DNA from: Bradyrhizobium sp. WBOS07
GTDB lineage: Bacteria > Pseudomonadota > Alphaproteobacteria > Rhizobiales > Xanthobacteraceae
Assembly: GCF_024585165.1 (NCBI RefSeq)
Contig: NZ_CP029008.1
Coordinates: 434,001 to 498,000, forward strand
DNA length: 64,000 nucleotides
Reading direction: 5' to 3'
The position numbers were made by a program, and so were the translations under genes. Within the stretch, counting starts at the first letter, position 1, and every line of letters begins with the position of its first letter. The notes under the pieces were generated by a model. It saw only the letters and a program-made list of their open reading frames with translations. It searched no databases and was not told the DNA's origin. Shown one piece after another: positions 1-64,000 of this stretch.

Positions 1-610
1 ACTGATTGTAGACCGTGCGCTTGACGCCGGCGAGCGTCTCGATGCGCGGAAATTCGCTCATGAAGCGATGCAGATAGCGCTTCAGCTCGACCGCACTGTG
101 CCAGGGCTGGAAGGCGAAGGTGGTCTGCCACATGTACCAGAAATTGGACTCGAAGAATCCGGGCGACAGCCAGTCGGTGATGCGGCTGTTGCCGAGCGCC
201 TCTTCCGAGGCCTCGGTGAGCCGCAGCAGCTCCAGCCGGTCGCGCGCGGAAAAGCCCATATGCGAGACGTCGATCTTGAAGCGGTTGCGGTCGACCAGAC
301 GTGCCCTGGAGTGCGCCGGATTCTCCACGTTGAAGGCGATGGTCTCGTCGCGCACGCTGAGGCCGGGATGCTCGAGCGAGGGAATGCTCGAGAGCAGGTC
401 CCAGGTGCATTCGTAATGGTCGGTGGTGAGCATGCGCCCGCCGCGCAGCGAATAGGCGCCGTTCGCGAGCTGCGCGCCGTCGAGGCTGCCGCCGATCAGC
501 GGCTGCGCCTCGTAGATCACGATGTCGCGCCCCGGCAGCTGCGCATCGCGAACGAGGAACGCCGCGCCTGCGAGCGATCCAATGCCACCGCCGATGAAAT
601 ACGCCTTCAT
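1..610 (-). CDS. ohyA: Oleate hydratase (MCRA family), 3' part outside window
   Basis: This FAD-dependent family adds water to the cis-9 double bond of unsaturated fatty acids such as oleate. About 203 N-terminal codons are present; the gene runs off the left edge. The start ATG at 610 opens directly into a dinucleotide-binding segment (KAYFIGGGIGSLAGAAF, residues 2-18). It is followed by the family-typical stretches YEAQPLIGGSLDG, YSLRGGRMLTTDHYECTWDLL written here in pieces (residues about 55-75), and FWYMWQTTFAFQPWHSAVE near residue 165. The acyl-CoA synthetase upstream on the same strand fits a fatty-acid theme. The family call is based on these motifs and is firm; function in this organism is inferred. 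Confidence 0.88.
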   Translation of the reverse strand, partial: MKAYFIGGGIGSLAGAAFLVRDAQLPGRDIVIYEAQPLIGGSLDGAQLANGAYSLRGGRMLTTDHYECTWDLLSSIPSLEHPGLSVRDETIAFNVENPAHSRARLVDRNRFKIDVSHMGFSARDRLELLRLTEASEEALGNSRITDWLSPGFFESNFWYMWQTTFAFQPWHSAVELKRYLHRFMSEFPRIETLAGVKRTVYNQ

Positions 611-704
611 GACTTGCCTCGATTGCAGTTCGAATGTCGCGGCAAGATTGCACGGTGTGGCGGCACCCAAAGTTGCGCTGGATCAAGGGGGAGGCGAAGC
701 GCAA

Positions 705-2546
705 TCACGTCGACGTTATCGAGCTCGGCTTCTTCGCGTAGATGTGCTCGATCTCGTCCGCGAAGCGGCGCTCGATCGCGGGCCGCTTGTTCTTCAGCGT
801 CGGCGTGAGCAGGCCCGCCGCAATGGTCCACGGATCCAGTGTCCACCACACCGCGCGCGGCGTCGCGTAGGACGGATAGGCCTTCACGGCCGCGGCGATC
901 CTGGCCAGCAGCGCCGCCCGCTCCGCCGCGCCGCCTTGCTGGCCGCGCGCCGCCAGCCGTTCCTTCTCCTCGACCCAGGCCTTGGCATTCAGCACGACCA
1001 GAGCGGCGAGGAACGGCCGCTGCTCGCCGACCACCAGCGCCTGCTCGAACAAGGGATCGGCGAGGATCGCGGTCTCCAGATCCACCGGCGCGATCTTCTC
1101 GCCGGTGGAGGTGATCAGGATGTCCTTGATGCGGCCGGTGATGGTGATGCGCCCATCCTCGATGCGGGCCTGGTCGCCGGTGTGCAGCCAGCCGTCGATG
1201 TCCTTGGCGCGGCGCGTTTCCTCCGGCTTGTGCCAGTAGCCCAGCATCACGCTGGGGCCGCGCACCAGCAATTCGTCGTTCTCACCCAGCTTGACCTCGA
1301 CGCCGTCGAGGACGTGGCCGACCGAATGCGGATCGTTGTCGTCGGGAGTATTGACGGAGACCACCGGCGAGGTCTCCGTCATGCCGTAGCCCTGGAGCAC
1401 GTCGAGCCCGAGCGCGAGAAACAGGCCGATGACGGGCTCCGCGATCGGTGCGCCGCCGGAGACCGCGACGCGCAGGCGGCCACCGAGCTGCGCCAGCACC
1501 TTGTCGGCGACGAGGCGCTTGAGCAGCGGCCAAGCCAGCCGGTCCAGCAGCGACGGTACGTCATGCCGCTGCCGCGCATCGAAGCGCCGCCCGCCGACGG
1601 CGATGGTAAGGTCGAGCAGCGTGCGTTCGATCCAGCCCGCCGATGCGCGATGCTGCAGGATCAGCGCGTAGATCCGTTCGTAGATCCGCGGCACCGAGAC
1701 CAGCACCGTCGGCCGTACATGCTGCAGATCCTCCGAGAGCTGCGGCACTGAGCGTGCATAGGCGACACAGGCGCCGATCGCGATCGGGTAGTAATAGCCG
1801 CCGGTGCGCTCGAACGTGTGCGAGAGCGGCAGGAAGGACAGGAAGACGTCGTGCGGCTCGGCTTTGACGCGGCGCGCGATCGCCTTCACGTTGGCGACCA
1901 CGTTGCCATGCGACAGCATCACGCCCTTCGGCCGCCCCGTGGTCCCCGAAGTGTAGACGATCGCAGCGAGATCGTCCGGCTCGATCGCGACATCGGGCAG
2001 CGGCGCGGTCGCGCCAGGTGCTTGCGCCAGCCAGTGGTCGAGCCCGACGATGCGCGCATCCGGCGTGATGAGCCCGCCTGCATCCGCGCAGACGACGCGC
2101 TTGAGATGGTCGAGCGGCTGGCCGGTCGCCACGATCGCCTGCCAGCGCTCCAGCGTATCGATGAACAGGACCAGCGCGCCGGAATCGGCGAGGACGTAGG
2201 CGATGCTGTCGGGATTGTCGACGGCGTGCATCGGCACCGGCACCAGGCCACGCGACAGCGCCGCCTGGTCCATGGCGATATGCGCGACACCGTTCGGCAT
2301 CAGGATGGCGATACGCTCGCCCGGCGCGAGCGCCTCCGCGGCGAGCGCCCGCCGCCACAGCTCGAATTCCGCATCGATCTCGCGCCAGGACTGGCTGACC
2401 CAGCGCTGGGCGGCCGCGTCGAAATGACGATAGGCCTCCGCCGCCGGCGTCGCCTTGACGCGCCAGCGCAGCAGCTGCGGCAACGTCCTGATCTCGGCAA
2501 GGCCGCCCGGTTGACCCGCCGGCCCCGGCATAGCGCTCTCTTGCAT
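705..2546 (-). CDS. AMP-dependent long-chain acyl-CoA synthetase
   Basis: Activates long-chain fatty acids to acyl-CoA through an acyl-adenylate. The ANL-superfamily signature YTSGTTGRPKG lies near residue 200. Later come GYGMTETSPVVS, a HTGDQARIEDGRITITGR segment and a C-terminal domain with KDILITSTGEKIAP, the expected order for FadD15/long-chain synthetases of about 600 residues. The reading frame is open to a TTG at 2591; ATG 2564 and ATG 2546 are alternatives. I chose 2546 because CGGGAA sits about 8 nt upstream, but the start is uncertain. It lies 95 nt upstream of the oleate hydratase on the same strand, so co-transcription is possible. Confidence 0.88.
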   Translation of the reverse strand: MQESAMPGPAGQPGGLAEIRTLPQLLRWRVKATPAAEAYRHFDAAAQRWVSQSWREIDAEFELWRRALAAEALAPGERIAILMPNGVAHIAMDQAALSRGLVPVPMHAVDNPDSIAYVLADSGALVLFIDTLERWQAIVATGQPLDHLKRVVCADAGGLITPDARIVGLDHWLAQAPGATAPLPDVAIEPDDLAAIVYTSGTTGRPKGVMLSHGNVVANVKAIARRVKAEPHDVFLSFLPLSHTFERTGGYYYPIAIGACVAYARSVPQLSEDLQHVRPTVLVSVPRIYERIYALILQHRASAGWIERTLLDLTIAVGGRRFDARQRHDVPSLLDRLAWPLLKRLVADKVLAQLGGRLRVAVSGGAPIAEPVIGLFLALGLDVLQGYGMTETSPVVSVNTPDDNDPHSVGHVLDGVEVKLGENDELLVRGPSVMLGYWHKPEETRRAKDIDGWLHTGDQARIEDGRITITGRIKDILITSTGEKIAPVDLETAILADPLFEQALVVGEQRPFLAALVVLNAKAWVEEKERLAARGQQGGAAERAALLARIAAAVKAYPSYATPRAVWWTLDPWTIAAGLLTPTLKNKRPAIERRFADEIEHIYAKKPSSITST

Positions 2547-2829
2547 CGCATCGATTCCCGACATGTGGTGCTTCGATACTAGACCGGCCAATCCTCGCCG
2601 CTTTGATCCTCAGCAAGGCGGCCATGCGTTGGAGCGGCTCATGACGCGCGACCGACTGCTTCTGCGGCCCTCGGATGTCGAGGACTGAGATGATCGCATC
2701 GAATCGTCGCAGCGTGAGATGGGGCAATACTAAGGCAGAGAGGGCGCGACAATCGATCGCGCAACGTTGTCTCGTTCACGAACGTTAACGTACGTTCATC
2801 GGAACCAGTGTCTGCGTCGTTTCGACGCC

Positions 2830-2854
2830 GGAACGCGGCGTGCGCACGCCCGTT
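2830..2854 (+). promoter_or_regulatory. EcfG-type general stress promoter
   Basis: GGAAC (2830-2834), exactly 16 nt, then CGTT (2851-2854). This is the GGAAC-N16/17-CGTT pattern known for the alphaproteobacterial general-stress sigma factor EcfG. It lies 30 nt before the ATG of the small secreted protein at 2884. Confidence 0.7.
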
Positions 2855-2883
2855 GTGTCACGACATTCAACTGGAGTGATGAC

Positions 2884-3192
2884 ATGAAGTATCTCATTGT
2901 CGCGATGGCGGTCGGAGCTGCGGCGCTTGCCGGTGGATCGGCGGCGAACGCGGCCGGCAGTTCGAGCGCCAAGCAGGGCGTGCAGGAAAGTCAGACCACC
3001 GACATCAGCGCGCACCGCAGGCACCATCGCTGGCATGGCCACCATCATCATTGGCGGCACAGCCACTACCGGCCGTACTACCAAAGCTACGGCTATTACC
3101 CGCGCCATCACGGCTATTACGGCGGCGGGCCGTACGGATATTATCGCGGCGGCCCCGGCGTGACGTTCAGCTTCGGCGGCGGACGCTGGTGA
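2884..3192 (+). CDS. Small secreted His/Tyr/Gly-rich protein
   Basis: A 102-residue protein of unknown function. Residues 1-23 form a signal peptide (MKYLIVAMAVGAAALAGG, cleavage likely after AANA). The mature part is extremely rich in His, Tyr, Arg and Gly, with runs such as HRRHHRWHGHHHHWRH and repeated YYPRHHGYYGG-like units. Such composition suggests metal binding or a surface/periplasmic role, but nothing identifies a reaction. GGAG lies 8 nt before the ATG, an EcfG-type promoter precedes it, and a strong terminator follows directly. It is thus a monocistronic, probably stress-induced gene. Upstream, 2790-2820 contains an unexplained GAACGT/ACGTTC inverted repeat. Confidence 0.8.
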   Translation: MKYLIVAMAVGAAALAGGSAANAAGSSSAKQGVQESQTTDISAHRRHHRWHGHHHHWRHSHYRPYYQSYGYYPRHHGYYGGGPYGYYRGGPGVTFSFGGGRW

Positions 3193-3198
3193 GACAGG

Positions 3199-3229
3199 AG
3201 GCCCGCAGCAATGCGGGCCTCTCTCTTTT
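3199..3229 (+). terminator. Rho-independent terminator
   Basis: A perfect 9-bp stem (AGGCCCGCA / TGCGGGCCT) with loop GCAA, followed by CTCTCTTTT, 6 nt after the stop of the His/Tyr-rich gene. It ends that single-gene transcript. Confidence 0.85.
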
Positions 3230-3250
3230 CATGCCCGGATGATCCCGGCT

Positions 3251-4531
3251 TTATTCTCGCAGAATGTTCCCGGCGGTCTCCAGGCCGCTCGCCAGCGCCG
3301 CTTCGACCGTGCCCATGTCGGGCCCGCGATAGAGCGCCTCACCGGAGAACAGCACCCTCCCATCGGCGCGCGCCAGCATCGCCTGCGCCGCGCGCGTGCG
3401 CGGTGTCGCCCAGGAATAGGCGCCGCGGGCAAAGCGATCGTGCGCCCAGTTGGTGGCCGCCGCCGCCACGAGCTCGCCCGCGACGTCCTCGCGCGGCAGC
3501 CTGAAGATGGCGGCGAGCGAATCGAGTCCGGCCTCGATCAGTCCTTGCGAATCGAGGCCGTCCAGTTCCGCGGTGCGCGGGCCGCCGAACCAGCCGGTGA
3601 GTATCGCATGCCGGCTCGGATATTGCGTCCACCACACCGGGATCCTCTCGTCTGACAGCAGGAAGGTCATGCCTGCGAGATCCCGTTGCCGCTCGCGCCA
3701 CCATGGCCGCGCGAAGCGAAGCAGGATCTTGATGACATTGCCGAAGCCGATGTCGTTGGTGGCGGCAAGCTTCGCACGCGCGCTCGCCGGCAGGGCGATC
3801 TCGCGCAGCAAGGGCAGCGGCACCGTGAGGATCACCCGGTCGCAGCCATGTCCCTGGCCGCCGGCGCAGCGAACGACAACCTCGCGACCGCCCTCCTCGA
3901 TCGCCGTCACCACGCAGCCGAGACGGATGGCGACGCCGTGCCTGCGGCAGTCAGCCGCCAGGAAATCGACCAGCCCGCCATAGCCGCCGTCGATGCGCGC
4001 CTGCGGAGCATGCCCGCCATCCATCCATTCCTCGCGCAGCGCCAGGGTCGAGGCGCGCTCGGGGTCGGCCGCGTCGTAGCCCTCGACCATCCGCTCGATC
4101 GAATGGCGCATCGGCGCATAATCGTCCCCGGCAAAATGCCGGCGCAGGAATTCGGCAACGGGGAGATCGTCCTGCAAATCCCTCAGCACGGCTTGCAGCT
4201 CGGCCTCGTGGGCGTCGTCCTGCCGCTCGCGCGAGAGCGTCGTCCCGTCGAAGCTCCACTGCTCGCCTTCGATCGCCTGAAGCGACAGCCCGGCCTCGCG
4301 CAGCAGTCGACGCGTAAGCGGTGCCTCGCCATGGACGAATTCGGCGCCGCCCTCGGCGGCATAGCCGAACTCCGAGGCCGGCAGCGGGTGGATGCGGCCG
4401 CCGCAGCGCGTGCGCGCTTCCAGCACCGTCACCTTGCGGCCGGCCCGCGCCAGCTCGCGCGCCGCCATCAGGCCCGCGGCACCGGCGCCGACGATGACGA
4501 TGTGCTTGGACGTATCGGACATGGCCGGCAT
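3251..4531 (-). CDS. FAD-dependent amine oxidase (MAO-like)
   Basis: Flavin monoamine-oxidase-like enzyme of about 426 residues. The N-terminus carries the FAD motif VGAGAAGLMAARELARAG followed by VLEARTRCGGRI. The C-terminus has the matching flavin-contact segment LFSGEALYRGPDMGTVEAAL. The substrate cannot be told from sequence. The ATG at 4531 overlaps the stop of the upstream reductase gene (TGATG); a second ATG at 4522 is also possible. The overlap suggests translational coupling with that gene. Confidence 0.85.
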   Translation of the reverse strand: MPAMSDTSKHIVIVGAGAAGLMAARELARAGRKVTVLEARTRCGGRIHPLPASEFGYAAEGGAEFVHGEAPLTRRLLREAGLSLQAIEGEQWSFDGTTLSRERQDDAHEAELQAVLRDLQDDLPVAEFLRRHFAGDDYAPMRHSIERMVEGYDAADPERASTLALREEWMDGGHAPQARIDGGYGGLVDFLAADCRRHGVAIRLGCVVTAIEEGGREVVVRCAGGQGHGCDRVILTVPLPLLREIALPASARAKLAATNDIGFGNVIKILLRFARPWWRERQRDLAGMTFLLSDERIPVWWTQYPSRHAILTGWFGGPRTAELDGLDSQGLIEAGLDSLAAIFRLPREDVAGELVAAAATNWAHDRFARGAYSWATPRTRAAQAMLARADGRVLFSGEALYRGPDMGTVEAALASGLETAGNILRE

Positions 4532-5241
4532 CACCGGCCTGCGGCCGGCGGATCGTTCCTGATCAGGTAGCGCAGCAGCAGGACCCCGCCGCCTAGCTCG
4601 CGCATGCTCTCCAGCGTCATCGCCGCGATCGGCGCACGCTTGTCGCTGTCAGCTTCCGTCGAGGAGAATACGAAGGGCGCGCCGGTGGCGCCGTCGATTG
4701 CGGGACTGAGGATCAGGTTGAATTCGTCGATCAGGCCGGCACGCAGGAACGCGCCATTGGCAACGCCGCCGCCCTCGACCAGGGGACGCTTCACGCCGAG
4801 CTCGCGGTGGAGGATGTCCAGCACCAGCGCCAGGTCGATTTCCGACTTGCCGGCGAAGATATAGGACACGCCCTCGCCGCGCAGCCCTGCGAGATGCGAA
4901 TCCGGCACGCTCTCGGTCAGCACGACGACGATCGGGTCGCCGCCGATGTCCGAGCGGCCCCAGCCGATCTTGCCCTGCGCATCGAGCACGACGCCATAGG
5001 CTTTCGCGTCGCGCCGAGCGAACCAGTTTTGGCGCGGAAATGTCTCGCGCGTCTCGGTCGGGTACGGCTTGCCCTTGGCGAACTCCGACCCGGTGACGCG
5101 GCCGATGACCCAGGCATCGCCGCCGAGCTCCTCATGGATCGTCTCGAACCAGTCGGTGCCCGCGCCCTTCGGACGCCAGCGGCTGGGATGGGTGCGGCCG
5201 TCCAGGCTGGAGTGCATCAGACAGATCACGTAGGGCTTCAT
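4531..5241 (-). CDS. RibD/DHFR-fold reductase family protein
   Basis: 236 residues of the RibD C-terminal/dihydrofolate-reductase-like family, NADPH-dependent reductases often found outside riboflavin operons. Supporting segments are the N-terminal KPYVICLMHSSLDGR, the central VLTESVPDSHLAGLRGEG, and the signature EGGGVANGAFLRAGLIDE followed by LILSPAIDG. No deaminase domain is attached, so this is not a full RibD. Its stop overlaps the start of the amine oxidase. No riboflavin genes are nearby, so the natural substrate is unknown. Confidence 0.8.
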   Translation of the reverse strand: MKPYVICLMHSSLDGRTHPSRWRPKGAGTDWFETIHEELGGDAWVIGRVTGSEFAKGKPYPTETRETFPRQNWFARRDAKAYGVVLDAQGKIGWGRSDIGGDPIVVVLTESVPDSHLAGLRGEGVSYIFAGKSEIDLALVLDILHRELGVKRPLVEGGGVANGAFLRAGLIDEFNLILSPAIDGATGAPFVFSSTEADSDKRAPIAAMTLESMRELGGGVLLLRYLIRNDPPAAGR

Positions 5242-5262
5242 GCAACTCTCCGGAAATGCGTT

Positions 5263-5949
5263 TTACACCGTGGGCCGGTCGCCCTTGTCATCGCCCTTGT
5301 CTTCGCCTTTGGCGCGATCGCTAACGATCGTTGCGAGCGGATTGGGCTCTGGCAGCGCGACCAGCTGCAGCGTGTTGGTGTCGCGATGATTGAACGGCGC
5401 GCCGCGCACGAACAACTCGGTCTGGATCAGATAGGTCCAGCTGCCGTCGTCGTTGAAGGTGATGTCGCAGCGATAGGAATCGGTGCGGAACGCCTGTTCC
5501 AGGAAATCGGTCGAGCATATGCCATAAGCGGTGTCGCCGCGCCTGGCGGTGACCGAGATGGTCTTGTCGCCGGCTGCGGCCTTGCCCGAGGCCAGCAGCA
5601 CCTGCCCGCGCGGAATCGCCAGCGTCTGCATGATCAGCCCGGTCGCGGGCTCCCACAGCCAATAGCCGACCTGGTCGTGGAAGGTGATGTCTTCCTCGGG
5701 CGTGTTGATGTGGATGTGATAGCGCAGCCCGTAGAGCAGCTGCGGGCCATTCGCCTGCGGATCGATCGGGTCCATGCGGATGCGCTCGATGAAGGTCCGT
5801 CGTTCCGGCCCGTCCGCCTTCGGATTGATGTCGATGCCCTTGTCCGCCTGCCAACGGCCGGCGAGGCGGCGCAGCGGACCGAGATTGGCAAGGCCGTCCG
5901 GCGAGACGTCTTCCGGCTCGGTGAAGATGTCGGCGGGAATGGGAAGCAT
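5263..5949 (-). CDS. Nitrobindin-like/heme-binding beta-barrel (FABP-like) protein
   Basis: About 228 residues. The pattern LRRLAGRWQADKG ... LLYGLRYHIHI ... FHDQVGYWLWEPATGLIMQTLAIPRG ... ISVTARRGDTAYGI matches the THAP4/nitrobindin-type heme-binding beta-barrel family. I infer the family from this layout; heme or lipid binding is not shown. The frame is open to 6015, but ATG 5949 is preceded by GAGG at a good distance and starts right before the conserved part. A low-complexity KGEDKGDDKGD tail ends the protein. It lies 21 nt upstream of the RibD-like gene on the same strand, a likely three-gene operon with the amine oxidase. Confidence 0.7.
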   Translation of the reverse strand: MLPIPADIFTEPEDVSPDGLANLGPLRRLAGRWQADKGIDINPKADGPERRTFIERIRMDPIDPQANGPQLLYGLRYHIHINTPEEDITFHDQVGYWLWEPATGLIMQTLAIPRGQVLLASGKAAAGDKTISVTARRGDTAYGICSTDFLEQAFRTDSYRCDITFNDDGSWTYLIQTELFVRGAPFNHRDTNTLQLVALPEPNPLATIVSDRAKGEDKGDDKGDRPTV

Positions 5950-6243
5950 GAACGTCCTCGCGGCAGGTTGCGGGAACAGCCATAGCATGGCGGCGCGAAC
6001 CTGGCGTGTGCTCACGCCTCACAATCGCGAATGGACATCGGCGTTGCGCGCGGGGCGATCGCCGGGCTTTTGAGGAAGACCGTGCATTGCCTGTCGCGGT
6101 AGCGTTCTCGGACAATACGACGGATGGCCTGCCTCAGGCGGAACGGTGCCGAACCTGTTCGTTCAACTGGTCACGCGCTGACGGTCGATGCGTCGATCTC
6201 GCCAGGCGCGCGACATCGCTTCCGATGTCGGCGACAGCCGTTC

Positions 6244-6504
6244 TCAAGCCGCTTCCGACAGCGATTTCGCGCGCTGCTCGAGCATGGCGATCGTGGCGAC
6301 CAGATTGTCCCGCCGCGCGCGAAGGTTAAGCGCGAGCAGCGGATAGGTCGGCTGCTGCGCGTCAAACACCCCGGCTTTGGCCTCCACTTCGAGAATATCC
6401 GTATTCAAGAGCCGAACGCGCCACCACAGATCGGCGATCAACGCATCGAGCCGGAGCTCGCCGGCAGTATCAGTACGGGACACTTCTTGCATCGCTTGCC
6501 TCAA
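6244..6504 (-). CDS. Small hypothetical protein
   Basis: 86 residues, soluble and mainly helical by composition (LDALIADLWWRVRLL, DNLVATIAMLEQRAKSL). I do not recognise a family. The reading frame has normal alphaproteobacterial codon use and sits alone, divergent from the ECF sigma gene 175 nt away. A GC-rich hairpin (stem CGGGCCTC/GAGGCCCG, 6512-6533) lies in its 5' leader. It could be real or chance; moderate confidence only. Confidence 0.45.
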   Translation of the reverse strand: MRQAMQEVSRTDTAGELRLDALIADLWWRVRLLNTDILEVEAKAGVFDAQQPTYPLLALNLRARRDNLVATIAMLEQRAKSLSEAA

Positions 6505-6622
6505 CCTGAAACGGGCCTCTCCGCCGAGGCCCGGCTTTGGTCAGGACTGAGCAAGCAGAGTGCCAAAGCCGACGGCCACGTCCGCTGACCTTCCGGAACT
6601 CGCAAGAATCCCTGTTCCGCAG

Positions 6623-6648
6623 TGATCCGGCGGCCGGCCCCGGTCGTT
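6623..6648 (+). promoter_or_regulatory. TGATCC-N16-CGTT promoter of the ECF sigma gene
   Basis: TGATCC (6623-6628), 16 nt, CGTT (6645-6648), 31 nt before the ATG at 6680. The same elements with identical spacing occur at three other transcription units in the next 4 kb. TGATCC is the known -35 element of RpoE/ChrR-type sigma factors in Rhodobacter, so this is probably an autoregulatory promoter. Confidence 0.65.
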
Positions 6649-6679
6649 TTCAGCCCAAGAGGTCGCTTGTCGAGGCGCT

Positions 6680-7336
6680 ATGATCGCTGCTATCCGGGCT
6701 TTGAATGTGCCAATCCGGGCTGAGGCTGGTTTTCCCCGGAGGGTTGCGGGGCGGCTGTCGATTGGTGCGAGCAAAGGGCCGAAGACAAAGGTGGATTGGG
6801 CTGATTTGATCGGACGCGTCGCCTCTGACGGCGACCGGGAGGCTTTCAAGCGGCTGTTCGAGCATTTCGCGCCCCGCATCAAGGGGCTGATGCTCAAAGC
6901 CGGCTGCAGCCCCGACGAGGCGGAAGAGATCGCCCAAAACAGCATGATCGCCGTATGGCGGAAGGCGCACCAGTTCGACCCTGCGACAGCCGGCGCGCCG
7001 GCCTGGATTTTCACGATCGCGCGCAATCTGCGGATCGATTTGTTCCGCCGCCGGGCCCGGCTCGACCGCCTGGAAGCCGGATCTGAGCTGCCTGATGCAG
7101 CGGATCAAGCCGAACCGGCCGATATCCTGATTTCGCGCGGGCAGGAAGCCGCACGGATCGCATCAGCCATCAAGCAACTCTCGGCGGAGCAATCCACGGT
7201 GGTGAAGCTATCGTTCATCGAGGAAAGACCGCATCCGGAAATCGCGAGCGCGCTCGGGATTCCGCTCGGGACGGTCAAGTCACGGATCAGGCTGGCGATG
7301 AACCGGTTACGCGACATTTTGGACGAAGAAGCATGA
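6680..7336 (+). CDS. rpoE: ECF RNA polymerase sigma factor, RpoE/ECF11-like
   Basis: 218-residue ECF sigma factor. Region 2 runs from about residue 52 (REAFKRLFEHFAPRIKGLMLKAG) through EEIAQNSMIAVWRKAHQFD and PAWIFTIARNLRIDLFRRR. Region 4 is near residues 160-210 (QLSAEQSTVVKLSFIEE, HPEIASALGIPLGTVKSRIRLAM). Its stop overlaps the start of a ChrR anti-sigma gene (ATGA), the diagnostic arrangement for the singlet-oxygen-responsive RpoE-ChrR pair. Start ATG 6680 has GAGG 5 nt upstream; residues 1-38 precede the conserved core, so a later start cannot be excluded. Recruits RNA polymerase to TGATCC-type promoters when ChrR releases it (family knowledge). Confidence 0.9.
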   Translation: MIAAIRALNVPIRAEAGFPRRVAGRLSIGASKGPKTKVDWADLIGRVASDGDREAFKRLFEHFAPRIKGLMLKAGCSPDEAEEIAQNSMIAVWRKAHQFDPATAGAPAWIFTIARNLRIDLFRRRARLDRLEAGSELPDAADQAEPADILISRGQEAARIASAIKQLSAEQSTVVKLSFIEERPHPEIASALGIPLGTVKSRIRLAMNRLRDILDEEA

Positions 7337-7974
7337 CGATCAGCCATCATCCGCCGGAAGATCTTCTGGCCGATTTCGCGGCCGGCAGGCTGGAAGAGGC
7401 CCATCACCTGGTCGTCGGGGTGCACGTGGCAGGCTGCGCGCGCTGCGCCCGCTTCGTGCAGGCCATCGAGCAGCTCGCGGGCGCCGCGCTGGAGGATGTC
7501 GAGCCGGTGCCCACCGCACCGGATGCGTTCGATCGCGTGATGTCGCGAATTCACGACGCTCCGGCACATACAGCCGCGGCGCCCCTCACGTCCGACACGG
7601 ATGATGATATTCCGCCGGCACTGCGAAAATATCGCATCGGCAAGCGCAGGCGTGTCGCGCCGGGTCTCAGCCTGCGCCCGATCGAGCTGTCCGGCTCAGG
7701 CACGGCCCGTGCTTTCCTGCTTCGGTCAGCGCCAGGCTCGCGCATGCTCGAACACACCCACACCGGCACCGAGTTGACGCTCGTGCTCGAGGGCAGCTTC
7801 AGCCATGAGGGCGGACGCTTTGGCCCTGGGGATTTCGACTACGGCGACGACGAGATCGATCATCGTCCCATCGTCGGCACCGAAGGCCCCTGCCTCTGCC
7901 TGGTCGCGATGACCGGCGACCTGCGCATGAACGGCTTGCTCGGCCGACTGATTGGGCCCTTCGTGCGTCTGTAA
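7333..7974 (+). CDS. chrR: ChrR-type zinc anti-sigma factor with cupin domain
   Basis: 213-residue partner that holds the ECF sigma factor inactive. The N-terminal zinc anti-sigma domain shows His6, His31, Cys35 and Cys38 (HVAGCARC), the same positions as the zinc ligands known for Rhodobacter sphaeroides ChrR. The C-terminal cupin (residues about 110-205) carries the second metal set EHTHTGTE followed by a later DHRP histidine, the part needed to respond to singlet oxygen in that system. Translationally coupled to the sigma gene by a 4-nt overlap. Family assignment is secure; the signal sensed here is inferred. Confidence 0.92.
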   Translation: MTISHHPPEDLLADFAAGRLEEAHHLVVGVHVAGCARCARFVQAIEQLAGAALEDVEPVPTAPDAFDRVMSRIHDAPAHTAAAPLTSDTDDDIPPALRKYRIGKRRRVAPGLSLRPIELSGSGTARAFLLRSAPGSRMLEHTHTGTELTLVLEGSFSHEGGRFGPGDFDYGDDEIDHRPIVGTEGPCLCLVAMTGDLRMNGLLGRLIGPFVRL

Positions 7975-7999
7975 CCTGCCTCGCCCTTCTCCCGCCGGG

Positions 8000-8025
8000 T
8001 GATCCGCGCCTGCGCCCGGAGCGTT
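8000..8025 (+). promoter_or_regulatory. TGATCC-N16-CGTT promoter of the second sigma gene
   Basis: TGATCC (8000-8005), 16 nt, CGTT (8022-8025), 28 nt before ATG 8053. It matches the promoter of the first sigma gene in both boxes and spacing, suggesting the second sigma factor is made under control of the first. Confidence 0.65.
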
Positions 8026-8038
8026 TCGTAGGAAACGC
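8021..8038 (+). other. Perfect hairpin over the -10 region
   Basis: GCGTTTC, 4-nt loop GTAG, GAAACGC: a perfect 7-bp inverted repeat overlapping the CGTT element and ending 14 nt before the start codon. It could be a regulator site or a 5'-leader hairpin close to the ribosome-binding site. Confidence 0.45.
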
Positions 8039-8052
8039 AAGGGAGACAGGAC

Positions 8053-8637
8053 ATGGCCTGTTCGAGTCCGGCAAGTCAGGTGCCGAGCGAGAGGTTGCAG
8101 GAAGTGCTGGCCCGCGTCTCCGCAGGCGAGCCACGCGCCTTCGCAGAGCTCCATACGCTGACGCGCGGCAGACTGCGCAGGATCGCGCTGACCGTTGGCG
8201 CCTCGCCGCACGATGCCGACGACATCCTCCAGGAAAGCTTCTTGAAGATCTGGCGCAACGCCGCTCGGTTCGATTCCCGTCGGGCATCGGCCATGACCTG
8301 GATGTCCGCAATCGTCCGAAACACCGCGATCGATCATCTGCGGATCAGAAGACAGCCAAGTCTCGAACTGGACAAGGCGCTCATGGTCCCGACGGCAGCC
8401 GGGCCATCGCCGACCGAGGATTTCGATTACGCCGGCGCCGAACCCATTGCCTTGGGAGCATTGGCTCGCCTGCCGGCAGATCGCCGCAGGCTGGTCGCTC
8501 TGGCTTATCTCGAAGGTGAGAGCCGCGCGAGCCTGTCTCAGCGCTTCGGCGTGCCGGTCGGCACCATCAAGACCTGGCTGCACCGGACCATGTTGACGGT
8601 GCGCAAGGATTGCCTTGCCGCATCGGCCGCGGCCTGA
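8053..8637 (+). CDS. Second ECF sigma-70 family factor
   Basis: 194-residue ECF sigma factor. Region 2 covers about residues 30-90 (RAFAELHTLTRGRLRRIALTVG, DADDILQESFLKIWRNAARFD, SAMTWMSAIVRNTAIDHLRIRR). Region 4 is near 140-185 (LARLPADRRRLVALAYLEG, SLSQRFGVPVGTIKTWLHR). The ribosome site is GGGAGACAGGAC just before the ATG. Unlike many relatives (SigK/RskA type) it has no recognisable anti-sigma gene next to it; only a short coiled-coil-like protein follows. Its promoter resembles that of the upstream ECF factor, so it may act as a second tier in the same response. Confidence 0.9.
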   Translation: MACSSPASQVPSERLQEVLARVSAGEPRAFAELHTLTRGRLRRIALTVGASPHDADDILQESFLKIWRNAARFDSRRASAMTWMSAIVRNTAIDHLRIRRQPSLELDKALMVPTAAGPSPTEDFDYAGAEPIALGALARLPADRRRLVALAYLEGESRASLSQRFGVPVGTIKTWLHRTMLTVRKDCLAASAAA

Positions 8638-8656
8638 AGCCGGCAAGAGCCCGTGC

Positions 8657-8959
8657 ATGGACGCCGAGATCATTGAATTTCCCGAGCGTGGACGCGAGAA
8701 CCGACTTGTCGCCGCGACGGCAAGGCTCGAAGCGATTGTGCGAGAAGTCGAAAGTATCGCATCCGACGAGCCTGCAGCCGACGCCGATCGGCTGCTCGCA
8801 ATGATGGAGCGCATGGGCGATCGACTGGTCGATCTCGCAGGCCTTTTGCTCGACCAGGAGTCGAAGCTGCAAGCTCAGAGGGCGTTTAAATCCCTGTCCG
8901 ACAAGATCGCGGAAACCCGCGAAGCGTTCGGGCAGCTCGGAGACCGCAAGCAGACCTGA
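8657..8959 (+). CDS. Small acidic helical protein downstream of sigma factor
   Basis: 100 residues, unknown function. It begins MDAEIIEFPERGREN and is otherwise predicted helical with heptad-like stretches (RLEAIVREVESIA, LLAMMERMGDRLVDLAGLLLDQESKLQ). No cysteines, no membrane segment, and no match to a known anti-sigma domain. The ATG at 8657 is 19 nt after the sigma stop; an alternative ATG at 8615 would overlap the sigma gene. Probably co-transcribed with the sigma factor, which makes it the obvious candidate for an unusual regulator, though that is speculation. Confidence 0.6.
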   Translation: MDAEIIEFPERGRENRLVAATARLEAIVREVESIASDEPAADADRLLAMMERMGDRLVDLAGLLLDQESKLQAQRAFKSLSDKIAETREAFGQLGDRKQT

Positions 8960-9022
8960 CGCGAGGTCAAGCCGGCTCTGTCGCGCCAGATCTTGCTTGA
9001 GCCAAGCCTTGGTTGCGCGGGA

Positions 9023-9424
9023 TCAGTGCGCCAGCTTCTGCGCGACAACGAATCCGATCCAGGCACTGATGCCGGCGAGAAACGATCCCCAGCAAACGTC
9101 CGCAAGGGTCAGGCCGGTCGACCAGTTGCGCAGCGTCGCCTGGTTGGTCAGATCGTAGGTCGCGTAGGTGAAACAGCCGAGCAGCAGGCCGGATGTAAAC
9201 GCGCGCAGCGCGCCGCCATCCTGCTGCGCGGGCAGCACGGCAAACCAGATCAGGCCGACGGGATACAACAGGTAGAACGCGGCCGCGGCCGCCAGGTTGG
9301 GCTGAGCCCGCAACATATCGCCCAGCACCGGCCGATACAGCCTCTCGACCATGAGCGTGAGCCAGACCATGTCGATCGCAACGAAGGTCACGGCCACCGC
9401 AAGATAGGTCAAGAAAAGGTTCAT
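9023..9424 (-). CDS. DUF2177 membrane protein
   Basis: 133-residue integral membrane protein of the DUF2177 family with four predicted membrane segments: LTYLAVAVTFVAIDMVWL, AAAAAFYLLYPVGLIWFAVL, RAFTSGLLLGCFTYATYDL and a final WGSFLAGISAWIGFVVA. Conserved family-type segments include YDLTNQATLRNW. Function is unknown. It has its own TGATCC-N16-CGTT promoter 57 nt upstream, placing it in the ECF/ChrR-type regulon by sequence. Confidence 0.85.
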   Translation of the reverse strand: MNLFLTYLAVAVTFVAIDMVWLTLMVERLYRPVLGDMLRAQPNLAAAAAFYLLYPVGLIWFAVLPAQQDGGALRAFTSGLLLGCFTYATYDLTNQATLRNWSTGLTLADVCWGSFLAGISAWIGFVVAQKLAH

Positions 9425-9480
9425 GCCCGCGTTCCCAGTCCGGCTGCATCTGACCGGCTCGTCGCGCCGATCGTCAGGTT

Positions 9481-9506
9481 AACGACCCGCAAGCCGTGAC
9501 GGATCA
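9481..9506 (-). promoter_or_regulatory. TGATCC-N16-CGTT promoter of the DUF2177 gene
   Basis: Read on the minus strand: TGATCC (9506-9501), 16 nt, CGTT (9484-9481), 57 nt before the DUF2177 start at 9424. Third copy of the locus-wide promoter pattern. Confidence 0.65.
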
Positions 9507-9564
9507 CATCGGCAAGTCGCTTGCCTTTGCGCCCAGTCAGCGGTCCGCAATCGCGAGAACATGA

Positions 9565-10368
9565 TCACACAACCTGTCGCACCGGCCATGGGAAGAATGC
9601 GCTGGTGCGCGCCTGGTACTGACGATATCGCTCGCCGCGCGATTTCAGCATCTGCTCCTCGAGCGGCGGTATTCCCGTCACATGGACCAGGATCCAGTAC
9701 ATGATCGCTGGCGCCGCCAGGCTGGCCCAACCCCATGCATATCCGGGCGACAGCGCGATGACCGGGTAAGCCAGCCACCCCAGCCATTCGAAGAAATAGT
9801 TCGGATGACGCGACCAGCGCCATACACCGACATCGCAGACGAGCCCGGCGTTGGATGGGCTGAGCTTGAAGCGCCGCAGCTGCCGGTCCGCCAATGCCTC
9901 GCCGGCGACGGCAATCAGGATGATGACGATCCCGGCATAGTCCTGCAGGCGCAGTTCAGGCGCCGGCGCGTGCGCCGCGAGGAAGACGGCGAACGGCAGC
10001 GGCACCGAGACCAGCGCCTGCGACTGCAGGAACAGGAACATCCGGCGAGGCGCCGCAGCTCCCCATTGCCGCGCGTAGTTCGCATAGCGTGGGTCGTCGA
10101 TCCCCGCTGCGGAGCGGCGCGCAATGTGCGTCCCAAGCCTCACCGACCAAAGCAGCACCAGCGCTCCGACCAGGAACCGGCGAGCCGGGGAACCGCCGTC
10201 GAGCGGCCACAAAGCTGCACCTGCGCCAACGAGACCGGTCGCGTAGGACCAGATCGCGTCGACCCAGCCGGAATTGCCGGTGCGCTGCTGAACGACCCAG
10301 GCCAGGGCCATCAAAAGGCAGAGGGCCAAAGCAATGCCGCCTATCGCCTGAATGTGCAGAAGAATCAT
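9565..10368 (-). CDS. DUF1295 / isoprenylcysteine-methyltransferase-like membrane protein
   Basis: 267-residue polytopic membrane protein of the DUF1295 (steroid 5-alpha-reductase-like) family. The C-terminal half shows the family signature WRWSRHPNYFFEWLGWLAYP and a following PLLEEQ-like segment (IPPLEEQMLKSRGERYRQYQ). The N-terminal half has about four membrane helices. These proteins are thought to be lipid-modifying reductases or methyltransferases, but the reaction is unknown. It is divergent from the FAD oxidoreductase-DUF1365-Cfa operon. I could not find the TGATCC-type promoter on this strand in the 168-nt gap. Confidence 0.85.
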   Translation of the reverse strand: MILLHIQAIGGIALALCLLMALAWVVQQRTGNSGWVDAIWSYATGLVGAGAALWPLDGGSPARRFLVGALVLLWSVRLGTHIARRSAAGIDDPRYANYARQWGAAAPRRMFLFLQSQALVSVPLPFAVFLAAHAPAPELRLQDYAGIVIILIAVAGEALADRQLRRFKLSPSNAGLVCDVGVWRWSRHPNYFFEWLGWLAYPVIALSPGYAWGWASLAAPAIMYWILVHVTGIPPLEEQMLKSRGERYRQYQARTSAFFPWPVRQVV

Positions 10369-10453
10369 ACCCTCACCGCAATCGACCTCTCTGGATACGG
10401 CCGCTGGGCGCGCCGGTTTCGGTCGGTGGCGGGGCGCCGGACGGCCAGCAAAG

Positions 10454-10479
10454 TGATCTGCGCCATCTCGCCAAGCGTT
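10454..10479 (+). promoter_or_regulatory. TGATCT-N16-CGTT promoter of the FAD/DUF1365/Cfa operon
   Basis: TGATCT (10454-10459), 16 nt, CGTT (10476-10479), 57 nt before ATG 10537. Fourth copy of the pattern, with one change in the last base of the -35 box. Confidence 0.6.
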
Positions 10480-10536
10480 CCCTGACGATTGTTTCGAGCA
10501 CCGTCGCTGACGGTACCGCAGTGGGGGCGACAGAGA

Positions 10537-11850
10537 ATGCGTTTGGCCGTGATCGGGACGGGAATTGCCGGCAATGCCGCCGCGTGGCTCCTGTCGAAAC
10601 GTTACGCCGTCACTGTTTACGAGCGTGAGCTACAGCCGGGGGGACATAGTCATACCGTTCGTATCCACTATGACGGTGAGCCGATCGATGTGGACGTCGG
10701 CTTCATCGTGTTCAACGAGGCGAACTACCCGCAATTGACCTCGCTGTTCACGCATCTCGGCGTGAAGACCATCGAGACTTGCATGAGCTTCGCCATGTCC
10801 GTCGATCATGGCCGATTCGAATGGCGTGGCGGCGGCGAGACCGCGTTGCAAACGGCCTGCGGCCTGTTTGCGCAACCGCGCAACCTCGCATCGCCATCCT
10901 ACTTTCGCATGCTGGCCGAGGTCATGCGGTTCAACCGGCAGAGCGTGGCCGATCTGCACGCCGGCCGGCTGCACAACCTGACGCTCGGCGAGTATCTGCG
11001 CAAGGAATCATTCGGTTCGCGCCTGTTCTCCGACTATCTCGGCCCGATGGGGGCCGCCATCTGGTCATCCTCATCGGATGACATTCAGTCCTTTCCGGCG
11101 GAGAACTTCGTCGCCTTCTTCAACAATCACCGGCTCTTGCACCTCGATCGACCGCGCTGGCGGACCGTGGAGGGGGGCAGCCGGCGCTATGTCGACAAGC
11201 TGACCGCTTTGTTCAAGCACAACATTCGGCTAGGCTGTGCGGTGACATCGATCAACCGAGCTGGGTCTGGCGTGACCGTCCGCGACAGTCATGGCGGTGT
11301 GGAAAGTTACGATGCCGTTGTGATGGCCTGTCACAGCGATCAGGCCTTGGCGGCCTTGTCGGATGCCGACGCCCAGGAGCATTCGATTCTCGGGGCGATC
11401 AGATATGCCCCCAACACCGTCTATCTGCACCGTGATCCCCGTCTCATGCCCCGCCGGCGTCAGGCATGGGCATCCTGGAACTTCCTGCGGTGGCCGCGGC
11501 AAACCCCCGCCCAGAACGATGTCGCGGTGACCTATTGGATGAATCGGCTCCAGGGCATCGACAAGCGCAAGCCGTTGTTCGTCAGCCTCAACCCTCCCTT
11601 CGAGCCGGCGGCCGATCTGACGTTTGGAAAATTCAGCTTCGCCCATCCGCAATATGACATGGCTGCATTCGCGGCGCAGCGGCGACTGCCCACGATTCAA
11701 GGGCGTCGGCGAACCTGGTTCTGCGGCGCCTGGACCGGCTACGGCTTTCACGAGGATGGCTTGCAGGCCGGCATCTCCGTTGCCGAGGCGCTCGGCAGCG
11801 AGGCTCCATGGCGTCAACCGGTCCCATTGCTGGCCGAAGCTGCCGAGTAG
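10537..11850 (+). CDS. FAD-dependent oxidoreductase (COG2907-type)
   Basis: 437 residues. Starts with the FAD-binding motif RLAVIGTGIAGNAAAWLL and VYERELQPGGHSHTV. Later segments IDVDVGFIVFNEANYP and the C-terminal WFCGAWTGYGFHEDGLQAG are characteristic of the NAD/FAD-binding proteins that travel with DUF1365 and cyclopropane synthase genes. It probably oxidises or desaturates a membrane-lipid acyl chain, but that is inferred from the neighbours. I chose ATG 10537 rather than the longer frame from 10489 because the Rossmann motif begins at once. First gene of a three-gene operon. Confidence 0.88.
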   Translation: MRLAVIGTGIAGNAAAWLLSKRYAVTVYERELQPGGHSHTVRIHYDGEPIDVDVGFIVFNEANYPQLTSLFTHLGVKTIETCMSFAMSVDHGRFEWRGGGETALQTACGLFAQPRNLASPSYFRMLAEVMRFNRQSVADLHAGRLHNLTLGEYLRKESFGSRLFSDYLGPMGAAIWSSSSDDIQSFPAENFVAFFNNHRLLHLDRPRWRTVEGGSRRYVDKLTALFKHNIRLGCAVTSINRAGSGVTVRDSHGGVESYDAVVMACHSDQALAALSDADAQEHSILGAIRYAPNTVYLHRDPRLMPRRRQAWASWNFLRWPRQTPAQNDVAVTYWMNRLQGIDKRKPLFVSLNPPFEPAADLTFGKFSFAHPQYDMAAFAAQRRLPTIQGRRRTWFCGAWTGYGFHEDGLQAGISVAEALGSEAPWRQPVPLLAEAAE

Positions 11851-11854
11851 CACG

Positions 11855-12643
11855 ATGGCCCGAACGACACCGACCAGAGCGGAGGATACGACATCGCCCG
11901 CCGCACTCTATTGGGGGAAGGTGATGCACGCGCGGTGGCGCCCCGTGCAGCACAGGTTCACCTACCGCGTGATGAACCTGCTGATTGATCTCGACCAATT
12001 GACGGAAGCGGATCACCAGTCCTGGCTGTTCGGCATCAATCGCGCGGCACCCTTCAGCTTTCACGAGCAGGATCACGGTGACGGCAACAACGCGGGCCTC
12101 AGCCAATACGTCAGACGCATCGCAGCGGAACGCGACATCGACCTCACCGGAGGCCGCGTTCTGCTGCTCTGCTATCCCAGGGTCCTGGGCTACGTGTTCA
12201 ACCCGCTTTCGATCTATTTTTGCCATGACGCTGCAGGCAATCTCGCGCTGTTGATCTACGAAGTCCGCAACACGTTCGGAGAGATGCATTCCTACGTCCT
12301 TCCGGTGCAGGGGGCGGAGCCGGGCTGCGCCATACGCCAAAGCCAGACGAAGGAGTTCTACGTTTCTCCTTTCATGGAGATGGAAACGCATTACCGCTTC
12401 AGCGTTTCTCCCCCGCAACAGGATGTGAAGGTCAGAATCGTGCAGAGCAGCAAACAAGGCGCGATGTTTGCGGCGGCATTCAGCGGACGACGTCGTGCTC
12501 TGACCAGCCACTCCCTGCTGGCGGCGCTGTTCGCCTTGCCTTTCCTGACCATCAAGGTGATCGCAGCCATCCACTGGGAAGCGATGCGGCTCTGGTTGAA
12601 GGGTGTTCCCTACGTGCCTCGTTTGAAACAACGCGAGATCTGA
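11855..12643 (+). CDS. DUF1365 family protein
   Basis: 262 residues of the DUF1365 family. Typical segments are ALYWGKVMHARWRPVQHRF, GRVLLLCYPRVLGYVFNPLS, IYEVRNTFGEMHSY and KEFYVSPFMEMETHYRF. A hydrophobic stretch lies near the C-terminus. Biochemical function is not established; the family is almost always found between an FAD oxidoreductase and a cyclopropane synthase, as here. The ATG is 4 nt after the previous stop; the much longer frame starting at 11624 overlaps the upstream gene and is not used. Confidence 0.85.
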   Translation: MARTTPTRAEDTTSPAALYWGKVMHARWRPVQHRFTYRVMNLLIDLDQLTEADHQSWLFGINRAAPFSFHEQDHGDGNNAGLSQYVRRIAAERDIDLTGGRVLLLCYPRVLGYVFNPLSIYFCHDAAGNLALLIYEVRNTFGEMHSYVLPVQGAEPGCAIRQSQTKEFYVSPFMEMETHYRFSVSPPQQDVKVRIVQSSKQGAMFAAAFSGRRRALTSHSLLAALFALPFLTIKVIAAIHWEAMRLWLKGVPYVPRLKQREI

Positions 12644-12646
12644 ACC

Positions 12647-13864
12647 ATGGACCTGGCAGCCACCCATCAGGACCTTCACTTTGATGGCGTTCCGTTCTTT
12701 GCCCGCCTGGCTCTGCGCCTTGCATCGCAACTTCGCTGCGGCACCATCCACGTGCGCCTTCCCGACCAGAGAATGGTCACGTTGCGTGGCCAGCTTCCGG
12801 GTCCGTCGGCCACGATCGAGCTCAACAATTACAGGTTCGCCCGCAGCCTCGTCATCGGCGGCGATATCGGCATGGCCGAGGCCTATGTTCGAGGCGATTG
12901 GTCCACGCCCGATCTTGCCCAGCTTCTCTACGTGTTCTGTCTCAACGAAGACCTGGTCGACAGCGCCTTTGCCGGAAACATGCTGGTTCGCCTGTGCCGG
13001 CGGGCGCTTCATCGCCTGCGCCGGAATACCAAGGAGGGATCGAGGCACAACATCCACAAGCATTATGATCTCGGAAATGAGTTCTTCGCCGCGTGGCTCG
13101 ATTCCAGCATGACCTACTCATCGGCGCTGTTCCCGGCCGAGACCGCCGACCTTCCCGCCGCTCAACAGCACAAATACGAACAGCTGGCGCAGGCTATCGA
13201 ATTGCAGCCCGGCCAGAGCGTGCTCGAGATCGGATGCGGCTGGGGCGGTTTCGCCGAATTCGCCGCCAAGACTTACGGCGCCAGCGTATTGGCCCTCACC
13301 ATCAGCAAGGAGCAGCATGAATTCGCCCGTCGCCGGATCTACGAGGCCGGGCTCGCCGAAAAGGTCGAGGTTCGATTGCAGGATTATCGCGACCAGGACG
13401 GTCGCTTCGACCGCATTGCTTCCATCGAGATGATCGAGGCCGTCGGCGAGCAGTTCTGGCCTGCCTATTTCAACCAGCTGAAGCAGCGGCTCAAGCCCGG
13501 GGGGCTTGCCGGCATCCAGGCCATCACGGTTCGCGACGAGCTCTTTGGCAGCTATCGGCAGCGTGTGGACTTCATCCAGAGATACATCTTTCCGGGCGGC
13601 ATGCTGCCGTCGACGAACATCCTGCGCGCGCTCGGCGAACGCTTCGAGCTGCCCGTCATTCGCGAGCGCCTGTTCGGACAGGACTACGCAAGGACCCTCT
13701 CACTCTGGCGCGACAATTTCAGCCAAGCCTGGACCGACCTGACCTCGCTCGGGTTCGACGAGCCCTTCCGCCGGCTGTGGGAATATTATCTGTGCTATTG
13801 CGAGGCCGGGTTCAGGGCCGGAAAGATCGACGTCGGGCAGCTGGTGTTTGCGCGGCGGGGGTGA
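12647..13864 (+). CDS. cfa: Cyclopropane-fatty-acyl-phospholipid synthase family methyltransferase
   Basis: 405-residue SAM-dependent enzyme that modifies double bonds of phospholipid acyl chains. The SAM-binding motif VLEIGCGWGGFAEFAA is near residue 191, preceded by HNIHKHYDLGNEFFAAWLD and followed by IEMIEAVGEQFWPAYF and the iron-sulfur-free C-terminal FIQRYIFPGG segment, all in family order. A CFA synthase gene belongs to the RpoE-ChrR regulon in Rhodobacter sphaeroides, supporting a role in membrane protection from singlet oxygen. Starts 3 nt after the DUF1365 stop. Confidence 0.92.
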   Translation: MDLAATHQDLHFDGVPFFARLALRLASQLRCGTIHVRLPDQRMVTLRGQLPGPSATIELNNYRFARSLVIGGDIGMAEAYVRGDWSTPDLAQLLYVFCLNEDLVDSAFAGNMLVRLCRRALHRLRRNTKEGSRHNIHKHYDLGNEFFAAWLDSSMTYSSALFPAETADLPAAQQHKYEQLAQAIELQPGQSVLEIGCGWGGFAEFAAKTYGASVLALTISKEQHEFARRRIYEAGLAEKVEVRLQDYRDQDGRFDRIASIEMIEAVGEQFWPAYFNQLKQRLKPGGLAGIQAITVRDELFGSYRQRVDFIQRYIFPGGMLPSTNILRALGERFELPVIRERLFGQDYARTLSLWRDNFSQAWTDLTSLGFDEPFRRLWEYYLCYCEAGFRAGKIDVGQLVFARRG

Positions 13865-13933
13865 GTAGGTTCGGGTCGCAGCGGCCCTCGCGCTCGGCCA
13901 AGCCATGCCAGGCTGTAGATGTGTCCGCGAGGA

Positions 13934-14010
13934 GTGGTGCCCAGGGGCGGAATCGAACCACCGACACTGCGATTTTCAGTCGCATGCTCTACCAACTGAG
14001 CTACCTGGGC
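13934..14010 (-). tRNA. tRNA-Phe (GAA)
   Basis: Clear cloverleaf on the minus strand: acceptor GCCCAGG (14010 downward) pairs with CCTGGGC, the D arm has AGCTCAGTTGGTAGAGC, the anticodon loop CTGAAAA gives GAA, and the T arm is GGTTCGATTCC. CCA is encoded. 77 nt including CCA. Confidence 0.97.
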
Positions 14011-14183
14011 GTGCTCCAAGAGAGGGGCCAAAGCCCATCGAGCGGGCGGGTTATAGTGGGCCGGAAGCGGCCTGTCCACCCGGCTTCGCCAAGAGGCTTC
14101 GCCGGGCGCGGCCCGGCTGTGCACAAGCTGCCGCGGCTGGCGCGCGGCGGGGCGGGCGGCCAACTAACTGATTGATATTATTC

Positions 14184-14366
14184 TTATTCCCCGTCATCGA
14201 CGTCGTCGTCGCGGCCGGGGATGACGTAGCTGCCTTTCAGCCAACGGTTCAGGTCGACGTCGCGGCAGCGCGAGGAGCAGAACGGGCGGGTGGCTTCCGA
14301 TTGCGGCTTGCCGCAGATCGGGCAGGTCTTGAGTGGGCTGGCGGGCTTTTTGACCTGGTCGTCCAT
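14184..14366 (-). CDS. yacG: DNA gyrase inhibitor YacG (zinc-binding)
   Basis: 60 residues with the four-cysteine zinc knuckle CPICGKP ... FCSSRC (residues 15, 18, 30, 34) followed by [14 protein letters not shown], diagnostic for YacG. In E. coli this protein binds GyrB and blocks DNA binding. An acidic tail DDDVDDGE ends the chain. It sits downstream of maf, the usual alphaproteobacterial order. Confidence 0.93.
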
Positions 14367-14504
14367 GATGTCGGCAGCTTGCGCGGGTTAAAGGGTTCAA
14401 GAGCCTGTCGGCGAACGGGTTCCCGACGACGGCATATGCCCCATCGGACATTCTACTGTGCATGGGGTTGTTTTCGCGATTCTGTCAGGCCGCGGCTGGC
14501 CTGC

Positions 14505-15134
14505 TCACACGGCGGTGGAATTGAGCCAGCCGAAGCGGATCGGAAAACCCTCGCCGCCGAGCAGCGTGGTGGTCTCGTAGAGCGGCAGGCCGACGACGTT
14601 GGTGTAGGACCCGACCATCTTCACCACGAAGGAGCCGGCGATGCCCTGCACGGCGTAACCGCCGGCTTTGCCGCGCCATTCGCCGGAGCCGATATAGGCC
14701 TGGATGTCGTCCTCCGAGAGGCGCTTGAAGCGGACGCGGGTCTCGACCAGGCGCTGGCGGAAGGCTTCGCGCGGCGTGACCAGGCAGATCGCGGTATAGA
14801 CGCGGTGGTTGCGGCCCGACAGCAGGCGCAGACACTGCGCCGCTTCGTCGACCAGATTCGCCTTGGGCAGGATGCGGCGGCCGACCGCGACCACCGTGTC
14901 GGCGGCGAGGATGAAGGCGCCGCGCAGCTCGTCGTCGAGCTGCACCGATTTCAGCGCCGCGTCGGCCTTGGCCCGCGCCAGCCGATTGGCGCAGGCGCGC
15001 GGCAGCTCTCCCCGCCGCGGCGTCTCGTCGACGTCGGCCGGCCGGAGCGCATCCGGCTCGATGCCGGCCTGGTTGAGCAGCGACAGGCGCCGCGGCGAAC
15101 CGGAGGCAAGTACGAATTTGGGGCGGCCAAGCAT
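14505..15134 (-). CDS. maf: Maf-family nucleotide pyrophosphatase
   Basis: 209 residues. The N-terminal signature [17 protein letters not shown], the central [17 protein letters not shown] and the family [12 protein letters not shown] near the C-terminus identify a Maf/YhdE-type house-cleaning nucleoside triphosphate pyrophosphatase. It would remove modified nucleotides. It lies 158 nt downstream of the phosphatase gene on the same strand; that gap shows no gene. Confidence 0.93.
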
Positions 15135-15292
15135 CAGGTGATTTGGGGATGAAGCGGGGGTGAATTGTGCGCGGAACCTATCGGAAGGGGGCTGATTTCA
15201 CAACCCGGGAACCCGGGCTTTGGTGATTCGAGGCTTTCGACATGGCTGTGCCTGCGGTCTATGACGCCGGTGTTACGAACACCGCTTGCCAG

Positions 15293-15760
15293 CTAGCCGC
15301 TCGCCGCCCCCACCTTGGCGAAGCGCCTGCGGATGCGCATCAACAGCTGGTCGCAGACGTCGCGATAGGCAGCGAGCTTCTGGTCGCGGCTGCCCTCGAT
15401 GGTGGTGGGATCCTGCGTCGGCCAATATTCGACCTCGGCCGCGAGCGTCCGCGTCAGCTCCAGCGCCTTGTGGTGCGCCTCCGGCGAGAGCGTGATGATG
15501 AGGTCGAAATTCAGGCCCTCCCAGTCCTCCAGCTCCTCGAAGGTCTGCGGCTTGTGGGCGGAGATGTCCTGGCCGAGCTCGGCCATCACGGCCACGGCGA
15601 ACGGATCGAGCTCGCCTTTTCTGGTGCCCGCCGACTTCACATAGAGCCCCTGCGGAAACATGTGCTGCAGCAGGCTTTCGGCCATCGGCGAGCGCACGCT
15701 GTTCATCGCGCAGGCGAACAGCACGGACTGCGGATTGCTTGCGCGTGGGGGCGCAGCCAT
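15293..15760 (-). CDS. Low-molecular-weight protein tyrosine phosphatase/ArsC-like
   Basis: 155 residues. The P-loop CAMNSVRSP (CX5R then Ser) lies at residues 17-25 and YWPTQDP provides the distal aspartate, as in low-molecular-weight phosphatases. The family also contains arsenate reductases; no arsenic genes are nearby, so the phosphatase-type name is kept. It lies 6 nt after the UPF0262 gene in the hisD cluster, which favours a conserved housekeeping role. Confidence 0.88.
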   Translation of the reverse strand: MAAPPRASNPQSVLFACAMNSVRSPMAESLLQHMFPQGLYVKSAGTRKGELDPFAVAVMAELGQDISAHKPQTFEELEDWEGLNFDLIITLSPEAHHKALELTRTLAAEVEYWPTQDPTTIEGSRDQKLAAYRDVCDQLLMRIRRRFAKVGAASG

Positions 15761-15766
15761 CCGTGT

Positions 15767-16264
15767 TTAACCTTTCCAGTGCAGGACGGTAATGAGCGTG
15801 AACAGCCGGCGCGAAGTCTCGAAATCGACCCGCACCTTGCCCTTCAGCCGCTCCTGCAGCGTGCGCGATCCCTCGTCATGGATGCCGCGACGACCCATGT
15901 CGATGGCCTCGATCTTGTCCGGCGTCGCGGTGCGGATCGCCTGGTAGTAGCTGTCGCAGATCATGAAATAGTCCTTCACGATCCGCCGGAACGGAGTCAG
16001 CGACAGCAGATGCGCGACCACGGGCGTGCCGTCCTCGCGGCGGATGTCGAACATCAGGCGGTTGCCGGTGATGCCGATATGCAGCGTGAACGGACCCTTC
16101 CCTTCCGCGCCCTCGGGCGCGAACAGGTTCTGCTCGATCAGGTCGTAGATCGCGATCGCACGCTCGTGCTCGATGTCAGGCCCGGAACGGCCGATCGATT
16201 CCTCGTCGAGCGTGACGCCGACGATGCGATTGTTGGAGTCGTCCTGTTCGGGCGGCTTTGTCAT
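15767..16264 (-). CDS. UPF0262 family protein
   Basis: 165 residues of the UPF0262 family, restricted to alphaproteobacteria and of unknown function. Conserved-looking stretches are [47 protein letters not shown] and [15 protein letters not shown] 16264 overlaps the hisD stop (ATGA), so the longer frame from 16372 is rejected. Confidence 0.9.
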
Positions 16265-17556
16265 GACAGATTGAGGCGCAATCCAATCGAGCGCGAATGA
16301 GCGTCCAGCCCCTCCGCCTTGCCGAGCGTCATCGCGGCGGGTCCCAGCGCGCGAAGCTGGTCCGGGCCGCATTTCAGGATCGAGGTGCGCTTCATGAAGT
16401 CGTGCACCGACAGGCCTGAGGAGAATCGCGCCGAGCGCGCGGTCGGCAGCACGTGGTTGGAGCCGCCGACGTAATCGCCGATCGCCTCGGGCGTATGCGG
16501 CCCGAGGAACACGGCTCCGGCGTTGCGAATCTCCGCGGCAAGCGCATCGGGATCGGCGGTCATGATCTCGAGATGCTCGGCGGCGATCGCATTGGCGAGC
16601 GGAATGCCGTCGGCAAGATTCTTCACCATGATGACGGCGCCGAAATCAGCCCAGGACGCGCCGGCGATCGCGGCGCGCGGCAGCGTCTTCAATTGCGCCT
16701 CGACCGACTTTTCGACGTCGGCGGCAAGGCGTGCCGAGTCGGTGATCAGGATCGATTGCGCGCTGGCATCGTGCTCGGCCTGCGCCAGCAGGTCGGCGGC
16801 GATCCAGTCGGCATTGCCGGTGTCGTCGGCGATCACCAGCACTTCGGACGGGCCGGCGATCATGTCGATGCCGACCTTGCCGAACACCAGCCGCTTGGCG
16901 GCGGCGACGTAGGCATTGCCGGGGCCGACGATCTTCGCGACCGGCGCGATGGTCGCGGTGCCGTGCGCCAGCGCGGCCACGGCCTGCGCCCCGCCGACGC
17001 GGTAGATCTCCGTGACGCCGCCGAGATGCGCGGCCGCCAGCACCAGCGGATTGAGCTTGCCGTCGGGCGACGGCACCACCATCACGAGGCGCGAGACGCC
17101 GGCGACCTTGGCAGGCACCGCGTTCATCAGCACCGAGGACGGATAGGCCGCGGTGCCGCCGGGCACGTAGAGGCCGGCCGATTCGATCGCGGTATAGCGC
17201 CAGCCGAGCTCGACGCCGAGCGCATCGGTGAAGCGCTCGTCCTGCGGCAATTGCCGCCGGTGGTAGGTCTCGATGCGGTCGCGCGCGAGCTTGAGCGCAT
17301 CAAGCGTGGCGGCATCGGAGGCCTTCGTGGCGGCCTCGATCTCCGCGGCGGTGACGCGCAGGCCGGAGGCATCCAGCTCGAGGCGGTCGAACTTTGCGGT
17401 GGCCTCGAGCAGGGCGGCGTCGCCGCGCTTGGCGACGTCGTCGACGATGGCGCGCGCGGCAGCCTCGACGTCGGCCGAGGCCTCGCGCTTGGCAGCGAGG
17501 AAGGCCGCGAATCGCTGGTCAAAATCGGCGCTGCTGCGGTCGAGGCGAACGGGCAT
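16261..17556 (-). CDS. hisD: Histidinol dehydrogenase
   Basis: Catalyses the last two steps of histidine synthesis, histidinol to histidine, with NAD and zinc. 431 residues. Clear family segments are [48 protein letters not shown] and the C-terminal [20 protein letters not shown]. The start [13 protein letters not shown] at 17556 fits the family length; the frame is open further up to 17652 across a small direct repeat of AAGCCAGACAT. It is coupled to UPF0262 by a 4-nt overlap. Confidence 0.95.
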
Positions 17557-17714
17557 GTCTGGCTTGATGTCTGGCTTGGCTTCTGGCTGGTCCCGGGGCG
17601 GATTGGCGCACCAGGTCCCATGCTCAATGGCGCGGCGGGGCAACGGCGTCAACCCTCGTAGGGTGCCGTTCTCCCCTCAGGGCCTCGGGCGGTGGGGCTG
17701 GTATACGGGCCGCC

Positions 17715-18164
17715 TCAGGTCTCACCCTCGATCTCCATCCCCGTTCCCAGTGCGTCCGCCCCGAGATCGGTCAGCTCGCATTCCAGGCATTCGACATCGA
17801 GCCGGATGGCGCCGCCTTGCGCGAACAAAAGCAGCGCACTGCCGGCAGGCTCCTCGTCGCGCCCGCCCCTCGGGTGAAACTCGATGCCGACGAGGTCCAG
17901 CACTTTGTCGGGGGCAGCCAGGTCGATGTTGCGCGACTTGCAGGCGAGCACGCGGTCGAAGCGCAGCGCGGCGACCAGCCGGCGCGGCTCGGCCTCGCCC
18001 TCCAGCGTCTGCTCCCAATCCAGCCGACTCATCCCGACCACAAGCCGCTTCTCGCTCTGTCGCCAGATGATGTCGGAGGCCTGGACATGGGCGTCCTGGA
18101 CATGGGTCGAGATCACGGCGAGATCGTCGGCGTCGAGTGCGATCAGTTTGAGCTGGGGCGACAT
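17715..18164 (-). CDS. DUF2948 family protein
   Basis: 149 residues of the alphaproteobacterial DUF2948 family, usually found directly upstream of hisD. Segments LKLIALDADDLAVISTHVQDA, RLDWEQTLEG and RLDVECLECELTDLG are characteristic. Function unknown. AGGAGAAG lies 8 nt before ATG 18164, which decides the start over 18206. In related genomes murA is, as I recall, the next gene upstream; here the next 250 nt holds a repeat and a gene remnant instead. Confidence 0.85.
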   Translation of the reverse strand: MSPQLKLIALDADDLAVISTHVQDAHVQASDIIWRQSEKRLVVGMSRLDWEQTLEGEAEPRRLVAALRFDRVLACKSRNIDLAAPDKVLDLVGIEFHPRGGRDEEPAGSALLLFAQGGAIRLDVECLECELTDLGADALGTGMEIEGET

Positions 18165-18245
18165 CGCCGGCGCTTCTCCTTCGGAACGGACCGGCTCAAC
18201 GCGCACGGGCCGCGAAATTTCCGCACAAACTAACGGACCGGCCGG

Positions 18246-18314
18246 CTAGAGGCTATTGATATCCTCCATCTCCAGCACCTTCCGCGGATACCCCTCCCGG
18301 GCGAGGCGGATCAT
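18246..18314 (-). pseudogene. Possible 3' gene remnant
   Basis: A short in-frame stretch ending MIRLAREGYPRKVLEMEDIN-like residues and a TAG reads like the C-terminus of a conserved protein whose upstream part has been replaced by the repeat at 18320-18442. I cannot name the parent gene. Confidence 0.25.
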
Positions 18315-18319
18315 GGCGC

Positions 18320-18442
18320 GGTGCGAAGCGCCGGATGAGGGGTCTATGTCCGCATGCTCACTGCCGGAGGCTCTAGCGGAGAGAGACCCCTCACCCATCC
18401 GCTACGCGGCCAGCCACCCTATCCCACGAGGGCAGAAGGCAA
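18320..18442. repeat. Degenerate palindromic intergenic repeat (class B)
   Basis: GCGCCGGATGAGGGGT on the left faces ACCCCTCACCC on the right, and the element ends in CCCACGAGGGCAGAAGG. It is a diverged member of the family seen intact at 44218 and 52270. Confidence 0.6.
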
Positions 18443-18458
18443 GAGGCGCGCGCTCCCC

Positions 18459-19283
18459 TCACTCCTTGAAGAACGCCAGCAGATCCGCGTTGATGGTGTC
18501 GGCGTGGGTGGTCGGCATGCCGTGCGGAAAACCCTTGTAGGTCTTCAGGATGCCGTTCTTCAGGAGCTTGGCCGAGAGCGGGGCGGAATCGGCGTAAGGC
18601 ACGATCTGGTCGTCGTCGCCGTGCATCACCAGCACGGGCACGTTGATCTTCTTGAGGTCCTCGGTGAAGTCGGTCTGCGAGAACGCGACGATGCCGTCGT
18701 AATGCGCTTTCGCCCCGCCCATCATGCCCTGGCGCCACCAGTTCTGGATCACCGCTTCCGACGGTTTTGCGCCGGGGCGGTTGTAGCCGTAGAACGGGCC
18801 GGCGGGGAGGTCGCGATAGAATTGCGTGCGGCTGGCGGCGAGCTGCTTCTGGAGATCGTCGAACACGCTCTTCGGCAGGCCGCCGGGATTGGCGGGGGTC
18901 TGCACCATCAGCGGCGGCACCGCCGAGAGGATCGCCGCCTTCGCCACCCGGCTCTCGCCATGGCGCGCGATGTAGTGCACGACCTCGCCGCCGCCGGTGG
19001 AATGGCCGACATGGATGGCGTTCTTGAGGTCGAGATGCGCGGTGACGGCCGCGAGGTCGTCGGCATAATGATCCATGTCGTGGCCGTCGGCGACCTGCGC
19101 CGAGCGGCCGTGGCCGCGGCGGTCATGGGCGACGACGCGGTAGCCGCGCGTGACGAAGTACAACATCTGCGCGTCCCAGTCGTCCGACGACAGCGGCCAG
19201 CCGTGGCTGAACACGATCGGCTGGCCACTGCCCCAATCCTTGTAGAAGATCTCGACGCCGTCCTTGGTGGTGATGGTGGGCAT
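18459..19283 (-). CDS. Alpha/beta hydrolase (non-heme chloroperoxidase-like)
   Basis: 274 residues. The nucleophile elbow GHSTGGGE (Ser near residue 99), oxyanion segment [13 protein letters not shown] and the acid/base residues in [12 protein letters not shown] and PTTHADTIN give a full Ser-Asp-His triad. The closest family is the cofactor-free haloperoxidases/esterases; halogenation in vivo is unlikely, so ester hydrolysis is a safer statement. No operon partner on this strand. Confidence 0.88.
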
Positions 19284-19303
19284 TGTGGGACTCCTTTTAA
19301 GCT

Positions 19304-19400
19304 CGAGTCATTCCGGGGTGCGCGAAGCGCGGACCCGGAATCTGGAGATAACTGTGCGGGATTCCGGGTTCATCGCTGCGCGATGCCCCGGAATGACGAG
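19304..19400. repeat. Palindromic intergenic repeat (class F)
   Basis: Left arm CTCGAGTCATTCCGGGG and right arm CCCCGGAATGACGAG form a long imperfect hairpin with GGACCCGGAATCTGG and GGATTCCGGGTTC nested inside. It fills the gap between the hydrolase and the membrane-protein gene. Confidence 0.75.
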
Positions 19401-19410
19401 ATGTCGGCGA

Positions 19411-19920
19411 TCAGGCAAACGCCATCGGCTTGAAGCGGCGCCAAGCGCCGATGGTGAGCACCACGAAGAACACCAGCACGATGCCCTGCACCACCGCGAA
19501 CACCGGACCCGACGGCGGCGCCGGCGGCACGGACGGCGCGAGCGCGGCCAGCGCCGGCACCTTGAGGAACGACTGGATCACCAGCACGAAGCAGTTGAAA
19601 TAGAGCGAGATCATCGCGGTCACGATGTAGACCGGACGCCAGATGCCGGCGAGCTTCATGCCGTAGAGCGCGACGCAGGCGACCGCGAGCAACAGCAGCG
19701 AGATGAGGCCGATGATGTGCGAGGGCAGCAGCTTCTCGAACGGAAACAGGAAGCCGGTGGCGCTGGTGAGGATGGTGAAAGCCAGGAAGATCGCGGTGAG
19801 GCCCGGCATCGATTTCGAGCCGAGCAGGCCGAACATCACGACGAGGCCGGCGGCGATGGCGATCAGGCTGATGACGACATGGACCATCGTGAAGGCGGAC
19901 AGGCTCAAGCCAAGGACCAT
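19411..19920 (-). CDS. Four-helix hypothetical membrane protein
   Basis: 169 residues, unknown function. Predicted membrane helices: VHVVISLIAIAAGLVVMFGLL, LTAIFLAFTILTSATGFLF, HIIGLISLLLLAVACVALYG, YIVTAMISLYFNCFVLVIQ and VFAVVQGIVLVFFVVLTIGA (about five). A Pro/Ala-rich loop precedes the last one. GGAGG-type sequence lies just upstream of the ATG. Gap 19921-20100 upstream shows no gene. Confidence 0.7.
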   Translation of the reverse strand: MVLGLSLSAFTMVHVVISLIAIAAGLVVMFGLLGSKSMPGLTAIFLAFTILTSATGFLFPFEKLLPSHIIGLISLLLLAVACVALYGMKLAGIWRPVYIVTAMISLYFNCFVLVIQSFLKVPALAALAPSVPPAPPSGPVFAVVQGIVLVFFVVLTIGAWRRFKPMAFA

Positions 19921-20100
19921 GACATCTCCTCCTACGCTCCATTGAGGTTCAGGAGAATGATATTACGGTCCTCATCGGATTACCACCTGCGTTGTCGTCG
20001 CACGGATATGCGAAGCCATGCGTCATCGTGCGAATCGACAAACGCATGGCTGAATTTTTTGCACCGCTGTCACAAACGACGGCAGATGATGCCTCGAGCT

Positions 20101-20188
20101 TCGTAGCCCGGATGGAGCGCAGCGCAATCCGGGTGCATGCCACAAGCAAATAGATCCCGGATTACGCTGCGCTCCATCCGGGCTACGA
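20101..20188. repeat. REP-like palindrome (class C), copy 1
   Basis: Inverted repeat with arms TCGTAGCCCGGATGGAGCGC and GCGCTCCATCCGGGCTACGA around a short centre. A second copy lies at 30576-30663. Confidence 0.85.
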
Positions 20189-20214
20189 GACTTTCGACGA
20201 GCTGAATCGTAGTC

Positions 20215-20523
20215 TCACACGTCCTTGGTGTCGAAGATCAGGAGGTCGGCGCCGCCGCTGGCGAATTTCGGCACGTCTGCGCCGGTCGCCTTGCCTTCCG
20301 GGCTGCCGAATGCGGCCTGGATATCGGCCACGCTGTCGAAAGTGAGGATGGCGACGAGATGGATTCCGGAAGGCCCGGTCGGGGATGCGACCGGCCCCTT
20401 GCTGACGGCGTACTTCTTCAGGCCGGGAAGTTTCTTGGCGAGCGGAATGTGCGTCTCGGCATAGTACTTGTCGAAGGCGGCAGCATCCTTGGGCGTCTTA
20501 TAGAGCACGACAACTTCAGCCAT
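20215..20523 (-). CDS. EthD family protein
   Basis: 102 residues of the EthD dimeric alpha-beta-barrel family: MAEVVVLYKTPKDAAAFDKYY, HIPLAKKLPGLKKY and TFDSVADIQAAFGSPEG are the typical pieces. Relatives include a protein needed for ether degradation in Rhodococcus, but most are of unknown role. Single gene, no partner visible. Confidence 0.88.
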   Translation of the reverse strand: MAEVVVLYKTPKDAAAFDKYYAETHIPLAKKLPGLKKYAVSKGPVASPTGPSGIHLVAILTFDSVADIQAAFGSPEGKATGADVPKFASGGADLLIFDTKDV

Positions 20524-20650
20524 TTAGTCCTCCCGTCAATCAGCGTTTTGTTTATCGGTCTTAAATCCCCGTGGTGAGGAGATAGTCTGTAGTTGCTGGC
20601 ACAATGGCAAGCCTCATTCGACTTGCCATCTGCTTGTCTTGTCCTTGACT

Positions 20651-20758
20651 AGAGCCTCGTTCCGCTTCCGATGGAATCGGAACGAACCTCTAGATTCTTG
20701 TTTTGACGCGTTTTCTTGACGCGAACCGGAATCCACTTCGCTCGAAAACGCTATTAAA
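20651..20758. repeat. Dispersed intergenic repeat (class E)
   Basis: Contains the inverted pair TTCCGCTTCCGATGG / ATCGGAACGAA and then TTGTTTTGACGCGTTTTC, GAACCGGAATCCACTTCGC and GAAAACGCT. From memory this is a widespread Bradyrhizobium/Rhizobiales intergenic element. Its right end touches the stop of the following oxidoreductase gene. Confidence 0.6.
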
Positions 20759-22475
20759 GCGCCGGTTTTGCGGCATCGCCGAGATAGCCGTGCAGGGAGG
20801 CCACGACCTGGGCGCCCTCGCCGATGGCGCCGCCGACGCGCTTGACCGAGCCGGAGCGGACGTCGCCGACGGCATAGACGCCGGGCACCGAGGTCTCCAG
20901 CGGCGCCACGAGGCGGCCCTGGTTCTGCTCGGACTGCGCGCCGGTCACGACGAAGCCGCCGCGATCGAGCGTCACGCCGCAGCCGTCGAGCCAGGCGGTG
21001 GCGGGATCGGCGCCGACGAACAGAAACAGATTGCGGATGTCGGCGGAATCCACGTCGTCGGACAGCCGGCTCTTCCAATGGATACGCCGCAGCAGCGAGG
21101 CCTCGTCGCCCTCGAGCGCCGTGATCTCGGTGTTGAACATCAATTCGATGTTCGGCGTCGCTTCGATGCGCTCGATGAGATAGCGCGACATGCTGGCGCC
21201 GAGACCGCCGCCGCGGATGATCATCAGGACGCGCCTGGCGTGCCCCGACAGGAACACGGCGGCCTGGCCCGCCGAATTGCCGGCACCGACCAGCGCGACC
21301 TCCTCGCCGGCGCAGAGCCGCGCCTCGATCGGCGAGGCCCAATACCAGACGCCGCGTCCCTCGAACTTGTCGAGGTTTGCGATCTCGGGCCGGCGATAGC
21401 GCGCGCCGCTCGCAACCACGACCGAACGCGAGCGCAAGGGATCGCAGCCGTCGAGCGCCACCGCGAACGCGCCGTCCTTGCGCGTGCAATCGAGCGACTT
21501 CACCGTCACCGGAATCATGATGTCGGCGCCGAATTTCTGCGCCTGGGTGAAGGCGCGCGCGGTCAGGGCCTGGCCGGAAATGCCGGTGGGAAAGCCCAGG
21601 TAATTCTCGATGCGCGCGCTGGCGCCGGCCTGGCCGCCGAAGGCGCGGATGTCGAGCACGGCGACCGACAGCCCTTCCGACGCAGCATACACGGCTGTGG
21701 CGAGCCCGGCCGGCCCGCAGCCGACGACGGCGACGTCGTAGATGCGGTCATCCTTGGCGCCGCCGATCATGCCGATGGCGCGCGCAAGCTCGGTCTCGCT
21801 GGGATTGCGCAGCACTGCGCCATCGGCGGCGACGACCAGTGGCCAGTCCTCGGGCTTGGGCGAATAACGCGCGATCACTTCGGCGGCGTCGCGATCGCGT
21901 TCGGGATCGAGCAGATGATGCGGCTGGCCGTTGCGGGTGAGGAAGCCCTGCAACCGCACCACGCCGGCCGAATGCGGCGGCCCGATCAGCACCGGGCCGC
22001 CGATGCCGCCCTGGATCAGATTGACGCGGCGCAGGATCAACGCGCGCATGATGCGCTCGCCGAGCTCGGCCTCGGCGACCAGCAGCGCGCGCAGCCGGTC
22101 CGGCGGCAGCAGCAAGGTCTCGACATCGCCCTTGGCGCGGCCGTCGACCAGCGCCGGCTGGCCCGAGAGCTGACTGAGCTCGGCCAGGAATTGCCCCGGC
22201 CCCTGGTCGATGACCGGCGTGACGTGACCAAGCCCGTCGCGCTGGGTGATGGCGACATGGCCTTTCAGCACCACGAACATGCCGGGCCCGGGCTTGCCGG
22301 TCTCGAACAGGAACTCGCCGTCCTCGTAGCTGCGGACCTCGCCGAAATGCCTGATCCGCTCGATCTCGGCCGGCGTCAGCGCGGGAAAGGTCTGTTCGGG
22401 CCGGGTGAACCGCGACATCAGCGCGTCACCATTGCTTCCTTGCCGTCCGTCCTGCCCCATCGTCATTCTCGCCAT
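20754..22475 (-). CDS. cNMP-binding/thioredoxin-reductase-like fusion oxidoreductase
   Basis: 573 residues, two parts. Residues about 25-150 are a Crp-type cyclic-nucleotide-binding domain (FGEVRSYEDGEFLFETGKPG, VIDQGPGQFLAELSQLSG). Residues about 265-570 are a thioredoxin-reductase-like FAD/NADPH domain (VAVVGCGPAGLATAVYAASEG, EVALVGAGNSAGQAAVFLS, VYAVGDVRSGSVKRVG). The place of the catalytic CxxC of true thioredoxin reductases reads YWASPIEARLC, so both redox cysteines are missing. It cannot use the standard dithiol mechanism. The start may be the internal Met of MSRFTRPEQ at 22418 instead. Function unknown. Confidence 0.85.
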   Translation of the reverse strand: MARMTMGQDGRQGSNGDALMSRFTRPEQTFPALTPAEIERIRHFGEVRSYEDGEFLFETGKPGPGMFVVLKGHVAITQRDGLGHVTPVIDQGPGQFLAELSQLSGQPALVDGRAKGDVETLLLPPDRLRALLVAEAELGERIMRALILRRVNLIQGGIGGPVLIGPPHSAGVVRLQGFLTRNGQPHHLLDPERDRDAAEVIARYSPKPEDWPLVVAADGAVLRNPSETELARAIGMIGGAKDDRIYDVAVVGCGPAGLATAVYAASEGLSVAVLDIRAFGGQAGASARIENYLGFPTGISGQALTARAFTQAQKFGADIMIPVTVKSLDCTRKDGAFAVALDGCDPLRSRSVVVASGARYRRPEIANLDKFEGRGVWYWASPIEARLCAGEEVALVGAGNSAGQAAVFLSGHARRVLMIIRGGGLGASMSRYLIERIEATPNIELMFNTEITALEGDEASLLRRIHWKSRLSDDVDSADIRNLFLFVGADPATAWLDGCGVTLDRGGFVVTGAQSEQNQGRLVAPLETSVPGVYAVGDVRSGSVKRVGGAIGEGAQVVASLHGYLGDAAKPAL

Positions 22476-22484
22476 TCCAATGTC

Positions 22485-22673
22485 TCAAGTGCCGGCTTTC
22501 CCTGCGGTGCCCTCATCGAGGGACCCATCGTCGTTTGGAGCGGGCTCAGCGCCGGCGGCGCGTTCGCGCGCCTGCAGCTTTCGCCGCTTCAGGTTTTCGC
22601 GCAGCGCCGATTTCAGCCGGTCATCTCGGGCCGTCTTCGCCTGGCGCGCGCTCTTCTCGTTCTCGTCAATCAT
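22485..22673 (-). CDS. Small basic hypothetical protein
   Basis: 62 residues, highly charged and helical (NEKSARQAKTARDDRLKSAL, RENLKRRKLQARERA), with an acidic, Gly-rich tail. No recognised domain. It lies 9 nt upstream of the fusion oxidoreductase on the same strand. The following 317 nt to tRNA-Thr holds no gene; GATATCGGCCCG occurs there twice (22871 and 22938). Confidence 0.6.
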   Translation of the reverse strand: MIDENEKSARQAKTARDDRLKSALRENLKRRKLQARERAAGAEPAPNDDGSLDEGTAGKAGT

Positions 22674-22990
22674 GGGGATCCGATACGGGCCATCGGCGAT
22701 AGCATGCCCGGAGATTGCGGCAGCTCAAGAGGCTGCTTGCGATCCGATCGTGCGAAACTCGAAATGGACCGAATCCGATCGCTTGGCCACCTGGCCAGTT
22801 GGTGGGGATCAGCGGACCTCAAATCGGCGGAAAGCCGGTGGTTTCGAGCCAAAACGAGCATTTTGGCCCCGATATCGGCCCGATTTTCTCGATTTGACCG
22901 GCCTAGCAAGCTTGCGCGGGAGGGGGGCTTGTGGCAGATATCGGCCCGCTTGGCAGGGCCCTTCGGGCGCCCGATTCTTCACCAGCACAT

Positions 22991-23065
22991 GCTGCCGTAG
23001 CTCAGTGGTAGAGCACTCCATTGGTAATGGAGAGGTCGACAGTTCAATCCTGTCTGGCAGCACCA
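22991..23065 (+). tRNA. tRNA-Thr (GGT)
   Basis: Cloverleaf on the plus strand: acceptor GCTGCCG pairs with TGGCAGC (one G-T pair), D arm AGCTCAGTGGTAGAGC, anticodon loop TTGGTAA giving GGT, T arm CGACAGTTCAATCCTGTC-like, and encoded CCA. Its 3' end is the left copy of a 62-nt direct repeat. Confidence 0.96.
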
Positions 23066-23102
23066 TTCCTCCTGCTGTGAACGTTGATTTATTGGACATT
23101 CG
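23041..23102 (+). repeat. Direct repeat, left copy (tRNA-Thr 3' end, att-like)
   Basis: 62 nt beginning in the T arm and running 37 nt past the tRNA. It matches 27206-27267 at 53 of 62 positions, including an unbroken GTCTGGCAGCACCAT. Confidence 0.75.
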
Positions 23103-23295
23103 GTTCTGAGTGCCAACAGAACCGAAATGCCTCCCTAAGAAGTCGCCTGGACTCCAAAGAGCGTACTTGCGCTGGCGCAGTAAGTGGATCCCGTTTCACT
23201 TGTCGCGCGTCAGACTGAGCCGGCCTGCATCAAGATCATCACCATTGGCGCTTTGGCTCGAGCTCAAGCCGAGTCCGCCAAGCGCCATTGCGCGT

Positions 23296-25422
23296 TCACC
23301 ACTTCTGCAACACGGTCGAGAGCGCCGGCCCGTCGTTCAAGATCGAGAATATCTCCCGCGAGGACAGATGCTCTGCGGCCTCCTCGAAAGTCTCGCTCGC
23401 ATCGATCTTGGCACGGCCCACCGCCAGGTTGGCGTCGACCGTGTCGGGCCCGGCGACGCGAGGAGGCGGCAGCTGCGCCAGATGGAAGGCCAGGAGCGCG
23501 GGATCTCCCCGCAGCTCCTCCAACGCGGATTTGAGCCCTGCCTCCGCGGAGGCGCTCAATTCGTTCGCCCGGCGCAGCACCGGTGGCGGCTCTCGGTCTT
23601 CAGGAGTGACAAACAATCTTTCCGAGGCGGGCATCGCGGTCAAGGCGCCAATGGGAACGGCGAACAGCAGCCCGACGATGACCGGCGACATCCAAAGCAG
23701 AAGGGGCAGCGAAACGGCGTAGGCGCTTGCGGCCATCGCAACGCCGCACAGGGTTGGAACGCCGTATTTCCGATAGAGTTCGCGGCGCTCCACCGTGCCG
23801 TCGTCGCGCCTTTGCGTCTGCCAGCCCGCATCGCGGCCGGCCAGAATCTCGACCACCGCGATCGACTGAAAGATCATCATCACGGGCGCCATCAGCGCCG
23901 ACACGACAATCTCGGCCAAGACTCCGGCCGAGATACGCAATGCGCTGCCGAACTGCCTGCGCGCCGATCGCCGCGTCCAGACGAGGATCAGGCTGAGCAG
24001 CTTCGGCAACAGCAACAGGCCCATGGTGGCGACGAACACCCAGATGGCGAGCACGGGATCCTGGGCCGGCCAGGTGGGAAACAACGAGAAGCCTTTTGGG
24101 AAATACTCCGGACGCACGAAGCGGGCCTGGAGGGAGATCAGCATTCCCAGCAACAGGAACAGCAGCCAAAGGGGCGCTGTCAGATATGCCCCTATGCCCA
24201 CCATGAAATGCAGGCGCGACACCCAATGGAGACCTCGCGCTGGCACGACAGCCAGATGCTGAAGATTGCCCTGACACCAGCGTCGATCGCGCGCCGCAAA
24301 ATCGAGCAGCGAAGGCGGCACCTCTTCGTAGCTACCGCCGAGCGCTGGCAGCATGTAGATGCCCCACCCAGCCCGCCGCATCAACGCAGCCTCGACGAAA
24401 TCGTGGCTGAGGATGTGCCCGCCGAACGGCTTCCGGCCCCGCAGCTGCGGCAGCGCGGCCGATTCCGCGAACGCCCTCACCCGGATGATCGCATTGTGGC
24501 CCCAGTAATTGCCTTCCGAGCCGTGCCACCAAGCGACGCCGGCGGCGATCAGCGGACCGTACAGGCGGCCGGCGAATTGCTGGACGCGGCTGAACAGGCT
24601 TCGCGCGTTGACGATCATGGGCAGCGTCTGGACCAGCCCCGCGGTCGGATTGGTCTCCATGGCATGGACCAACCGCACAATGGTCTGCCCGCTCATGAGA
24701 CTGTCGGCGTCGAGCACGATCATGAAGTCGTAGACGGCGCCGAACCGGGTGATCCACTCGGAAATGTTGCCGGCCTTGCGCGCCGTGTTGTCGGCCCGGT
24801 GACGGTAGTACAGCCGCGGCGTTCCGACCGCCTGTCGCAATGCCAGCAGCGCCTTTTCCTCGGCGACCCAGATGTCGGGATCGGTGCTGTCGCTCAGAAC
24901 GAACCAGTCGAACAGCTCTCCGTGCGAGGTCGCGTCCACGGATTCGATGATGGCCCGAAGCCGGGCCGTCAATCGGTGCGGATCCTCGTTGTAGGTGGGA
25001 AGCAGCATGGCCGTGCGGCTTGCGATCGCGGGCAGCTCCACACCAGGCGCGAAGGCATCCCCGTCAGGACGATGGGTCAGCAGCACGAAGAAGCCCGCCA
25101 CCGCGGAGGCGAAAGAAAAAGCGACCCAGGCGAGCAGGACGAGGAACAGCGCCAGCACCATGGCTTCGAGGACGGTGACGCCGCCGACCTGCAGCACGCG
25201 ATACATCTCGTACCCGCCCGCCCCGGTCAGCGCGGCCGTCGAGAGCAGGATCAAGCCGCGCCGCCAAGCGATGGTGGTCGCAGCCGGTGCAGGAACACGG
25301 TCCGGTACCCGATTCTTCCTGAGATCGCCCGGAGCCATGGCAAGCGGGGCCTCGCGCGGCAGCAGGCGTTGGCTCGCGATATCACCGGCGATCGATCGCG
25401 GTGCCGGGTTCAAGGTGCCCAT
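23296..25422 (-). CDS. opgH: Glucans biosynthesis glucosyltransferase H
   Basis: Inner-membrane family-2 glycosyltransferase that makes the linear beta-1,2 backbone of osmoregulated periplasmic glucans. 708 residues. An N-terminal hydrophobic region is followed by the catalytic domain: MLLPTYNEDP, FVLSDSTDP, LDADSLMSG, SHDFVEAALMRRAG and the DRRWCQGN (Q-x-x-RW-type) motif. Several membrane helices follow (YLTAPLWLLFLLLGMLI and others). ATG 25422 overlaps the opgG stop by 13 nt, a typical opgGH operon. Lies between the tRNA-Thr and its repeated 3' end. Confidence 0.93.
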   Translation of the reverse strand: MGTLNPAPRSIAGDIASQRLLPREAPLAMAPGDLRKNRVPDRVPAPAATTIAWRRGLILLSTAALTGAGGYEMYRVLQVGGVTVLEAMVLALFLVLLAWVAFSFASAVAGFFVLLTHRPDGDAFAPGVELPAIASRTAMLLPTYNEDPHRLTARLRAIIESVDATSHGELFDWFVLSDSTDPDIWVAEEKALLALRQAVGTPRLYYRHRADNTARKAGNISEWITRFGAVYDFMIVLDADSLMSGQTIVRLVHAMETNPTAGLVQTLPMIVNARSLFSRVQQFAGRLYGPLIAAGVAWWHGSEGNYWGHNAIIRVRAFAESAALPQLRGRKPFGGHILSHDFVEAALMRRAGWGIYMLPALGGSYEEVPPSLLDFAARDRRWCQGNLQHLAVVPARGLHWVSRLHFMVGIGAYLTAPLWLLFLLLGMLISLQARFVRPEYFPKGFSLFPTWPAQDPVLAIWVFVATMGLLLLPKLLSLILVWTRRSARRQFGSALRISAGVLAEIVVSALMAPVMMIFQSIAVVEILAGRDAGWQTQRRDDGTVERRELYRKYGVPTLCGVAMAASAYAVSLPLLLWMSPVIVGLLFAVPIGALTAMPASERLFVTPEDREPPPVLRRANELSASAEAGLKSALEELRGDPALLAFHLAQLPPPRVAGPDTVDANLAVGRAKIDASETFEEAAEHLSSREIFSILNDGPALSTVLQKW

Positions 25423-26921
25423 CGATAGACCCAGACTTCCGACAATTGCTTGTCGCCTTCGGTCAGAAACGCCCGTAGCTCGATCGGCTCGCCCTTGACC
25501 TGGCACTGGAAGCTCAACCGCCAGCCACCGGTGTAGGGATTGGGCTGCGTGACGATGTTCTTCACGTCCGACTTCTCCGCCGTCACCACGCCCTTGATCC
25601 TCGCAGGATCGATGCCTTTCAGATTGTCCCCGACCAGATCGAGGACGAACAAGCGGGCGTCTTCGCCCCTCGCGCCGATACCTGTGCGCGTGAAGCGGGC
25701 GAGTGAATGCGGCTTTGGGCTGTCCGGCCCCCAATGCAGCCGGTAGGTGTAGTTGTGTTCACCCCTGGCCTGCAGCGGGTTCTTCGGTCGCCAGAACGCG
25801 GCGATGTTGTCGTGGACCTCCTCTTTGGTCGGGATCTCGAACAGCATGACCCCGCCCTCGCCCCAGTCCCCGATCGGCTCCATCCAGAGACTTGGGCGCC
25901 TTTCGAAGCTGGATTCGATGTCCTGATAGGCAGCGAAGTTCCTCTCCCGCTGCATCAGGCCGAAGCCGCGCGGATTGAGATCCTGGAAGGTGCTGATCTG
26001 GAGATCACGGGGATTGCTGAGCGGCCGCCACAGGCTTTCGCCCTTGCCGTTGAAGATCGCGAGCCCGTCGGAATCGTGAACAGAGGGACGGAAATCGTCG
26101 ATGTCGTTGCGGTCGTTCGGGCCGTAGAAGAACATGCTGGTCATCGGCGCAAGGCCGGCCCGCTGCATCTCGACACGCGGGTAGACCGACATCTCGACGT
26201 CGAACACCGTTGTGTCCCCGGGCCGAACGGTGAATCGATAGCTCGCCGCGCAGCTCTTGCTGTCGAGCAGAGCATGGATCACCAGCGAGGTCGCACCCGG
26301 CGCCGGCCGCTCGAGCCAGAACGCCTTGAACAGCGGAAATTCCTCGCCCTTGGTTTCGCCGGTATCGATTGAGAGCCCCCGGGCGGAAAGCCCGTAAGTC
26401 TGCCCCTTGGCGACGGCGCGGAAGTAGCTCGCGCCCAGGAACACGCAGACCTCGTCGTAGTAGTCAGGGCGATTGATCGGCGCATGGATGCGGAAGCCGG
26501 CGAAGCCGAGATCGGTCTCCTCGAACGCCGCCACCTTCTCGCCGAAGGAAAAGTCTTCCTTGCGGTATTTGATCTCGCTGGCCTTTCCGTCCGCAACCTC
26601 GAAGATGTTCACCCGGTTCTTGTAGAAGAAGCCGCGATGGAAGAACTGCGCTTCGAACGGAAGATTCTTGCCGCGCCAGAGCGCGCGCTCGGGTAGGAAG
26701 CGGATCGAGCGGTACTGATCATAGTCGAGGTCCTTCAAGCCGCCCGGCAGCTTCTCGTCCGGCCCCTCGTACGGCTTGCTCGCCAGCATCCGCGCCAGGT
26801 CCCTCACGGTGGACGGCCCGAACGCATTGTCCGGCGGGGCAGCCAAACTGCGTCGGGAAGCAAGCAGCAAAGCCGGCAGCAACGCCGACCCTTGGACTAG
26901 CTGGCGTCGGTTCACGTGCAC
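25410..26921 (-). CDS. opgG: Glucan biosynthesis protein G/D, Tat-exported
   Basis: 503-residue periplasmic protein required with OpgH for glucan synthesis. Residues 1-27 form a Tat-type signal (NRRQLVQGSALLPALLLA), more like OpgD than E. coli OpgG, which is Sec-exported. The body carries the family segments YDQYRSIRFLPERALW, FYKNRVNIFEV, SYFRAVAKGQTYGLSARGL, FFYGPNDRND and MEPIGDWGEGGVMLFEIPT. First gene of the operon; the region upstream to 27205 has no gene. Confidence 0.93.
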   Translation of the reverse strand: MHVNRRQLVQGSALLPALLLASRRSLAAPPDNAFGPSTVRDLARMLASKPYEGPDEKLPGGLKDLDYDQYRSIRFLPERALWRGKNLPFEAQFFHRGFFYKNRVNIFEVADGKASEIKYRKEDFSFGEKVAAFEETDLGFAGFRIHAPINRPDYYDEVCVFLGASYFRAVAKGQTYGLSARGLSIDTGETKGEEFPLFKAFWLERPAPGATSLVIHALLDSKSCAASYRFTVRPGDTTVFDVEMSVYPRVEMQRAGLAPMTSMFFYGPNDRNDIDDFRPSVHDSDGLAIFNGKGESLWRPLSNPRDLQISTFQDLNPRGFGLMQRERNFAAYQDIESSFERRPSLWMEPIGDWGEGGVMLFEIPTKEEVHDNIAAFWRPKNPLQARGEHNYTYRLHWGPDSPKPHSLARFTRTGIGARGEDARLFVLDLVGDNLKGIDPARIKGVVTAEKSDVKNIVTQPNPYTGGWRLSFQCQVKGEPIELRAFLTEGDKQLSEVWVYRWAP

Positions 26922-27205
26922 TCCTCGCTACTGCTGCCGCGGCCAAGCAACGACCACCGCGCCCGTGAGTTCCACGCGCTCGCAAACAGCTCAGGGCAAA
27001 GGCAAAGCAACTCGCCCTGTTGATCCGCCTCGAAATCAACCGAGATTGACAGATATCGGCTATTCCGCGCGGTCATGGCCTCCATGGTGACCTTGCACTG
27101 TGTGCTAAACGTTGCCGCGCGGCGACTCTCAAGGGTGCCACGCAGAGACAGATCGCTGGACCCAAAACATCAATAGAATCAAGACGAGACAGCATTGACT
27201 TTCAT
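26922..27205. other. Gap upstream of opgG, no gene seen
   Basis: 284 nt of lower coding quality. It must hold the opgGH promoter. I see no integrase or transposase fragment, no strong palindrome and no clear known sigma-factor boxes. Confidence 0.5.
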
Positions 27206-27267
27206 AGGTCAATGCCGTCTGGCAGCACCATCCATCCTGCTGTGACCGTTGATTTATCGCGCATTCG
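27206..27267 (+). repeat. Direct repeat, right copy (att-like)
   Basis: 53 of 62 nt match the 3' end of tRNA-Thr and its flank (23041-23102). The sequence left of it is not tRNA-like, so this is an isolated 3' fragment rather than a second tRNA gene. Confidence 0.75.
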
Positions 27268-27307
27268 CGCCGGAGGGAGGGTAGGCCTGCGGAACACCGC
27301 GGCGTGC

Positions 27308-28435
27308 TCACGCCATGGCGGGGCGGCGGACAGCCTCACCGCGCAGCGGCAGCAACGAGGCACGGATCAGCCGCTGCGCCGGTTCTTCGAAATAGCGATA
27401 GGTGACATGCGACGCCAGCAGCGTGATGCCGATGAAGGTTGCGAAGAACGCGTCGTCGTAGATCGGGATCGGGACCTGCATCAGGGAAAAGCCCAGCACC
27501 ACCGCCAGCTGGATCGGGAAATGCAGCAGATAACTTGAATAGGTCACGTTGCCCGCCGCCTCGACGATTCGTTGAAGCCGGGCCGGCAGAGCGATGTCGC
27601 GCGAAAGACTATAGAGCAGCAGCGGCGTGCAGATCAGAAGCAGCAGCAAGCCGATCGATCGCAGCTGGCCGCCCATCAGCCAATATCCGCAGACCACGGC
27701 CACGACAGCGAGCCAGGCGGTGCCTTCGGCCGTCCGCGCACGAGCGGGCGAAGATTGCAGGGATTGGCGCGCCATCGCCGCGAGTCCGCCGACGTAGAAG
27801 TAGGTAAAGCAGTCCGCGACCTCTCCGGGAATCGTCAGGCAGACCGCGATCAGCGCCACATTGAGCCACCAGGAGCGGGTCGCCAGCAACAGCATGAAGA
27901 AGACGAAATAGACCAGCACCTCGACCGACACCGACCAGATCGGGCCGTTGAAGCTCAGCGCATCCTGCGACGTCGCGGTGCCGGCCATCACGAGCTGCAG
28001 CACGAAATGCGCGAGATCGTTGTTCTGATACACGAACGACGATCCATGCAGCCCGGCGTAGAGGGGCTGCAGCAGGGCCACGAGCAGGAGCGTGGCGAGG
28101 TGCAACGGGTAGAGCCGCGAGAAACGCAGGACGAAGAATTTCCAGCCGTCGAGCACCCGGTCGGCGATCACGTCGCGATACTTCCAGAAAAAGATGAAGC
28201 CGCTGATGCACCAGAAGACGCGGACCGCATAGGGCCCGCTCGCGTAGAATGGGGCGAGCAGCCAATAGAGCGGCAGTTGATCCTGGAGAAGCCCCACTTC
28301 CCTGTCGCCAACGAAGGCGAATTGGCGATAGTGAAACACCAGAATCGCGAACGCCGTCAGGAAGCGCAACAGCTCCAATCCGAGCAGCTTGTTCGCTCGC
28401 GCAGGAGCAATCGGCGGCGTTAGCTCGCCTTGCAT
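27308..28435 (-). CDS. Acyltransferase family 3 (OafA/OpgC-like)
   Basis: 375-residue polytopic membrane acyltransferase that would transfer acyl groups to a sugar or glycan. The family start LLGLELLRFLTAFAILVFHY with its catalytic-type histidine, GFIFFWKYRD, LRFSRLYPLHL and the late HVTYRYFEEPAQRLI are all present, with about ten membrane helices. ATG 28435 overlaps the SGNH hydrolase stop by 16 nt, so the longer frame from 28828 is rejected. Succinyl transfer to periplasmic glucan (OpgC role) is possible given opgGH next door, but the acceptor is unproven. Confidence 0.88.
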   Translation of the reverse strand: MQGELTPPIAPARANKLLGLELLRFLTAFAILVFHYRQFAFVGDREVGLLQDQLPLYWLLAPFYASGPYAVRVFWCISGFIFFWKYRDVIADRVLDGWKFFVLRFSRLYPLHLATLLLVALLQPLYAGLHGSSFVYQNNDLAHFVLQLVMAGTATSQDALSFNGPIWSVSVEVLVYFVFFMLLLATRSWWLNVALIAVCLTIPGEVADCFTYFYVGGLAAMARQSLQSSPARARTAEGTAWLAVVAVVCGYWLMGGQLRSIGLLLLLICTPLLLYSLSRDIALPARLQRIVEAAGNVTYSSYLLHFPIQLAVVLGFSLMQVPIPIYDDAFFATFIGITLLASHVTYRYFEEPAQRLIRASLLPLRGEAVRRPAMA

Positions 28436-29094
28436 GCGACGGATGCTCCCTGCAGGACGGCTTGATTCCACAGCTGATACCCGGCAGCGTTCAGATGCAC
28501 CCCGTCGATCGTGTGCGGCACCGGCATGGGCGGCAGCGCGGCAAAGGTCGCGCCGCCACGGCTGGCGAGTTCGGGCAAGGCGGAATTGTAGCTTTCGATC
28601 AGGCGCATCGCTTTCGCCTCCGCTTCGGCGGCCAGAGGCGGTGAAACCTCCAGTGGGGGGACCGCCAGCACGACAATGCGGGCTCTCGTCTCCGAAAGCT
28701 TCGCCAAGAGCGCGCTGTAGTTCGCCTTGAACTCCGGCAGATCGCGCGCAGCTCCGAGCGCGTCGTTGATACCCAGGGCCACCACGATCGCAGCGGCAGG
28801 CCTGCCGTCGAGCACATCCATCAACCAATTGCCGAGGTCGCTGGTGGTGGATGCGCCGCCCAGACCGGCATTGACGATGGCATGACCGCAGTGCTCGCGC
28901 GGCAGCGTTGCGGCTTCGACCAGGCTGTCACCGAGAACGATGATGGGATCGTCGACCCGGGCCAGCGTATAATGAAGGATGATCTGGCGGTTGCGTCGAT
29001 GCGATTCGAAGAACGCCTGCTTCTTGGCGACGGAGGTTCCCGCCGCAACAGCACCGATCAGCACGACGGCCAAGCCGATAAGTATCCTGTTCAT
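28420..29094 (-). CDS. SGNH/GDSL hydrolase
   Basis: 224 residues with a signal/anchor helix (NRILIGLAVVLIGAVAAG). SGNH blocks follow in order: VLGDSLVEAATL (Ser), NAGLGGASTTSDLG (Gly), VVALGINDALG (Asn) and TIDGVHLNAAGY (Asp/His). It is an exported esterase, typically acting on acylated glycans. The next gene is an acyltransferase overlapping by 16 nt, so the two are probably made together as an acylation/deacylation pair. ATG 29094 is chosen because the helix begins there. Confidence 0.85.
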   Translation of the reverse strand: MNRILIGLAVVLIGAVAAGTSVAKKQAFFESHRRNRQIILHYTLARVDDPIIVLGDSLVEAATLPREHCGHAIVNAGLGGASTTSDLGNWLMDVLDGRPAAAIVVALGINDALGAARDLPEFKANYSALLAKLSETRARIVVLAVPPLEVSPPLAAEAEAKAMRLIESYNSALPELASRGGATFAALPPMPVPHTIDGVHLNAAGYQLWNQAVLQGASVACKAS

Positions 29095-29249
29095 GTACCG
29101 GCTCGAAACGTGCCCAAGTTGAATTTCGACGTGCTGGGCTGCGTCGACCGAGCATCGCCTGCTCTTCGACGTCAACGGCGCCACGCAGGAGTGCCACACA
29201 AGATCACATCGCCGGCCCAATAAAATGCGATCAAATTGATGCAAAATGG

Positions 29250-29725
29250 AATGAATGCGTGCATCTGTCCGGTAGCATCATTCGCCTCGCGCCGACCGCG
29301 CATGGATCGGCGTTCTCGCGGCCCGAAACGCCCGAGTTTTGCTCCTCTCTTTCGCCCTCTCCAGTGAAGAGGGCGCAGGGAAGGCCGGGTGCCGACAGGC
29401 ACCCGCGGTCCGCTGCGCGAAATGCACACGCAGAAAGAACCGCACAGCAGCATACAGGTGGTGCCGATCACTCGGCCTTCCCTGCGCGATGGTCGGACGG
29501 CTTATGCCGTGCTCTCCCGGGAGCCGAACTTTCCTTCTGGCCTCCCTCGCCCCGCGAATTGCACAGGGACTACCCGCCCTGCCCGTCCCATCTCGTGCCG
29601 ACGCTGCCGCGTCCACCGCAAGCCCGGCTCGCGATCAAGACGACCTCGAGATCGCCCCTCTTGGTGAGCCGGGATGAGCGACACATACGCCAAAGCCGAA
29701 TTTCGGTAAAGGAGAATATTTTCGC
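29250..29725. repeat. Non-coding dispersed sequence, ORF-like in several frames
   Basis: About 475 nt with no convincing gene. It contains CTCTCCAGTGAAGAGGGCGC and GGGTGCCGACAGGCACCCG hairpins. Translated fragments (such as RCAKCTRRKNRT) resemble, from memory, spurious ORFs repeated across Bradyrhizobium genomes, so it is probably a decayed dispersed element. Confidence 0.45.
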
Positions 29726-29831
29726 GGCGGGGGCTTGACGGGGTATTGGGTGTTTTGCCCGACGGGTCGCTGCCGCTACGGTGCAGGACGATCGCGTATG
29801 GATGAGACGGGGACTGTTTGCGAGCTTGCTC

Positions 29832-29980
29832 CGCCTCTCCCGCTTGCGGGAGAGGCCGACGCGCTCGCAGAGCGCGGCGGGTGAGGGCTCTCGCCGCGCA
29901 GGGACGCCCTCCGTCGCTCTCAATAATCCCTGCGCGGAGCCACCCTCTCCCCAACCCTCCCCCGCAAGCGGGGGAGGGAG
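29832..29980. repeat. Palindromic intergenic repeat (class A), copy 1
   Basis: Left hairpin CGCCTCTCCCGCTTGCGGGA... and right hairpin CCTCCCCCGCAAGCGGGGGAGG flank GCGCTCGCAGAGCGCGGCGG. Nearly identical in layout to 40490-40640. Confidence 0.85.
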
Positions 29981-30056
29981 CCTACTGCCGATGCCGCACT
30001 AAGCGAAACCAGCCAAAACCCTGCCGGACTCTAACCATCCCATGTACGACCCGCCA

Positions 30057-30530
30057 TCAACCGTCACTCACCAGCCGCGCGGTGAACCGCTCGTCCGACC
30101 GGCGCAGGCGACGGCACAGCTCGCGGTTGATGTTCTGCAGGACGATCACATAGGCGTGGATGTCGGCCTTGTAGCAGGCGTAGAGATCGTGAGCGGTCAG
30201 CTCGTACAGCACCGTCGGCACCTCCGCGACCACCGTTGCCGAGCGATTCTGCATTTCGATCAGCGTCATCTCGCCGAAGAAATCGCCGCGCTCGAGAACG
30301 GAGATCGGGATGACGCGGCCCGAGCTCGCCCGCTTGCTTACCGCGAGCCGGCCGGACTTGACGATGAACATCGAGCGTCCCGGCTCGCCTTCCGCGACGA
30401 TGGTCGCGCCGGGCTCGAAGCGGCGCTCGGTCAGCATCGACACCAGGAGGTCGAGGCCTGGGTCCGACAGGCCGCCGAAGAACGGCGTCGCGAGCAGGAA
30501 CGCTTTCAGATCTGGGGCCGTGGCGTTCAT
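30057..30530 (-). CDS. Stand-alone cyclic-nucleotide-binding domain protein
   Basis: 157 residues: only a Crp-type cNMP-binding fold (RRFEPGATIVAEGEPGRSMF, GRVIPISVLERGDFFGEMTL, NRSATVVAEVPTVLYEL) and a C-terminal helix. There is no helix-turn-helix, so it is not a DNA-binding Crp/Fnr regulator in itself. It probably senses a nucleotide and acts through a partner. No partner gene is evident; the neighbours are repeats. Confidence 0.83.
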   Translation of the reverse strand: MNATAPDLKAFLLATPFFGGLSDPGLDLLVSMLTERRFEPGATIVAEGEPGRSMFIVKSGRLAVSKRASSGRVIPISVLERGDFFGEMTLIEMQNRSATVVAEVPTVLYELTAHDLYACYKADIHAYVIVLQNINRELCRRLRRSDERFTARLVSDG

Positions 30531-30575
30531 GACGCGAGGTTACGCCCCGTCGTCATTCGGGACAAGCTGAGCGAC

Positions 30576-30663
30576 GTAGCCCGGATGGAGCGCAGCGTAG
30601 TCCGGGGCCGTCGGCCGCGCCTACAGCGGTCCCGGATTACGCTTGCGCTCCATCCGGGCTACG
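30576..30663. repeat. REP-like palindrome (class C), copy 2
   Basis: Arms TAGCCCGGATGGAGCGCAGC and GCGCTCCATCCGGGCTA enclose a 40-nt centre. Matches the element at 20101-20188. Its right arm forms the last codons of the adjacent membrane-protein gene. Confidence 0.85.
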
Positions 30664-31287
30664 GCTCTCGCCGCGCAGCGACCGTCGCTTGCGCCACACC
30701 TTGAGGTCCATCATGACCTTGACGGTTGCCGCGACGACCAGCAGGCACAGCAGGGCCTTCGAGAACGTCTCCATCGTTCCCTCGATCAGGAGGCAATGGA
30801 CCACGCTGCCCACGACGATGACGATCGCCAGCGGCATGTGAATGAAGCGCCAAGTGCGCGGCCGCAGCTCGAGCCGCCGGCGCAGCAGGGCGAGGAGCGC
30901 GACAATGAAGATCGCCCACATCGCGGTCACGCCGAACGGCGAGAACGGCGTCGGCGACGAATAGGTCAGGGCGTCGATCATGTCGGGCGGACTGGTGATC
31001 CAGAGGCCGGCGACGTGGATCATGACGGCCAGCACCAGCGCGCCGCCGATCCAGCGGTGGGTCCGCCGGCCGCGATAGGCCGACAGCGGCGCCAGATATC
31101 CGCCGATCAGCAGCGGCTGCATCAGCACGAGACCGAGCGCGATGATCCCGGCGAAGCCGGCGAGGATGTAGACCGGATCGCGCCAGGCGAGCTGCTCGCT
31201 GGTCGCAGCCAGCGCAGTCGGCACGCCGATGGCCAAAGCCAGGGCGACCCAGATCAGGATCGCCCGTGCCGATTTCCATCCCGCCAT
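30637..31287 (-). CDS. Ferric-reductase-like membrane protein
   Basis: 216 residues with six or so predicted helices: AILIWVALALAIGVPTALA, DPVYILAGFAGIIALGLVLM, WIGGALVLAVMIHVAGLWI, GVTAMWAIFIVALLALL, FIHMPLAIVIVVGSVVHCLL and TFSKALLCLLVVAATVKVMM. Paired histidines in helices (MIHVAGLW, FIHMPLA, VVHCLLIEG) match a b-type haem, ferric-reductase-like domain. The last residues (SPDGAQA) are encoded by the REP palindrome, so the original C-terminus may have been altered. It lies 12 nt downstream of the Tat protein gene on the same strand. Confidence 0.78.
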   Translation of the reverse strand: MAGWKSARAILIWVALALAIGVPTALAATSEQLAWRDPVYILAGFAGIIALGLVLMQPLLIGGYLAPLSAYRGRRTHRWIGGALVLAVMIHVAGLWITSPPDMIDALTYSSPTPFSPFGVTAMWAIFIVALLALLRRRLELRPRTWRFIHMPLAIVIVVGSVVHCLLIEGTMETFSKALLCLLVVAATVKVMMDLKVWRKRRSLRGESRSPDGAQA

Positions 31288-31299
31288 CCGCGCGCCCGA

Positions 31300-31803
31300 T
31301 CAGGCCGGCTGCAGCACGAAATGCGCCTCGAGGCTGGTGTCCTTGGCGCTCCGCATCACCGGCCGCAGGAACACGGTTTTGAACTCACCGCTGTCATAGG
31401 CGAGATGGCCGTGCGGCTGGCCGAAGATCGGAATGATCTGCGGCATTTCCAGCCGGAACTTGCCGTCCTTGTCGGTGAGCGTGGCGCCGTGGCTGTGCGG
31501 CTCGTGCTCCCGGCCTTCGACCGTGTGCGCCCAGATCTGGATGCGCTGGCCGGCCAGCGGCGCGCCGTCGCCGGCGCGGCGCACGGTGCCGCTCATCCAG
31601 AAGCCGCCCTTGCCGATGCGATCGACGATCGCCGCGCCCTTGCGGTAATTGTTCGCCCCGCCCGACATCGATTCAGTGGGCGCGAGGCCGTTCGCATGGG
31701 CGGGCACCAGCAATCCGGAAACGCCGGTCGCGAAAACCCCGCTCGCCAGGACGGAGCCGCCGGCGACGAGGAGATTGCGGCGGTTGAATGCGACCATGGT
31801 CAT
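31300..31803 (-). CDS. Tat-exported intradiol dioxygenase-like protein
   Basis: 167 residues. A Tat signal (FNRRNLLVAGGSVLASGVFA) leads into a short beta-sandwich domain (FWMSGTVRRAGDGAPLAGQRIQIWAH-like, DKDGKFRLEMPQI, IPIFGQPHGHLAYD) that resembles the core of intradiol ring-cleavage dioxygenases. Only some of the usual Tyr/His iron ligands can be picked out, so enzyme activity is uncertain. GGAGGAATTGAC before ATG 31803 decides the start. With the downstream haem-type membrane protein it forms a two-gene operon. Confidence 0.7.
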   Translation of the reverse strand: MTMVAFNRRNLLVAGGSVLASGVFATGVSGLLVPAHANGLAPTESMSGGANNYRKGAAIVDRIGKGGFWMSGTVRRAGDGAPLAGQRIQIWAHTVEGREHEPHSHGATLTDKDGKFRLEMPQIIPIFGQPHGHLAYDSGEFKTVFLRPVMRSAKDTSLEAHFVLQPA

Positions 31804-31826
31804 GTCAATTCCTCCTGGACTCACGT

Positions 31827-31937
31827 GCCCCGGACGCGGTGCAGCACGCAGTGATGCGCCGCAGAGCCGGGGCCCACAATCGCGGCTTGGGTCCCGGCTC
31901 TGCGGCGCAGCGTTTCACGCTGCACCGCGTCCGGGAC
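31827..31937. repeat. Long inverted repeat (class D)
   Basis: Arms GCCCCGGACGCGGTGCAGC and GCTGCACCGCGTCCGGGAC with inner arms GCGCCGCAGAGCCGGGGCCC / GGTCCCGGCTCTGCGGCGC: a nearly complete 110-nt hairpin. The rest of the gap to 32152 shows no gene. Confidence 0.85.
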
Positions 31938-32152
31938 CCGCGACTGCCGTGCGATCGCTGTGCAAAAGATATAGTAGCAGCTCTGGAAACGCCCAGTTGC
32001 GACGACCGGCGCAATAACAGTGTCGTGAACGGGCACGGACCGCTCGAACGGCTTCGCCGGATGGCTCGAGCGGAGGTACCCGTCTGGCTCGTTCGACGAG
32101 ACGATCGGTTTCGCAAATGCCCTACCGATCCGGCGCACCGACACTACATGTG

Positions 32153-33190
32153 ATGGCAGCCCCTCCACCCGGTACCCCCCGCATGATCCCCTTCTCCGTG
32201 CTCGACCTCGCGCCGATTTGCCAGGGCGGCGATGCCGCGCAGGCGTTCCGCAATTCGCTCGACCTCGCCCGGCATGCGGAAGGCTGGGGCTACAAGCGGT
32301 TCTGGCTGGCCGAGCATCACAACATGACGGGGATCGCGAGCGCGGCGACATCCGTGGTGATCGCTCACATCGCTGGCGGCACCAGGACGATCCGCGTCGG
32401 CTCCGGCGGCATCATGCTGCCGAACCATTCGCCGCTGGTGATCGCCGAGCAGTTCGGCACGCTGGAATCGCTCTATCCCGGGCGGATCGATCTCGGGCTG
32501 GGGCGCGCGCCCGGCACCGACCAGTTCACCGCGCGGGCGCTGCGACGAGACCTTGCGACCACGTCCGAGAATTTTCCGCAGGACGTTTTGGAGCTGCAGG
32601 CGCTGCTCGGCGACGTGCAGCCGAACCAGGCGATCCGCGCCGTGCCCGGCATGGGCACCAAGGTGCCGCTGTGGATTTTGGGATCGAGCACCTTCGGCGC
32701 GCAGCTGGCGGCGATGCTGGGGCTGCCGTTCGCGTTCGCCTCGCATTTCGCGCCGCAGATGATGATGCCGGCGCTGCGCGAATATCGCGCGCGGTTCGAG
32801 CCGTCGGCGCAGCTCGCCAAGCCCTATGCGATGATTGGCGTCAACGTGTTCGCAGCAGACACGGACGAAGCGGCGCAGCGCATGTTCTCCTCGCTGCAGC
32901 AGGCGTTCATCAACCTGCGCCGCGGCACGCCGGGCCCGCTGCCGCCGCCGGTCGACGACATGGACGCGCTGTGGTCGCCGGCGGAGAAGGCCATGGTCGG
33001 CCAGTCGCTGTCCTGCACCGCGGTCGGCTCGCCCGATGTGGTCGAAGCCAAGCTGAAGGTGCTGATCGCCGAGACCGGCGCGGACGAATTGATCACCACC
33101 GGGCAGATCTACGATCATGCCGCACGGCTGCGCTCGTTCGAGATCGCGGCCGAGGTGCGGGACCGGATCGCGAAACAACCGGTCGCGTGA
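32153..33190 (+). CDS. LLM-class flavin-dependent oxidoreductase
   Basis: 345 residues of the bacterial luciferase-like family, group with typical starts [21 protein letters not shown]. Further signatures are [42 protein letters not shown] and [15 protein letters not shown]. These FMN- or F420-using enzymes oxidise diverse substrates; the specific one is unknown. ATG 32183 is a good alternative start as no clear ribosome site marks either. Confidence 0.88.
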
Positions 33191-33217
33191 GCCCGGTCCG
33201 CCTCGCCTCGCGGCCGC

Positions 33218-34900
33218 CTAAGGCGCGGCGCAGGTGAAGTTCTCGGACTGCTCGATGCTGCCGTGGCCGAGATAGCGCGCCCAGTGCGGATAGGGACACA
33301 GCGGCCGGCTGCGGTCCGGCCAAGGCGTTTTCGCACCCGCGCGGGCCTCGATGCGTTCGGGCGCGCGTCCCTGCTCGACCCACGCGACCAGCGGTGTCAG
33401 CACGTCGAAACTGTCGGTGGCGGGGCCTCCCGAGCAATGGTTCATGCCCGGCACGAGGAAGAGCCGGGCAAAGTCGGCCGTCTCCCTCTCTCCGTCCACC
33501 GCGCTCGTGAGGCGCTTGTACCAGTCCACGGTATCAAGCGCGGAGAAAGTGGGGTCGCTGACGCCGTGATAAAGCAACAGCTTGCCACGCCGCGCACGGA
33601 AGCCGGAAAGATCGACCGAATTGGCGGAGATCGTCTGCACCGAGCTCTCGGGCATCGCCGCGCTGGTGCCGAAGATTCTTGCATGGGCCTCCGTGACGTC
33701 GACGGAGCGATAGAAGTCGTAAACGGCCTCCGCTTCGTTGGCCAGGGGCGCTTGCGGCGGCGTCATATAGAGGTAGGCCAAGGTTGCGCCAAAGGACACG
33801 TTGAAGGCGTTGACGCGGCTGTCACGCGCCGTGCCGAGAATCCAGCGCCGCCATCCCTCCGTGGCAATGCCGGCATCATAGGGATAGGACGCATAGATCC
33901 GGCGGCCTTGTGCGTTGGTGGGTCCCTCGAAATAGGTTTCGAGCGCTGCGACCTGCGCCGAGGACAGACAGCTCGCGGTCTTGTCGGCGGGACATTGCAG
34001 CGTGCGCGGGGAGAAACGGCACGCGGCCACGTTGTCGATGATGCCGTCGGCAAGTCCGTCGGTTGCATCGCAGGATTGAACGATCGCCCTGGAGAGCAGA
34101 TCCATGTCGGCCTGCGACAACGCCTGCGCCAGGATCGGACGGCCGTCCGATGCCTTGGGTGAGATCGCCGCGAAGGCCTGCGTCGCTGCAGCGCCTGCTA
34201 GGCCCTTCTCGGGCATTCGAAAAGCGGGCGCGCCCGCCGCGACCCCGTCGAAATGATCGGGAAAGCGTTGCGTCACCACCATGCCGTGCCGCCCGCCATT
34301 AGAACAGCCGAGGAAGTAGGAATAGCGCGGCAAGCGACCGTAATAAGTCTGGATAAATTGCTTCGCGCGCCGGGTGACGACGTCGTCGGCCCGATAGCCG
34401 AAATCGATGCGCGCCTGCGGATCGAGGCCGAAGCTGGCGCCTCCGAGCGGACCGGGCGCATTGCTGTGGCCGGCATCCGTCGTGACCGTGGCGTAGCCCT
34501 GGTTGAGCGCGCTCGGTTGTCCGCCGCCGGGCTGTGCGTCTCCGTTGCCGAGGACGCCGTCAGTGCCGCCCTGCCCTTGAAACACGAAGCGGCCGTTCCA
34601 TGCCTCCGGCAACCTGAGGTGCAGGCCGATCGCAAACTTCTGGCCGTCGGCGCCGGTTCGCTCGTCCAGATGAGCGATCACCTCGCAATGCGCGGGCAAG
34701 CCGCTCGCCGCCGGCCGCTGTTGCGCCTCGCTGACACGCACCGCCGCGCCGGCTTCCGCCTTGAGCCGGTCGCATGCCGTCACGGGCGAAATCGTGTCGC
34801 CGCCGGCCGCCGGAGACGCGATGGCGACGACGCCCGCGATGCAGCCAAGCGCGGCCTGCCAGACCTGACGATGCAGCCTTTTCCGTACCGAAACGATCAT
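33218..34900 (-). CDS. Tannase/feruloyl-esterase family hydrolase
   Basis: 560-residue exported esterase. Signal peptide at residues 1-33. The nucleophile motif FLGCSNGGRHGM has its serine near residue 198; further segments GRFVFQGQGGTDGVLGNG, DDVVTRRAKQFIQTYYG and, near the end, FLVPGMNHCSGGPATDSFD (catalytic histidine, with the disulfide cysteine) are typical of the family. It would release a phenolic acid from an ester outside the cytoplasm. Last gene of the seven-gene catabolic operon, 29 nt after the amidohydrolase, which supports a plant-phenolic substrate. Confidence 0.88.
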   Translation of the reverse strand: MIVSVRKRLHRQVWQAALGCIAGVVAIASPAAGGDTISPVTACDRLKAEAGAAVRVSEAQQRPAASGLPAHCEVIAHLDERTGADGQKFAIGLHLRLPEAWNGRFVFQGQGGTDGVLGNGDAQPGGGQPSALNQGYATVTTDAGHSNAPGPLGGASFGLDPQARIDFGYRADDVVTRRAKQFIQTYYGRLPRYSYFLGCSNGGRHGMVVTQRFPDHFDGVAAGAPAFRMPEKGLAGAAATQAFAAISPKASDGRPILAQALSQADMDLLSRAIVQSCDATDGLADGIIDNVAACRFSPRTLQCPADKTASCLSSAQVAALETYFEGPTNAQGRRIYASYPYDAGIATEGWRRWILGTARDSRVNAFNVSFGATLAYLYMTPPQAPLANEAEAVYDFYRSVDVTEAHARIFGTSAAMPESSVQTISANSVDLSGFRARRGKLLLYHGVSDPTFSALDTVDWYKRLTSAVDGERETADFARLFLVPGMNHCSGGPATDSFDVLTPLVAWVEQGRAPERIEARAGAKTPWPDRSRPLCPYPHWARYLGHGSIEQSENFTCAAP

Positions 34901-34929
34901 CCGACAACCTCCGATCGCAGACGCTCCGG

Positions 34930-35805
34930 TTAATCCGCAAAGCCGAACAGCTTCGCCGGATTGTGCACGAGAATCTTCTCCAACTCGGCCTGATCCGGCG
35001 CGTAGCGGTACATCAGCTCGAGCAGGTCGGCATCGTTCGGCGGCTGCTTGACCGAGACCGGATGCGGCCAGTCGCTGGCCCAGACGCAGCGGTCGATTGC
35101 GGCTTCGATATAGGCGCGCGCGATCGGGATCACGTCGTCGTAAGGCGCGCCGGTCTTCGAGGTCTTCTCGCCGAGCGACAGCATCACCCAGAAATTGCCC
35201 TTCTTGAGCAACTCGAGCATCTTGCGCAGGTTGGGATCGTTCCTGCCGGCCTCGGGGTCAGGCCGCGCCATGTGGTCGATCAGCACGGGAACGTCGAGGT
35301 TCTCGTATTTGGCGACGCTCGACATGATGCCGTCCTTCTCGGGCTGGATCTTGGCGTACCAGCCGAGCTCGCGGATGCGCGCGATGGCACGGGCGAAATC
35401 GGCGTCCGACAGCACGGCGCCGAGCTCCTGGCGGAAGCTGAAGCGCGCGCCGCGCACGCCGGCATCATGCAGCTTGGCGAGGTAGGCATCGTTTGCCTCG
35501 GCGAACACCAGCGCGTTGGCGCAGCCGCGATAGTTCGGGCCCATCGCTTCGAGCCCGTCGAGCACGACGGCGTGATCGGCGCCATAGGTCGTGGTCTGCA
35601 CGATGATGCCGCGCTCGATGCCGAGCGTCTTGTGCATGCGCAGCGCCGCTTCCCAGGTCGCACTCGGCATCCGGTAGGCCGCGCCGGGGCGCTCCGGATA
35701 TTTGTCGATCGGACCCAGCACGTGGAACTGGCTGTCGACGGTCTTCGGCGGCGGCGCCTTCACGGGGCGGCGGGGATTGGGATCGAACGGCAGATAGGTC
35801 GGCAT
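34930..35805 (-). CDS. Amidohydrolase (LigI/PDC-hydrolase-like TIM barrel)
   Basis: 291 residues of the amidohydrolase-2 family. PKTVDSQFHVLGP holds the first metal/active-site histidine; VLIDHMARPDPEAG and CVWASDWPHP carry further catalytic His and Asp. The pattern is closest to 2-pyrone-4,6-dicarboxylate lactonase and related lactone hydrolases. The lactone or ring-cleavage product it opens is unknown. Lies 12 nt after the RidA gene. Confidence 0.85.
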   Translation of the reverse strand: MPTYLPFDPNPRRPVKAPPPKTVDSQFHVLGPIDKYPERPGAAYRMPSATWEAALRMHKTLGIERGIIVQTTTYGADHAVVLDGLEAMGPNYRGCANALVFAEANDAYLAKLHDAGVRGARFSFRQELGAVLSDADFARAIARIRELGWYAKIQPEKDGIMSSVAKYENLDVPVLIDHMARPDPEAGRNDPNLRKMLELLKKGNFWVMLSLGEKTSKTGAPYDDVIPIARAYIEAAIDRCVWASDWPHPVSVKQPPNDADLLELMYRYAPDQAELEKILVHNPAKLFGFAD

Positions 35806-35817
35806 GCAGGCGCTCCT

Positions 35818-36213
35818 TCAGTCGATCACGGCGGTGAAGTCGCACTGCACCAGCGCGCCGCCATCCATGTTGTCCATCGGCAACGCGTGGCGCGCCGGGC
35901 GCGAATGCTCGTCCGGAAACATCTTGAGCCATTCGACGTTGATGGGCCCGCGGTTGCCGCGGTCCTTCAGCCACACCGTCATCTTGATGATGTCGTCCGT
36001 GCTGCCGCCGGCGGCCTCCACCGTCGCCTTCATGTGCGCGAACATGTTGGCGCATTGCGCCTCGAGGCTTTCGGGCATCGCATTGGTCGCGGGGTCGCGG
36101 CCGAGGATGACGCCCGACATCACGAGATTGCCGATGCGGCAGGCGTTCGGAATCGGATTGACGTGCTTGAAGCCGCCGATGTGGATGCTCTTGCGCCGCT
36201 TCTGACTTGTCAT
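35818..36213 (-). CDS. RidA family protein
   Basis: 131 residues of the RidA/YjgF family. Segments ACRIGNLVMSGVILGRDP, QCANMFAHMKATVEAAGG and DIIKMTVWLKD are typical, and an arginine in SRPARHALPM sits where the substrate-binding one is expected. Members hydrolyse reactive enamines/imines, and some are dedicated deaminases in aromatic pathways (2-aminomuconate deaminase). In a catabolic operon the latter use is attractive but unproven. Confidence 0.88.
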   Translation of the reverse strand: MTSQKRRKSIHIGGFKHVNPIPNACRIGNLVMSGVILGRDPATNAMPESLEAQCANMFAHMKATVEAAGGSTDDIIKMTVWLKDRGNRGPINVEWLKMFPDEHSRPARHALPMDNMDGGALVQCDFTAVID

Positions 36214-36237
36214 GGTGCGCTCCCTTTTATTGTTGGT

Positions 36238-37041
36238 TCAGACGAACTGGCACGACACCGAGCCGAACGGGCCGTAATCGGCGTGGAACGTGTCGCCGCG
36301 GCGGATGTCGACCGGACGCGTGAACGATCCCGCCAGCACCACTTCGCCGGCCTTGAGATGCTCGTCATGCGGCGCGAGGCGGTTGGCGAGCCAGGCGATG
36401 CCGTTGGCGGGATGATTGAGCACGCCGGCGGCAAGGCCGGTCTCCTCGACCTCGCCGTTGCGGAACAGCAGCGCGCCGATCCAGCGCAGATCCGCATCCA
36501 TCGGGCGGATCGGCCGGCCGCCCAGCACCAGCGCGGCATTGGCCGCGTTGTCGGAGATGGTGTCCATGACCTTGCGGGTCTTGCCGGTCTCCGGATCGAC
36601 GCGGTGCATGCGCGTCTCCAGGATCTCCAGCGCGGGCGTCACGTAGTCGGTGGCGTTGAGCACGTCGAAGATGGTGCAATCGGGCCCGCGCAGCGGCGCC
36701 TTCAGCACGAAGGCGAGCTCGACCTCGATGCGCGGCGCGTGGAAGCGGTCGAACGGGATCGGCGTCGCGTCGGCATAGAACATGTCGGCGAACAGCACGC
36801 CGTAATCGGGCTCGGAGATGCCGACCGCGTTCTGCATCGCCTTCGAGGTCAGGCCGATCTTGTGGCCCTTGATGATGCGGCCGCGGCCGAGCTGGAGCTT
36901 GGTCCAGGCGCGCTGGACCGCGTAGGCATCCTCGATGCTGAAATCAGGATACTCCTTCGAGAACATCGGGATCAGCGATTTCGTGCGCTCGGCCTCGTCG
37001 AGGCGCGCGGCAAGACGTTCGATCGTCGCAGTGTCCAGCAT
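36238..37041 (-). CDS. 2-oxo-hepta-3-ene-1,7-dioate hydratase-like enzyme
   Basis: 267 residues of the HpaH/MhpD hydratase-decarboxylase family. [48 protein letters not shown] (metal-binding glutamates) and NAALVLGG follow the family order. It would add water to, or decarboxylate, a 2-hydroxy-dienoate from ring meta-cleavage. Separated by 3 nt from the upstream FAH gene, so the two probably act in sequence. Confidence 0.87.
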
Positions 37042-37044
37042 GAT

Positions 37045-37905
37045 CTAGCTCTCCGCGACGACCTTGTTGCGCAGCACGCCGATGCGGCGCGACTCGACCT
37101 CGACGACGTCGCCAACCTTCAGCCAGCGCGGCGGATCGAAGCGCGCGCCTGCTCCGGTCGGCGTGCCCGTGACGATCATGTCGCCGGGCTTGAGCGTCGC
37201 AAAGGTGGAGAGATAGGAGATCAGGAAGTCGAACGGGAACATCAGCCGCTCGGTCGTGTCCTGCTGCCGCACCTCGCCGTTGACGCGCGTTGTGATGTTA
37301 TGCGGTCCGCGCGGGTCGAGCTCGTCCGACGTGACGATCCACGGGCCGATGCTGCCGGAGCGGTCGAAATTCTTGCCCTGCGTGACGTTGAACTTGCCGT
37401 GGCGCAGCCAGTCGCGGATCGTGCCCTCGTTGCATAGCGTCATGCCGAAGATGTGCGACCACGCTTTCTCGCGCGGGATGTGGCGGCCGCCCTGCCCGAT
37501 CACGATGACGAGTTCGCCTTCGTAGTCGAGTTGGTCCGAAACCTTAGGCTTCTCGATCGGCTGGCCGGAGCCGGTCATCGAAGACATGCTGCGGACGAAC
37601 AGGCTGGGATATTTGGGCAGGTCGGAACTGTCCTTGTATTCGGCGTTGCGCTCGGCGTAGTTGACGCCGATGCACCAGAGCTTCTCCGGCGCCAGCACCG
37701 GCGGCAGCAGGACGAGCTCGTCCAGCGCGTAGTCCGGCTTCTGCCCGGCGACGGCTTCCTGCGCATCGGCGAGCGCGTTGGCCGCGATCAGCGCCTTGAC
37801 GTCGGAATAGTCGCGGCCAATCCGCCTGGTGAGATCGACGACGCCGCCGTCGACGGCCGCGCCGTAACGCGGCTCTCCGTCCACGAGATAGCTCAGTAGT
37901 CGCAT
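37045..37905 (-). CDS. Fumarylacetoacetate hydrolase family protein
   Basis: 286 residues. The FAH catalytic core is clear: KLWCIGVNYAERNAEYK, DYEGELVIVIGQGGRHI (metal glutamates), FGMTLCNEGTIRDW and LKPGDMIVTGTPTGAG. Members hydrolyse or decarboxylate acylpyruvate-type intermediates. GGAG at 8 nt favours ATG 37905 over ATG 37911; the long frame to 38211 overlaps the next gene and is not used. Confidence 0.88.
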   Translation of the reverse strand: MRLLSYLVDGEPRYGAAVDGGVVDLTRRIGRDYSDVKALIAANALADAQEAVAGQKPDYALDELVLLPPVLAPEKLWCIGVNYAERNAEYKDSSDLPKYPSLFVRSMSSMTGSGQPIEKPKVSDQLDYEGELVIVIGQGGRHIPREKAWSHIFGMTLCNEGTIRDWLRHGKFNVTQGKNFDRSGSIGPWIVTSDELDPRGPHNITTRVNGEVRQQDTTERLMFPFDFLISYLSTFATLKPGDMIVTGTPTGAGARFDPPRWLKVGDVVEVESRRIGVLRNKVVAES

Positions 37906-37958
37906 TGTCATTTCTCCGATGATGTCGAGGCGGCCTGGCCGGCGACCGGCCCGCGCGC

Positions 37959-38576
37959 TCAGTCTTTCGATTTGGGCGTCTGGAACACGGTGTTCAGCGT
38001 CACGATCTCGCCGAGGCGGGCGTAGCGGGGACCGCCGATGCGCGCGATCGGATCGAGCGCCCTGGTTTCGACCTTGCCGTCGTTGACGAGGCCGTCGCGC
38101 AGATGGAACATCACGACCTCGCCGACGATCAGCCGGCTCTTGGCATCGCCGAATTCGAGGCATTGCCGGAAGCGGCACTCCATCGCCACGGGCGCGGCGG
38201 CGAGCCGGCACACCTTGATGCGATCGCAGGGCAGCGTCTCCAGGCCGAGATGCTCGACCTCGCTGATTTCAGGCGGATGCTCGACCGAGCTGTCGTGCAC
38301 CGCATTCATCAGCGGGGTATCGGCGATGTGGATGACGTATTCCTCGGTGTCGAGGATGTTGTGCGCGGTGTCCTTGTAGTCGGCGCCCTTGCGGCCGACG
38401 CTGATGGCGAGCATCGGCGGCTTCTGCGAGACGAAGGTGAAGGCGCTGAACGGGGCGAGGTTGAGCACGCCCTTGCCTGACAGGCTCGTGACCCACGCGA
38501 TCGGGCGCGGCACCACGATGCCGGTCATCAGCCGGTAGATGCGCTCCGCGCCGAGCTCGGTGGGATCGATCCGCAT
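37959..38576 (-). CDS. Flavin reductase family protein
   Basis: 205 residues of the FMN-binding split-barrel flavin reductase family: YRLMTGIVVPRPIAWVTSL, NLAPFSAFTFVSQKPPMLAI and the VIHIADTPLMNAVHDSS segment. Such proteins supply reduced flavin to a monooxygenase or reduce a substrate directly. No oxygenase component lies in the operon, so its partner must be elsewhere or the protein acts alone. Separated by 3 nt from the binding-protein gene. Confidence 0.87.
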   Translation of the reverse strand: MRIDPTELGAERIYRLMTGIVVPRPIAWVTSLSGKGVLNLAPFSAFTFVSQKPPMLAISVGRKGADYKDTAHNILDTEEYVIHIADTPLMNAVHDSSVEHPPEISEVEHLGLETLPCDRIKVCRLAAAPVAMECRFRQCLEFGDAKSRLIVGEVVMFHLRDGLVNDGKVETRALDPIARIGGPRYARLGEIVTLNTVFQTPKSKD

Positions 38577-38579
38577 CGA

Positions 38580-39545
38580 TCAATCCGCCCTGATGTTGGC
38601 CTTGCGCACGACCGGAATCCACTTGGCGTCCTCGCGCTCGAGATAGGCCTTGAATTCGGCCGGATTCATCGGCGTGGCCTCGCCGCCGAGCTTCTCGAAC
38701 TTGTCGACCACGGCGGGATCCTTCAGGATCGCGACCAGCGTCTCGTGCAGCTTGTCCACGATCGGCGCGGGCGTGCCTGCGGGCGCGAACAGGCCGGTAA
38801 AGGTCTGGCCGTCGAAATCCTTGTAGCCGAGTTCGGCGAAAGTCGGCACGTCGGGCAGCGACTTCAGCCGATGCGGGCTGGTGACCGCGAGCGCGCGGAA
38901 CAGGCCGGCCTTGATGTGCTGAAGGCTGACCGTGAGCTGGTCGAACGCGAACTGCACCTGGCCGCCGAGCAGATCATTGATCGCCGGCGCATTGCCGCGA
39001 TAATGCGCGGTGACCCATTGCACGCCGAGGTTCGACTGCATCAGCTCGCTGAGCAGATGGTTGGTGGTGCCGGGGCCGGGCGAGGCCATGGTCAGCTTGC
39101 CGGGCTCGCGCTTGGCGAGATCGAGGAATTCCTTGAGCGTGGTCGCCTGCACCGACGGATGCACCTCGAGCACCAGCGGCGTCATCGAGATGGTCGAGAT
39201 CGGCAGGAAATCCTTCTTCCAGTTGTAGGCGTCGCGCTTGTTGATCTCGGTCGCGAACAGCACCGGACCGTTGGCGCCGACGAACAGCGTGTAGCCGTCA
39301 GGCGCGGACTTGGCGAAGGCTTCGCCCGCGATCATGCCGCCGGCGCCGGCCTTGTTCTCGATGACGAAGGGCTGGCCGAGCTTTTCCTGCAGCTTGTCGG
39401 CGACGATGCGCGCGGCGCTGTCGACGTTGCCGCCGGCGGGATAAGGCACGATCAGCTTGACGTTGCGCGCCGGCCATTGCTGGCCCGACGCGGGCCCCGT
39501 CAGCATCGCGGCAGCGGCAGCTATGGCAATCCAGATTAATCTCAT
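38580..39545 (-). CDS. Bug/TctC-type periplasmic solute-binding protein
   Basis: 321 residues of the tripartite-tricarboxylate-transporter receptor (Bug) family. Signal peptide residues 1-21; VKLIVPYPAGGNVDSAARIV, FVIENKAGAGGMIAGEAFA, DGYTLFVGANGP and GLFAPAGTPAPIVDKLHETL are characteristic. It would capture an organic acid for uptake; no TctA/TctB membrane genes are in the window. First gene of the seven-gene operon, divergent from the IclR regulator. Confidence 0.9.
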   Translation of the reverse strand: MRLIWIAIAAAAAMLTGPASGQQWPARNVKLIVPYPAGGNVDSAARIVADKLQEKLGQPFVIENKAGAGGMIAGEAFAKSAPDGYTLFVGANGPVLFATEINKRDAYNWKKDFLPISTISMTPLVLEVHPSVQATTLKEFLDLAKREPGKLTMASPGPGTTNHLLSELMQSNLGVQWVTAHYRGNAPAINDLLGGQVQFAFDQLTVSLQHIKAGLFRALAVTSPHRLKSLPDVPTFAELGYKDFDGQTFTGLFAPAGTPAPIVDKLHETLVAILKDPAVVDKFEKLGGEATPMNPAEFKAYLEREDAKWIPVVRKANIRAD

Positions 39546-39665
39546 GTTAACCTCCCGGGCAGCGCTTTAATTCCATGCCGAGTGCCCTGCCGTTCCGCAG
39601 GGCAACTCGATTCGGCCGCAATCTCCAGATGGGCGCTTTACCTGTCGAGTGAATTGTGGCGTTGT

Positions 39666-39682
39666 TGTCCATATTATGGACA
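39666..39682. promoter_or_regulatory. 17-bp palindrome, probable IclR operator
   Basis: TGTCCAT-ATT-ATGGACA: a perfect 7-bp inverted repeat with a 3-bp centre. The second arm contains the regulator's ATG (39676-39678). Its size and place between divergent genes fit an IclR-family operator. Confidence 0.6.
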
Positions 39683-40467
39683 GAACCAAGCTCGTCCACG
39701 ACACGACACCGCCGCGGCAGGGCGCGCAGGCGATCCGGCGCGCGCTCGCCGTGTTGCGCATTCTTGCCGCAGGCCGCGAGGCCGGCGTGCCGTTGGCCGA
39801 GGTCGTGCAGGCGACCGGCCTCACCCGCCCGACCGTGCATCGCATCGTCCACGTGCTGATCGAGGAAGGCATCGTCGAGCGCAACGCGCGCAGCGGCCGC
39901 TACGCGATCGGCAACCAGGTGCCGGAGCTGGCGCTGGCGCGGCCGCGCCCCTCGCGGCTGCTGATTGCTGCCAATCCGTCGCTGCGGCGCGCCTCCGCCG
40001 AGATCGGCGACACGCTGTTCCTGACCGTGCGCACCGGCAACGACACGCTGTGCGTCGACCGCAGGATCGGAATCTATCCGATCCAGGTGCTGTCGATCGA
40101 GGTCGGCGCGCGGCGGCCGCTCGGCGTCTCCAGCGCAGGCGTCGCCATCCTGGCCGCGATGCCGGCGCAGGAGGCGCGAAAGATCGTCGCGGCCAACGAG
40201 AAGCGGTTCGAGGCTTACCGGACCGATACGGCGACGGTGCTCGGCGAGATCACCGCCGCGCGGCGGCTGGGATACGGCATGAGAGAGATCGGCCTCGTGC
40301 AGGGCACGAAATCGATCTCGACCTGGATCAAGACCCCGGACGGCCGCCCCGCCGCCGCCATGACCGTCTCCGCGGTGCGAACGCGGCTCGGCCCAAGGCG
40401 CGAGCAGGAGGTCGCGGAGATCTTGTTGCGGGAGACGCGGGTCATCGAGCAGGCGATCGGGGGGTAA
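39676..40467 (+). CDS. IclR family transcriptional regulator
   Basis: 263 residues. N-terminal winged helix (AIRRALAVLRILAAGREAGVPL, VVQATGLTRPTVHRIVHVLIEEG) and C-terminal effector domain (GDTLFLTVRTGNDTLCVDRRIG, RRPLGVSSAGVAILAAM). It probably controls the divergent catabolic operon by binding an aromatic or dicarboxylate intermediate. The ATG lies inside the palindrome; an in-frame GTG at 39649 is an alternative start. A class A repeat follows the gene. Confidence 0.88.
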   Translation: MDRTKLVHDTTPPRQGAQAIRRALAVLRILAAGREAGVPLAEVVQATGLTRPTVHRIVHVLIEEGIVERNARSGRYAIGNQVPELALARPRPSRLLIAANPSLRRASAEIGDTLFLTVRTGNDTLCVDRRIGIYPIQVLSIEVGARRPLGVSSAGVAILAAMPAQEARKIVAANEKRFEAYRTDTATVLGEITAARRLGYGMREIGLVQGTKSISTWIKTPDGRPAAAMTVSAVRTRLGPRREQEVAEILLRETRVIEQAIGG

Positions 40468-40489
40468 GGCACGGACGGTGCCGGTTCTT

Positions 40490-40640
40490 CGCCTCTCCCG
40501 CTTGCGGGAGAGGCCGACGCGCTCGCAGAGCGCGGCGGGTGAGGGCTCTCTCCACGCAGGGACCTACTCTGCAATTTCTCAACAACCCCAACGCGGGAGA
40601 CACCCTCTCCCCAACCCTCCCCCGCAAGCGGGGGAGGGAG
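40490..40640. repeat. Palindromic intergenic repeat (class A), copy 2
   Basis: Same layout as 29832-29980: CGCCTCTCCCGCTTGCGGGA... hairpin, GCGCTCGCAGAGCGCGGCGG, then a CCTCCCCCGCAAGCGGGGGAGG hairpin. The outer arms are identical over long stretches; the centres differ. Confidence 0.85.
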
Positions 40641-40731
40641 CGCACCGCCAGTGCGGCGCTGTCAATGGCTGACTTGGTACACCGTTTTGTGGCACAACGC
40701 CCCCACCGCCGACCGACCAACGAGGCCATGC

Positions 40732-42027
40732 ATGCCCGCGCCAAAACCGCCTGCCTTCGAGACCCTGAGCCTGCATGCGGGCCAGCATCCGGATCCCGTG
40801 ACCGGCGCCCGGGCGGTGCCGATCTACCAGACCACGTCCTACGTGTTCCAGGATTCCGATCACGCCGCTGCGCTGTTCAACCTGGAGCGTGCCGGCCATA
40901 TCTATACGCGCATCTCCAATCCGACCACGGGCGTGCTGGAAGAACGGCTCGCCGCGCTCGAAGGCGGCGTCGGCGCGATCTGCACCGCGAGCGGCATGGC
41001 CGCGCTGCACCTGGCGATCGCGACGCTGCTCAATGCCGGCGATCACATCGTGGCGTCGAGCTCGCTCTATGGCGGCACGATCAATCTCTTGGCGCACACG
41101 CTGCCGCGCTTCGGCATCACCACCACGTTCGTCAAGCCGCGCGATCTCGAGGCGTTCCGCAGCGCCATCAAACCGAACACCAAGCTCGTCATCGGCGAGA
41201 CCATCGGCAATCCCGGGCTGGAAGTGCTCGACATCCCCAAGGTCGCGCAGATCGCGCATGACGCGAAGATTCCGCTCTTGATCGACAACACCTTTGCCAC
41301 GCCCTATCTGAGCCGGCCGATCGAGCTTGGCGCCGACATCGTCATGCATTCGGCGACCAAATGGATCGGCGGCCACGGCATCGCGATCGGCGGTGCGATC
41401 ATCGACGGCGGCCGCTTCGACTGGCGCTCGTCCGGCAAGTTCGGCGTGCTGACCGAGCCCTATGGCGGCTATCACGGCATCGTCTTCGACGAGCAGTTCG
41501 GCACGGCGGCCTTCATCATGCGCGCCCGGACCGAAGGCCTGCGCGATTTCGGCGCCTGCCTGTCGCCGACCAACGCATTCCAGCTGCTGCAGGGCGTCGA
41601 GACGCTGGGCGTGCGCATGGACCGCCACATGCAGAACACCTACCTGGTGCTGGAAGCCCTGAAGTCCAACAAGGCGGTCGACTGGGTGCTGCATCCCTCG
41701 CTGGAGACGCATGCGGATTATCAGCTCGCCAAGCAGCTGCTGCCGCGCGGCGCCGGCTCGATCATCTCCTTCGGCATCAAGGGCGGACGGCCCGCCGGGC
41801 GCAAATTCATCGAGAGCCTGCGCATGATCAGCCATCTCGCCAATGTCGGCGATGCCAAGACGCTGGTGATCCACCCGGCCTCGACCACGCATCAACAGAT
41901 GGACGCCGAACAGCTCAAGGCGGCCGGCATCGGCGAGGAGCTGGTGCGGCTGTCGGTCGGCATCGAGACCGCAAGCGACATCATCGACGATCTGGCGCAG
42001 GCGCTGCGCATCTCGCAGAAGGTCTGA
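40732..42027 (+). CDS. metY: O-acetylhomoserine (thiol)-lyase
   Basis: 431-residue PLP enzyme that makes homocysteine from O-acetylhomoserine and sulfide. Family segments: FETLSLHAGQHPDPVTGARA, PIYQTTSYVFQDSDHAAALF, YTRISNPTTGVLEERLAALEGG, and the PLP lysine in HSATKWIGGHG near residue 210. The length and the TTYVF/PGGR-type features fit the O-acetylhomoserine branch rather than cystathionine enzymes. The start ATG 40732 gives the usual N-terminus. I see no SAM riboswitch in the leader; a class A repeat lies there. Confidence 0.9.
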   Translation: MPAPKPPAFETLSLHAGQHPDPVTGARAVPIYQTTSYVFQDSDHAAALFNLERAGHIYTRISNPTTGVLEERLAALEGGVGAICTASGMAALHLAIATLLNAGDHIVASSSLYGGTINLLAHTLPRFGITTTFVKPRDLEAFRSAIKPNTKLVIGETIGNPGLEVLDIPKVAQIAHDAKIPLLIDNTFATPYLSRPIELGADIVMHSATKWIGGHGIAIGGAIIDGGRFDWRSSGKFGVLTEPYGGYHGIVFDEQFGTAAFIMRARTEGLRDFGACLSPTNAFQLLQGVETLGVRMDRHMQNTYLVLEALKSNKAVDWVLHPSLETHADYQLAKQLLPRGAGSIISFGIKGGRPAGRKFIESLRMISHLANVGDAKTLVIHPASTTHQQMDAEQLKAAGIGEELVRLSVGIETASDIIDDLAQALRISQKV

Positions 42028-42031
42028 CACC

Positions 42032-42814
42032 ATGAAGCTCTCCGTCAACGGCGCTGATGTGTTCGTCGCAACCGGCGGCCGCGACTTCGACAAGTCCCTG
42101 CCTGCGGTCGTGTTCATCCACGGCGCCGGCTTCGACCATTCGACCTGGGCGCTGCATACGCGCTGGTTCGCCCATCACGGCTTTGCCGTGCTGGCGCCCG
42201 ATCTGCCCGGCCACGGCCGCTCCGCCGGGCCTTCACTCGGCAGCATCGCCGAGATGGCGGACTGGACCGCGGCGCTGCTCGATGCGGCAGGAGCTGCGAA
42301 GGCGCATCTGATCGGCCATTCCATGGGATCGCTGATCTCGCTGGAGACCGCCGCCCGGCATCCCGACAAGGTCTCCGCGCTGAGCCTGATCGGCACCGCC
42401 GCGACCATGACGGTCGGCCCGGATCTGCTCAAGGCGGCCGAGGCCAACTCGCAGGATGCCAACGACATGGTCTCGATCTGGGGCCTCGGCTTCAACGCCG
42501 AGCTCGGCGGCAGCCTCGCGCCGGGCCTGTGGATGCATGGCGGCGCGCAGGCGGTGCTGAAGGCGTGCGAGCCCGGCGTGCTGTTCAAGGATCTGTCCGC
42601 GTGCAATTCCTACACGAATGCGCTTGCCGCCGCTGCGAGCGTCAAGGTGCCGACAACGCTGATCCTCGGCGAGCGAGACATGATGACGCCGGCGAAGGCG
42701 GGCAAGGCGCTCGCCGCGGCAATCCCGCATGCAAAGACAATCGTAGTACCGGGAGCCGGGCACATGATCATGGCCGAACGGCCTGATGAATTGTTGGCGG
42801 CCTTGCGGAACTGA
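42032..42814 (+). CDS. Alpha/beta hydrolase
   Basis: 260 residues. Oxyanion segment VVFIHGAGFDHSTWAL, nucleophile elbow LIGHSMGSLISLE (Ser near residue 95), acid in LILGERDMMTPA and histidine in VVPGAGHMIMAERP give a complete triad. Substrate unknown. It starts 4 nt after metY, suggesting one transcript; perhaps it recycles an acyl-homoserine or an unrelated ester, which the sequence does not show. Confidence 0.87.
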   Translation: MKLSVNGADVFVATGGRDFDKSLPAVVFIHGAGFDHSTWALHTRWFAHHGFAVLAPDLPGHGRSAGPSLGSIAEMADWTAALLDAAGAAKAHLIGHSMGSLISLETAARHPDKVSALSLIGTAATMTVGPDLLKAAEANSQDANDMVSIWGLGFNAELGGSLAPGLWMHGGAQAVLKACEPGVLFKDLSACNSYTNALAAAASVKVPTTLILGERDMMTPAKAGKALAAAIPHAKTIVVPGAGHMIMAERPDELLAALRN

Positions 42815-42883
42815 ACAGGATCAATCGCTCGCGTCATGCGTTTCGGTCAGACATCCCTATGATCCTCAGAGGGAACTCGAGCC

Positions 42884-43387
42884 ATGCCAAGACCTGAGAT
42901 CATTCGCAAAGCCAGGCAGGACAAGCGCGCCGGCAAGTCGCCGAGCACGCAGGCCGGCGAATTCGTCAAGGACGAGATCGACAGGATCAGGAAGGGCAAG
43001 CACGGCGCGCGCTCGACCAAGCAGGCCATCGCGATCCGCCTGTCCGAAGCACGCCGAGCCGGTGTCGATCTGCCGCCGCCGCGCAAGGGGCGCACCAGCA
43101 AGGCGACGCGCCGCAGCGCCAAATACGCCTATGAGGTCGGCCAGGGCAAACGCACGCCGAAGCGCCGGCCGAAGGTGTCGCGCACCGTCGAGAACGTCCT
43201 GAAGAAGGAGCCGCGCTCGGCGGCATCGCGCAGCGCGCTGTCGAAACAGGGCAAGCGGGCCGCGAGCCGCCGAACCGCGGCGTCACATTCGGCCGCCGCG
43301 CGGAAAGCGAGCCACACCAAGGGCGCCAAGGTCCGCTCCGCCGCAGCAAAGAAGGCAGCGCGCACCAGGGCGCGCCGCCGGAGTTGA
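42884..43387 (+). CDS. Lys/Arg-rich DUF6496-like, histone-H1-like protein
   Basis: 167 residues, extremely basic. The N-terminal part (RKARQDKRAGKSPSTQAGEFVK, RSTKQAIAIRLSEARRAG) matches the DUF6496 type. The C-terminal 90 residues are Ala/Lys/Arg/Ser repeats (KAARTRARRRS at the end), as in eukaryote-H1-like bacterial DNA-binding tails. Probably a nucleoid-associated or nucleic-acid-binding protein. Single gene with GAGGGAACTCGAGCC upstream. Confidence 0.8.
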   Translation: MPRPEIIRKARQDKRAGKSPSTQAGEFVKDEIDRIRKGKHGARSTKQAIAIRLSEARRAGVDLPPPRKGRTSKATRRSAKYAYEVGQGKRTPKRRPKVSRTVENVLKKEPRSAASRSALSKQGKRAASRRTAASHSAAARKASHTKGAKVRSAAAKKAARTRARRRS

Positions 43388-43469
43388 TGCCCTCTAGCGA
43401 CCTTGTGAGTTGAATGCCAGCGGCTGCCGCCTGACGATCCGGCCGTCTATCGCATGAATCGGAGCTTGC

Positions 43470-44201
43470 ATGTCAGAGACTCTGAAGGGGCGCACCGCGC
43501 TCGTGACCGGCGGCTCGCGCGGGATCGGCGCCGCGGTCTGTCGCGCGCTGGCGGAAGCAGGCGCTGCCGTGGCGATCAATTGCCGCGAGCGGATCGGGCA
43601 GGCCGAGAAGCTCGTGGGCGAGATCGGCAGGCAAGGCGGCCGTGCCATCGTCGTCGCTGCTGACGTCTCGCAGCGCGAGGCCGTGGCCGGAATGGTCGAG
43701 CGGGTGATGGCCGGGCTCGGGCCGGTCGACATCCTCGTCAACAATGCGGGCATCGCCATCACGCGCGGCATCGACGATCTCACCGAAGACGATTTCGACC
43801 GCACCATCCTGGTCAACCTGAAATCCGCCTTCCTGTGCACGCAAGCCGTGCTGCCGTCGATGCGATCGAGGAAATGGGGCCGCATCGTCAACATCTCCTC
43901 GGGAGCGGCGCGCGGTGCCGGCTCGATCGGCCCGCACTACAATGCGTCCAAGGCCGGCATGGAAGGCCTCACACGAGGCTATGCCGCGCGGCTGGTGAAG
44001 GAGGGCGTTACCGTCAACGCAGTGGCGCCGTCGCTGATCGAGACCGACATGATGAGCAGCCAGCCCCAACTCGTCAGCCGCATCCCGCTCGGTCGCTTCG
44101 GCACGGCGGAGGAGGTGGCGAAAGCCGTGATGCTGCTGGTCGACAACGCCTACATGACCGGGCAGACCGTAGCGCTCAGCGGCGGGATGACATTCAATTA
44201 G
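43470..44201 (+). CDS. SDR family oxidoreductase (FabG-like)
   Basis: 243 residues. Cofactor motif TGGSRGIG (residues 13-20), NNAG at about residue 90, catalytic Ser in NISSGAARG and Y-x-x-x-K in HYNASKAG, then the C-terminal MTGQTVALSGG. It matches 3-oxoacyl-ACP-reductase-type SDRs, but no fatty-acid genes are adjacent, so the substrate is open. A class B repeat follows. Confidence 0.9.
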   Translation: MSETLKGRTALVTGGSRGIGAAVCRALAEAGAAVAINCRERIGQAEKLVGEIGRQGGRAIVVAADVSQREAVAGMVERVMAGLGPVDILVNNAGIAITRGIDDLTEDDFDRTILVNLKSAFLCTQAVLPSMRSRKWGRIVNISSGAARGAGSIGPHYNASKAGMEGLTRGYAARLVKEGVTVNAVAPSLIETDMMSSQPQLVSRIPLGRFGTAEEVAKAVMLLVDNAYMTGQTVALSGGMTFN

Positions 44202-44217
44202 GGCAGATGCTGCCTTC

Positions 44218-44425
44218 TTCCTTCTCCCCTTGCGGGAGAAGGTGGCATAGGCGGCCTTGGGCCGCCGTTCTTAAGAACGCCGAAGCGAAGCTTCGGCTAC
44301 GGCGCCGGATGAGGGGTATCTATCCGCAAAGTAAAATCGCGAGAGATGTGCTTGCGGAGACAAACCCCTCACCCGTCTCGCCGCTATCGAGGCGAGCCAA
44401 CCTCTCCCACAAGGGGAGAGGAGAG
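44218..44425. repeat. Palindromic intergenic repeat (class B), copy
   Basis: Outer arms CTTCTCCCCTTGCGGGAGAAG and CCTCTCCCACAAGGGGAGAGG, inner arms GCGCCGGATGAGGGGT and ACCCCTCACCCGTCTCGCCG. Lies between convergent SDR and oxidase-family genes. Confidence 0.85.
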
Positions 44426-44430
44426 AAGAA

Positions 44431-45042
44431 TCACCACATCGTCGCGGCGGCGCGTTCGGGCCAGATGCGGTCATATTCGGCGCCGCCGAGCTTGTTGTCG
44501 CTCATCTCGGCGAGGATCTGGCCCGGCGTCGGCAGAGTTTTCGGGTCGATGCGCTTGTCGGGATTCCAGAGGTCGGAGCGCACGATGGCGCGGGCGCATT
44601 GGAAGTAGATCTCGTCGACATGCATGACCATGACGCTGCGCGGCGCCTTGCCTTCGACCTTGAACGAGGCCAGGAGCTCGGGATCGATCGAGAGATGCGC
44701 GCGGCCATTGGCGCGGACCGCGTTGCCGGAGCCGGGGATCAGGAACATCAGCGACACCCTGGGATCGCGCACGATGTTGCGCAGCGAATCGACCCGGTTG
44801 TTGCCGCGGCGGTCCGGCAGCATCAGCGTCTTGGGATCGTGGACTCGGACGAAGCCGGGCAGGTCGCCGCGCGGCGAGCAGTCGATGCCTTCCGGCCCGA
44901 TGGTGGCGAGCGCGGCGAATGGTGCCTTCTCGACGAAGACGCTATAGAGCGGCGTGACATGGTCGGCGACTTTCACGGTCGAGGCGTCATTGGTGGCGCC
45001 GTAGATTGCCTCTAGCTGCTCGACCGTTTCGATCACCGACAT
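44431..45042 (-). CDS. Pyridoxamine 5'-phosphate oxidase family protein
   Basis: 203 residues of the PPOX flavin split-barrel family (MSMEG_1061-like type): FVEKAPFAALATIGPEGIDCSPRGD, DPKTLMLPDRRGNNRVDSLRNI, VSLMFLIPGSGNAVRANGRAHL. Binds FMN or a related cofactor; not a biosynthetic PdxH. It begins 24 nt after phnN on the same strand, so it may be co-transcribed with the C-P lyase genes without being one of them. Confidence 0.85.
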   Translation of the reverse strand: MSVIETVEQLEAIYGATNDASTVKVADHVTPLYSVFVEKAPFAALATIGPEGIDCSPRGDLPGFVRVHDPKTLMLPDRRGNNRVDSLRNIVRDPRVSLMFLIPGSGNAVRANGRAHLSIDPELLASFKVEGKAPRSVMVMHVDEIYFQCARAIVRSDLWNPDKRIDPKTLPTPGQILAEMSDNKLGGAEYDRIWPERAAATMW

Positions 45043-45066
45043 TCCGTTCTCTCCGTGGTGGACCGG

Positions 45067-45663
45067 CTATTCCTGCCGGCCTTCGCTCCTGATGACGCGC
45101 ACGAGCTCGCGGCTGTGATCCTCTGCGCTGCCGGCGTTGAGGATGGTTATATCGGCCTGCGCCGTCGTGTCGTCGATGCTGCGGGTGAGACGTTCGGCGA
45201 GATCGCCATCGCTCTGCCGCGCCCGTGCGGCGAGCCGTTGCGCCAGCACCTCCGGCGGTGCCGTGATCGCGACCACCACGACATTGACATAGGTCTGGCG
45301 CAACCCGCCGATCACCGTGCGCGAGACGTTGGCGACGACCGTGCGTCCGGCGCTGATATGGTCGTCGATGTCGCGCGGCAGCGCGTAGGAATGACCGTGT
45401 GCGTCCCAGTGCACGGCAAACTCGCCATGCTCGCGGGCGCGGCGGAATTCATCCGACGTCAGCGCGACGTTGTCCTCGTCAGCGGAGGATTCGCGCGTCA
45501 CGGCCCGGCGCGGAAACACGACGCTGAGATCATTGGCGCAGGCCGCTTGCGCCAGCCGCAAGAGCGTGTCCTTGCCGGCGCCGCTGGGGCCGACCACGAG
45601 CACGAGCCGGCCGGGGCCGATCGCGCCCTCCTCGCCCTCGGCCGTGGTCGCGGTCTCGCTCAT
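45067..45663 (-). CDS. phnN: Ribose 1,5-bisphosphate phosphokinase
   Basis: 198 residues. Walker A GPSGAGKDT at residues 25-33; ARRAVTRESSADEDN-like substrate segment (FPRRAVTRES) and GRTVVANVSRTVI follow the guanylate-kinase-like fold. Phosphorylates ribose 1,5-bisphosphate to PRPP, returning the C-P lyase product to metabolism. ATG overlaps the phnM stop (ATGA). Confidence 0.9.
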   Translation of the reverse strand: MSETATTAEGEEGAIGPGRLVLVVGPSGAGKDTLLRLAQAACANDLSVVFPRRAVTRESSADEDNVALTSDEFRRAREHGEFAVHWDAHGHSYALPRDIDDHISAGRTVVANVSRTVIGGLRQTYVNVVVVAITAPPEVLAQRLAARARQSDGDLAERLTRSIDDTTAQADITILNAGSAEDHSRELVRVIRSEGRQE

Positions 45664-46817
45664 GCGACCCGGTGTCCCTCGCGCCAGACGCTGCGGACCA
45701 CGGGAACGTTTCCTGCAACATGCACGCGGATCAGATCGGCGCGCTTGCCGGTCGCGATCTCGCCGCGATCGGTGAGGCCGACCGCCTCGGCGGGCGCCTT
45801 CGTCACCGTGCGGATCGCATCGGGAAGGCTGATGGCCGGGACATGGTCGGGCAATTGCAGCGCGCCCATCAGGAGGCTCGACGGGATGTAGTCCGAAGAC
45901 AGGATATCGAGCAGGCCTTCCCGGGCGAGATCGACCGCGGCGATGTTGCCCGAATGCGAGCCGCCGCGCACGACGTTCGGCGCGCCCATCAGGATGTCGA
46001 TGCCGGCCTGGTGCAAGGCACGCGCGGCTTCCAGCGTGGTCGGGAATTCCGCGACCGAGACGCGGTCGCGCACGGCATCCGCGACGTTCTCCTCGGTGGT
46101 ATCGTCGTGGCTGGCGAGCGGGATGTCGTACCGATGCGCCAGCGCCACGATCTCGCGCATATTGGTTGCGGCGTATAGCTTCTGATACTCGAAGCGCTTG
46201 GCGAACAGCTCGTCGAGCTCGGCGTCGGTCTTGCCGCCGCCCTTGCCGCGATAATAATCGCGCAGCTTGACCTCGTCGCGGAACTGGCGCTGGCCGGGGG
46301 TGTGATCCATCAGCGACATCAGCTTGACGTCGGGACGGTCGATCAGCTCCCTGGCCTCCTCGACCACGCTCGGCATCGGGATCTCGCAGCGCAGATGCAG
46401 GAAGTGATCGGCGCGCAGCAGGCTGGCCTCGCGCGCGGTGGTGATGGCGGCGGCAAGCACGCCGGCGCGGCCGTCGACCTCCTCGGCGCCGTCCTCGCGC
46501 CAGACCCGGAGCGAATCGAACACGGTGGTGATGCCGGACGTGGCGAGCTGGCCGTCATAGGAGACCACCGCCGCGACCGGATTCCAGAACACCTTCGGCC
46601 GCGGCACGTAATGGGCTTCGAGATGGTCGGTGTGGAGCTCGATCAGGCCCGGCATGATGAGGTCGCCGCCGGCATCCTCGGCGCCTGCGGGCGCCCGACC
46701 CTCGCCGATCTCGGCAATGCGGCCATCGGCGAGAGCGAGCCAGCCCTGCTCGATCACCCGCTCGGCCAGCACGATCCTGGCGTTGGCGATCACGATGTCC
46801 TTCGGCTTGGCGTTCAT
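45660..46817 (-). CDS. phnM: RPnTP diphosphatase, first PhnM copy
   Basis: About 385 residues. Amidohydrolase-fold enzyme that removes pyrophosphate from alpha-D-ribose 1-methylphosphonate 5-triphosphate. Metal-site segments: PGLIELHTDHLEAHY, MSLMDHTPGQRQFRD, LASHDDTTEENV and GAPNVVRGGSHSGN. It matches E. coli PhnM length (378). ATG 46817 has AGGA at 7 nt; ATG 46823 is possible. A second, divergent PhnM lies at 56894. Confidence 0.92.
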   Translation of the reverse strand: MNAKPKDIVIANARIVLAERVIEQGWLALADGRIAEIGEGRAPAGAEDAGGDLIMPGLIELHTDHLEAHYVPRPKVFWNPVAAVVSYDGQLATSGITTVFDSLRVWREDGAEEVDGRAGVLAAAITTAREASLLRADHFLHLRCEIPMPSVVEEARELIDRPDVKLMSLMDHTPGQRQFRDEVKLRDYYRGKGGGKTDAELDELFAKRFEYQKLYAATNMREIVALAHRYDIPLASHDDTTEENVADAVRDRVSVAEFPTTLEAARALHQAGIDILMGAPNVVRGGSHSGNIAAVDLAREGLLDILSSDYIPSSLLMGALQLPDHVPAISLPDAIRTVTKAPAEAVGLTDRGEIATGKRADLIRVHVAGNVPVVRSVWREGHRVA

Positions 46818-46828
46818 GTCCATGTCCT

Positions 46829-47527
46829 TCAGGCCGCGGCGGCAAAGCTGGTGACGTCGACGATGCGGTCGGCAATCAGATGCCGGATTTCGTCGTCATG
46901 GACAATGGCAACCATGGCGACGCCCCGGCGCTTCTTCTCGGCAATCAGCTCGACCACCACAGCGCGGTTGGCGGCATCGAGCGAGGCGGTCGGCTCGTCC
47001 AGCAGCAGGATCGGCAGGTCCGAGATGAAGCCGCGCGCGATGTTGACGCGCTGCTGCTCGCCGCCGGAGAAGGTCGCGGGCGGCAGCCGCCACAGCCGCT
47101 CGGGGATGTTGAGACGATGCAGCAGCTCGCCGGCACGGGCCTGTGCGTCGGCGCGGGCCGCGCCGTTCACGATCAGCGGCTCGGCGACGACGTCGATGGT
47201 GGCAACGCGCGGCACCGCCCGCAGGAACTGGCTGACATAGCCGATGGTGGCGCGGCGGACGTTGAGCACCTGCCGCGGCTCGGCGCTGGCGAGATCGATC
47301 AACGCGCCGCGATGGCGGATGCCGATCCGACCGGAATCGCAGCGGTAATTGCCGAAGATCATCTTGAGAATCGACGACTTGCCGGCCCCCGACGGACCCG
47401 ACAGCACCACGCACTCGCCCGGATTGACCTGGAAGGTCACGCCGCGCACGACCGGCAGCTCGATGCCGCCCTGCAGGTGCATCGTGAAGGTCTTGTTGGC
47501 ATCGGCGACGTCGATCATGGCGGTCAT
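46829..47527 (-). CDS. phnL: C-P lyase system ATPase PhnL
   Basis: 232-residue ABC-type ATPase of the C-P lyase machinery. Walker A GPSGAGKSS, signature TFSGGEQQRVNIARG and Walker B LLLDEPTASLD are all present. It has no transmembrane partner because PhnK/PhnL act on the soluble PhnGHIJ complex. ATG 47527 is one of three closely spaced Met codons; weak ribosome site. Lies 11 nt before phnM. Confidence 0.92.
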   Translation of the reverse strand: MTAMIDVADANKTFTMHLQGGIELPVVRGVTFQVNPGECVVLSGPSGAGKSSILKMIFGNYRCDSGRIGIRHRGALIDLASAEPRQVLNVRRATIGYVSQFLRAVPRVATIDVVAEPLIVNGAARADAQARAGELLHRLNIPERLWRLPPATFSGGEQQRVNIARGFISDLPILLLDEPTASLDAANRAVVVELIAEKKRRGVAMVAIVHDDEIRHLIADRIVDVTSFAAAA

Positions 47528-47549
47528 TGCAAAACCCATATCGAGAGAC

Positions 47550-48347
47550 TCATGGCGGCAGAATCGAGGAGACGAGAAGTTGCGTATAGGGCTCGCGCGG
47601 ATCGTCGAGAACCTGATCGGTGAGACCGGTTTCGATGACCCTGCCACCCTTCATCACCATCACCCGGTGAGACAGCAACCGCGCGACCGCCAGATCGTGG
47701 GTGACGATGATGACGGCGAGATGCAGCTCGGCGACGAGGCTGCGCAGGAGGTCGAGCAGACGGGCCTGCACCGAGACGTCGAGGCCGCCGGTCGGCTCGT
47801 CCATGAACACCAGCCGCGGCTCGGTGACGAGGTTGCGCGCGATCTGGAGCCGCTGGCGCATGCCGCCGGAATAGGTGCGCGGCGCATCGTCGATACGTGC
47901 GACGTCGATCTCGACCCTGGTGAGCCAGTCTGACGCGGTGTCGCGGATGCGACCGTAATGGTTCCAGCCCACCGCCATCAGCCGCTCGCCGACATTGGCG
48001 CCGGCCGACACCGCCATGCGCAGGCCCTGCGCGGGATCCTGGTGCACGAAGCCCCAATCGGTGCGGAACAGGAAGCGCCGCTCGGCTTCGCCCAGCGTGG
48101 CGAGATCGCGGGTGATGCCGTCGCGCATCCGGTAGGAGACGTGGCCGCCGCTGGCCGCCAGCTGGCCCGACAGCAGCTGGAGCAGCGTCGACTTGCCGGA
48201 GCCGGATTCGCCGACGATCGCCAGCACCTCGCCGGGATAGAGCGCGAACGAGACGTCGCGGCACGCGGCAATGCGGCCGAACGACTTGCTGAGGGATGTC
48301 GCGACAAGCAGGGGCTCGTCGTTCTCGCGCAGCTCTGGATCAGCCAT
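47550..48347 (-). CDS. phnK: C-P lyase system ATPase PhnK
   Basis: 265 residues. Walker A GESGSGKST, signature TYSGGMRQRLQIARN, Walker B LVFMDEPTGGLDVSV. In E. coli PhnK binds the PhnGHIJ core through PhnJ and is needed for activity. AAGGAGG lies 7 nt before ATG 48347, and the gene overlaps the phnJ stop by 8 nt. Confidence 0.93.
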   Translation of the reverse strand: MADPELRENDEPLLVATSLSKSFGRIAACRDVSFALYPGEVLAIVGESGSGKSTLLQLLSGQLAASGGHVSYRMRDGITRDLATLGEAERRFLFRTDWGFVHQDPAQGLRMAVSAGANVGERLMAVGWNHYGRIRDTASDWLTRVEIDVARIDDAPRTYSGGMRQRLQIARNLVTEPRLVFMDEPTGGLDVSVQARLLDLLRSLVAELHLAVIIVTHDLAVARLLSHRVMVMKGGRVIETGLTDQVLDDPREPYTQLLVSSILPP

Positions 48348-49236
48348 TCGCGCCTCCTTGCGCCTTCTCCTTGTACGGCGCGGCACTTTCGCTGCCGTGA
48401 TGGCCGGCGGCCTGCCGGCCCTCGCAATAATCGGTGTCGGAGCAGACGAACATGCGGCTGCCCTTGTCGTCGGTGACGATCTCGTCGAGATAGGAATTCT
48501 CCGCGCCGCACAGCGCGCAGGGCGCGTTGAAGCGGTAGGGCTCGAACGGATGATCCTCGAAATCGAGCGAGACGACCTGCGTATAAGGCGGGATCGCGTA
48601 GATGCGCTTCTCGCGGCCGGCGCCGAACAGCTGCAGCGCCGGGCAATTGTCCATCTTTGGATTGTCGAATTTCGGCGTCGGCGACGGATCCATCACGTAG
48701 CGCGCGTTCACCTTCACCGGATAGGCGTAGGCGGTCGCGATATGGCCGAAGCGGGCGATGTCCTCGTAGAGCTTCACGTGCATCAGGCCGTATTCGGCGA
48801 GTGCGTGCATGCGCCGCGTCTCGGTCTCGCGCGGCTCGAGGAAGCGCAGCGGCTCCGGGATCGGTACCTGATAGACCAGGACCTGGTTCTCGCTCAGCGC
48901 CGCCTCGGGAATGCGGTGACGGGTCTGGATCACGGTCGCCTCGTCCGTCGCCGTCGTGGTGGCGACGCCGGCGGTCTTGGCGAAGAATTTCCGGATCGAG
49001 ATCGCGTTGGTGGTGTCGTCGGAGCCCTGGTCGATCACCTTCAGCACGTCGGAAGGCCCGAGGATCGCGGCGGTCACCTGCACGCCGCCGGTGCCCCAGC
49101 CATAGGGCATCGGCATTTCGCGGCTGGCGAACGGCACCTGATAGCCGGGGATCGCGATCGCCTTGAGGATGGCGCGGCGGATCATCCGCTTGGTCTGCTC
49201 GTCGAGATAGGCGAAATTATAGGCCGGCGCGTTCAT
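48340..49236 (-). CDS. phnJ: C-P lyase catalytic subunit PhnJ
   Basis: 298-residue radical SAM enzyme that cleaves the C-P bond. The four essential cysteines are seen as CALCG then CSDTDYC (Cx2C-x21-Cx5C), matching the E. coli pattern for the iron-sulfur cluster and the catalytic cysteine. The N-terminus NFAYLDEQTKRMIRRAILKA and PMPYGWGTGGVQVTAA are conserved-type. ATG 49236 overlaps the phnI stop (ATGA), so the longer frame to 49575 is not used. Confidence 0.95.
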   Translation of the reverse strand: MNAPAYNFAYLDEQTKRMIRRAILKAIAIPGYQVPFASREMPMPYGWGTGGVQVTAAILGPSDVLKVIDQGSDDTTNAISIRKFFAKTAGVATTTATDEATVIQTRHRIPEAALSENQVLVYQVPIPEPLRFLEPRETETRRMHALAEYGLMHVKLYEDIARFGHIATAYAYPVKVNARYVMDPSPTPKFDNPKMDNCPALQLFGAGREKRIYAIPPYTQVVSLDFEDHPFEPYRFNAPCALCGAENSYLDEIVTDDKGSRMFVCSDTDYCEGRQAAGHHGSESAAPYKEKAQGGANG

Positions 49237-50336
49237 TCCGCGGCTTCCTTCATGGCATCGGGCGTTTGTACCTCCGCGAACTCCTTCCGAAGCTTGCGCA
49301 GCAGGCCGAGCTCGGACTGGAAATCGACATAATGTGGCAGCTTCAGGTGCTCGACGAAGCCGGTCGCCTGGACGTTGTCCGAATGCGACATCACGAATTC
49401 CTCGTCCTGCGCGGGGGCACGCACCTCCTCGCCAAGCTCGCGGGCACGCAGCGCCCGATCGACCAGCGCCATCGACATGGTCTTGCGCTCGCTCTGGCCG
49501 AAGGCGAGGCCATAGCCGCGGGTGAAGCACGGCGCCTCGGTTGCGGAGCCCTTGAACTGGTTGACCATCTGGCATTCGGTCAGCTCGATCGCGCCGAGCG
49601 GCACCACGAAGCCGGCGTCTTCCGCTGAGAATTCCACCTCGACCTCGCCGAAGCGGATCTCGCCGGCGAAGGGATGGTTGCGGCCATAGCCGCGCTGGGT
49701 GGAATAGCCCATCGCCAGCAGGAACCCTTCGTCACCGCGCGCCAGATTCTGCAGCCGCAGGTCGCGGTCCGCCGGAAAATTCAGCGGCTCGCGGGTGAGA
49801 TCGCCGACGCCGGCGCCGTCCTCGGCCTGCGGCGAGGATTCGATCAAGCCGTCGCGGCCGAGAATATCGGTCACGCGCGGCGTCGGCGCCGTGGAGGCGT
49901 CGGCCGTGGCCGGTGCCTCCGGCGCAAAGCCCTGCGCGAGCGAGGGATCGAGCAGGCGGTGAGTGTAGTCGAAGGTGGGGCCGAGGATCTGGCCGCCGGG
50001 AATATCCTTGAAGGTCGAGGACACCCGCCGCTGCACCCGCATCGCGCCGGTGTCGACCGGCTCGCTGGCGCCGAAACGCGGCAACGTGGCGCGGAAGGCG
50101 CGGACCAGGAAGATCGCCTCGATCAGGTCGCCGCGGGCCTGCTTGATCGCCAGCGCCGCGAGCTCGCGATCGTAGAGCGAGCCCTCGCTCATGACGCGGT
50201 CGACGGCGAGGCCGAGCTGCTGCGAGATCTGGTCGAGGGTGACCTCCGGAACGCTTTGGTCGCCGCGCCGCTTGTGGGCGAGCAGGCGATGGGCGTTGTC
50301 GATGGCGCGTTCGCCGCCCTTGACTGCGACATACAT
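49233..50336 (-). CDS. phnI: C-P lyase subunit PhnI
   Basis: 367 residues (E. coli 354). MYVAVKGGERAIDNAHRLL is the family start; TLDQISQQLGLAVDRVMSEGSLYD, FKDIPGGQILGPTFDYTHRLLD and MGYSTQRGYGRNHPF follow. With PhnG and PhnH it couples phosphonate to ATP, releasing adenine. Separated by 3 nt from phnH. Confidence 0.95.
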   Translation of the reverse strand: MYVAVKGGERAIDNAHRLLAHKRRGDQSVPEVTLDQISQQLGLAVDRVMSEGSLYDRELAALAIKQARGDLIEAIFLVRAFRATLPRFGASEPVDTGAMRVQRRVSSTFKDIPGGQILGPTFDYTHRLLDPSLAQGFAPEAPATADASTAPTPRVTDILGRDGLIESSPQAEDGAGVGDLTREPLNFPADRDLRLQNLARGDEGFLLAMGYSTQRGYGRNHPFAGEIRFGEVEVEFSAEDAGFVVPLGAIELTECQMVNQFKGSATEAPCFTRGYGLAFGQSERKTMSMALVDRALRARELGEEVRAPAQDEEFVMSHSDNVQATGFVEHLKLPHYVDFQSELGLLRKLRKEFAEVQTPDAMKEAAE

Positions 50337-50339
50337 GCT

Positions 50340-50948
50340 TCAGCTTCCCTTGCTCACGACGCGCGTGGTGCGGGGGATCGCGACCAATGCGTCATCGGCG
50401 ACCAGCACGACATCGATGCCGCGCGGAAACAGCGCCTCGTTGACCTGCAGGCGCTCGAACAGATCGAACGGCTTGATCGACGCATCGAGCCTCGCGGCGC
50501 CGTCGATGCCGGGACCGCGCAGCTCGAAGCTGCGGCCCGCGTCGAGGCTCTCCACCTGGAGGATGATCGTGGTGGAGCGATCCGGATATTCGCTGGTGCC
50601 GAGCGCGAAGCGTTCGAGCGGCGGAAGCGCGGCGCCGTCGCCGATCAGCGCGAAGCTCGCGACCGAGCTATCCTGCACCAAGGGCGCGCCGGTGTGGAAC
50701 TTCAACCATTTCGCCGCGTCCGGGCTCGCCGCCATCCGCGCGTCGAGCCAGAGCGGCGTGTCGTGGTCGAACAGCGTCAGCGCGATCGCGGCGGTGCCGC
50801 GCATCACCGAATCAGGCGCCCCCGCCATCGGCACGATGCGCTGGACCGAGCCCGGCCGGGCCATCGCGTCCATCACCGAGCGAAAGGTCGATTGCGCCGA
50901 CAGCACCTTGTCGGCGAATCCCGGCGGCAATTCGGCAATCGTGGTCAT
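50340..50948 (-). CDS. phnH: C-P lyase subunit PhnH
   Basis: 202 residues (E. coli 194). Typical segments: PGFADKVLSAQSTFRSVMDAMARPG, AIALTLFDHDTPLWLD and ALGTSEYPDRSTTIILQVESL. Structural subunit of the PhnGHI(J) core. ATG 50948 follows the phnG stop by 4 nt; the frame from 50987 overlaps phnG and is not used. Confidence 0.94.
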   Translation of the reverse strand: MTTIAELPPGFADKVLSAQSTFRSVMDAMARPGSVQRIVPMAGAPDSVMRGTAAIALTLFDHDTPLWLDARMAASPDAAKWLKFHTGAPLVQDSSVASFALIGDGAALPPLERFALGTSEYPDRSTTIILQVESLDAGRSFELRGPGIDGAARLDASIKPFDLFERLQVNEALFPRGIDVVLVADDALVAIPRTTRVVSKGS

Positions 50949-50952
50949 GATC

Positions 50953-51417
50953 TCAGCCCTCACCGCGCACCATGGTGTAGAAGTCAACCTTCGTCGCGGC
51001 GGTCTCGGCCGCGGCCTGTTTGCGGCGAATCATAAGCTGCTCGCGCAACGGCGCGATTACATCCCGCTCCACCGCGCCGCCGAAGTCGCGGGACTGCACT
51101 AGCGCATCGCACAATGCGATCAACCGCGCCTTCTCGCCGTCGCGCCCGAGCGTGTAGCCGAAACCGACCTCGCCGGTGGCGAGCTTCACCGCTGCGCGCG
51201 ACACCGTGGCTTCGCCGAGATTGAACGGCGCGCCGTCGCCGCCGACCCGGCCGCGCAGCATGACGAGGCCGTTTTCCGGCGCGCGCAGATCCTGATGGTC
51301 CGGAAGAGCGAAGTCGCGGAGGCGGGCGGCGATCTCGCCCGCCTCCGCGTGCGCCAGCACGGCCATCGCGGCCTTGCGCTGGGCTTGCTGGGTATTGTGC
51401 TGGGTCACCTGGTCCAC
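50953..51417 (-). CDS. phnG: C-P lyase subunit PhnG
   Basis: 154 residues (E. coli 150). KAAMAVLAHAEAGEIAARL, PENGLVMLRGRVGGDGAPFNLGE-type and GEVGFGYTLGRD are characteristic, with the conserved glycine-rich loop. The frame stays open to an ATG at 51474, but those codons lie inside a perfect palindrome that is probably the PhnF operator. GTG 51417 has AAAGG 4 nt upstream and gives the family length; GTG 51408 is also possible. First gene of phnGHIJKLMN. Confidence 0.9.
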   Translation of the reverse strand: MDQVTQHNTQQAQRKAAMAVLAHAEAGEIAARLRDFALPDHQDLRAPENGLVMLRGRVGGDGAPFNLGEATVSRAAVKLATGEVGFGYTLGRDGEKARLIALCDALVQSRDFGGAVERDVIAPLREQLMIRRKQAAAETAATKVDFYTMVRGEG

Positions 51418-51444
51418 CGAACCTTTGACAGAACTTGCCGCATC

Positions 51445-51472
51445 GAAGTTGTCTATGATAATAGACAACTTC
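51445..51472. promoter_or_regulatory. 28-bp palindrome, probable PhnF operator
   Basis: Perfect 12-bp inverted repeat GAAGTTGTCTAT / ATAGACAACTTC around GATA. It contains the GTCTAT...ATAGAC core expected for HutC-subfamily GntR operators and lies between divergent phnG and phnF. Confidence 0.75.
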
Positions 51473-51485
51473 ATACGGACGCGCC

Positions 51486-51503
51486 ATGACTGTTTCGTGA
51501 CAA
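51486..51503 (-). promoter_or_regulatory. Pho-box-like repeat upstream of phnG
   Basis: On the minus strand TTGTCAC-GAAA-CAGTCAT: two 7-mers with 11-nt period, 11 of 14 positions agreeing with the PhoB consensus CTGTCAT-N4-CTGTCAT. Lies just upstream of the palindrome relative to phnG. Confidence 0.45.
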
Positions 51504-51536
51504 GTGCGTGATTTCTGGGCTAGGCTGACCGGCGAT

Positions 51537-52265
51537 ATGAGCATGCAAGACACTGCGTCGTCCGGCGTCGCGCTGTGGCGCCTCGTTGCCGACGGCATCG
51601 AGCGCGGCATCGCCGACGGCCGCTTCGCGGCCGGCGACAAATTGCCAGGCGAGATGGAGATCGCCGAAACCTATCGCGTCAACCGCCACACCGTGCGGCG
51701 CGCGCTGGCCGCCCTCGCCGAGCGCGGCCTGGTGCGCGCCGAGCGCGGCAGCGGCACCTATGTCGAGGCGCAGAAGCTCGCCTATCCCCTGCGCTCGCGC
51801 ACGCGGTTCTCCGAGATCGTCGGTGCCGGCGGCCGCGAGCCGCGCGGCCAGCTGATCGAGGCCTCCGACGACGTCGCCACCCGCGAGCTGGCGCGCGAGC
51901 TGGGCCTGAAAGCCGGCGCGCCCCTGGTGCGGATCGAGGCGATCCGCCTCGCCGACCGCACCCCGATCTGCGTCTCCACCACCTGGCTGTCGGCCGAGCT
52001 GTTCCCGAATGCGGGCGCCGTGTTCGCGGCCACGCGCTCGATGACCAAGCTGCTCGCCCATTACGGCGTGCGCGACTATCGCCGCGGCGCGACCCGGATC
52101 ACCGCCGGCATCGTGGACGCCACCGACGCGGCCAGGCTGGATCTCGCGCTGGGACGCCCGATCCTGGTGGTCGACGCCACCGACCACGATCTCCAGGGCA
52201 AGCCGTTGATGACCAAGCATTCGCGCTTCGCGGCGGAGCGGGTGGAGTTTCTGGTGGAGTCGTAG
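51537..52265 (+). CDS. phnF: GntR/HutC-family regulator of phosphonate genes
   Basis: 242 residues. Winged helix near the N-terminus (LWRLVADGIERGIADGRFAAGDKL, IAETYRVNRHTVRRALAALAERG) and a UTRA effector domain (TRFSEIVGAGGREPRGQL ... ADRTPICVSTTWLSAELFPNAG). Probable repressor of phnG-N through the palindrome 65 nt upstream. ATG 51537 is preferred; GTG 51504 and ATG 51543 are alternatives. Confidence 0.9.
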   Translation: MSMQDTASSGVALWRLVADGIERGIADGRFAAGDKLPGEMEIAETYRVNRHTVRRALAALAERGLVRAERGSGTYVEAQKLAYPLRSRTRFSEIVGAGGREPRGQLIEASDDVATRELARELGLKAGAPLVRIEAIRLADRTPICVSTTWLSAELFPNAGAVFAATRSMTKLLAHYGVRDYRRGATRITAGIVDATDAARLDLALGRPILVVDATDHDLQGKPLMTKHSRFAAERVEFLVES

Positions 52266-52269
52266 GCTT

Positions 52270-52418
52270 CTTCCCCTCTCCCCTTGTGGGAGAGGGTGGC
52301 TCGCCGCGGAGCGGCGAGACGGGTGAGGGGTATGTCTCCGCAAATACTCATCTAAGTTCGGGGCGACATACCCCTCATCCGGCGCTTCGCGCCACCTTCT
52401 CCCACAAGGGGAGAAGGA
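52270..52418. repeat. Palindromic intergenic repeat (class B), copy
   Basis: Arms CCTCTCCCCTTGTGGGAGAGG and CCTTCTCCCACAAGGGGAGAAGG with inner CGGGTGAGGGGTATG and CATACCCCTCATCCGGCGC. Lies between convergent phnF and the phosphonate permease genes. Confidence 0.88.
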
Positions 52419-52445
52419 AATGGAATTCGTGGTGGGCACCTGTGG

Positions 52446-53291
52446 TCAGGCGATAGCGCGCCTTCCGATGATCGCAAAGCGCAGCTTGCCCGAGATGAAA
52501 TCGATCGCGGCGACCGCGACCAGGATCATCAGGATCAGGAATGACACTTTCTGCCATTCCAGCACGCGGATCTGCTCGGCGAGTTGCAGGCCAATGCCGC
52601 CGGCGCCGACGATGCCGATGATGGTCGCCGAGCGGGTGTTGGACTCGATGTAGTAGAGCACCTGGCCGGCGATGACGGGCAGCACCTGCGGCATCAGGCC
52701 GAAGCGGATCTCGTGCAGGGCACTGCCGCCCGAGGCGCGGATGCCCTCGACCTGCTTCTGGTCGGCGCCCTCGATCGCCTCCGAGAACAATTTGCCGAAC
52801 GCGCCGAAATCCGACACGGCGATCGCCAGCACCCCGGCGAACGGCCCGAGGCCCACGACATTGATCCACACCAGCGCCCAGATCAGGGTGTCGACGCCGC
52901 GGATCGAATCCAGCACGCGGCGAACCGGAAATCGCAGGATACCCGACGGCACTACGTTGCGCGCCGCGAGCAGGCTGACGGGGAGCGCGAACACGGCGGC
53001 GAGCGTCGTGCCGAGCAGCGCGATCGACAGCGTCTCGCCGAGCGCCTTGAGATAGACCGGCAGCGAGGAGCCGGGATCGGGTGGGATCATCATCAAAGTG
53101 ATCCAGCCGAGCTGGCTGAGGCCGGCGAAGAAGCGCGACGGCGAGAAGTCGAGATCGACCAGGCCGTAGATCAGGATCGCGAACGCCGCAACAATCATCG
53201 CCGGCATCGCGAGCCGCGCCGAAGCGGGACGGTCGAACACGTCGGGATAGCGGGCGCGAAGCTCTCGCGGATCGACCTCGTGCGGCGTCAC
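52446..53291 (-). CDS. phnE2: Phosphonate ABC transporter permease, second copy
   Basis: 281 residues with about six membrane helices. The permease EAA-type loop region reads AIEGADQKQVEGIRASGGSALHEI and RFGLMPQVLPVIAGQVLYYIE, and GIVGAGGIGLQLAEQ is typical of PhnE. Pairs with the adjacent PhnE to form the channel. ATG overlaps the previous stop by 4 nt. Confidence 0.92.
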   Translation of the reverse strand: MTPHEVDPRELRARYPDVFDRPASARLAMPAMIVAAFAILIYGLVDLDFSPSRFFAGLSQLGWITLMMIPPDPGSSLPVYLKALGETLSIALLGTTLAAVFALPVSLLAARNVVPSGILRFPVRRVLDSIRGVDTLIWALVWINVVGLGPFAGVLAIAVSDFGAFGKLFSEAIEGADQKQVEGIRASGGSALHEIRFGLMPQVLPVIAGQVLYYIESNTRSATIIGIVGAGGIGLQLAEQIRVLEWQKVSFLILMILVAVAAIDFISGKLRFAIIGRRAIA

Positions 53292-54172
53292 GTCCGCGCC
53301 TCCTTGCCGAACAAGCGGCCGCGCAGCCAGCCGGTGCTGATGTCGATGAGGAAGACGGTGACGATGATGGTGAGCAGGATGGCGCTGACGTCGGAATAGT
53401 AGAACTTGCGAATGGCGACGACGAGCTCCTGACCGATGCCGCCGGCGCCGACGAACCCCATGACGGAAGCCTCGCGGACGTTGATCTCGAAACGCAGCAG
53501 CGCGTAGCTGGCATACCCTGCCGTCACCTGCGGCACCACGGCGAAGCGCATGCAGGACAGCCAGCTCGCACCGGTCGAGCGGATGCCCTCGACCGGCTTC
53601 ATGTCGGCGTTCTCGACGATCTCCGAGAACAGCTTGCCGAGCGCACCGGTGGAGTGGATCGCGATCGCGAGCACGCCGGCCATCGGCCCGAGCCCGAAGG
53701 CGATCACGAACACCAGCGCGAACACGATGCCTGGAACGGTGCGCGCGAATTCCAGCAGGCGCCGGACGACGAAGCGAAGCCAGGGTGCGGGCGAGGTGTT
53801 ATCGGCGGCGAGGAAGTTCAGGCCGAATGAGAGGGTCGCGCCGATCAGCGTGCCGACGTAGCTGATCAGCAGGGTCTCGCCCAACATCTTCAGCCACTTG
53901 CGCCAGCCCCAGAGCCACTCGCCGACATCGGTCCAGACCCGCTGGCCGCTATCGAGCGTGAAAATGCGGTCGAAATAGCTGACGAAGTTGCCGAAATAGC
54001 TGAACAGCGTGCGCAGATTCACTTCGGCGCCGACCGCGGCGAGCACCAGCGCCGCGGCGAAGATCGCGGCCCCGAACAGGAGGCGGAGCCGCCTGCGTGC
54101 CACCGCCTGGCGATAGGCGGCGTTGAGCACGGCGAGCTGCTGCTCGGGAAGGATCGAAACCGCTGTTGTCAT
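53288..54172 (-). CDS. phnE: Phosphonate ABC transporter permease PhnE
   Basis: 294 residues, about six helices. PGIVFALVFVIAFGLGPMAGVL, ENADMKPVEGIRSTGASWL and GFVGAGGIGQELVVAI are family features. Forms the membrane channel with PhnE2. ATG 54172 is used; the frame opens at a TTG at 54196 within the hairpin leader. A terminator-like hairpin separates it from phnD. Confidence 0.92.
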   Translation of the reverse strand: MTTAVSILPEQQLAVLNAAYRQAVARRRLRLLFGAAIFAAALVLAAVGAEVNLRTLFSYFGNFVSYFDRIFTLDSGQRVWTDVGEWLWGWRKWLKMLGETLLISYVGTLIGATLSFGLNFLAADNTSPAPWLRFVVRRLLEFARTVPGIVFALVFVIAFGLGPMAGVLAIAIHSTGALGKLFSEIVENADMKPVEGIRSTGASWLSCMRFAVVPQVTAGYASYALLRFEINVREASVMGFVGAGGIGQELVVAIRKFYYSDVSAILLTIIVTVFLIDISTGWLRGRLFGKEART

Positions 54173-54192
54173 GGGCTTGAGATGAAGTCCCG

Positions 54193-54225
54193 TCAAAGAA
54201 AGAGCCGGGTCGATGGACCCGGCTC
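54193..54225 (-). terminator. Terminator-like hairpin between phnD and phnE
   Basis: Perfect 10-bp stem GAGCCGGGTC / GACCCGGCTC with a 4-nt loop, followed on the minus strand by TTTCTTTGA. Inside the phnCDE operon this would lower permease expression relative to the binding protein. Confidence 0.65.
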
Positions 54226-54245
54226 CAGTGGCATCGTCCCGATAC

Positions 54246-55181
54246 TCAGGACGCCTTCTTCTTACGCAGGGCGTCGACGAACTTGATCAGATCGATCGTG
54301 CCATCCCAATCCTTGGTGGTGGCGGGATGGAAGCCTTTCTTCTGGCCGTCGGAAAGGCGATCGAACGCGGCCTTGTCCTTGGTCGGCGCGTCGAAGAACG
54401 CCTTCGCAATGGCGGCCTTGGCGTCTTCCGGCAGGTCGGAGTTGTAAGCATAGGGGCCGTTGATGATCGGCGCCGACTTATGGACGATGCGGAAGTCTCC
54501 CTTCTTCATCGCCGAGCCGTCGGCATTCTTCAGCATGCCCTTGGTCAGCATTTGCGCCAGCGTCGAATCGTCATCGCTGGTCCACTGGTTGGCGGCAACC
54601 TCGACCGTGCCTTGCGCCAGCGCCAGCATCGCGTTCTCGTGGCTGCCGGTGAAGACGACCTTGCCGAAATAGCTGTCGGCGTCATGGATACCCAATTTGT
54701 CGAGCTCGAAGCGGGGCACGTTGTTGCCGGAGGTCGAGTTCGGGTCGACCAGGCCGAGATTCTTGCCCTTGAGCTGGTCGAGGGTCTTGTAGGGGCTGCT
54801 CGCCTTGACGAAGAACACCGAATAATAGCCGGTCGAGCCGTCGGCGTTGATGTCGTTGGCGAAGGCGTCGGTCTTGACGCCGGTCAGGCGGGCGCGGGCG
54901 AACGAAGCCGAGCCGTAGCTCGCGATGTGGATGTTGCCGGCGCGCTGGCCTTCGATCACGGCGGCGTAGTCGTTGGCGATGCGCAGCGTGACCTTCACGC
55001 CCAGCTCCTTGGAGAGATAGCTCACGAATGGCGCCCAGCGCTCGGTGACGCCGGAGGCATTCTCGGCCGGGACGACCGCGAAGGTCAGCTCGGGATATTT
55101 CGCCTTCCAGTCGGCGGCGAGGGCCGAAGTCGTGAATGCGAGCGCGGCGGCGCCAGCAAGGACCAGTCTGCGAGTGATCAT
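54246..55181 (-). CDS. phnD: Phosphonate-binding periplasmic protein
   Basis: 311 residues. Signal peptide (ITRRLVLAGAAALAFTTSALA, shown in part, residues 2-22). FAVVPAENASGVTERWAPF, IASYGSASFARARLTGV, KGKNLGLVDPNSTSGNNVPRF-type and NQWTSDDDSTLAQM are PhnD features. Captures phosphonates for PhnCE. AGAGGG 4 nt before ATG 55181 decides the start over the frame from 55325. Confidence 0.93.
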   Translation of the reverse strand: MITRRLVLAGAAALAFTTSALAADWKAKYPELTFAVVPAENASGVTERWAPFVSYLSKELGVKVTLRIANDYAAVIEGQRAGNIHIASYGSASFARARLTGVKTDAFANDINADGSTGYYSVFFVKASSPYKTLDQLKGKNLGLVDPNSTSGNNVPRFELDKLGIHDADSYFGKVVFTGSHENAMLALAQGTVEVAANQWTSDDDSTLAQMLTKGMLKNADGSAMKKGDFRIVHKSAPIINGPYAYNSDLPEDAKAAIAKAFFDAPTKDKAAFDRLSDGQKKGFHPATTKDWDGTIDLIKFVDALRKKKAS

Positions 55182-55254
55182 GATACCCTCTTCATCGGTT
55201 GGGGTCGGTTGACGCAAAAACTTGCAAGGAAGACTTGCAACGAAACAGATCTGC

Positions 55255-56064
55255 TCAGGCGGCGGCCGCCGTTCCGAGCGCGGGAACGCCCGCGGGCGCC
55301 GGCGCAGGCACGGCGCCCATGACATCGGCAGCTTCGAGATCGTAGAGCTCGCGTGCGACGTGATCGGTCAGCGCGGCCGGCGCGCCGTCAAACACCACGC
55401 GGCCCTGCGCCATGCCGATCAGACGATCGCAATAGCTGCGGGCGAGGTCGAGCGAATGCAGGTTGCAGAGCACGGTGATGCCGAAATGCTTGTTGATGCG
55501 CAGAAGCGCATCCATCACGATCTTGGTATTGCGCGGGTCGAGCGAAGCGATCGGCTCGTCGGCGAGGATGATGTCGGGCTGCTGCACCAGGGCGCGCGCG
55601 ATCGCGACGCGCTGCTGCTGACCGCCGGAGAGCTGGTCGGCGCGCTGGGCGGCGAGCGAAGCGATGTCGAACTGCTCGAGGGCGGACATCGCCAGCGCCT
55701 TGTCCTGCTCCGGCCACATTTGCGACAGCGAGCGCCAGGCCGGCATCGTCGCAAGCCGCCCCATCAGCACGTTGGTGAGGACGTCGAGCCGGCCGACCAG
55801 GTTGAACTGCTGGAAGATCATGGCCGAGCGCGCCCGCCATTGCCGCAGCTCCTTGCCGCGCAGCGCGGTGACGTCGATCCCGTCGAACAGGATGCGTCCC
55901 TCGGTCGGGTTCACCAGGCGGTTGATGCTCCGCAGCAGGGTGGATTTGCCGGCACCGGACCGTCCGATCACACCGACGAAGCCGCCGGGAGAAATTTGAA
56001 ACGAGGCACCGTCCACCGCGGCTTTCGCGCCGAAGCGACACGTCAGACCATCCACCACCAGCAT
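55255..56064 (-). CDS. phnC: Phosphonate ABC transporter ATPase
   Basis: 269 residues. Walker [11 protein letters not shown]-loop [19 protein letters not shown], signature [17 protein letters not shown], Walker [14 protein letters not shown], and the His-loop in [17 protein letters not shown] Pro/Ala-rich tail ends it. GGAG 6 nt before ATG 56064 favours that start over a TTG at 56091. First gene of phnCDE. Confidence 0.94.
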
Positions 56065-56107
56065 GCAGGGCTCCAGATTAACTGGGGCCAATCGCTAACG
56101 CCGGCGC

Positions 56108-56125
56108 TTAACACTTGTGTGACAG
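56108..56125 (-). promoter_or_regulatory. Weak Pho-box-like repeat upstream of phnC
   Basis: Minus strand CTGTCAC-ACAA-GTGTTAA, 10 of 14 consensus positions, 44 nt before phnC. The first half is good, the second poor. Confidence 0.3.
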
Positions 56126-56162
56126 CGACGTTGCGGTGCGGCGATCCTGCACAGCTCATCCC

Positions 56163-56191
56163 CTGTCATCGCCGTGTCATGACATCGTCAT
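56163..56191 (+). promoter_or_regulatory. Triple Pho-box-like direct repeat
   Basis: CTGTCAT-CGCC-GTGTCAT-GACA-TCGTCAT: three 7-mers at 11-nt spacing, the first a perfect match to the PhoB half-site and the second differing by one base. 46 nt before the acetyltransferase start at 56238. Confidence 0.65.
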
Positions 56192-56237
56192 CAAGCCGTT
56201 TGAAGAGGTACGCCCGCCTTCGCACTCCGGATTCGAC

Positions 56238-56897
56238 ATGGCCGCCAAAGCTCTTTCAGTTCAGCCGACCATCGATCCCTCGGCCAAGCTGCACGAGGCC
56301 CGGCTCGGCGCCTATACCGAGGTCGGCGCCCGCACCATCCTGCACGAAGTGGCGATGGGCGATTACTCCTATGTCGTGAACGATTCGCAGATCACCTACA
56401 GTACGATCGGAAAGTTCTGCTCGATCGCGGCGATGACGCGCATCAACCCCGGCAACCATCCGATGCACCGCGCGACGCAGGCGCATTTCACCTATCGTTC
56501 GAGCGCCTATTTCGACGGCGAGAGCGACGATGCCGATTTCTTCGACTGGCGGCGCCAGCATCACGTCCAGATCGGCCACGACGTCTGGATCGGCCACGGC
56601 GCGATCGTGCTGCCGGGCCGCAACATCGGCACCGGCGCGGTGATCGCGGCCGGCGCCATCGTCACCAAGGACGTGCCGGCCTACACCATCGTCGCCGGCA
56701 ATCCGGCCCGAATCGTGCGGCGACGGTTCTCCGAGGAGATCGCCGGGCGTCTCGCGCGGCTTGCCTGGTGGGACTGGGATCACGACAAATTGCGCGAGGC
56801 CCTGCCCGATTTCCGCAAGCTCGGGATTGAAGATTTTCTGGCGGCATACGAAGCACGGGCAACTCTCCCTGCCAGCAAACGAAGCGCGGTCGCGTGA
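56238..56897 (+). CDS. Phosphonate-operon hexapeptide acetyltransferase
   Basis: 219 residues of the transferase hexapeptide family that accompanies phn genes. Left-handed beta-helix repeats (GAYTEVGARTILHEV, YSTIGKFCSIAAMTRI, HVQIGHDVWIGHGAIVLPG, IGTGAVIAAGAIVTKDV) and a catalytic-type histidine in NPGNHPMHR. It may acetylate aminoalkylphosphonates, as PhnO does, though the fold differs. ATG 56238 is 46 nt after the triple Pho box. Coupled to the second phnM by a GTGA overlap. Confidence 0.85.
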   Translation: MAAKALSVQPTIDPSAKLHEARLGAYTEVGARTILHEVAMGDYSYVVNDSQITYSTIGKFCSIAAMTRINPGNHPMHRATQAHFTYRSSAYFDGESDDADFFDWRRQHHVQIGHDVWIGHGAIVLPGRNIGTGAVIAAGAIVTKDVPAYTIVAGNPARIVRRRFSEEIAGRLARLAWWDWDHDKLREALPDFRKLGIEDFLAAYEARATLPASKRSAVA

Positions 56898-58087
56898 CAG
56901 ACATCTTGCTTGAAGGCGGCCGGACCCTGATCGGCACCGAACTCGTCGAAACGTCATTGGCGGTGTCCGGGCAGGACATCACTGCGATAGACGCCTCCCG
57001 CGGCCGGGCGCGCCTGGCGATCGACGCACGGGGCATGCTGGTTCTGCCCGGCATCGTCGATCTTCACGGCGATGCCTTCGAACGGCAGATGATGCCGCGT
57101 GCCGGTGTCGACTTCCCGATCGATGTCGCGCTCGCCGACAGCGACCGCCAGGCCATCAGCAACGGCATCACCACGGTGTTCCACGCCACCACCTGCTCCT
57201 GGGAGCCGGGCCTGCGCAGCGCGGACAATGCGCGCGGACTGATGGAGGCGATCGAGCGGCAGCGTTCGCAATTCGCCGCCGACACCCGCTTCCATCTGCG
57301 GCATGAAACCTACAATCTCGACGCCGAGGCCGAGATCGCGCAGTGGCTCATGGAAGGCCGCGTCGACCTGTTCGCTTTCAACGACCACATGGACGGCACG
57401 GTCGCCGACATGGCCAAGCCGCGCAAGCGCAACCGCATGGTGGAGCGCACCGGGTTGTCGGGCGAGGAATTCGACCGCCTGGTTGAGCGGGTGGTCTCGC
57501 GCGCCGATGAGGTGCCGGCTTCCGTTGCGCGTCTGGCCGCCGCGGCCCGTGCGGCCGGGGTGCGGATGCTCTCGCACGATGACGCGACGCCGTCGATGCG
57601 CCGCGAGTTTCGCGAGCTCGGCGCTTTGATCGCCGAGTTTCCGATCAACGAGGAAACCGCGCAGGCGGCGGCAAGCCACGGCGATGCCATCGTCTACGGC
57701 GCGCCGAACGTCGTGCGCGGCGGCAGCCACACCGGCTGGACCAAGGCCTCCGACATGATCGCCAAGAGGCTCTGCTCGGTGCTGGCGTCGGATTATTACT
57801 ATCCCGCCCAGCTGCTCGCCGCGTTCCGGCTCGCCGCCGACGGCGTGCTTCCGCTGACCGAGGCCTGGAATCTGGTCTCTGCCGGCCCCGCGCGCGCGAC
57901 CGGCCTGACCGATCGCGGCGTGCTCGCGGAAGGCCGCCGCGCCGACATTCTGCTGGTCGACGACGATGTGCCGCTGCGGCCGCGGCTGATCGCGGTGATA
58001 TCGGGCGGCAAGCTGGTCCATCTCACCGATGCGACGCGGCTCCTGAGTACGGCGGCGATGCCGCGCGAAGCTGTCGCCGCGGCCTAA
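56894..58087 (+). CDS. phnM: RPnTP diphosphatase, second PhnM copy
   Basis: 397 residues, GTG start overlapping the previous stop. Metal-site segments are LVLPGIVDLHGDAFERQMMPR, FNDHMDGTVADMAK, MLSHDDATPSMRREF, YGAPNVVRGGSHTGW and ASDYYYPAQLL. It clearly differs from the copy at 45660 (HGDAFERQ against HTDHLEAH at the first metal site), so it is a paralogue of a separate subfamily, not a recent duplicate. Probably PhnM activity or a related substrate. Confidence 0.9.
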   Translation: MTDILLEGGRTLIGTELVETSLAVSGQDITAIDASRGRARLAIDARGMLVLPGIVDLHGDAFERQMMPRAGVDFPIDVALADSDRQAISNGITTVFHATTCSWEPGLRSADNARGLMEAIERQRSQFAADTRFHLRHETYNLDAEAEIAQWLMEGRVDLFAFNDHMDGTVADMAKPRKRNRMVERTGLSGEEFDRLVERVVSRADEVPASVARLAAAARAAGVRMLSHDDATPSMRREFRELGALIAEFPINEETAQAAASHGDAIVYGAPNVVRGGSHTGWTKASDMIAKRLCSVLASDYYYPAQLLAAFRLAADGVLPLTEAWNLVSAGPARATGLTDRGVLAEGRRADILLVDDDVPLRPRLIAVISGGKLVHLTDATRLLSTAAMPREAVAAA

Positions 58088-58105
58088 ACCGGCTATGCTC
58101 GCGCG

Positions 58106-58831
58106 ATGACAGGCTTTCCCCGCTACGCGATCTATTTTGCCGCAGGCAACGACAGCCCCCTCTCCCGCTTCGGCGCCGAGTTGCTCGGCTACGACGCCTA
58201 TACCGGCAACGAACTGCCGTTTCCGCGCGAGGCGCTGGATGTCGCGCCTGACTGGCGCGACATCAGCGCCGATCCCCGCAAGTACGGCTTTCATGCCACG
58301 CTGAAAGCGCCGATGGCGCTGGCACCTGGCAGGACCGAAGCCGAGCTGATGACCGCCTGCGCGACCTTCGCCGGCAAGACGCGGCCGCGGCCCGCGATCC
58401 GGCCCGTCGTCGATGCCATCAGCGGCTTCATCGCCGTCATTCCAGCCGGGCCGGTCGAGGCCCTGCAGCAGCTCGCCGCCGATTGCGTCCGCGAATTCGA
58501 CGCTTTCCGTGCGGCGCTGACCCCGGAGGATCGCGCGCGGCGCAAGCCGGAGAAGCTGAGCGAACGGCAGCGCGACTATCTCGACCGCTGGGGCTACCCC
58601 TACGTGATGGAGGAATTCCGCTTCCACATGACGCTGACCGGGCGGCTCGATGCGGAGCGGCGCGGACCGATCCTGGAGATGCTGCGGGCGCGGTTTGCGG
58701 CGCTGAAGCTTGATGCACTCCAGATCGACCGCATCGTGCTGTTCAGGCAGGATGATGCAAGGGCCCGGTTTCGCATCATCGGCGAGTGGGGATTGGCGCC
58801 GGCGAACCTCAGCGCCAGCTCACGAGATTGA
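58106..58831 (+). CDS. DUF1045 phosphonate-operon protein, 2H phosphoesterase-like
   Basis: 241 residues of the DUF1045 family found in phn operons. Two H-x-T motifs, KYGFHATLKAP near residue 53 and FRFHMTLTG near residue 171, are the signature of 2H phosphoesterases, which open cyclic phosphates. The C-P lyase pathway needs a cyclic phosphodiesterase (PhnP) and none is seen here, so this gene could fill that step; the assignment is an inference. Starts 18 nt after phnM. Confidence 0.82.
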   Translation: MTGFPRYAIYFAAGNDSPLSRFGAELLGYDAYTGNELPFPREALDVAPDWRDISADPRKYGFHATLKAPMALAPGRTEAELMTACATFAGKTRPRPAIRPVVDAISGFIAVIPAGPVEALQQLAADCVREFDAFRAALTPEDRARRKPEKLSERQRDYLDRWGYPYVMEEFRFHMTLTGRLDAERRGPILEMLRARFAALKLDALQIDRIVLFRQDDARARFRIIGEWGLAPANLSASSRD

Positions 58832-59504
58832 AGGCGAGCGCCACCGCGCCAACCAGGACGAGGCTGGTCGCCCAGAGTGCGTCAAGATTGAACCAGCTTC
58901 GCGAGACGAACTTCAACCCCAGATAACGGTAGACCAGCCACGCCAGACACCCGCCGGCGCTGACCATGGCGGCAACGTGCACCACGGACACCAGCACCGC
59001 CATCCCGAGACTTGCCTTCATCAGCTCGCCCGCCGCCTCGTGGCCGGCATCGAGCTCGAAGGCCCGGCAGAGACCGAGATAGATCGGCACGAGCATCAGG
59101 GCGGCGCCGTGGGCAATGGCGACGGCAAATGACCAGAGCGCCAATTGCGTTGGCGGAATTCGTGCCAGCGCGCGCGGATGGCGCCGGTCGATCAGCCGAT
59201 AGACCCCGAAGCCGATGACGAGAAGGCTCGCACCGATCTGGATCGGATGCTGCCACTCGGCCAGCACGAGCAGGAACGCGAATGGCAGCAGCACGAGAAA
59301 TGTTGCCAGGAGATGCCCGGCCGCCAAGGCCCACAATGCGCGGAAGAGCGCGCGCGGGCTCTTGTCCATGAGCCCGGCAGACACGGCGAGCGGCCATCCC
59401 ATTCCCGGATTGATCCCATGGTAGAGACCGCTCGCCGCAAGCGCGAGCCACAGCCAGCCGAGCGCCGGGTTCGCATGGGTCCCATCTAGACCGACGGGTA
59501 GCAA
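58809..59504 (-). CDS. Polytopic membrane protein next to SBP56
   Basis: About 231 residues, probably seven helices: LGWLWLALAASGLYHGINPGM-like first segment, LFRALWALAAGHLLATFLVLL, FLLVLAEWQHPIQIGASLLVI, TQLALWSFAVAIAHGAALML and others. Helix-embedded histidines (LYHGINPG, AAGHLLA, AIAHGAAL) suggest metal or haem contact. There is no ATG before the first helix; TTG 59504 overlaps the end of the upstream gene and is the best start, ATG 59402 would remove helix 1. Function unknown; its 3' end overlaps the convergent DUF1045 gene by 23 nt. Confidence 0.65.
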   Translation of the reverse strand: MLPVGLDGTHANPALGWLWLALAASGLYHGINPGMGWPLAVSAGLMDKSPRALFRALWALAAGHLLATFLVLLPFAFLLVLAEWQHPIQIGASLLVIGFGVYRLIDRRHPRALARIPPTQLALWSFAVAIAHGAALMLVPIYLGLCRAFELDAGHEAAGELMKASLGMAVLVSVVHVAAMVSAGGCLAWLVYRYLGLKFVSRSWFNLDALWATSLVLVGAVALAFNLVSWR

Positions 59505-60886
59505 AAGGAGTCGGTCGAACAGTCGCCGCCCTCGAGCCTGATCTGGTGCGCACGATATCCGTCGGGGAAGCTCACGAAGTAATCCTTGTCGAGCTCGAGG
59601 CCGCCGTTGCGACCGACATTGGCCATGACTTCCACGCCCGGAACCCCATCGGGATAGAACTGGTCGTCCCAGGTGGAATAGAGCGAATTGGTCCAATAGA
59701 TGCGCCTGCCGTCACGGCTGATCTCGACCATTTGGGGGCCCGCCGCAAAGGCCTTGCCATTCGGATGGGGGGTGCGGCGCGCGATACCGCCGATATGGAC
59801 GGAACCCGCAAGCTTCGGTTTGCGCGGATCACTGACGTCGTACTGGCGCATTTCGCCCGTCCCCCAGCACGAGACATAGAGAAACCGGTCGTCCATCGAC
59901 AGATCGATGTCGGTCACCAGCGGCGGCACGGCGCCAAACCCCTGAAGCAACGGCGGGAGCTGCTCCTTTGGCGCGGGCTCGGGTGGGATCGTCGCCGTCT
60001 TCTCCGCATGGAATTGCCCGCCTTCTCGCCACCAAGTCCAGATCGATGCTTCGAGATTCGTGGTGTCGACCACGACGCCGACGAAGCCGTATTCGCGAAC
60101 CGGATCATGCGCCGGCCGCACCTCCAGGGCCATCTGATGATTGGCACCTAGGTCGATGGTCTGGACGTTGCGACGGGCGCGAAGATCCCAGAAGTGCAGA
60201 CGATGGCCATATTTGTTCGCAAGCAGATCTTCCGGGACGATCCCGTTCTCGAACTGCGGCGGCAAGGCCCATTCGCTCGTCACCATGTAGTCGCGCGGCA
60301 GATTCCACCAGAAATCATAGTGCAGCGTCTGCGGACCGCGGTCGATCTCCCATCGTCCGAGGACCTCGAAGGTCTCGCAATCCATGATGAAGACACCGGG
60401 AGGACCGTTGGTGCCGTCCTTGCCGCCGCCGCCCAGCGTGCTGACGTAAATGCCGTCCGGTCCGCAATGGATCGTGTGTGGCCGCGAGTAGCCGGTCTTC
60501 TTGAAGACTTCCTCTGGCTCGATGATCTTGTGGATCTTGGCTTGGGCCGGATCTGGCTTGGTATCGATGATGTAGATGCGCGACGAGCGTAGCCCGGGAA
60601 TGATGAGATAGCGCCGCTCGATGAAGGCGTGTCCGGCGAGCGGCGACAGAGCGGAGGAGCACGCATTCCAGCCGAAATGATGAAACTCATCGCCCTTGTT
60701 GGGCATCGTCACGGTGTGGACGATCCGGCTATAGGTCGGCGATCCCGGCTTGACGTCGATGACCGCGAGAGCATCCGGCTTCGAGAAGTCCGGACTGAGC
60801 AGCAACGTGTAGGCAAAGTTCTCCGCAGGTGCTTCCATCGCAAGCTTGGGCGATGCGTGAAAGGTGGGATCGGGCCTCATCGTCAT
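59486..60886 (-). CDS. SBP56 family protein, methanethiol oxidase-like
   Basis: 466 residues of the selenium-binding-protein/MtoX family, which oxidises methanethiol to formaldehyde, sulfide and hydrogen peroxide. ENFAYTLLLSPDFSKPDALA, GDEFHHFGWNACSSAL, RPHTIHCGPDGIYVSTLGG, HYDFWWNLPRDYMVTSEWA and the C-terminal GYRAHQIRLEGGDCSTDSFCYP carry the conserved His/Cys residues. It lacks a Sec/Tat signal at this start, while some bacterial MtoX are periplasmic. M3 at 60880 is an alternative start. Confidence 0.88.
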   Translation of the reverse strand: MTMRPDPTFHASPKLAMEAPAENFAYTLLLSPDFSKPDALAVIDVKPGSPTYSRIVHTVTMPNKGDEFHHFGWNACSSALSPLAGHAFIERRYLIIPGLRSSRIYIIDTKPDPAQAKIHKIIEPEEVFKKTGYSRPHTIHCGPDGIYVSTLGGGGKDGTNGPPGVFIMDCETFEVLGRWEIDRGPQTLHYDFWWNLPRDYMVTSEWALPPQFENGIVPEDLLANKYGHRLHFWDLRARRNVQTIDLGANHQMALEVRPAHDPVREYGFVGVVVDTTNLEASIWTWWREGGQFHAEKTATIPPEPAPKEQLPPLLQGFGAVPPLVTDIDLSMDDRFLYVSCWGTGEMRQYDVSDPRKPKLAGSVHIGGIARRTPHPNGKAFAAGPQMVEISRDGRRIYWTNSLYSTWDDQFYPDGVPGVEVMANVGRNGGLELDKDYFVSFPDGYRAHQIRLEGGDCSTDSFCYPSV

Positions 60887-61069
60887 GGCACTGCCTCCCT
60901 GTTCTGTCGGTTTGCGCCAACCTGACTCGGGATAACGGCATAATGAAGAGGTGTTACGCGATGTCTTGAGATGCTCCAGGCCGGTTGGCGAACGTACAAT
61001 ATGTCATCGCCGTGCCCGGGGAAACTGATCGAACCGCGCTAATTCGACGCCCTCGGCCGAAATGCGGAT

Positions 61070-61166
61070 CAGCGCTCCGCTTCGCGGAGCTTGTCCGGGA
61101 CGACGGTTGAGCATATCCGCGCAACTTTCCCCACCCGCGGTGGGCACGCTTCGCGTTGCCCACCTA
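61070..61166. repeat. Two small palindromes in the 61 kb gap
   Basis: GCTCCGCTTCGCGGAGC near 61075 and GTGGGCACGCTTCGCGTTGC... (stem GTGGGCA/TGCCCAC) near 61140. The gap 60887-61186 otherwise shows no gene. Confidence 0.5.
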
Positions 61167-61186
61167 TGGCAGTGGAGCCTTGGGCG

Positions 61187-62125
61187 CTACTTCCCCCACC
61201 GCAGGGCCAACGCATCGCGCTCCTTGGCGAGCTCCAGCAGCCCCGCCCGGGTCGCCGGATGCAGCGGCTGGAGCGGGTGCCGCACGGCATCCGACTTGAT
61301 CACGCCGCCGGCCTGCATCATGACCTTGCAGGCGATCAGGCCGCATTGACGGTTCTCGTAATTGATCAGCGGCAGCCAGCGTTCGTAAGCGGCCTTTGCC
61401 TTGTCGCGGTCGCCGGCGAAATAGGGATCGATGATCTGGCGGATGCCGTCGGGATAGCCGCCGCCGGTCATCGCGCCGGTGGCACCGGCGTCGAGATCGG
61501 CGAGCAGCGTGATCGCCTCCTCGCCGTCCCAAGGGCCTTCGATGTCCTTGCCGCCCGCCTCGATCAGGCTGCGCAGCTTTGAGGCCGCACCTGCTACCTC
61601 GATCTTGAAATAGCGGATGTTGGAAAAATCGCGCGCCAGCCGTGCGAGCAGCTCGACCGAGAGCGGCGTGCCGGCCACCGGCGCATCCTGGATCATGATC
61701 GGAATGTCGATCGCGTCCGAGAGCACCCTGAAGAACTCGACGATGCCCTTCTCAGGGACTCGGAAGGTCGCGCCGTGATAGGGCGGCATCACCATCACCA
61801 TGGCCGCGCCCGCCGCCTCGGCCTGCTTGCTGCGCGCCGCGCACACGGCCGAGCTGAAATGGGTGGTGGTGACGATCACGGGAACCCGTCCCGCCACATG
61901 CTCCAGCACCGCATGCATCACGCTCTCGCGCTCGGCATCGGTCAGCACGAACTGCTCGGAGAAATTGGCGAGGATACAGATGCCATGCGAGCCGGCATCG
62001 ATCATGAAATCGATGCAGCGGCGCTGCCCCTCGAGGTCGAGCTCACCGCGCTCGTCGAAGATGGTTGGCGCGACCGGGAACACGCCGCGATAGGGGCGCT
62101 GGGCCTGGTGGGGGGTGACCGGCAT
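61187..62125 (-). CDS. DapA-family (DHDPS/NAL) aldolase
   Basis: 312 residues of the dihydrodipicolinate-synthase-like family. GVFPVAPTIFDERGELDLEG, GICILANFSEQFVLTDAE and the Schiff-base lysine in IRYFKIEVAGA mark it. GANFSE replaces the GTTGE loop of DapA, so it is not the lysine enzyme; the family includes aldolases for keto-acids. GGAGAG before ATG 62125 decides the start. Isolated gene; substrate unknown. Confidence 0.85.
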   Translation of the reverse strand: MPVTPHQAQRPYRGVFPVAPTIFDERGELDLEGQRRCIDFMIDAGSHGICILANFSEQFVLTDAERESVMHAVLEHVAGRVPVIVTTTHFSSAVCAARSKQAEAAGAAMVMVMPPYHGATFRVPEKGIVEFFRVLSDAIDIPIMIQDAPVAGTPLSVELLARLARDFSNIRYFKIEVAGAASKLRSLIEAGGKDIEGPWDGEEAITLLADLDAGATGAMTGGGYPDGIRQIIDPYFAGDRDKAKAAYERWLPLINYENRQCGLIACKVMMQAGGVIKSDAVRHPLQPLHPATRAGLLELAKERDALALRWGK

Positions 62126-62256
62126 CGAACTCTCCATCCCTGATACGTCTTACGTCCGGCGCAGCGCTCACGGCGCGAGGCGGCACAGATGTAGCCGCCG
62201 CGCGGACCGGCGGCAATGCCGAACGCACGATCTCAGAATGGAAGAATGAGGCGAAA

Positions 62257-64000
62257 CTAGGCGGTCTTCACCGCGCCCAGGAAGCCCTCGACCGCGACGC
62301 GGAGACGATCTGCGTCGGCCGACATCTTCTTGACGGATTCCGACAGAACCGTGCCGGCATTGCCGGTCTCCTGGTTGAGCCTGGCGACGCTGCCGATGGT
62401 GTCGGTGACCTCGCGGGTGCCTTGCGCCGCCTGCTGGAAGTTGCGCGAGATCTCGGTGGTGGCGGCGCGCTGCTGCTCGACGGCGGCGGCAATCGCCGTC
62501 ATCTTCTCGTCGATGCCGCTGATGGCGCCGCCGATCGAGCGGATGGCGGCAACCGCCTGGCCCGTCGCGGCCTGGATCTCCTCGACCTGGCGCGAGATCT
62601 CTTCGGTCGCGGTCGCGGTCTGGGAGGCGAGACTCTTGACCTCGCCGGCGACCACGGCGAAACCGCGGCCGGCCTCGCCCGCGCGTGCGGCTTCGATGGT
62701 GGCGTTCAAGGCCAGAAGGTTGGTCTGTCCGGCAATGGCGTTGATCATCTTGACGACTTCGCCGATGCGGCTTGCGGTCTGGTCGAGGATCTCGACCGTC
62801 GCGTTGGTCTGCTCGGCCTGCGAAACGGCTTCGCGGGCCTCGCGGGCGCTGGACTGCACCTGCGCCGAGATCTCGCCGACGGATGCGGAGAGCTCCTCGG
62901 TCGCGGCGGCGATGGTCTCGAGATTGTTGGTGGCCTGCTCGGCGGCGGACGAGACCGCCGCGGTCTGGCTGCTCGACTGCGACACCAGCGAGCGCACGCC
63001 GGTCGCGGTGGCATCGAGCTCCCGCGTCGAGGCCGCAACGCTCTGGATGACCGCCTGCACCGTGTCGTCGAAGCTGCGGCAGGCGGAATCGACGGTGCCG
63101 GAGCGCGCGAGCTGCAGCGCCTGCTGCGATTCACGTTCCCGGCCCAGCCGTTCCGCGGTGGCCGCGCTCTCGCGCAGGCTTTCGAGCGCGGCGGCCATGG
63201 TGCCGAACTCGTCGGGATGCCGGGATTGCGGCACCGGCGTCGCATAGTCGCGCGCACTGATGCGGGCGATGGCATCGAGGATGGCGCGTACCGGCCGCAT
63301 GAGGCGATTGCGCACCACGAACACGCCGGCCAGGGTCACGGCCAGCGCGAGCAGGAACGTGAACGACTGCACGATGAGATTGGTGAGGGCTTTGGCCTGG
63401 ACGGCTTCCGCACGCGCGATCGACTGGTCGAGCGCCGTATTGGCGACCGCGACGATCGGCGCGAAGGGCGACTGGCACAGCGCGTTCCATTCCGAGGCGG
63501 GCATTGCCGGCTTGCCGCTGCCGTCGAGATTTTTGGTGAGATCGCCGATCTGTTTGAGCACGCCGTCGGTCTTGGCCCTGGCCTGCTTCGCGGTATTGAC
63601 GAGGTCTGACGTCACGTCGGGCGCGGCCAGCAATTCCTCCAGGCCGGTCCAGCCGGCGGTGACGATGCCGTTCCATCCGGCCACGGTCTGCTTCTGGGTC
63701 TCGTCGAGCGGCTTCGAGGTGTTGATGTTGGGACGGAGGGTCGAGCACTGGATGCCGTAACGGTCGCGCACCTGCCAGGCCAGGCGGCGGGCCTGGATCA
63801 TGCGGGCGATGAAGGGATCGTTGGTCCAGGCGCGGTTCGACACCGCGGTGGATGCCAGATTCGCGGTCTCGATCACCTTGGTGACGCCATCATACCACGG
63901 TGCGGTACGCTCGACCTTGCGCTCGGCACGCGGCAGCTTGGCCTCGTCGTAGAAAAGCTGGAACTTCGGCGCGGCCTCGCTCCAGCGCTGCTTCAGCGTG
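62257..64000 (-). CDS. Methyl-accepting chemotaxis protein, 5' part outside window
   Basis: At least 580 codons; the frame is open through the right edge, so the N-terminus is missing. Seen in order: a periplasmic four-helix-type sensing region, membrane helix [26 protein letters not shown] domain ([18 protein letters not shown]) and a signalling domain with the hairpin tip [20 protein letters not shown], then [21 protein letters not shown]. Senses an unknown ligand and controls CheA. No CheWA-binding pentapeptide is visible at the C-terminus. Confidence 0.93.

Follow-up and report, generated by a model that had tools for sequence, protein, structure and literature searches.

A second ECF sigma factor gene under an RpoE-ChrR-type promoter in Bradyrhizobium sp. 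WBOS07 suggests a two-step sigma cascade

Two ECF sigma factor genes share one cluster in the 64,000-nucleotide stretch of Bradyrhizobium sp. WBOS07 DNA analyzed here (the window; contig NZ_CP029008.1, positions 434,001 to 498,000), which raises the question of which factor reads the promoters of the cluster and how the second is controlled. The initial annotation had described four sites of the form TGATCY-N16-CGTT, upstream of sigma1, sigma2, a DUF2177 gene and a FAD-DUF1365-Cfa operon, as a local regulon of the RpoE-ChrR type. We confirmed all four sites (P1 to P4, Table 1) as claimed, each with a spacer of exactly 16 nt, and the interpretation as an ECF11 (RpoE-ChrR) regulon is supported overall.

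Table 1. Positions of genes, promoter sites and other features within the window
Feature	Positions	Strand	Remarks
P1, ECF11-type promoter of the sigma1-chrR operon	6623..6648	+	-35 TGATCC 6623-6628, -10 CGTT 6645-6648
sigma1, ECF sigma factor, RpoE (ECF11) type	6680..7336	+	Sigma70_r2 and r4; 2q1z
ChrR-type anti-sigma	7333..7974	+	Cupin_7 4.4e-14; TIGR02451 176 bits
P2, ECF11-type promoter of the sigma2 gene	8000..8025	+	present in 44/44 sigma2 loci
Palindrome GCGTTTC-GTAG-GAAACGC	8021..8038	+	lies over the P2 -10 box and the start site expected there
sigma2, second ECF sigma factor, no recognized adjoining anti-sigma gene	8053..8637	+	Sigma70_r2 5.9e-17
Small ORF, 100 aa, behind sigma2	8657..8959	+	family unassigned
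DUF2177 membrane protein	9023..9424	-	PF09945 2.2e-42
P3, ECF11-type promoter of DUF2177	9481..9506	-	exact pattern match; own site in 26/33 loci
DUF1295 membrane protein	9565..10368	-	PF06966 5.1e-65; ECF11 site upstream 0/32 loci
GAAACC-N15-CGTA, different ECF-like promoter upstream of DUF1295	10396..10420	-	15/15 own-clade loci
P4, ECF11-type promoter of the FAD-DUF1365-Cfa operon	10454..10479	+	exact pattern match; 31/32 loci
FAD-dependent amine-oxidase-type protein, UfaD-like (RSP1091 type)	10537..11850	+	PF01593 1.5e-20
DUF1365 protein, UfaO-like (RSP1090 type)	11855..12643	+	PF07103 6.7e-83
Cyclopropane-synthase-type methyltransferase, UfaM or Cfa type	12647..13864	+	PF02353 3.6e-86

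P1 to P4 are the only exact matches in the whole window, where spacing 16 yields four and each other spacing from 8 to 24 yields zero to two. None of 100 dinucleotide shuffles of the window reached four (mean 0.18), in keeping with the earlier judgment that four sites of identical spacing are improbable by chance, and 4 of the genome's 27 exact matches fall inside 3.9 kb. Genome-wide enrichment, which the initial annotation had put forward as a test of the regulon, was not found for the bare pattern: the 27 matches at spacing 16 in 6.73 Mb compare with 667 for the same boxes at the 17 spacings from 8 to 24, about 39 per spacing, and the plain scan therefore fails one form of that test. The pattern read backwards, as a control, gave 1 match versus 27 at spacing 16 and 24 versus 667 over all 17 spacings; since the ratio is similar throughout, the control is uninformative about spacing 16. 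According to a crude home-made gene caller, which called 87% of the window coding, 13 of the 27 matches are intergenic, 5 lie over a gene end and 9 within genes, and 9 of the 13 intergenic matches have a same-strand gene start within 300 nt. The genome-wide count, with 18 of the 27 in or over genes or lacking a called start in the 300 nt that follow, could be read as chance matching in a GC-rich genome. We regard this reading as vanishingly improbable, given the outcome of the shuffles and the conservation of the sites.

Conservation was assessed in 61 loci totaling 890,636 bases, namely the window and 60 related loci that were picked for carrying sigma2 or ChrR and are kin rather than independent samples. 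A site with 16-nt spacing lies upstream of sigma1 in all 61 loci, of sigma2 in 44/44, of the FAD gene in 31/32 and of DUF2177 in 26/33, against 0/32 for the control gene DUF1295, a distribution that by itself contradicts a chance origin. Both P1 boxes are constant across 15 aligned loci while the spacer between them varies. Spacing 16 accounts for 212 matches in the 61 loci (162 upstream of the four genes, 49 elsewhere and 1 inside the small ORF) and 15 of 16 other spacings for 1 to 11 each; at spacing 21 there are 35, 22 of them in a single class located apart from the tracked genes. Judged from sequence, conservation rather than match frequency is the strongest evidence for the predicted regulon. 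In Afipia birgiae (L204), TGATCT-N16-CGTA precedes folE, rpoE, chrR, DUF2177 and a sigma2-like gene, all on one strand.

The identity of sigma1 and its neighbor fits an ECF11 system. Among solved structures, sigma1 best matches Rhodobacter sphaeroides RpoE (E 4.7e-40), relative to which the putative start at ATG 6680 would give it an N-terminal extension. The adjoining ChrR exceeds the TIGR02451 cut-off of 124.5 bits and combines a readable N-terminal HxxxCxxC, a predicted zinc-binding anti-sigma domain and a cupin domain. ECF11 systems further have in common a core of RSP1090/1091- and cfa-type targets, found here by Pfam identity downstream of P4, and a TGATCC-N16-CGTA/T motif before their own operon and targets, found here with a -10 box ending in T. 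The -35 element of R. sphaeroides RpoE is reportedly of the TGATCC type, and the earlier assignment of TGATCC to RpoE-ChrR factors is borne out, as the pattern differs from TGATCC-N16-CGTA, the ECF11 consensus in the literature, only at the last -10 base. That consensus appears in the accessible text of reports on Pseudomonas syringae (PMC5507510) and Shewanella oneidensis (PMC4336711), the latter with mapped starts and with boxes called similar to those of R. sphaeroides. The T at this position in the window, as against the published A, counts against our main reading. A sigma1 residue explaining CGTT versus CGTA was looked for and discarded; three columns separate the classes, but at these columns the five loci with CGTT and no sigma2 look like those with CGTA.

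By analogy with the accessible part of PMC7380195, the FAD protein may have a UfaD-like role and the DUF1365 protein is labeled UfaO-like, so named within what is probably a furan-fatty-acid operon, FAD-DUF1365-Cfa. The extension of the regulon to DUF2177 gains support from the sites conserved at its own start and from the seven remaining loci, in six of which the gene lies behind site-bearing folE genes and in one of which (L124) the site ends in CGTC. The description of the regulon as local is too narrow, since distant folE and fasciclin sites are also kept in relatives. Four of the 23 matches outside the window were tested for conservation. The folE site is present in 11/17 orthologues and 0/4 paralogues, and the fasciclin site in 7/9 orthologues and 0/22 paralogues, a fasciclin orthologue being found in 8/22 relatives searched. 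The other two candidates were set aside: a response regulator (L008) has the site in 1/18, and for a FadJ gene (L019; 15/20) the spacer is invariant too, which makes constraint by another feature likely. Likewise rejected as a target was rpoH, of which two genes over the family cut-off lack TGATC within 400 nt upstream, the best partial match there reaching 8/10 positions at spacing 17.

Inclusion of a second sigma factor, also proposed by the initial annotation, is upheld by the site at every sigma2 locus. In a phylogenetic tree, sigma1 and sigma2 form separate groups, each with 100/100 support, and their recognition-helix stretches differ (LGIPLGTVKSRIRLAM in the sigma1 type, FGVPVGTIKTWLHRT in the sigma2 type), so that sigma2 does not belong to ECF11. 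Instead, sigma2 is nested among RskA-linked ECF factors (midpoint root, some long branches) and groups with that family by sequence; its best NCBIfam model, PRK12514, gives 123.9 bits, below the cut-off of 265. Relatives of sigma2 mostly have an RskA-like anti-sigma as neighbor. A profile search of the fetched loci detected an RskA-like anti-sigma at 0/44 sigma2 loci, compared with 81/87 comparison loci (45/51 in the independent part, as 36 of the 87 had served to build the profile). ChrR co-occurs with sigma2 in 66/66 genomes and is found in 24/199 genomes of the genus without sigma2 (thresholds E 1e-45 for sigma2 and E 1e-20 for ChrR). The FAD gene and DUF1295 stand beside sigma2 in just 15/44 loci, every one from the clade to which the window belongs, and are absent from the fetched stretch in the other 29, so that the full cluster is no general feature of sigma2.

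Two ECF factors in one cluster could divide the sites differently, with sigma2 reading some or all of P1 to P4 through autoregulation or regulon overlap. All 44 sigma2 loci have CGTT as -10 box before both sigma genes, and 12 of the 17 ChrR loci from which sigma2 is absent have CGTA before sigma1, as such an assignment would have it. The other five of these loci carry CGTT nonetheless, all 17 keep the TGATCC motif, so that sigma2 is not needed for it, and the recognition helix of sigma2 is unlike that of ECF11. We consider reading by sigma2 quite improbable and infer that sigma1 is the factor that recognizes the four sites.

Our main reading, to which we assign a probability of roughly 85%, is that sigma1, held by ChrR, reads the four sites and that sigma2 constitutes a second tier of the response. 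ChrR, whose gene shares an operon with sigma1, would hold sigma1 until inactivated. In relatives that have been studied, singlet oxygen or organic peroxide brings this about, and by extension singlet oxygen would also be the inducing signal here. Released sigma1 would activate its own operon in a positive feedback, together with the FAD-DUF1365-Cfa operon, DUF2177, the sigma2 gene and, in the same set, the distant folE and fasciclin genes; sigma2 would then act on a promoter type of its own. Because no RskA-like anti-sigma adjoins sigma2, transcription from P2 is the most likely determinant of how much sigma2 is present. The palindrome over P2 is a possible operator candidate, with 7/7 pairs (G-U allowed) in 9/15 own-clade loci and 4/29 other sigma2 loci.

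An unrelated inhibitor may nevertheless act on sigma2 in place of control by transcription only, for example ChrR, to which sigma2 is genetically tied in every genome that carries it, or the product of the small ORF directly behind sigma2. The ORF has no match in Pfam or NCBIfam and was detected by tblastn in 15/61 loci, none of them outside the window's own clade, and thus in just 15 of the 44 sigma2 loci. Such inhibition seems to us rather unlikely, and transcription from P2 remains our preferred account of sigma2 control.

A candidate for the second-tier promoter lies upstream of DUF1295. The single GAAACC-N15-CGTA match in the window is not significant taken alone; GAAACC-N15/16-CGTA precedes DUF1295 in 15/15 loci of the window's own clade, making it a candidate sigma2 target. 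DUF1295 lies behind chrR on the same strand in 17/17 fetched loci without sigma2, within 200 nt in 12. Upstream of 92 sigma2-related ECF genes, GAAAC-N16/17-CGT[AT] occurs in 6/92 and at each of nine other spacings in 0/92, which is suggestive only as regards a promoter of that family. When these 92 upstream regions were searched de novo for a promoter common to the family, no clear motif emerged, and an EcfG-type GGAAC-N-CGT[AT] element was rejected (1/92 at spacing 20, none at other spacings from 11 to 21). One tentative and rather doubtful extension is that sigma2 is a dedicated second-tier factor, active only through transcription from an ECF11 promoter, that reads GAAACC-N15/16-CGTA: in the own clade, DUF1295 would have lost its place behind chrR to sigma2 and, by way of the sigma2 promoter, remained part of the response, and DUF1295, UfaD/UfaO/UfaM and DUF2177 would make up a membrane-lipid module that counters singlet oxygen. 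If true, green algae would have this module too, as a set of protein families.

The ECF11 (RpoE-ChrR) type of promoter is already known, and the new part is sigma2. A second sigma factor without a recognized inhibitor gene under such a promoter suggests a two-step cascade, which would be a compact ECF-to-ECF cascade in a nitrogen-fixing genus and comes with a named candidate second-tier promoter. The conserved sites also connect the RpoE-ChrR response with DUF2177, a family whose function is unknown.

Several known systems resemble this one in part. Bradyrhizobium japonicum EcfQ, a class 33 ECF factor, is like sigma2, compared by description only, in lacking a neighboring anti-sigma gene; according to the accessible text (PMC3420878) it is induced by H2O2 and singlet oxygen, and its promoter boxes are GCAGAC and TAACAAT at 20 nt spacing, unlike TGATCC here. 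P. syringae PSPTO_1043 and S. oneidensis RpoE2 share the boxes and the 16-nt spacing but have CGTA as -10 box; the accessible parts of those reports list photolyase-type targets, as here, and for P. syringae a diguanylate cyclase (compare the MHYT-GGDEF gene in relatives of the window), and mention no second ECF gene. The accessible portion of the list of SAK1-dependent singlet-oxygen genes of Chlamydomonas (PMC4067076) includes CFA1, CFA2, DUF1365, DUF2177, DUF1295 and fasciclin-like genes; the likeness is in family names only, the list holds many other genes and the regulation in this eukaryotic alga is unrelated. The shared names offer a lead on membrane protection from singlet oxygen. Also similar is R. 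sphaeroides RpoE-ChrR, with its sigma/ChrR operon and RSP1091/1090- and cfa-type fatty-acid genes, whose targets include RSP_1409 (fasciclin), RSP_1852 (folE2), RSP_1090/1091 and cfaS (PMC7074977). DUF2177 is not named in the 15-row table of that source, some rows of which read just "hypothetical". Fasciclin and GTP cyclohydrolase functions are thus common to both regulons, whereas the -10 box is CGTT only here, the cyclohydrolase is of FolE type here and FolE2 there, and the second sigma factor is rpoHII in R. sphaeroides and an ECF factor in the window.

The window contains exactly four TGATCY-N16-CGTT matches (hereafter N16 sites), all at the positions reported by the initial annotation and lying upstream of the sigma1–chrR operon, sigma2, DUF2177 and the FAD–DUF1365–Cfa operon, respectively. 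Its view that such a set is unlikely to arise by chance agrees with dinucleotide shuffles, which average 0.18 matches and reached four in 0 of 100 cases, and with the window matches by spacing (4 at spacing 16 vs 0–2 at each other spacing in the range 8–24). Enrichment was not borne out genome-wide: the bare pattern is not enriched, because the 27 exact matches in the 6.73 Mb, single-contig genome compare with ~39 per spacing (667 for spacings 8–24 combined). A backwards-pattern control yielded 1 (vs 27) and 24 (vs 667) matches, a similar ratio that is silent on spacing 16, and the CGTA version matches seven times. A crude codon-based gene caller places 13 of the 27 matches between genes, 5 across a gene end and 9 within genes, with a same-strand gene start within 300 nt of 9 of the 13 intergenic matches, four of these 9 being supplied by the window.

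Features and their locations (window positions unless a genome or locus is named)
Feature	Location	Strand
Window	G000:C1:434001-498000	+
P1, N16 site of sigma1–chrR	6623	+
P2, N16 site of sigma2	8000	+
P3, N16 site of DUF2177	9506	-
P4, N16 site of FAD operon	10454	+
sigma1	6680..7336	+
Conserved sigma1 leader and first codons	~6668-6705	
sigma2	8053..8637	+
P2 palindrome GCGTTTC-GTAG-GAAACGC	8021-8038	
DUF1295	9565..10368	-
FAD leader repeat ACCGTC-GCT-GACGGT	10500-10514	
Fasciclin gene	G000:C1:5594455	
folE	G000:C1:3312029	-
folE paralogue and fasciclin gene	G131:C1:5565638-5566864	same strand
DUF2177 behind folE with site	L156, L158, L159, L160, L162, L174	same strand
ECF gene and anti-sigma-like gene	L359 8817-9949	
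sigma2 match with in-frame TGA	G347:C1:5357682-5358212 (L135)	

We compared the window with 60 related loci, comprising 43 with sigma2 (from 65 relatives matching sigma2) and 17 in which the locus has ChrR but lacks sigma2 (drawn from 69 genomes with a search hit). Searching 260 nt upstream, we found an N16 site before sigma1 in 61/61 loci, sigma2 in 44/44, the FAD gene in 31/32 and DUF2177 in 26/33, counts that are not independent events as the loci share kinship; the control gene DUF1295 has one in 0/32 loci. These conserved sites support the proposed extension of the regulon to the second sigma factor and DUF2177. Seven DUF2177 genes lack an exact site: six of them sit behind a site-bearing folE and the seventh, in L124, is preceded by TGATCC-N16-CGTC. 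Within the window's own clade, alignments retain the boxes around a variable spacer for sigma1 (15/15 loci), sigma2 (15/15) and DUF2177 (14/15), and the FAD alignment is too short to cover the site in rows L123–L128. The consensus of 162 sites is gTGATCC, 16 nt, CGTT/A, the final base being T in 77%. Among 15 aligned loci, nucleotide conservation is strong across the sigma1 leader and first codons, and the inverted repeat region of the FAD leader is conserved in parts among close relatives.

Sigma1 matches the Rhodobacter sphaeroides RpoE structure 2q1z (E 4.7e-40), the gene directly after it is ChrR, and related boxes are described in published work, namely the ECF11 consensus TGATCC-N16-CGTA in Pseudomonas syringae (PMC5507510) and starts mapped downstream of TGATCC and CGTA-type boxes in Shewanella oneidensis (PMC4336711). 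The promoter type is therefore already known, in line with the RpoE–ChrR assignment of the initial annotation. Building on the directly established sites, spacing, conservation, identities and neighbourhoods, we propose that sigma1 would transcribe from ECF11-type sites in a response that singlet oxygen may induce and in which sigma2 may have a role.

Sigma2 is present in 66/265 searched genomes of the genus (E 1e-45), every one of which belongs to the 90 that carry ChrR. The 16 sigma2 rows of a 77-row tree form a single group (100/100) nested among relatives of the RskA-linked ECF factors. A profile search of the 44 sigma2 loci found no RskA-like anti-sigma; the same profile matches 81/87 comparison loci, 36 of which supplied it, leaving an independent share of 45/51. 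In L031, the profile match probably represents the anti-sigma that belongs to a divergent ECF gene. Since sigma1 and sigma2 have different recognition helices, we infer from sequence that P2 would be read by sigma1 and that sigma2 would have other targets. One candidate is GAAACC-N15/16-CGTA upstream of DUF1295, kept in 15/15 window-clade loci (13 N15, 2 N16), although its lone match in the window is not significant (at least one match in 20/100 shuffles). No such conserved place was found in the fetched stretches of the other 29 sigma2 loci. The motif also occurs upstream of L031, which together with L204 represents the nearest relatives of sigma2 in the tree. FAD and DUF1295 were found in 15/44 sigma2 loci, each belonging to the window's own clade, as well as in the 17 loci without sigma2, where DUF1295 lies behind chrR in the same orientation in 17/17 (12 within 200 nt, 5 at 919–989 nt).

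At P2, a palindrome spans the -10 box and the expected transcription start; allowing G-U, all 7 pairs form in 9/15 own-clade loci and 4/29 other sigma2 loci, and at least 6 in 15/15 and 11/29. A gene like that of L137, a DPRP photolyase-related protein, comes after sigma2 in 16/44 loci. Afipia birgiae (L204) carries, in succession on one strand, an ECF11 site, folE, rpoE, chrR, DUF2177 and a sigma2-like gene whose product is 39% identical to sigma2. In G321 (L361), the same kind of site follows chrR and the place of sigma2 is taken by an ORF that by eye looks like a receiver domain. Outside the genus, in L359, a near sigma2 relative has, divergent to it, an ECF gene followed by a gene for an anti-sigma-like protein whose cupin domain is of ChrR type. 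The in-frame TGA within the sigma2 match of L135 perhaps points to a copy undergoing decay or to a misassigned start. We found no report of sigma2 in the partially available literature, covering few subscription papers, on Bradyrhizobium ECF factors and singlet oxygen, photosynthetic Bradyrhizobium, ECF11/RpoE1-2 with ChrR, ECF33/ECF11 cascades or Caulobacter ChrR. In the same literature DUF2177 is mentioned by three papers, and judging by title none of these deals with ECF11.

The regulon had been described as local. The cluster sites are indeed conserved, but a distant fasciclin gene and the GTP cyclohydrolase I gene folE also keep the site in relatives. Outside the window lie 23 matches; conservation was checked for four of them, holding at these two and failing at the other two. 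The fasciclin site is kept in 7/9 orthologues, own genome counted (orthologue present in 8/22 relatives searched), and in 0/22 paralogues; that of folE is kept in 11/17, with 2 near variants and none in 4, and in 0/4 paralogues. In G131, a folE paralogue lies directly 5' of a fasciclin gene, joining both distant members. Other genes with the site in front of them in the 61 loci are folE (17/17) and tspO (11/17), and TGATCC-N16-CGTA lies upstream of an MHYT-GGDEF gene in 8/9 loci. This gene stands upstream of sigma1 on the opposite strand in L129, L141, L151 and others.

These members resemble known systems. R. sphaeroides RpoE targets include RSP_1409 fasciclin and RSP_1852 folE2, of the same function as the two distant genes (PMC7074977), and a diguanylate cyclase is likewise among the P. 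syringae ECF11 targets (PMC5507510). By the types of domain encoded and their order, the FAD–DUF1365–Cfa operon is the counterpart of Rhodopseudomonas palustris ufaD-ufaO-ufaM (RPA2571-2569; PMC7380195), and its third gene would be UfaM rather than Cfa.
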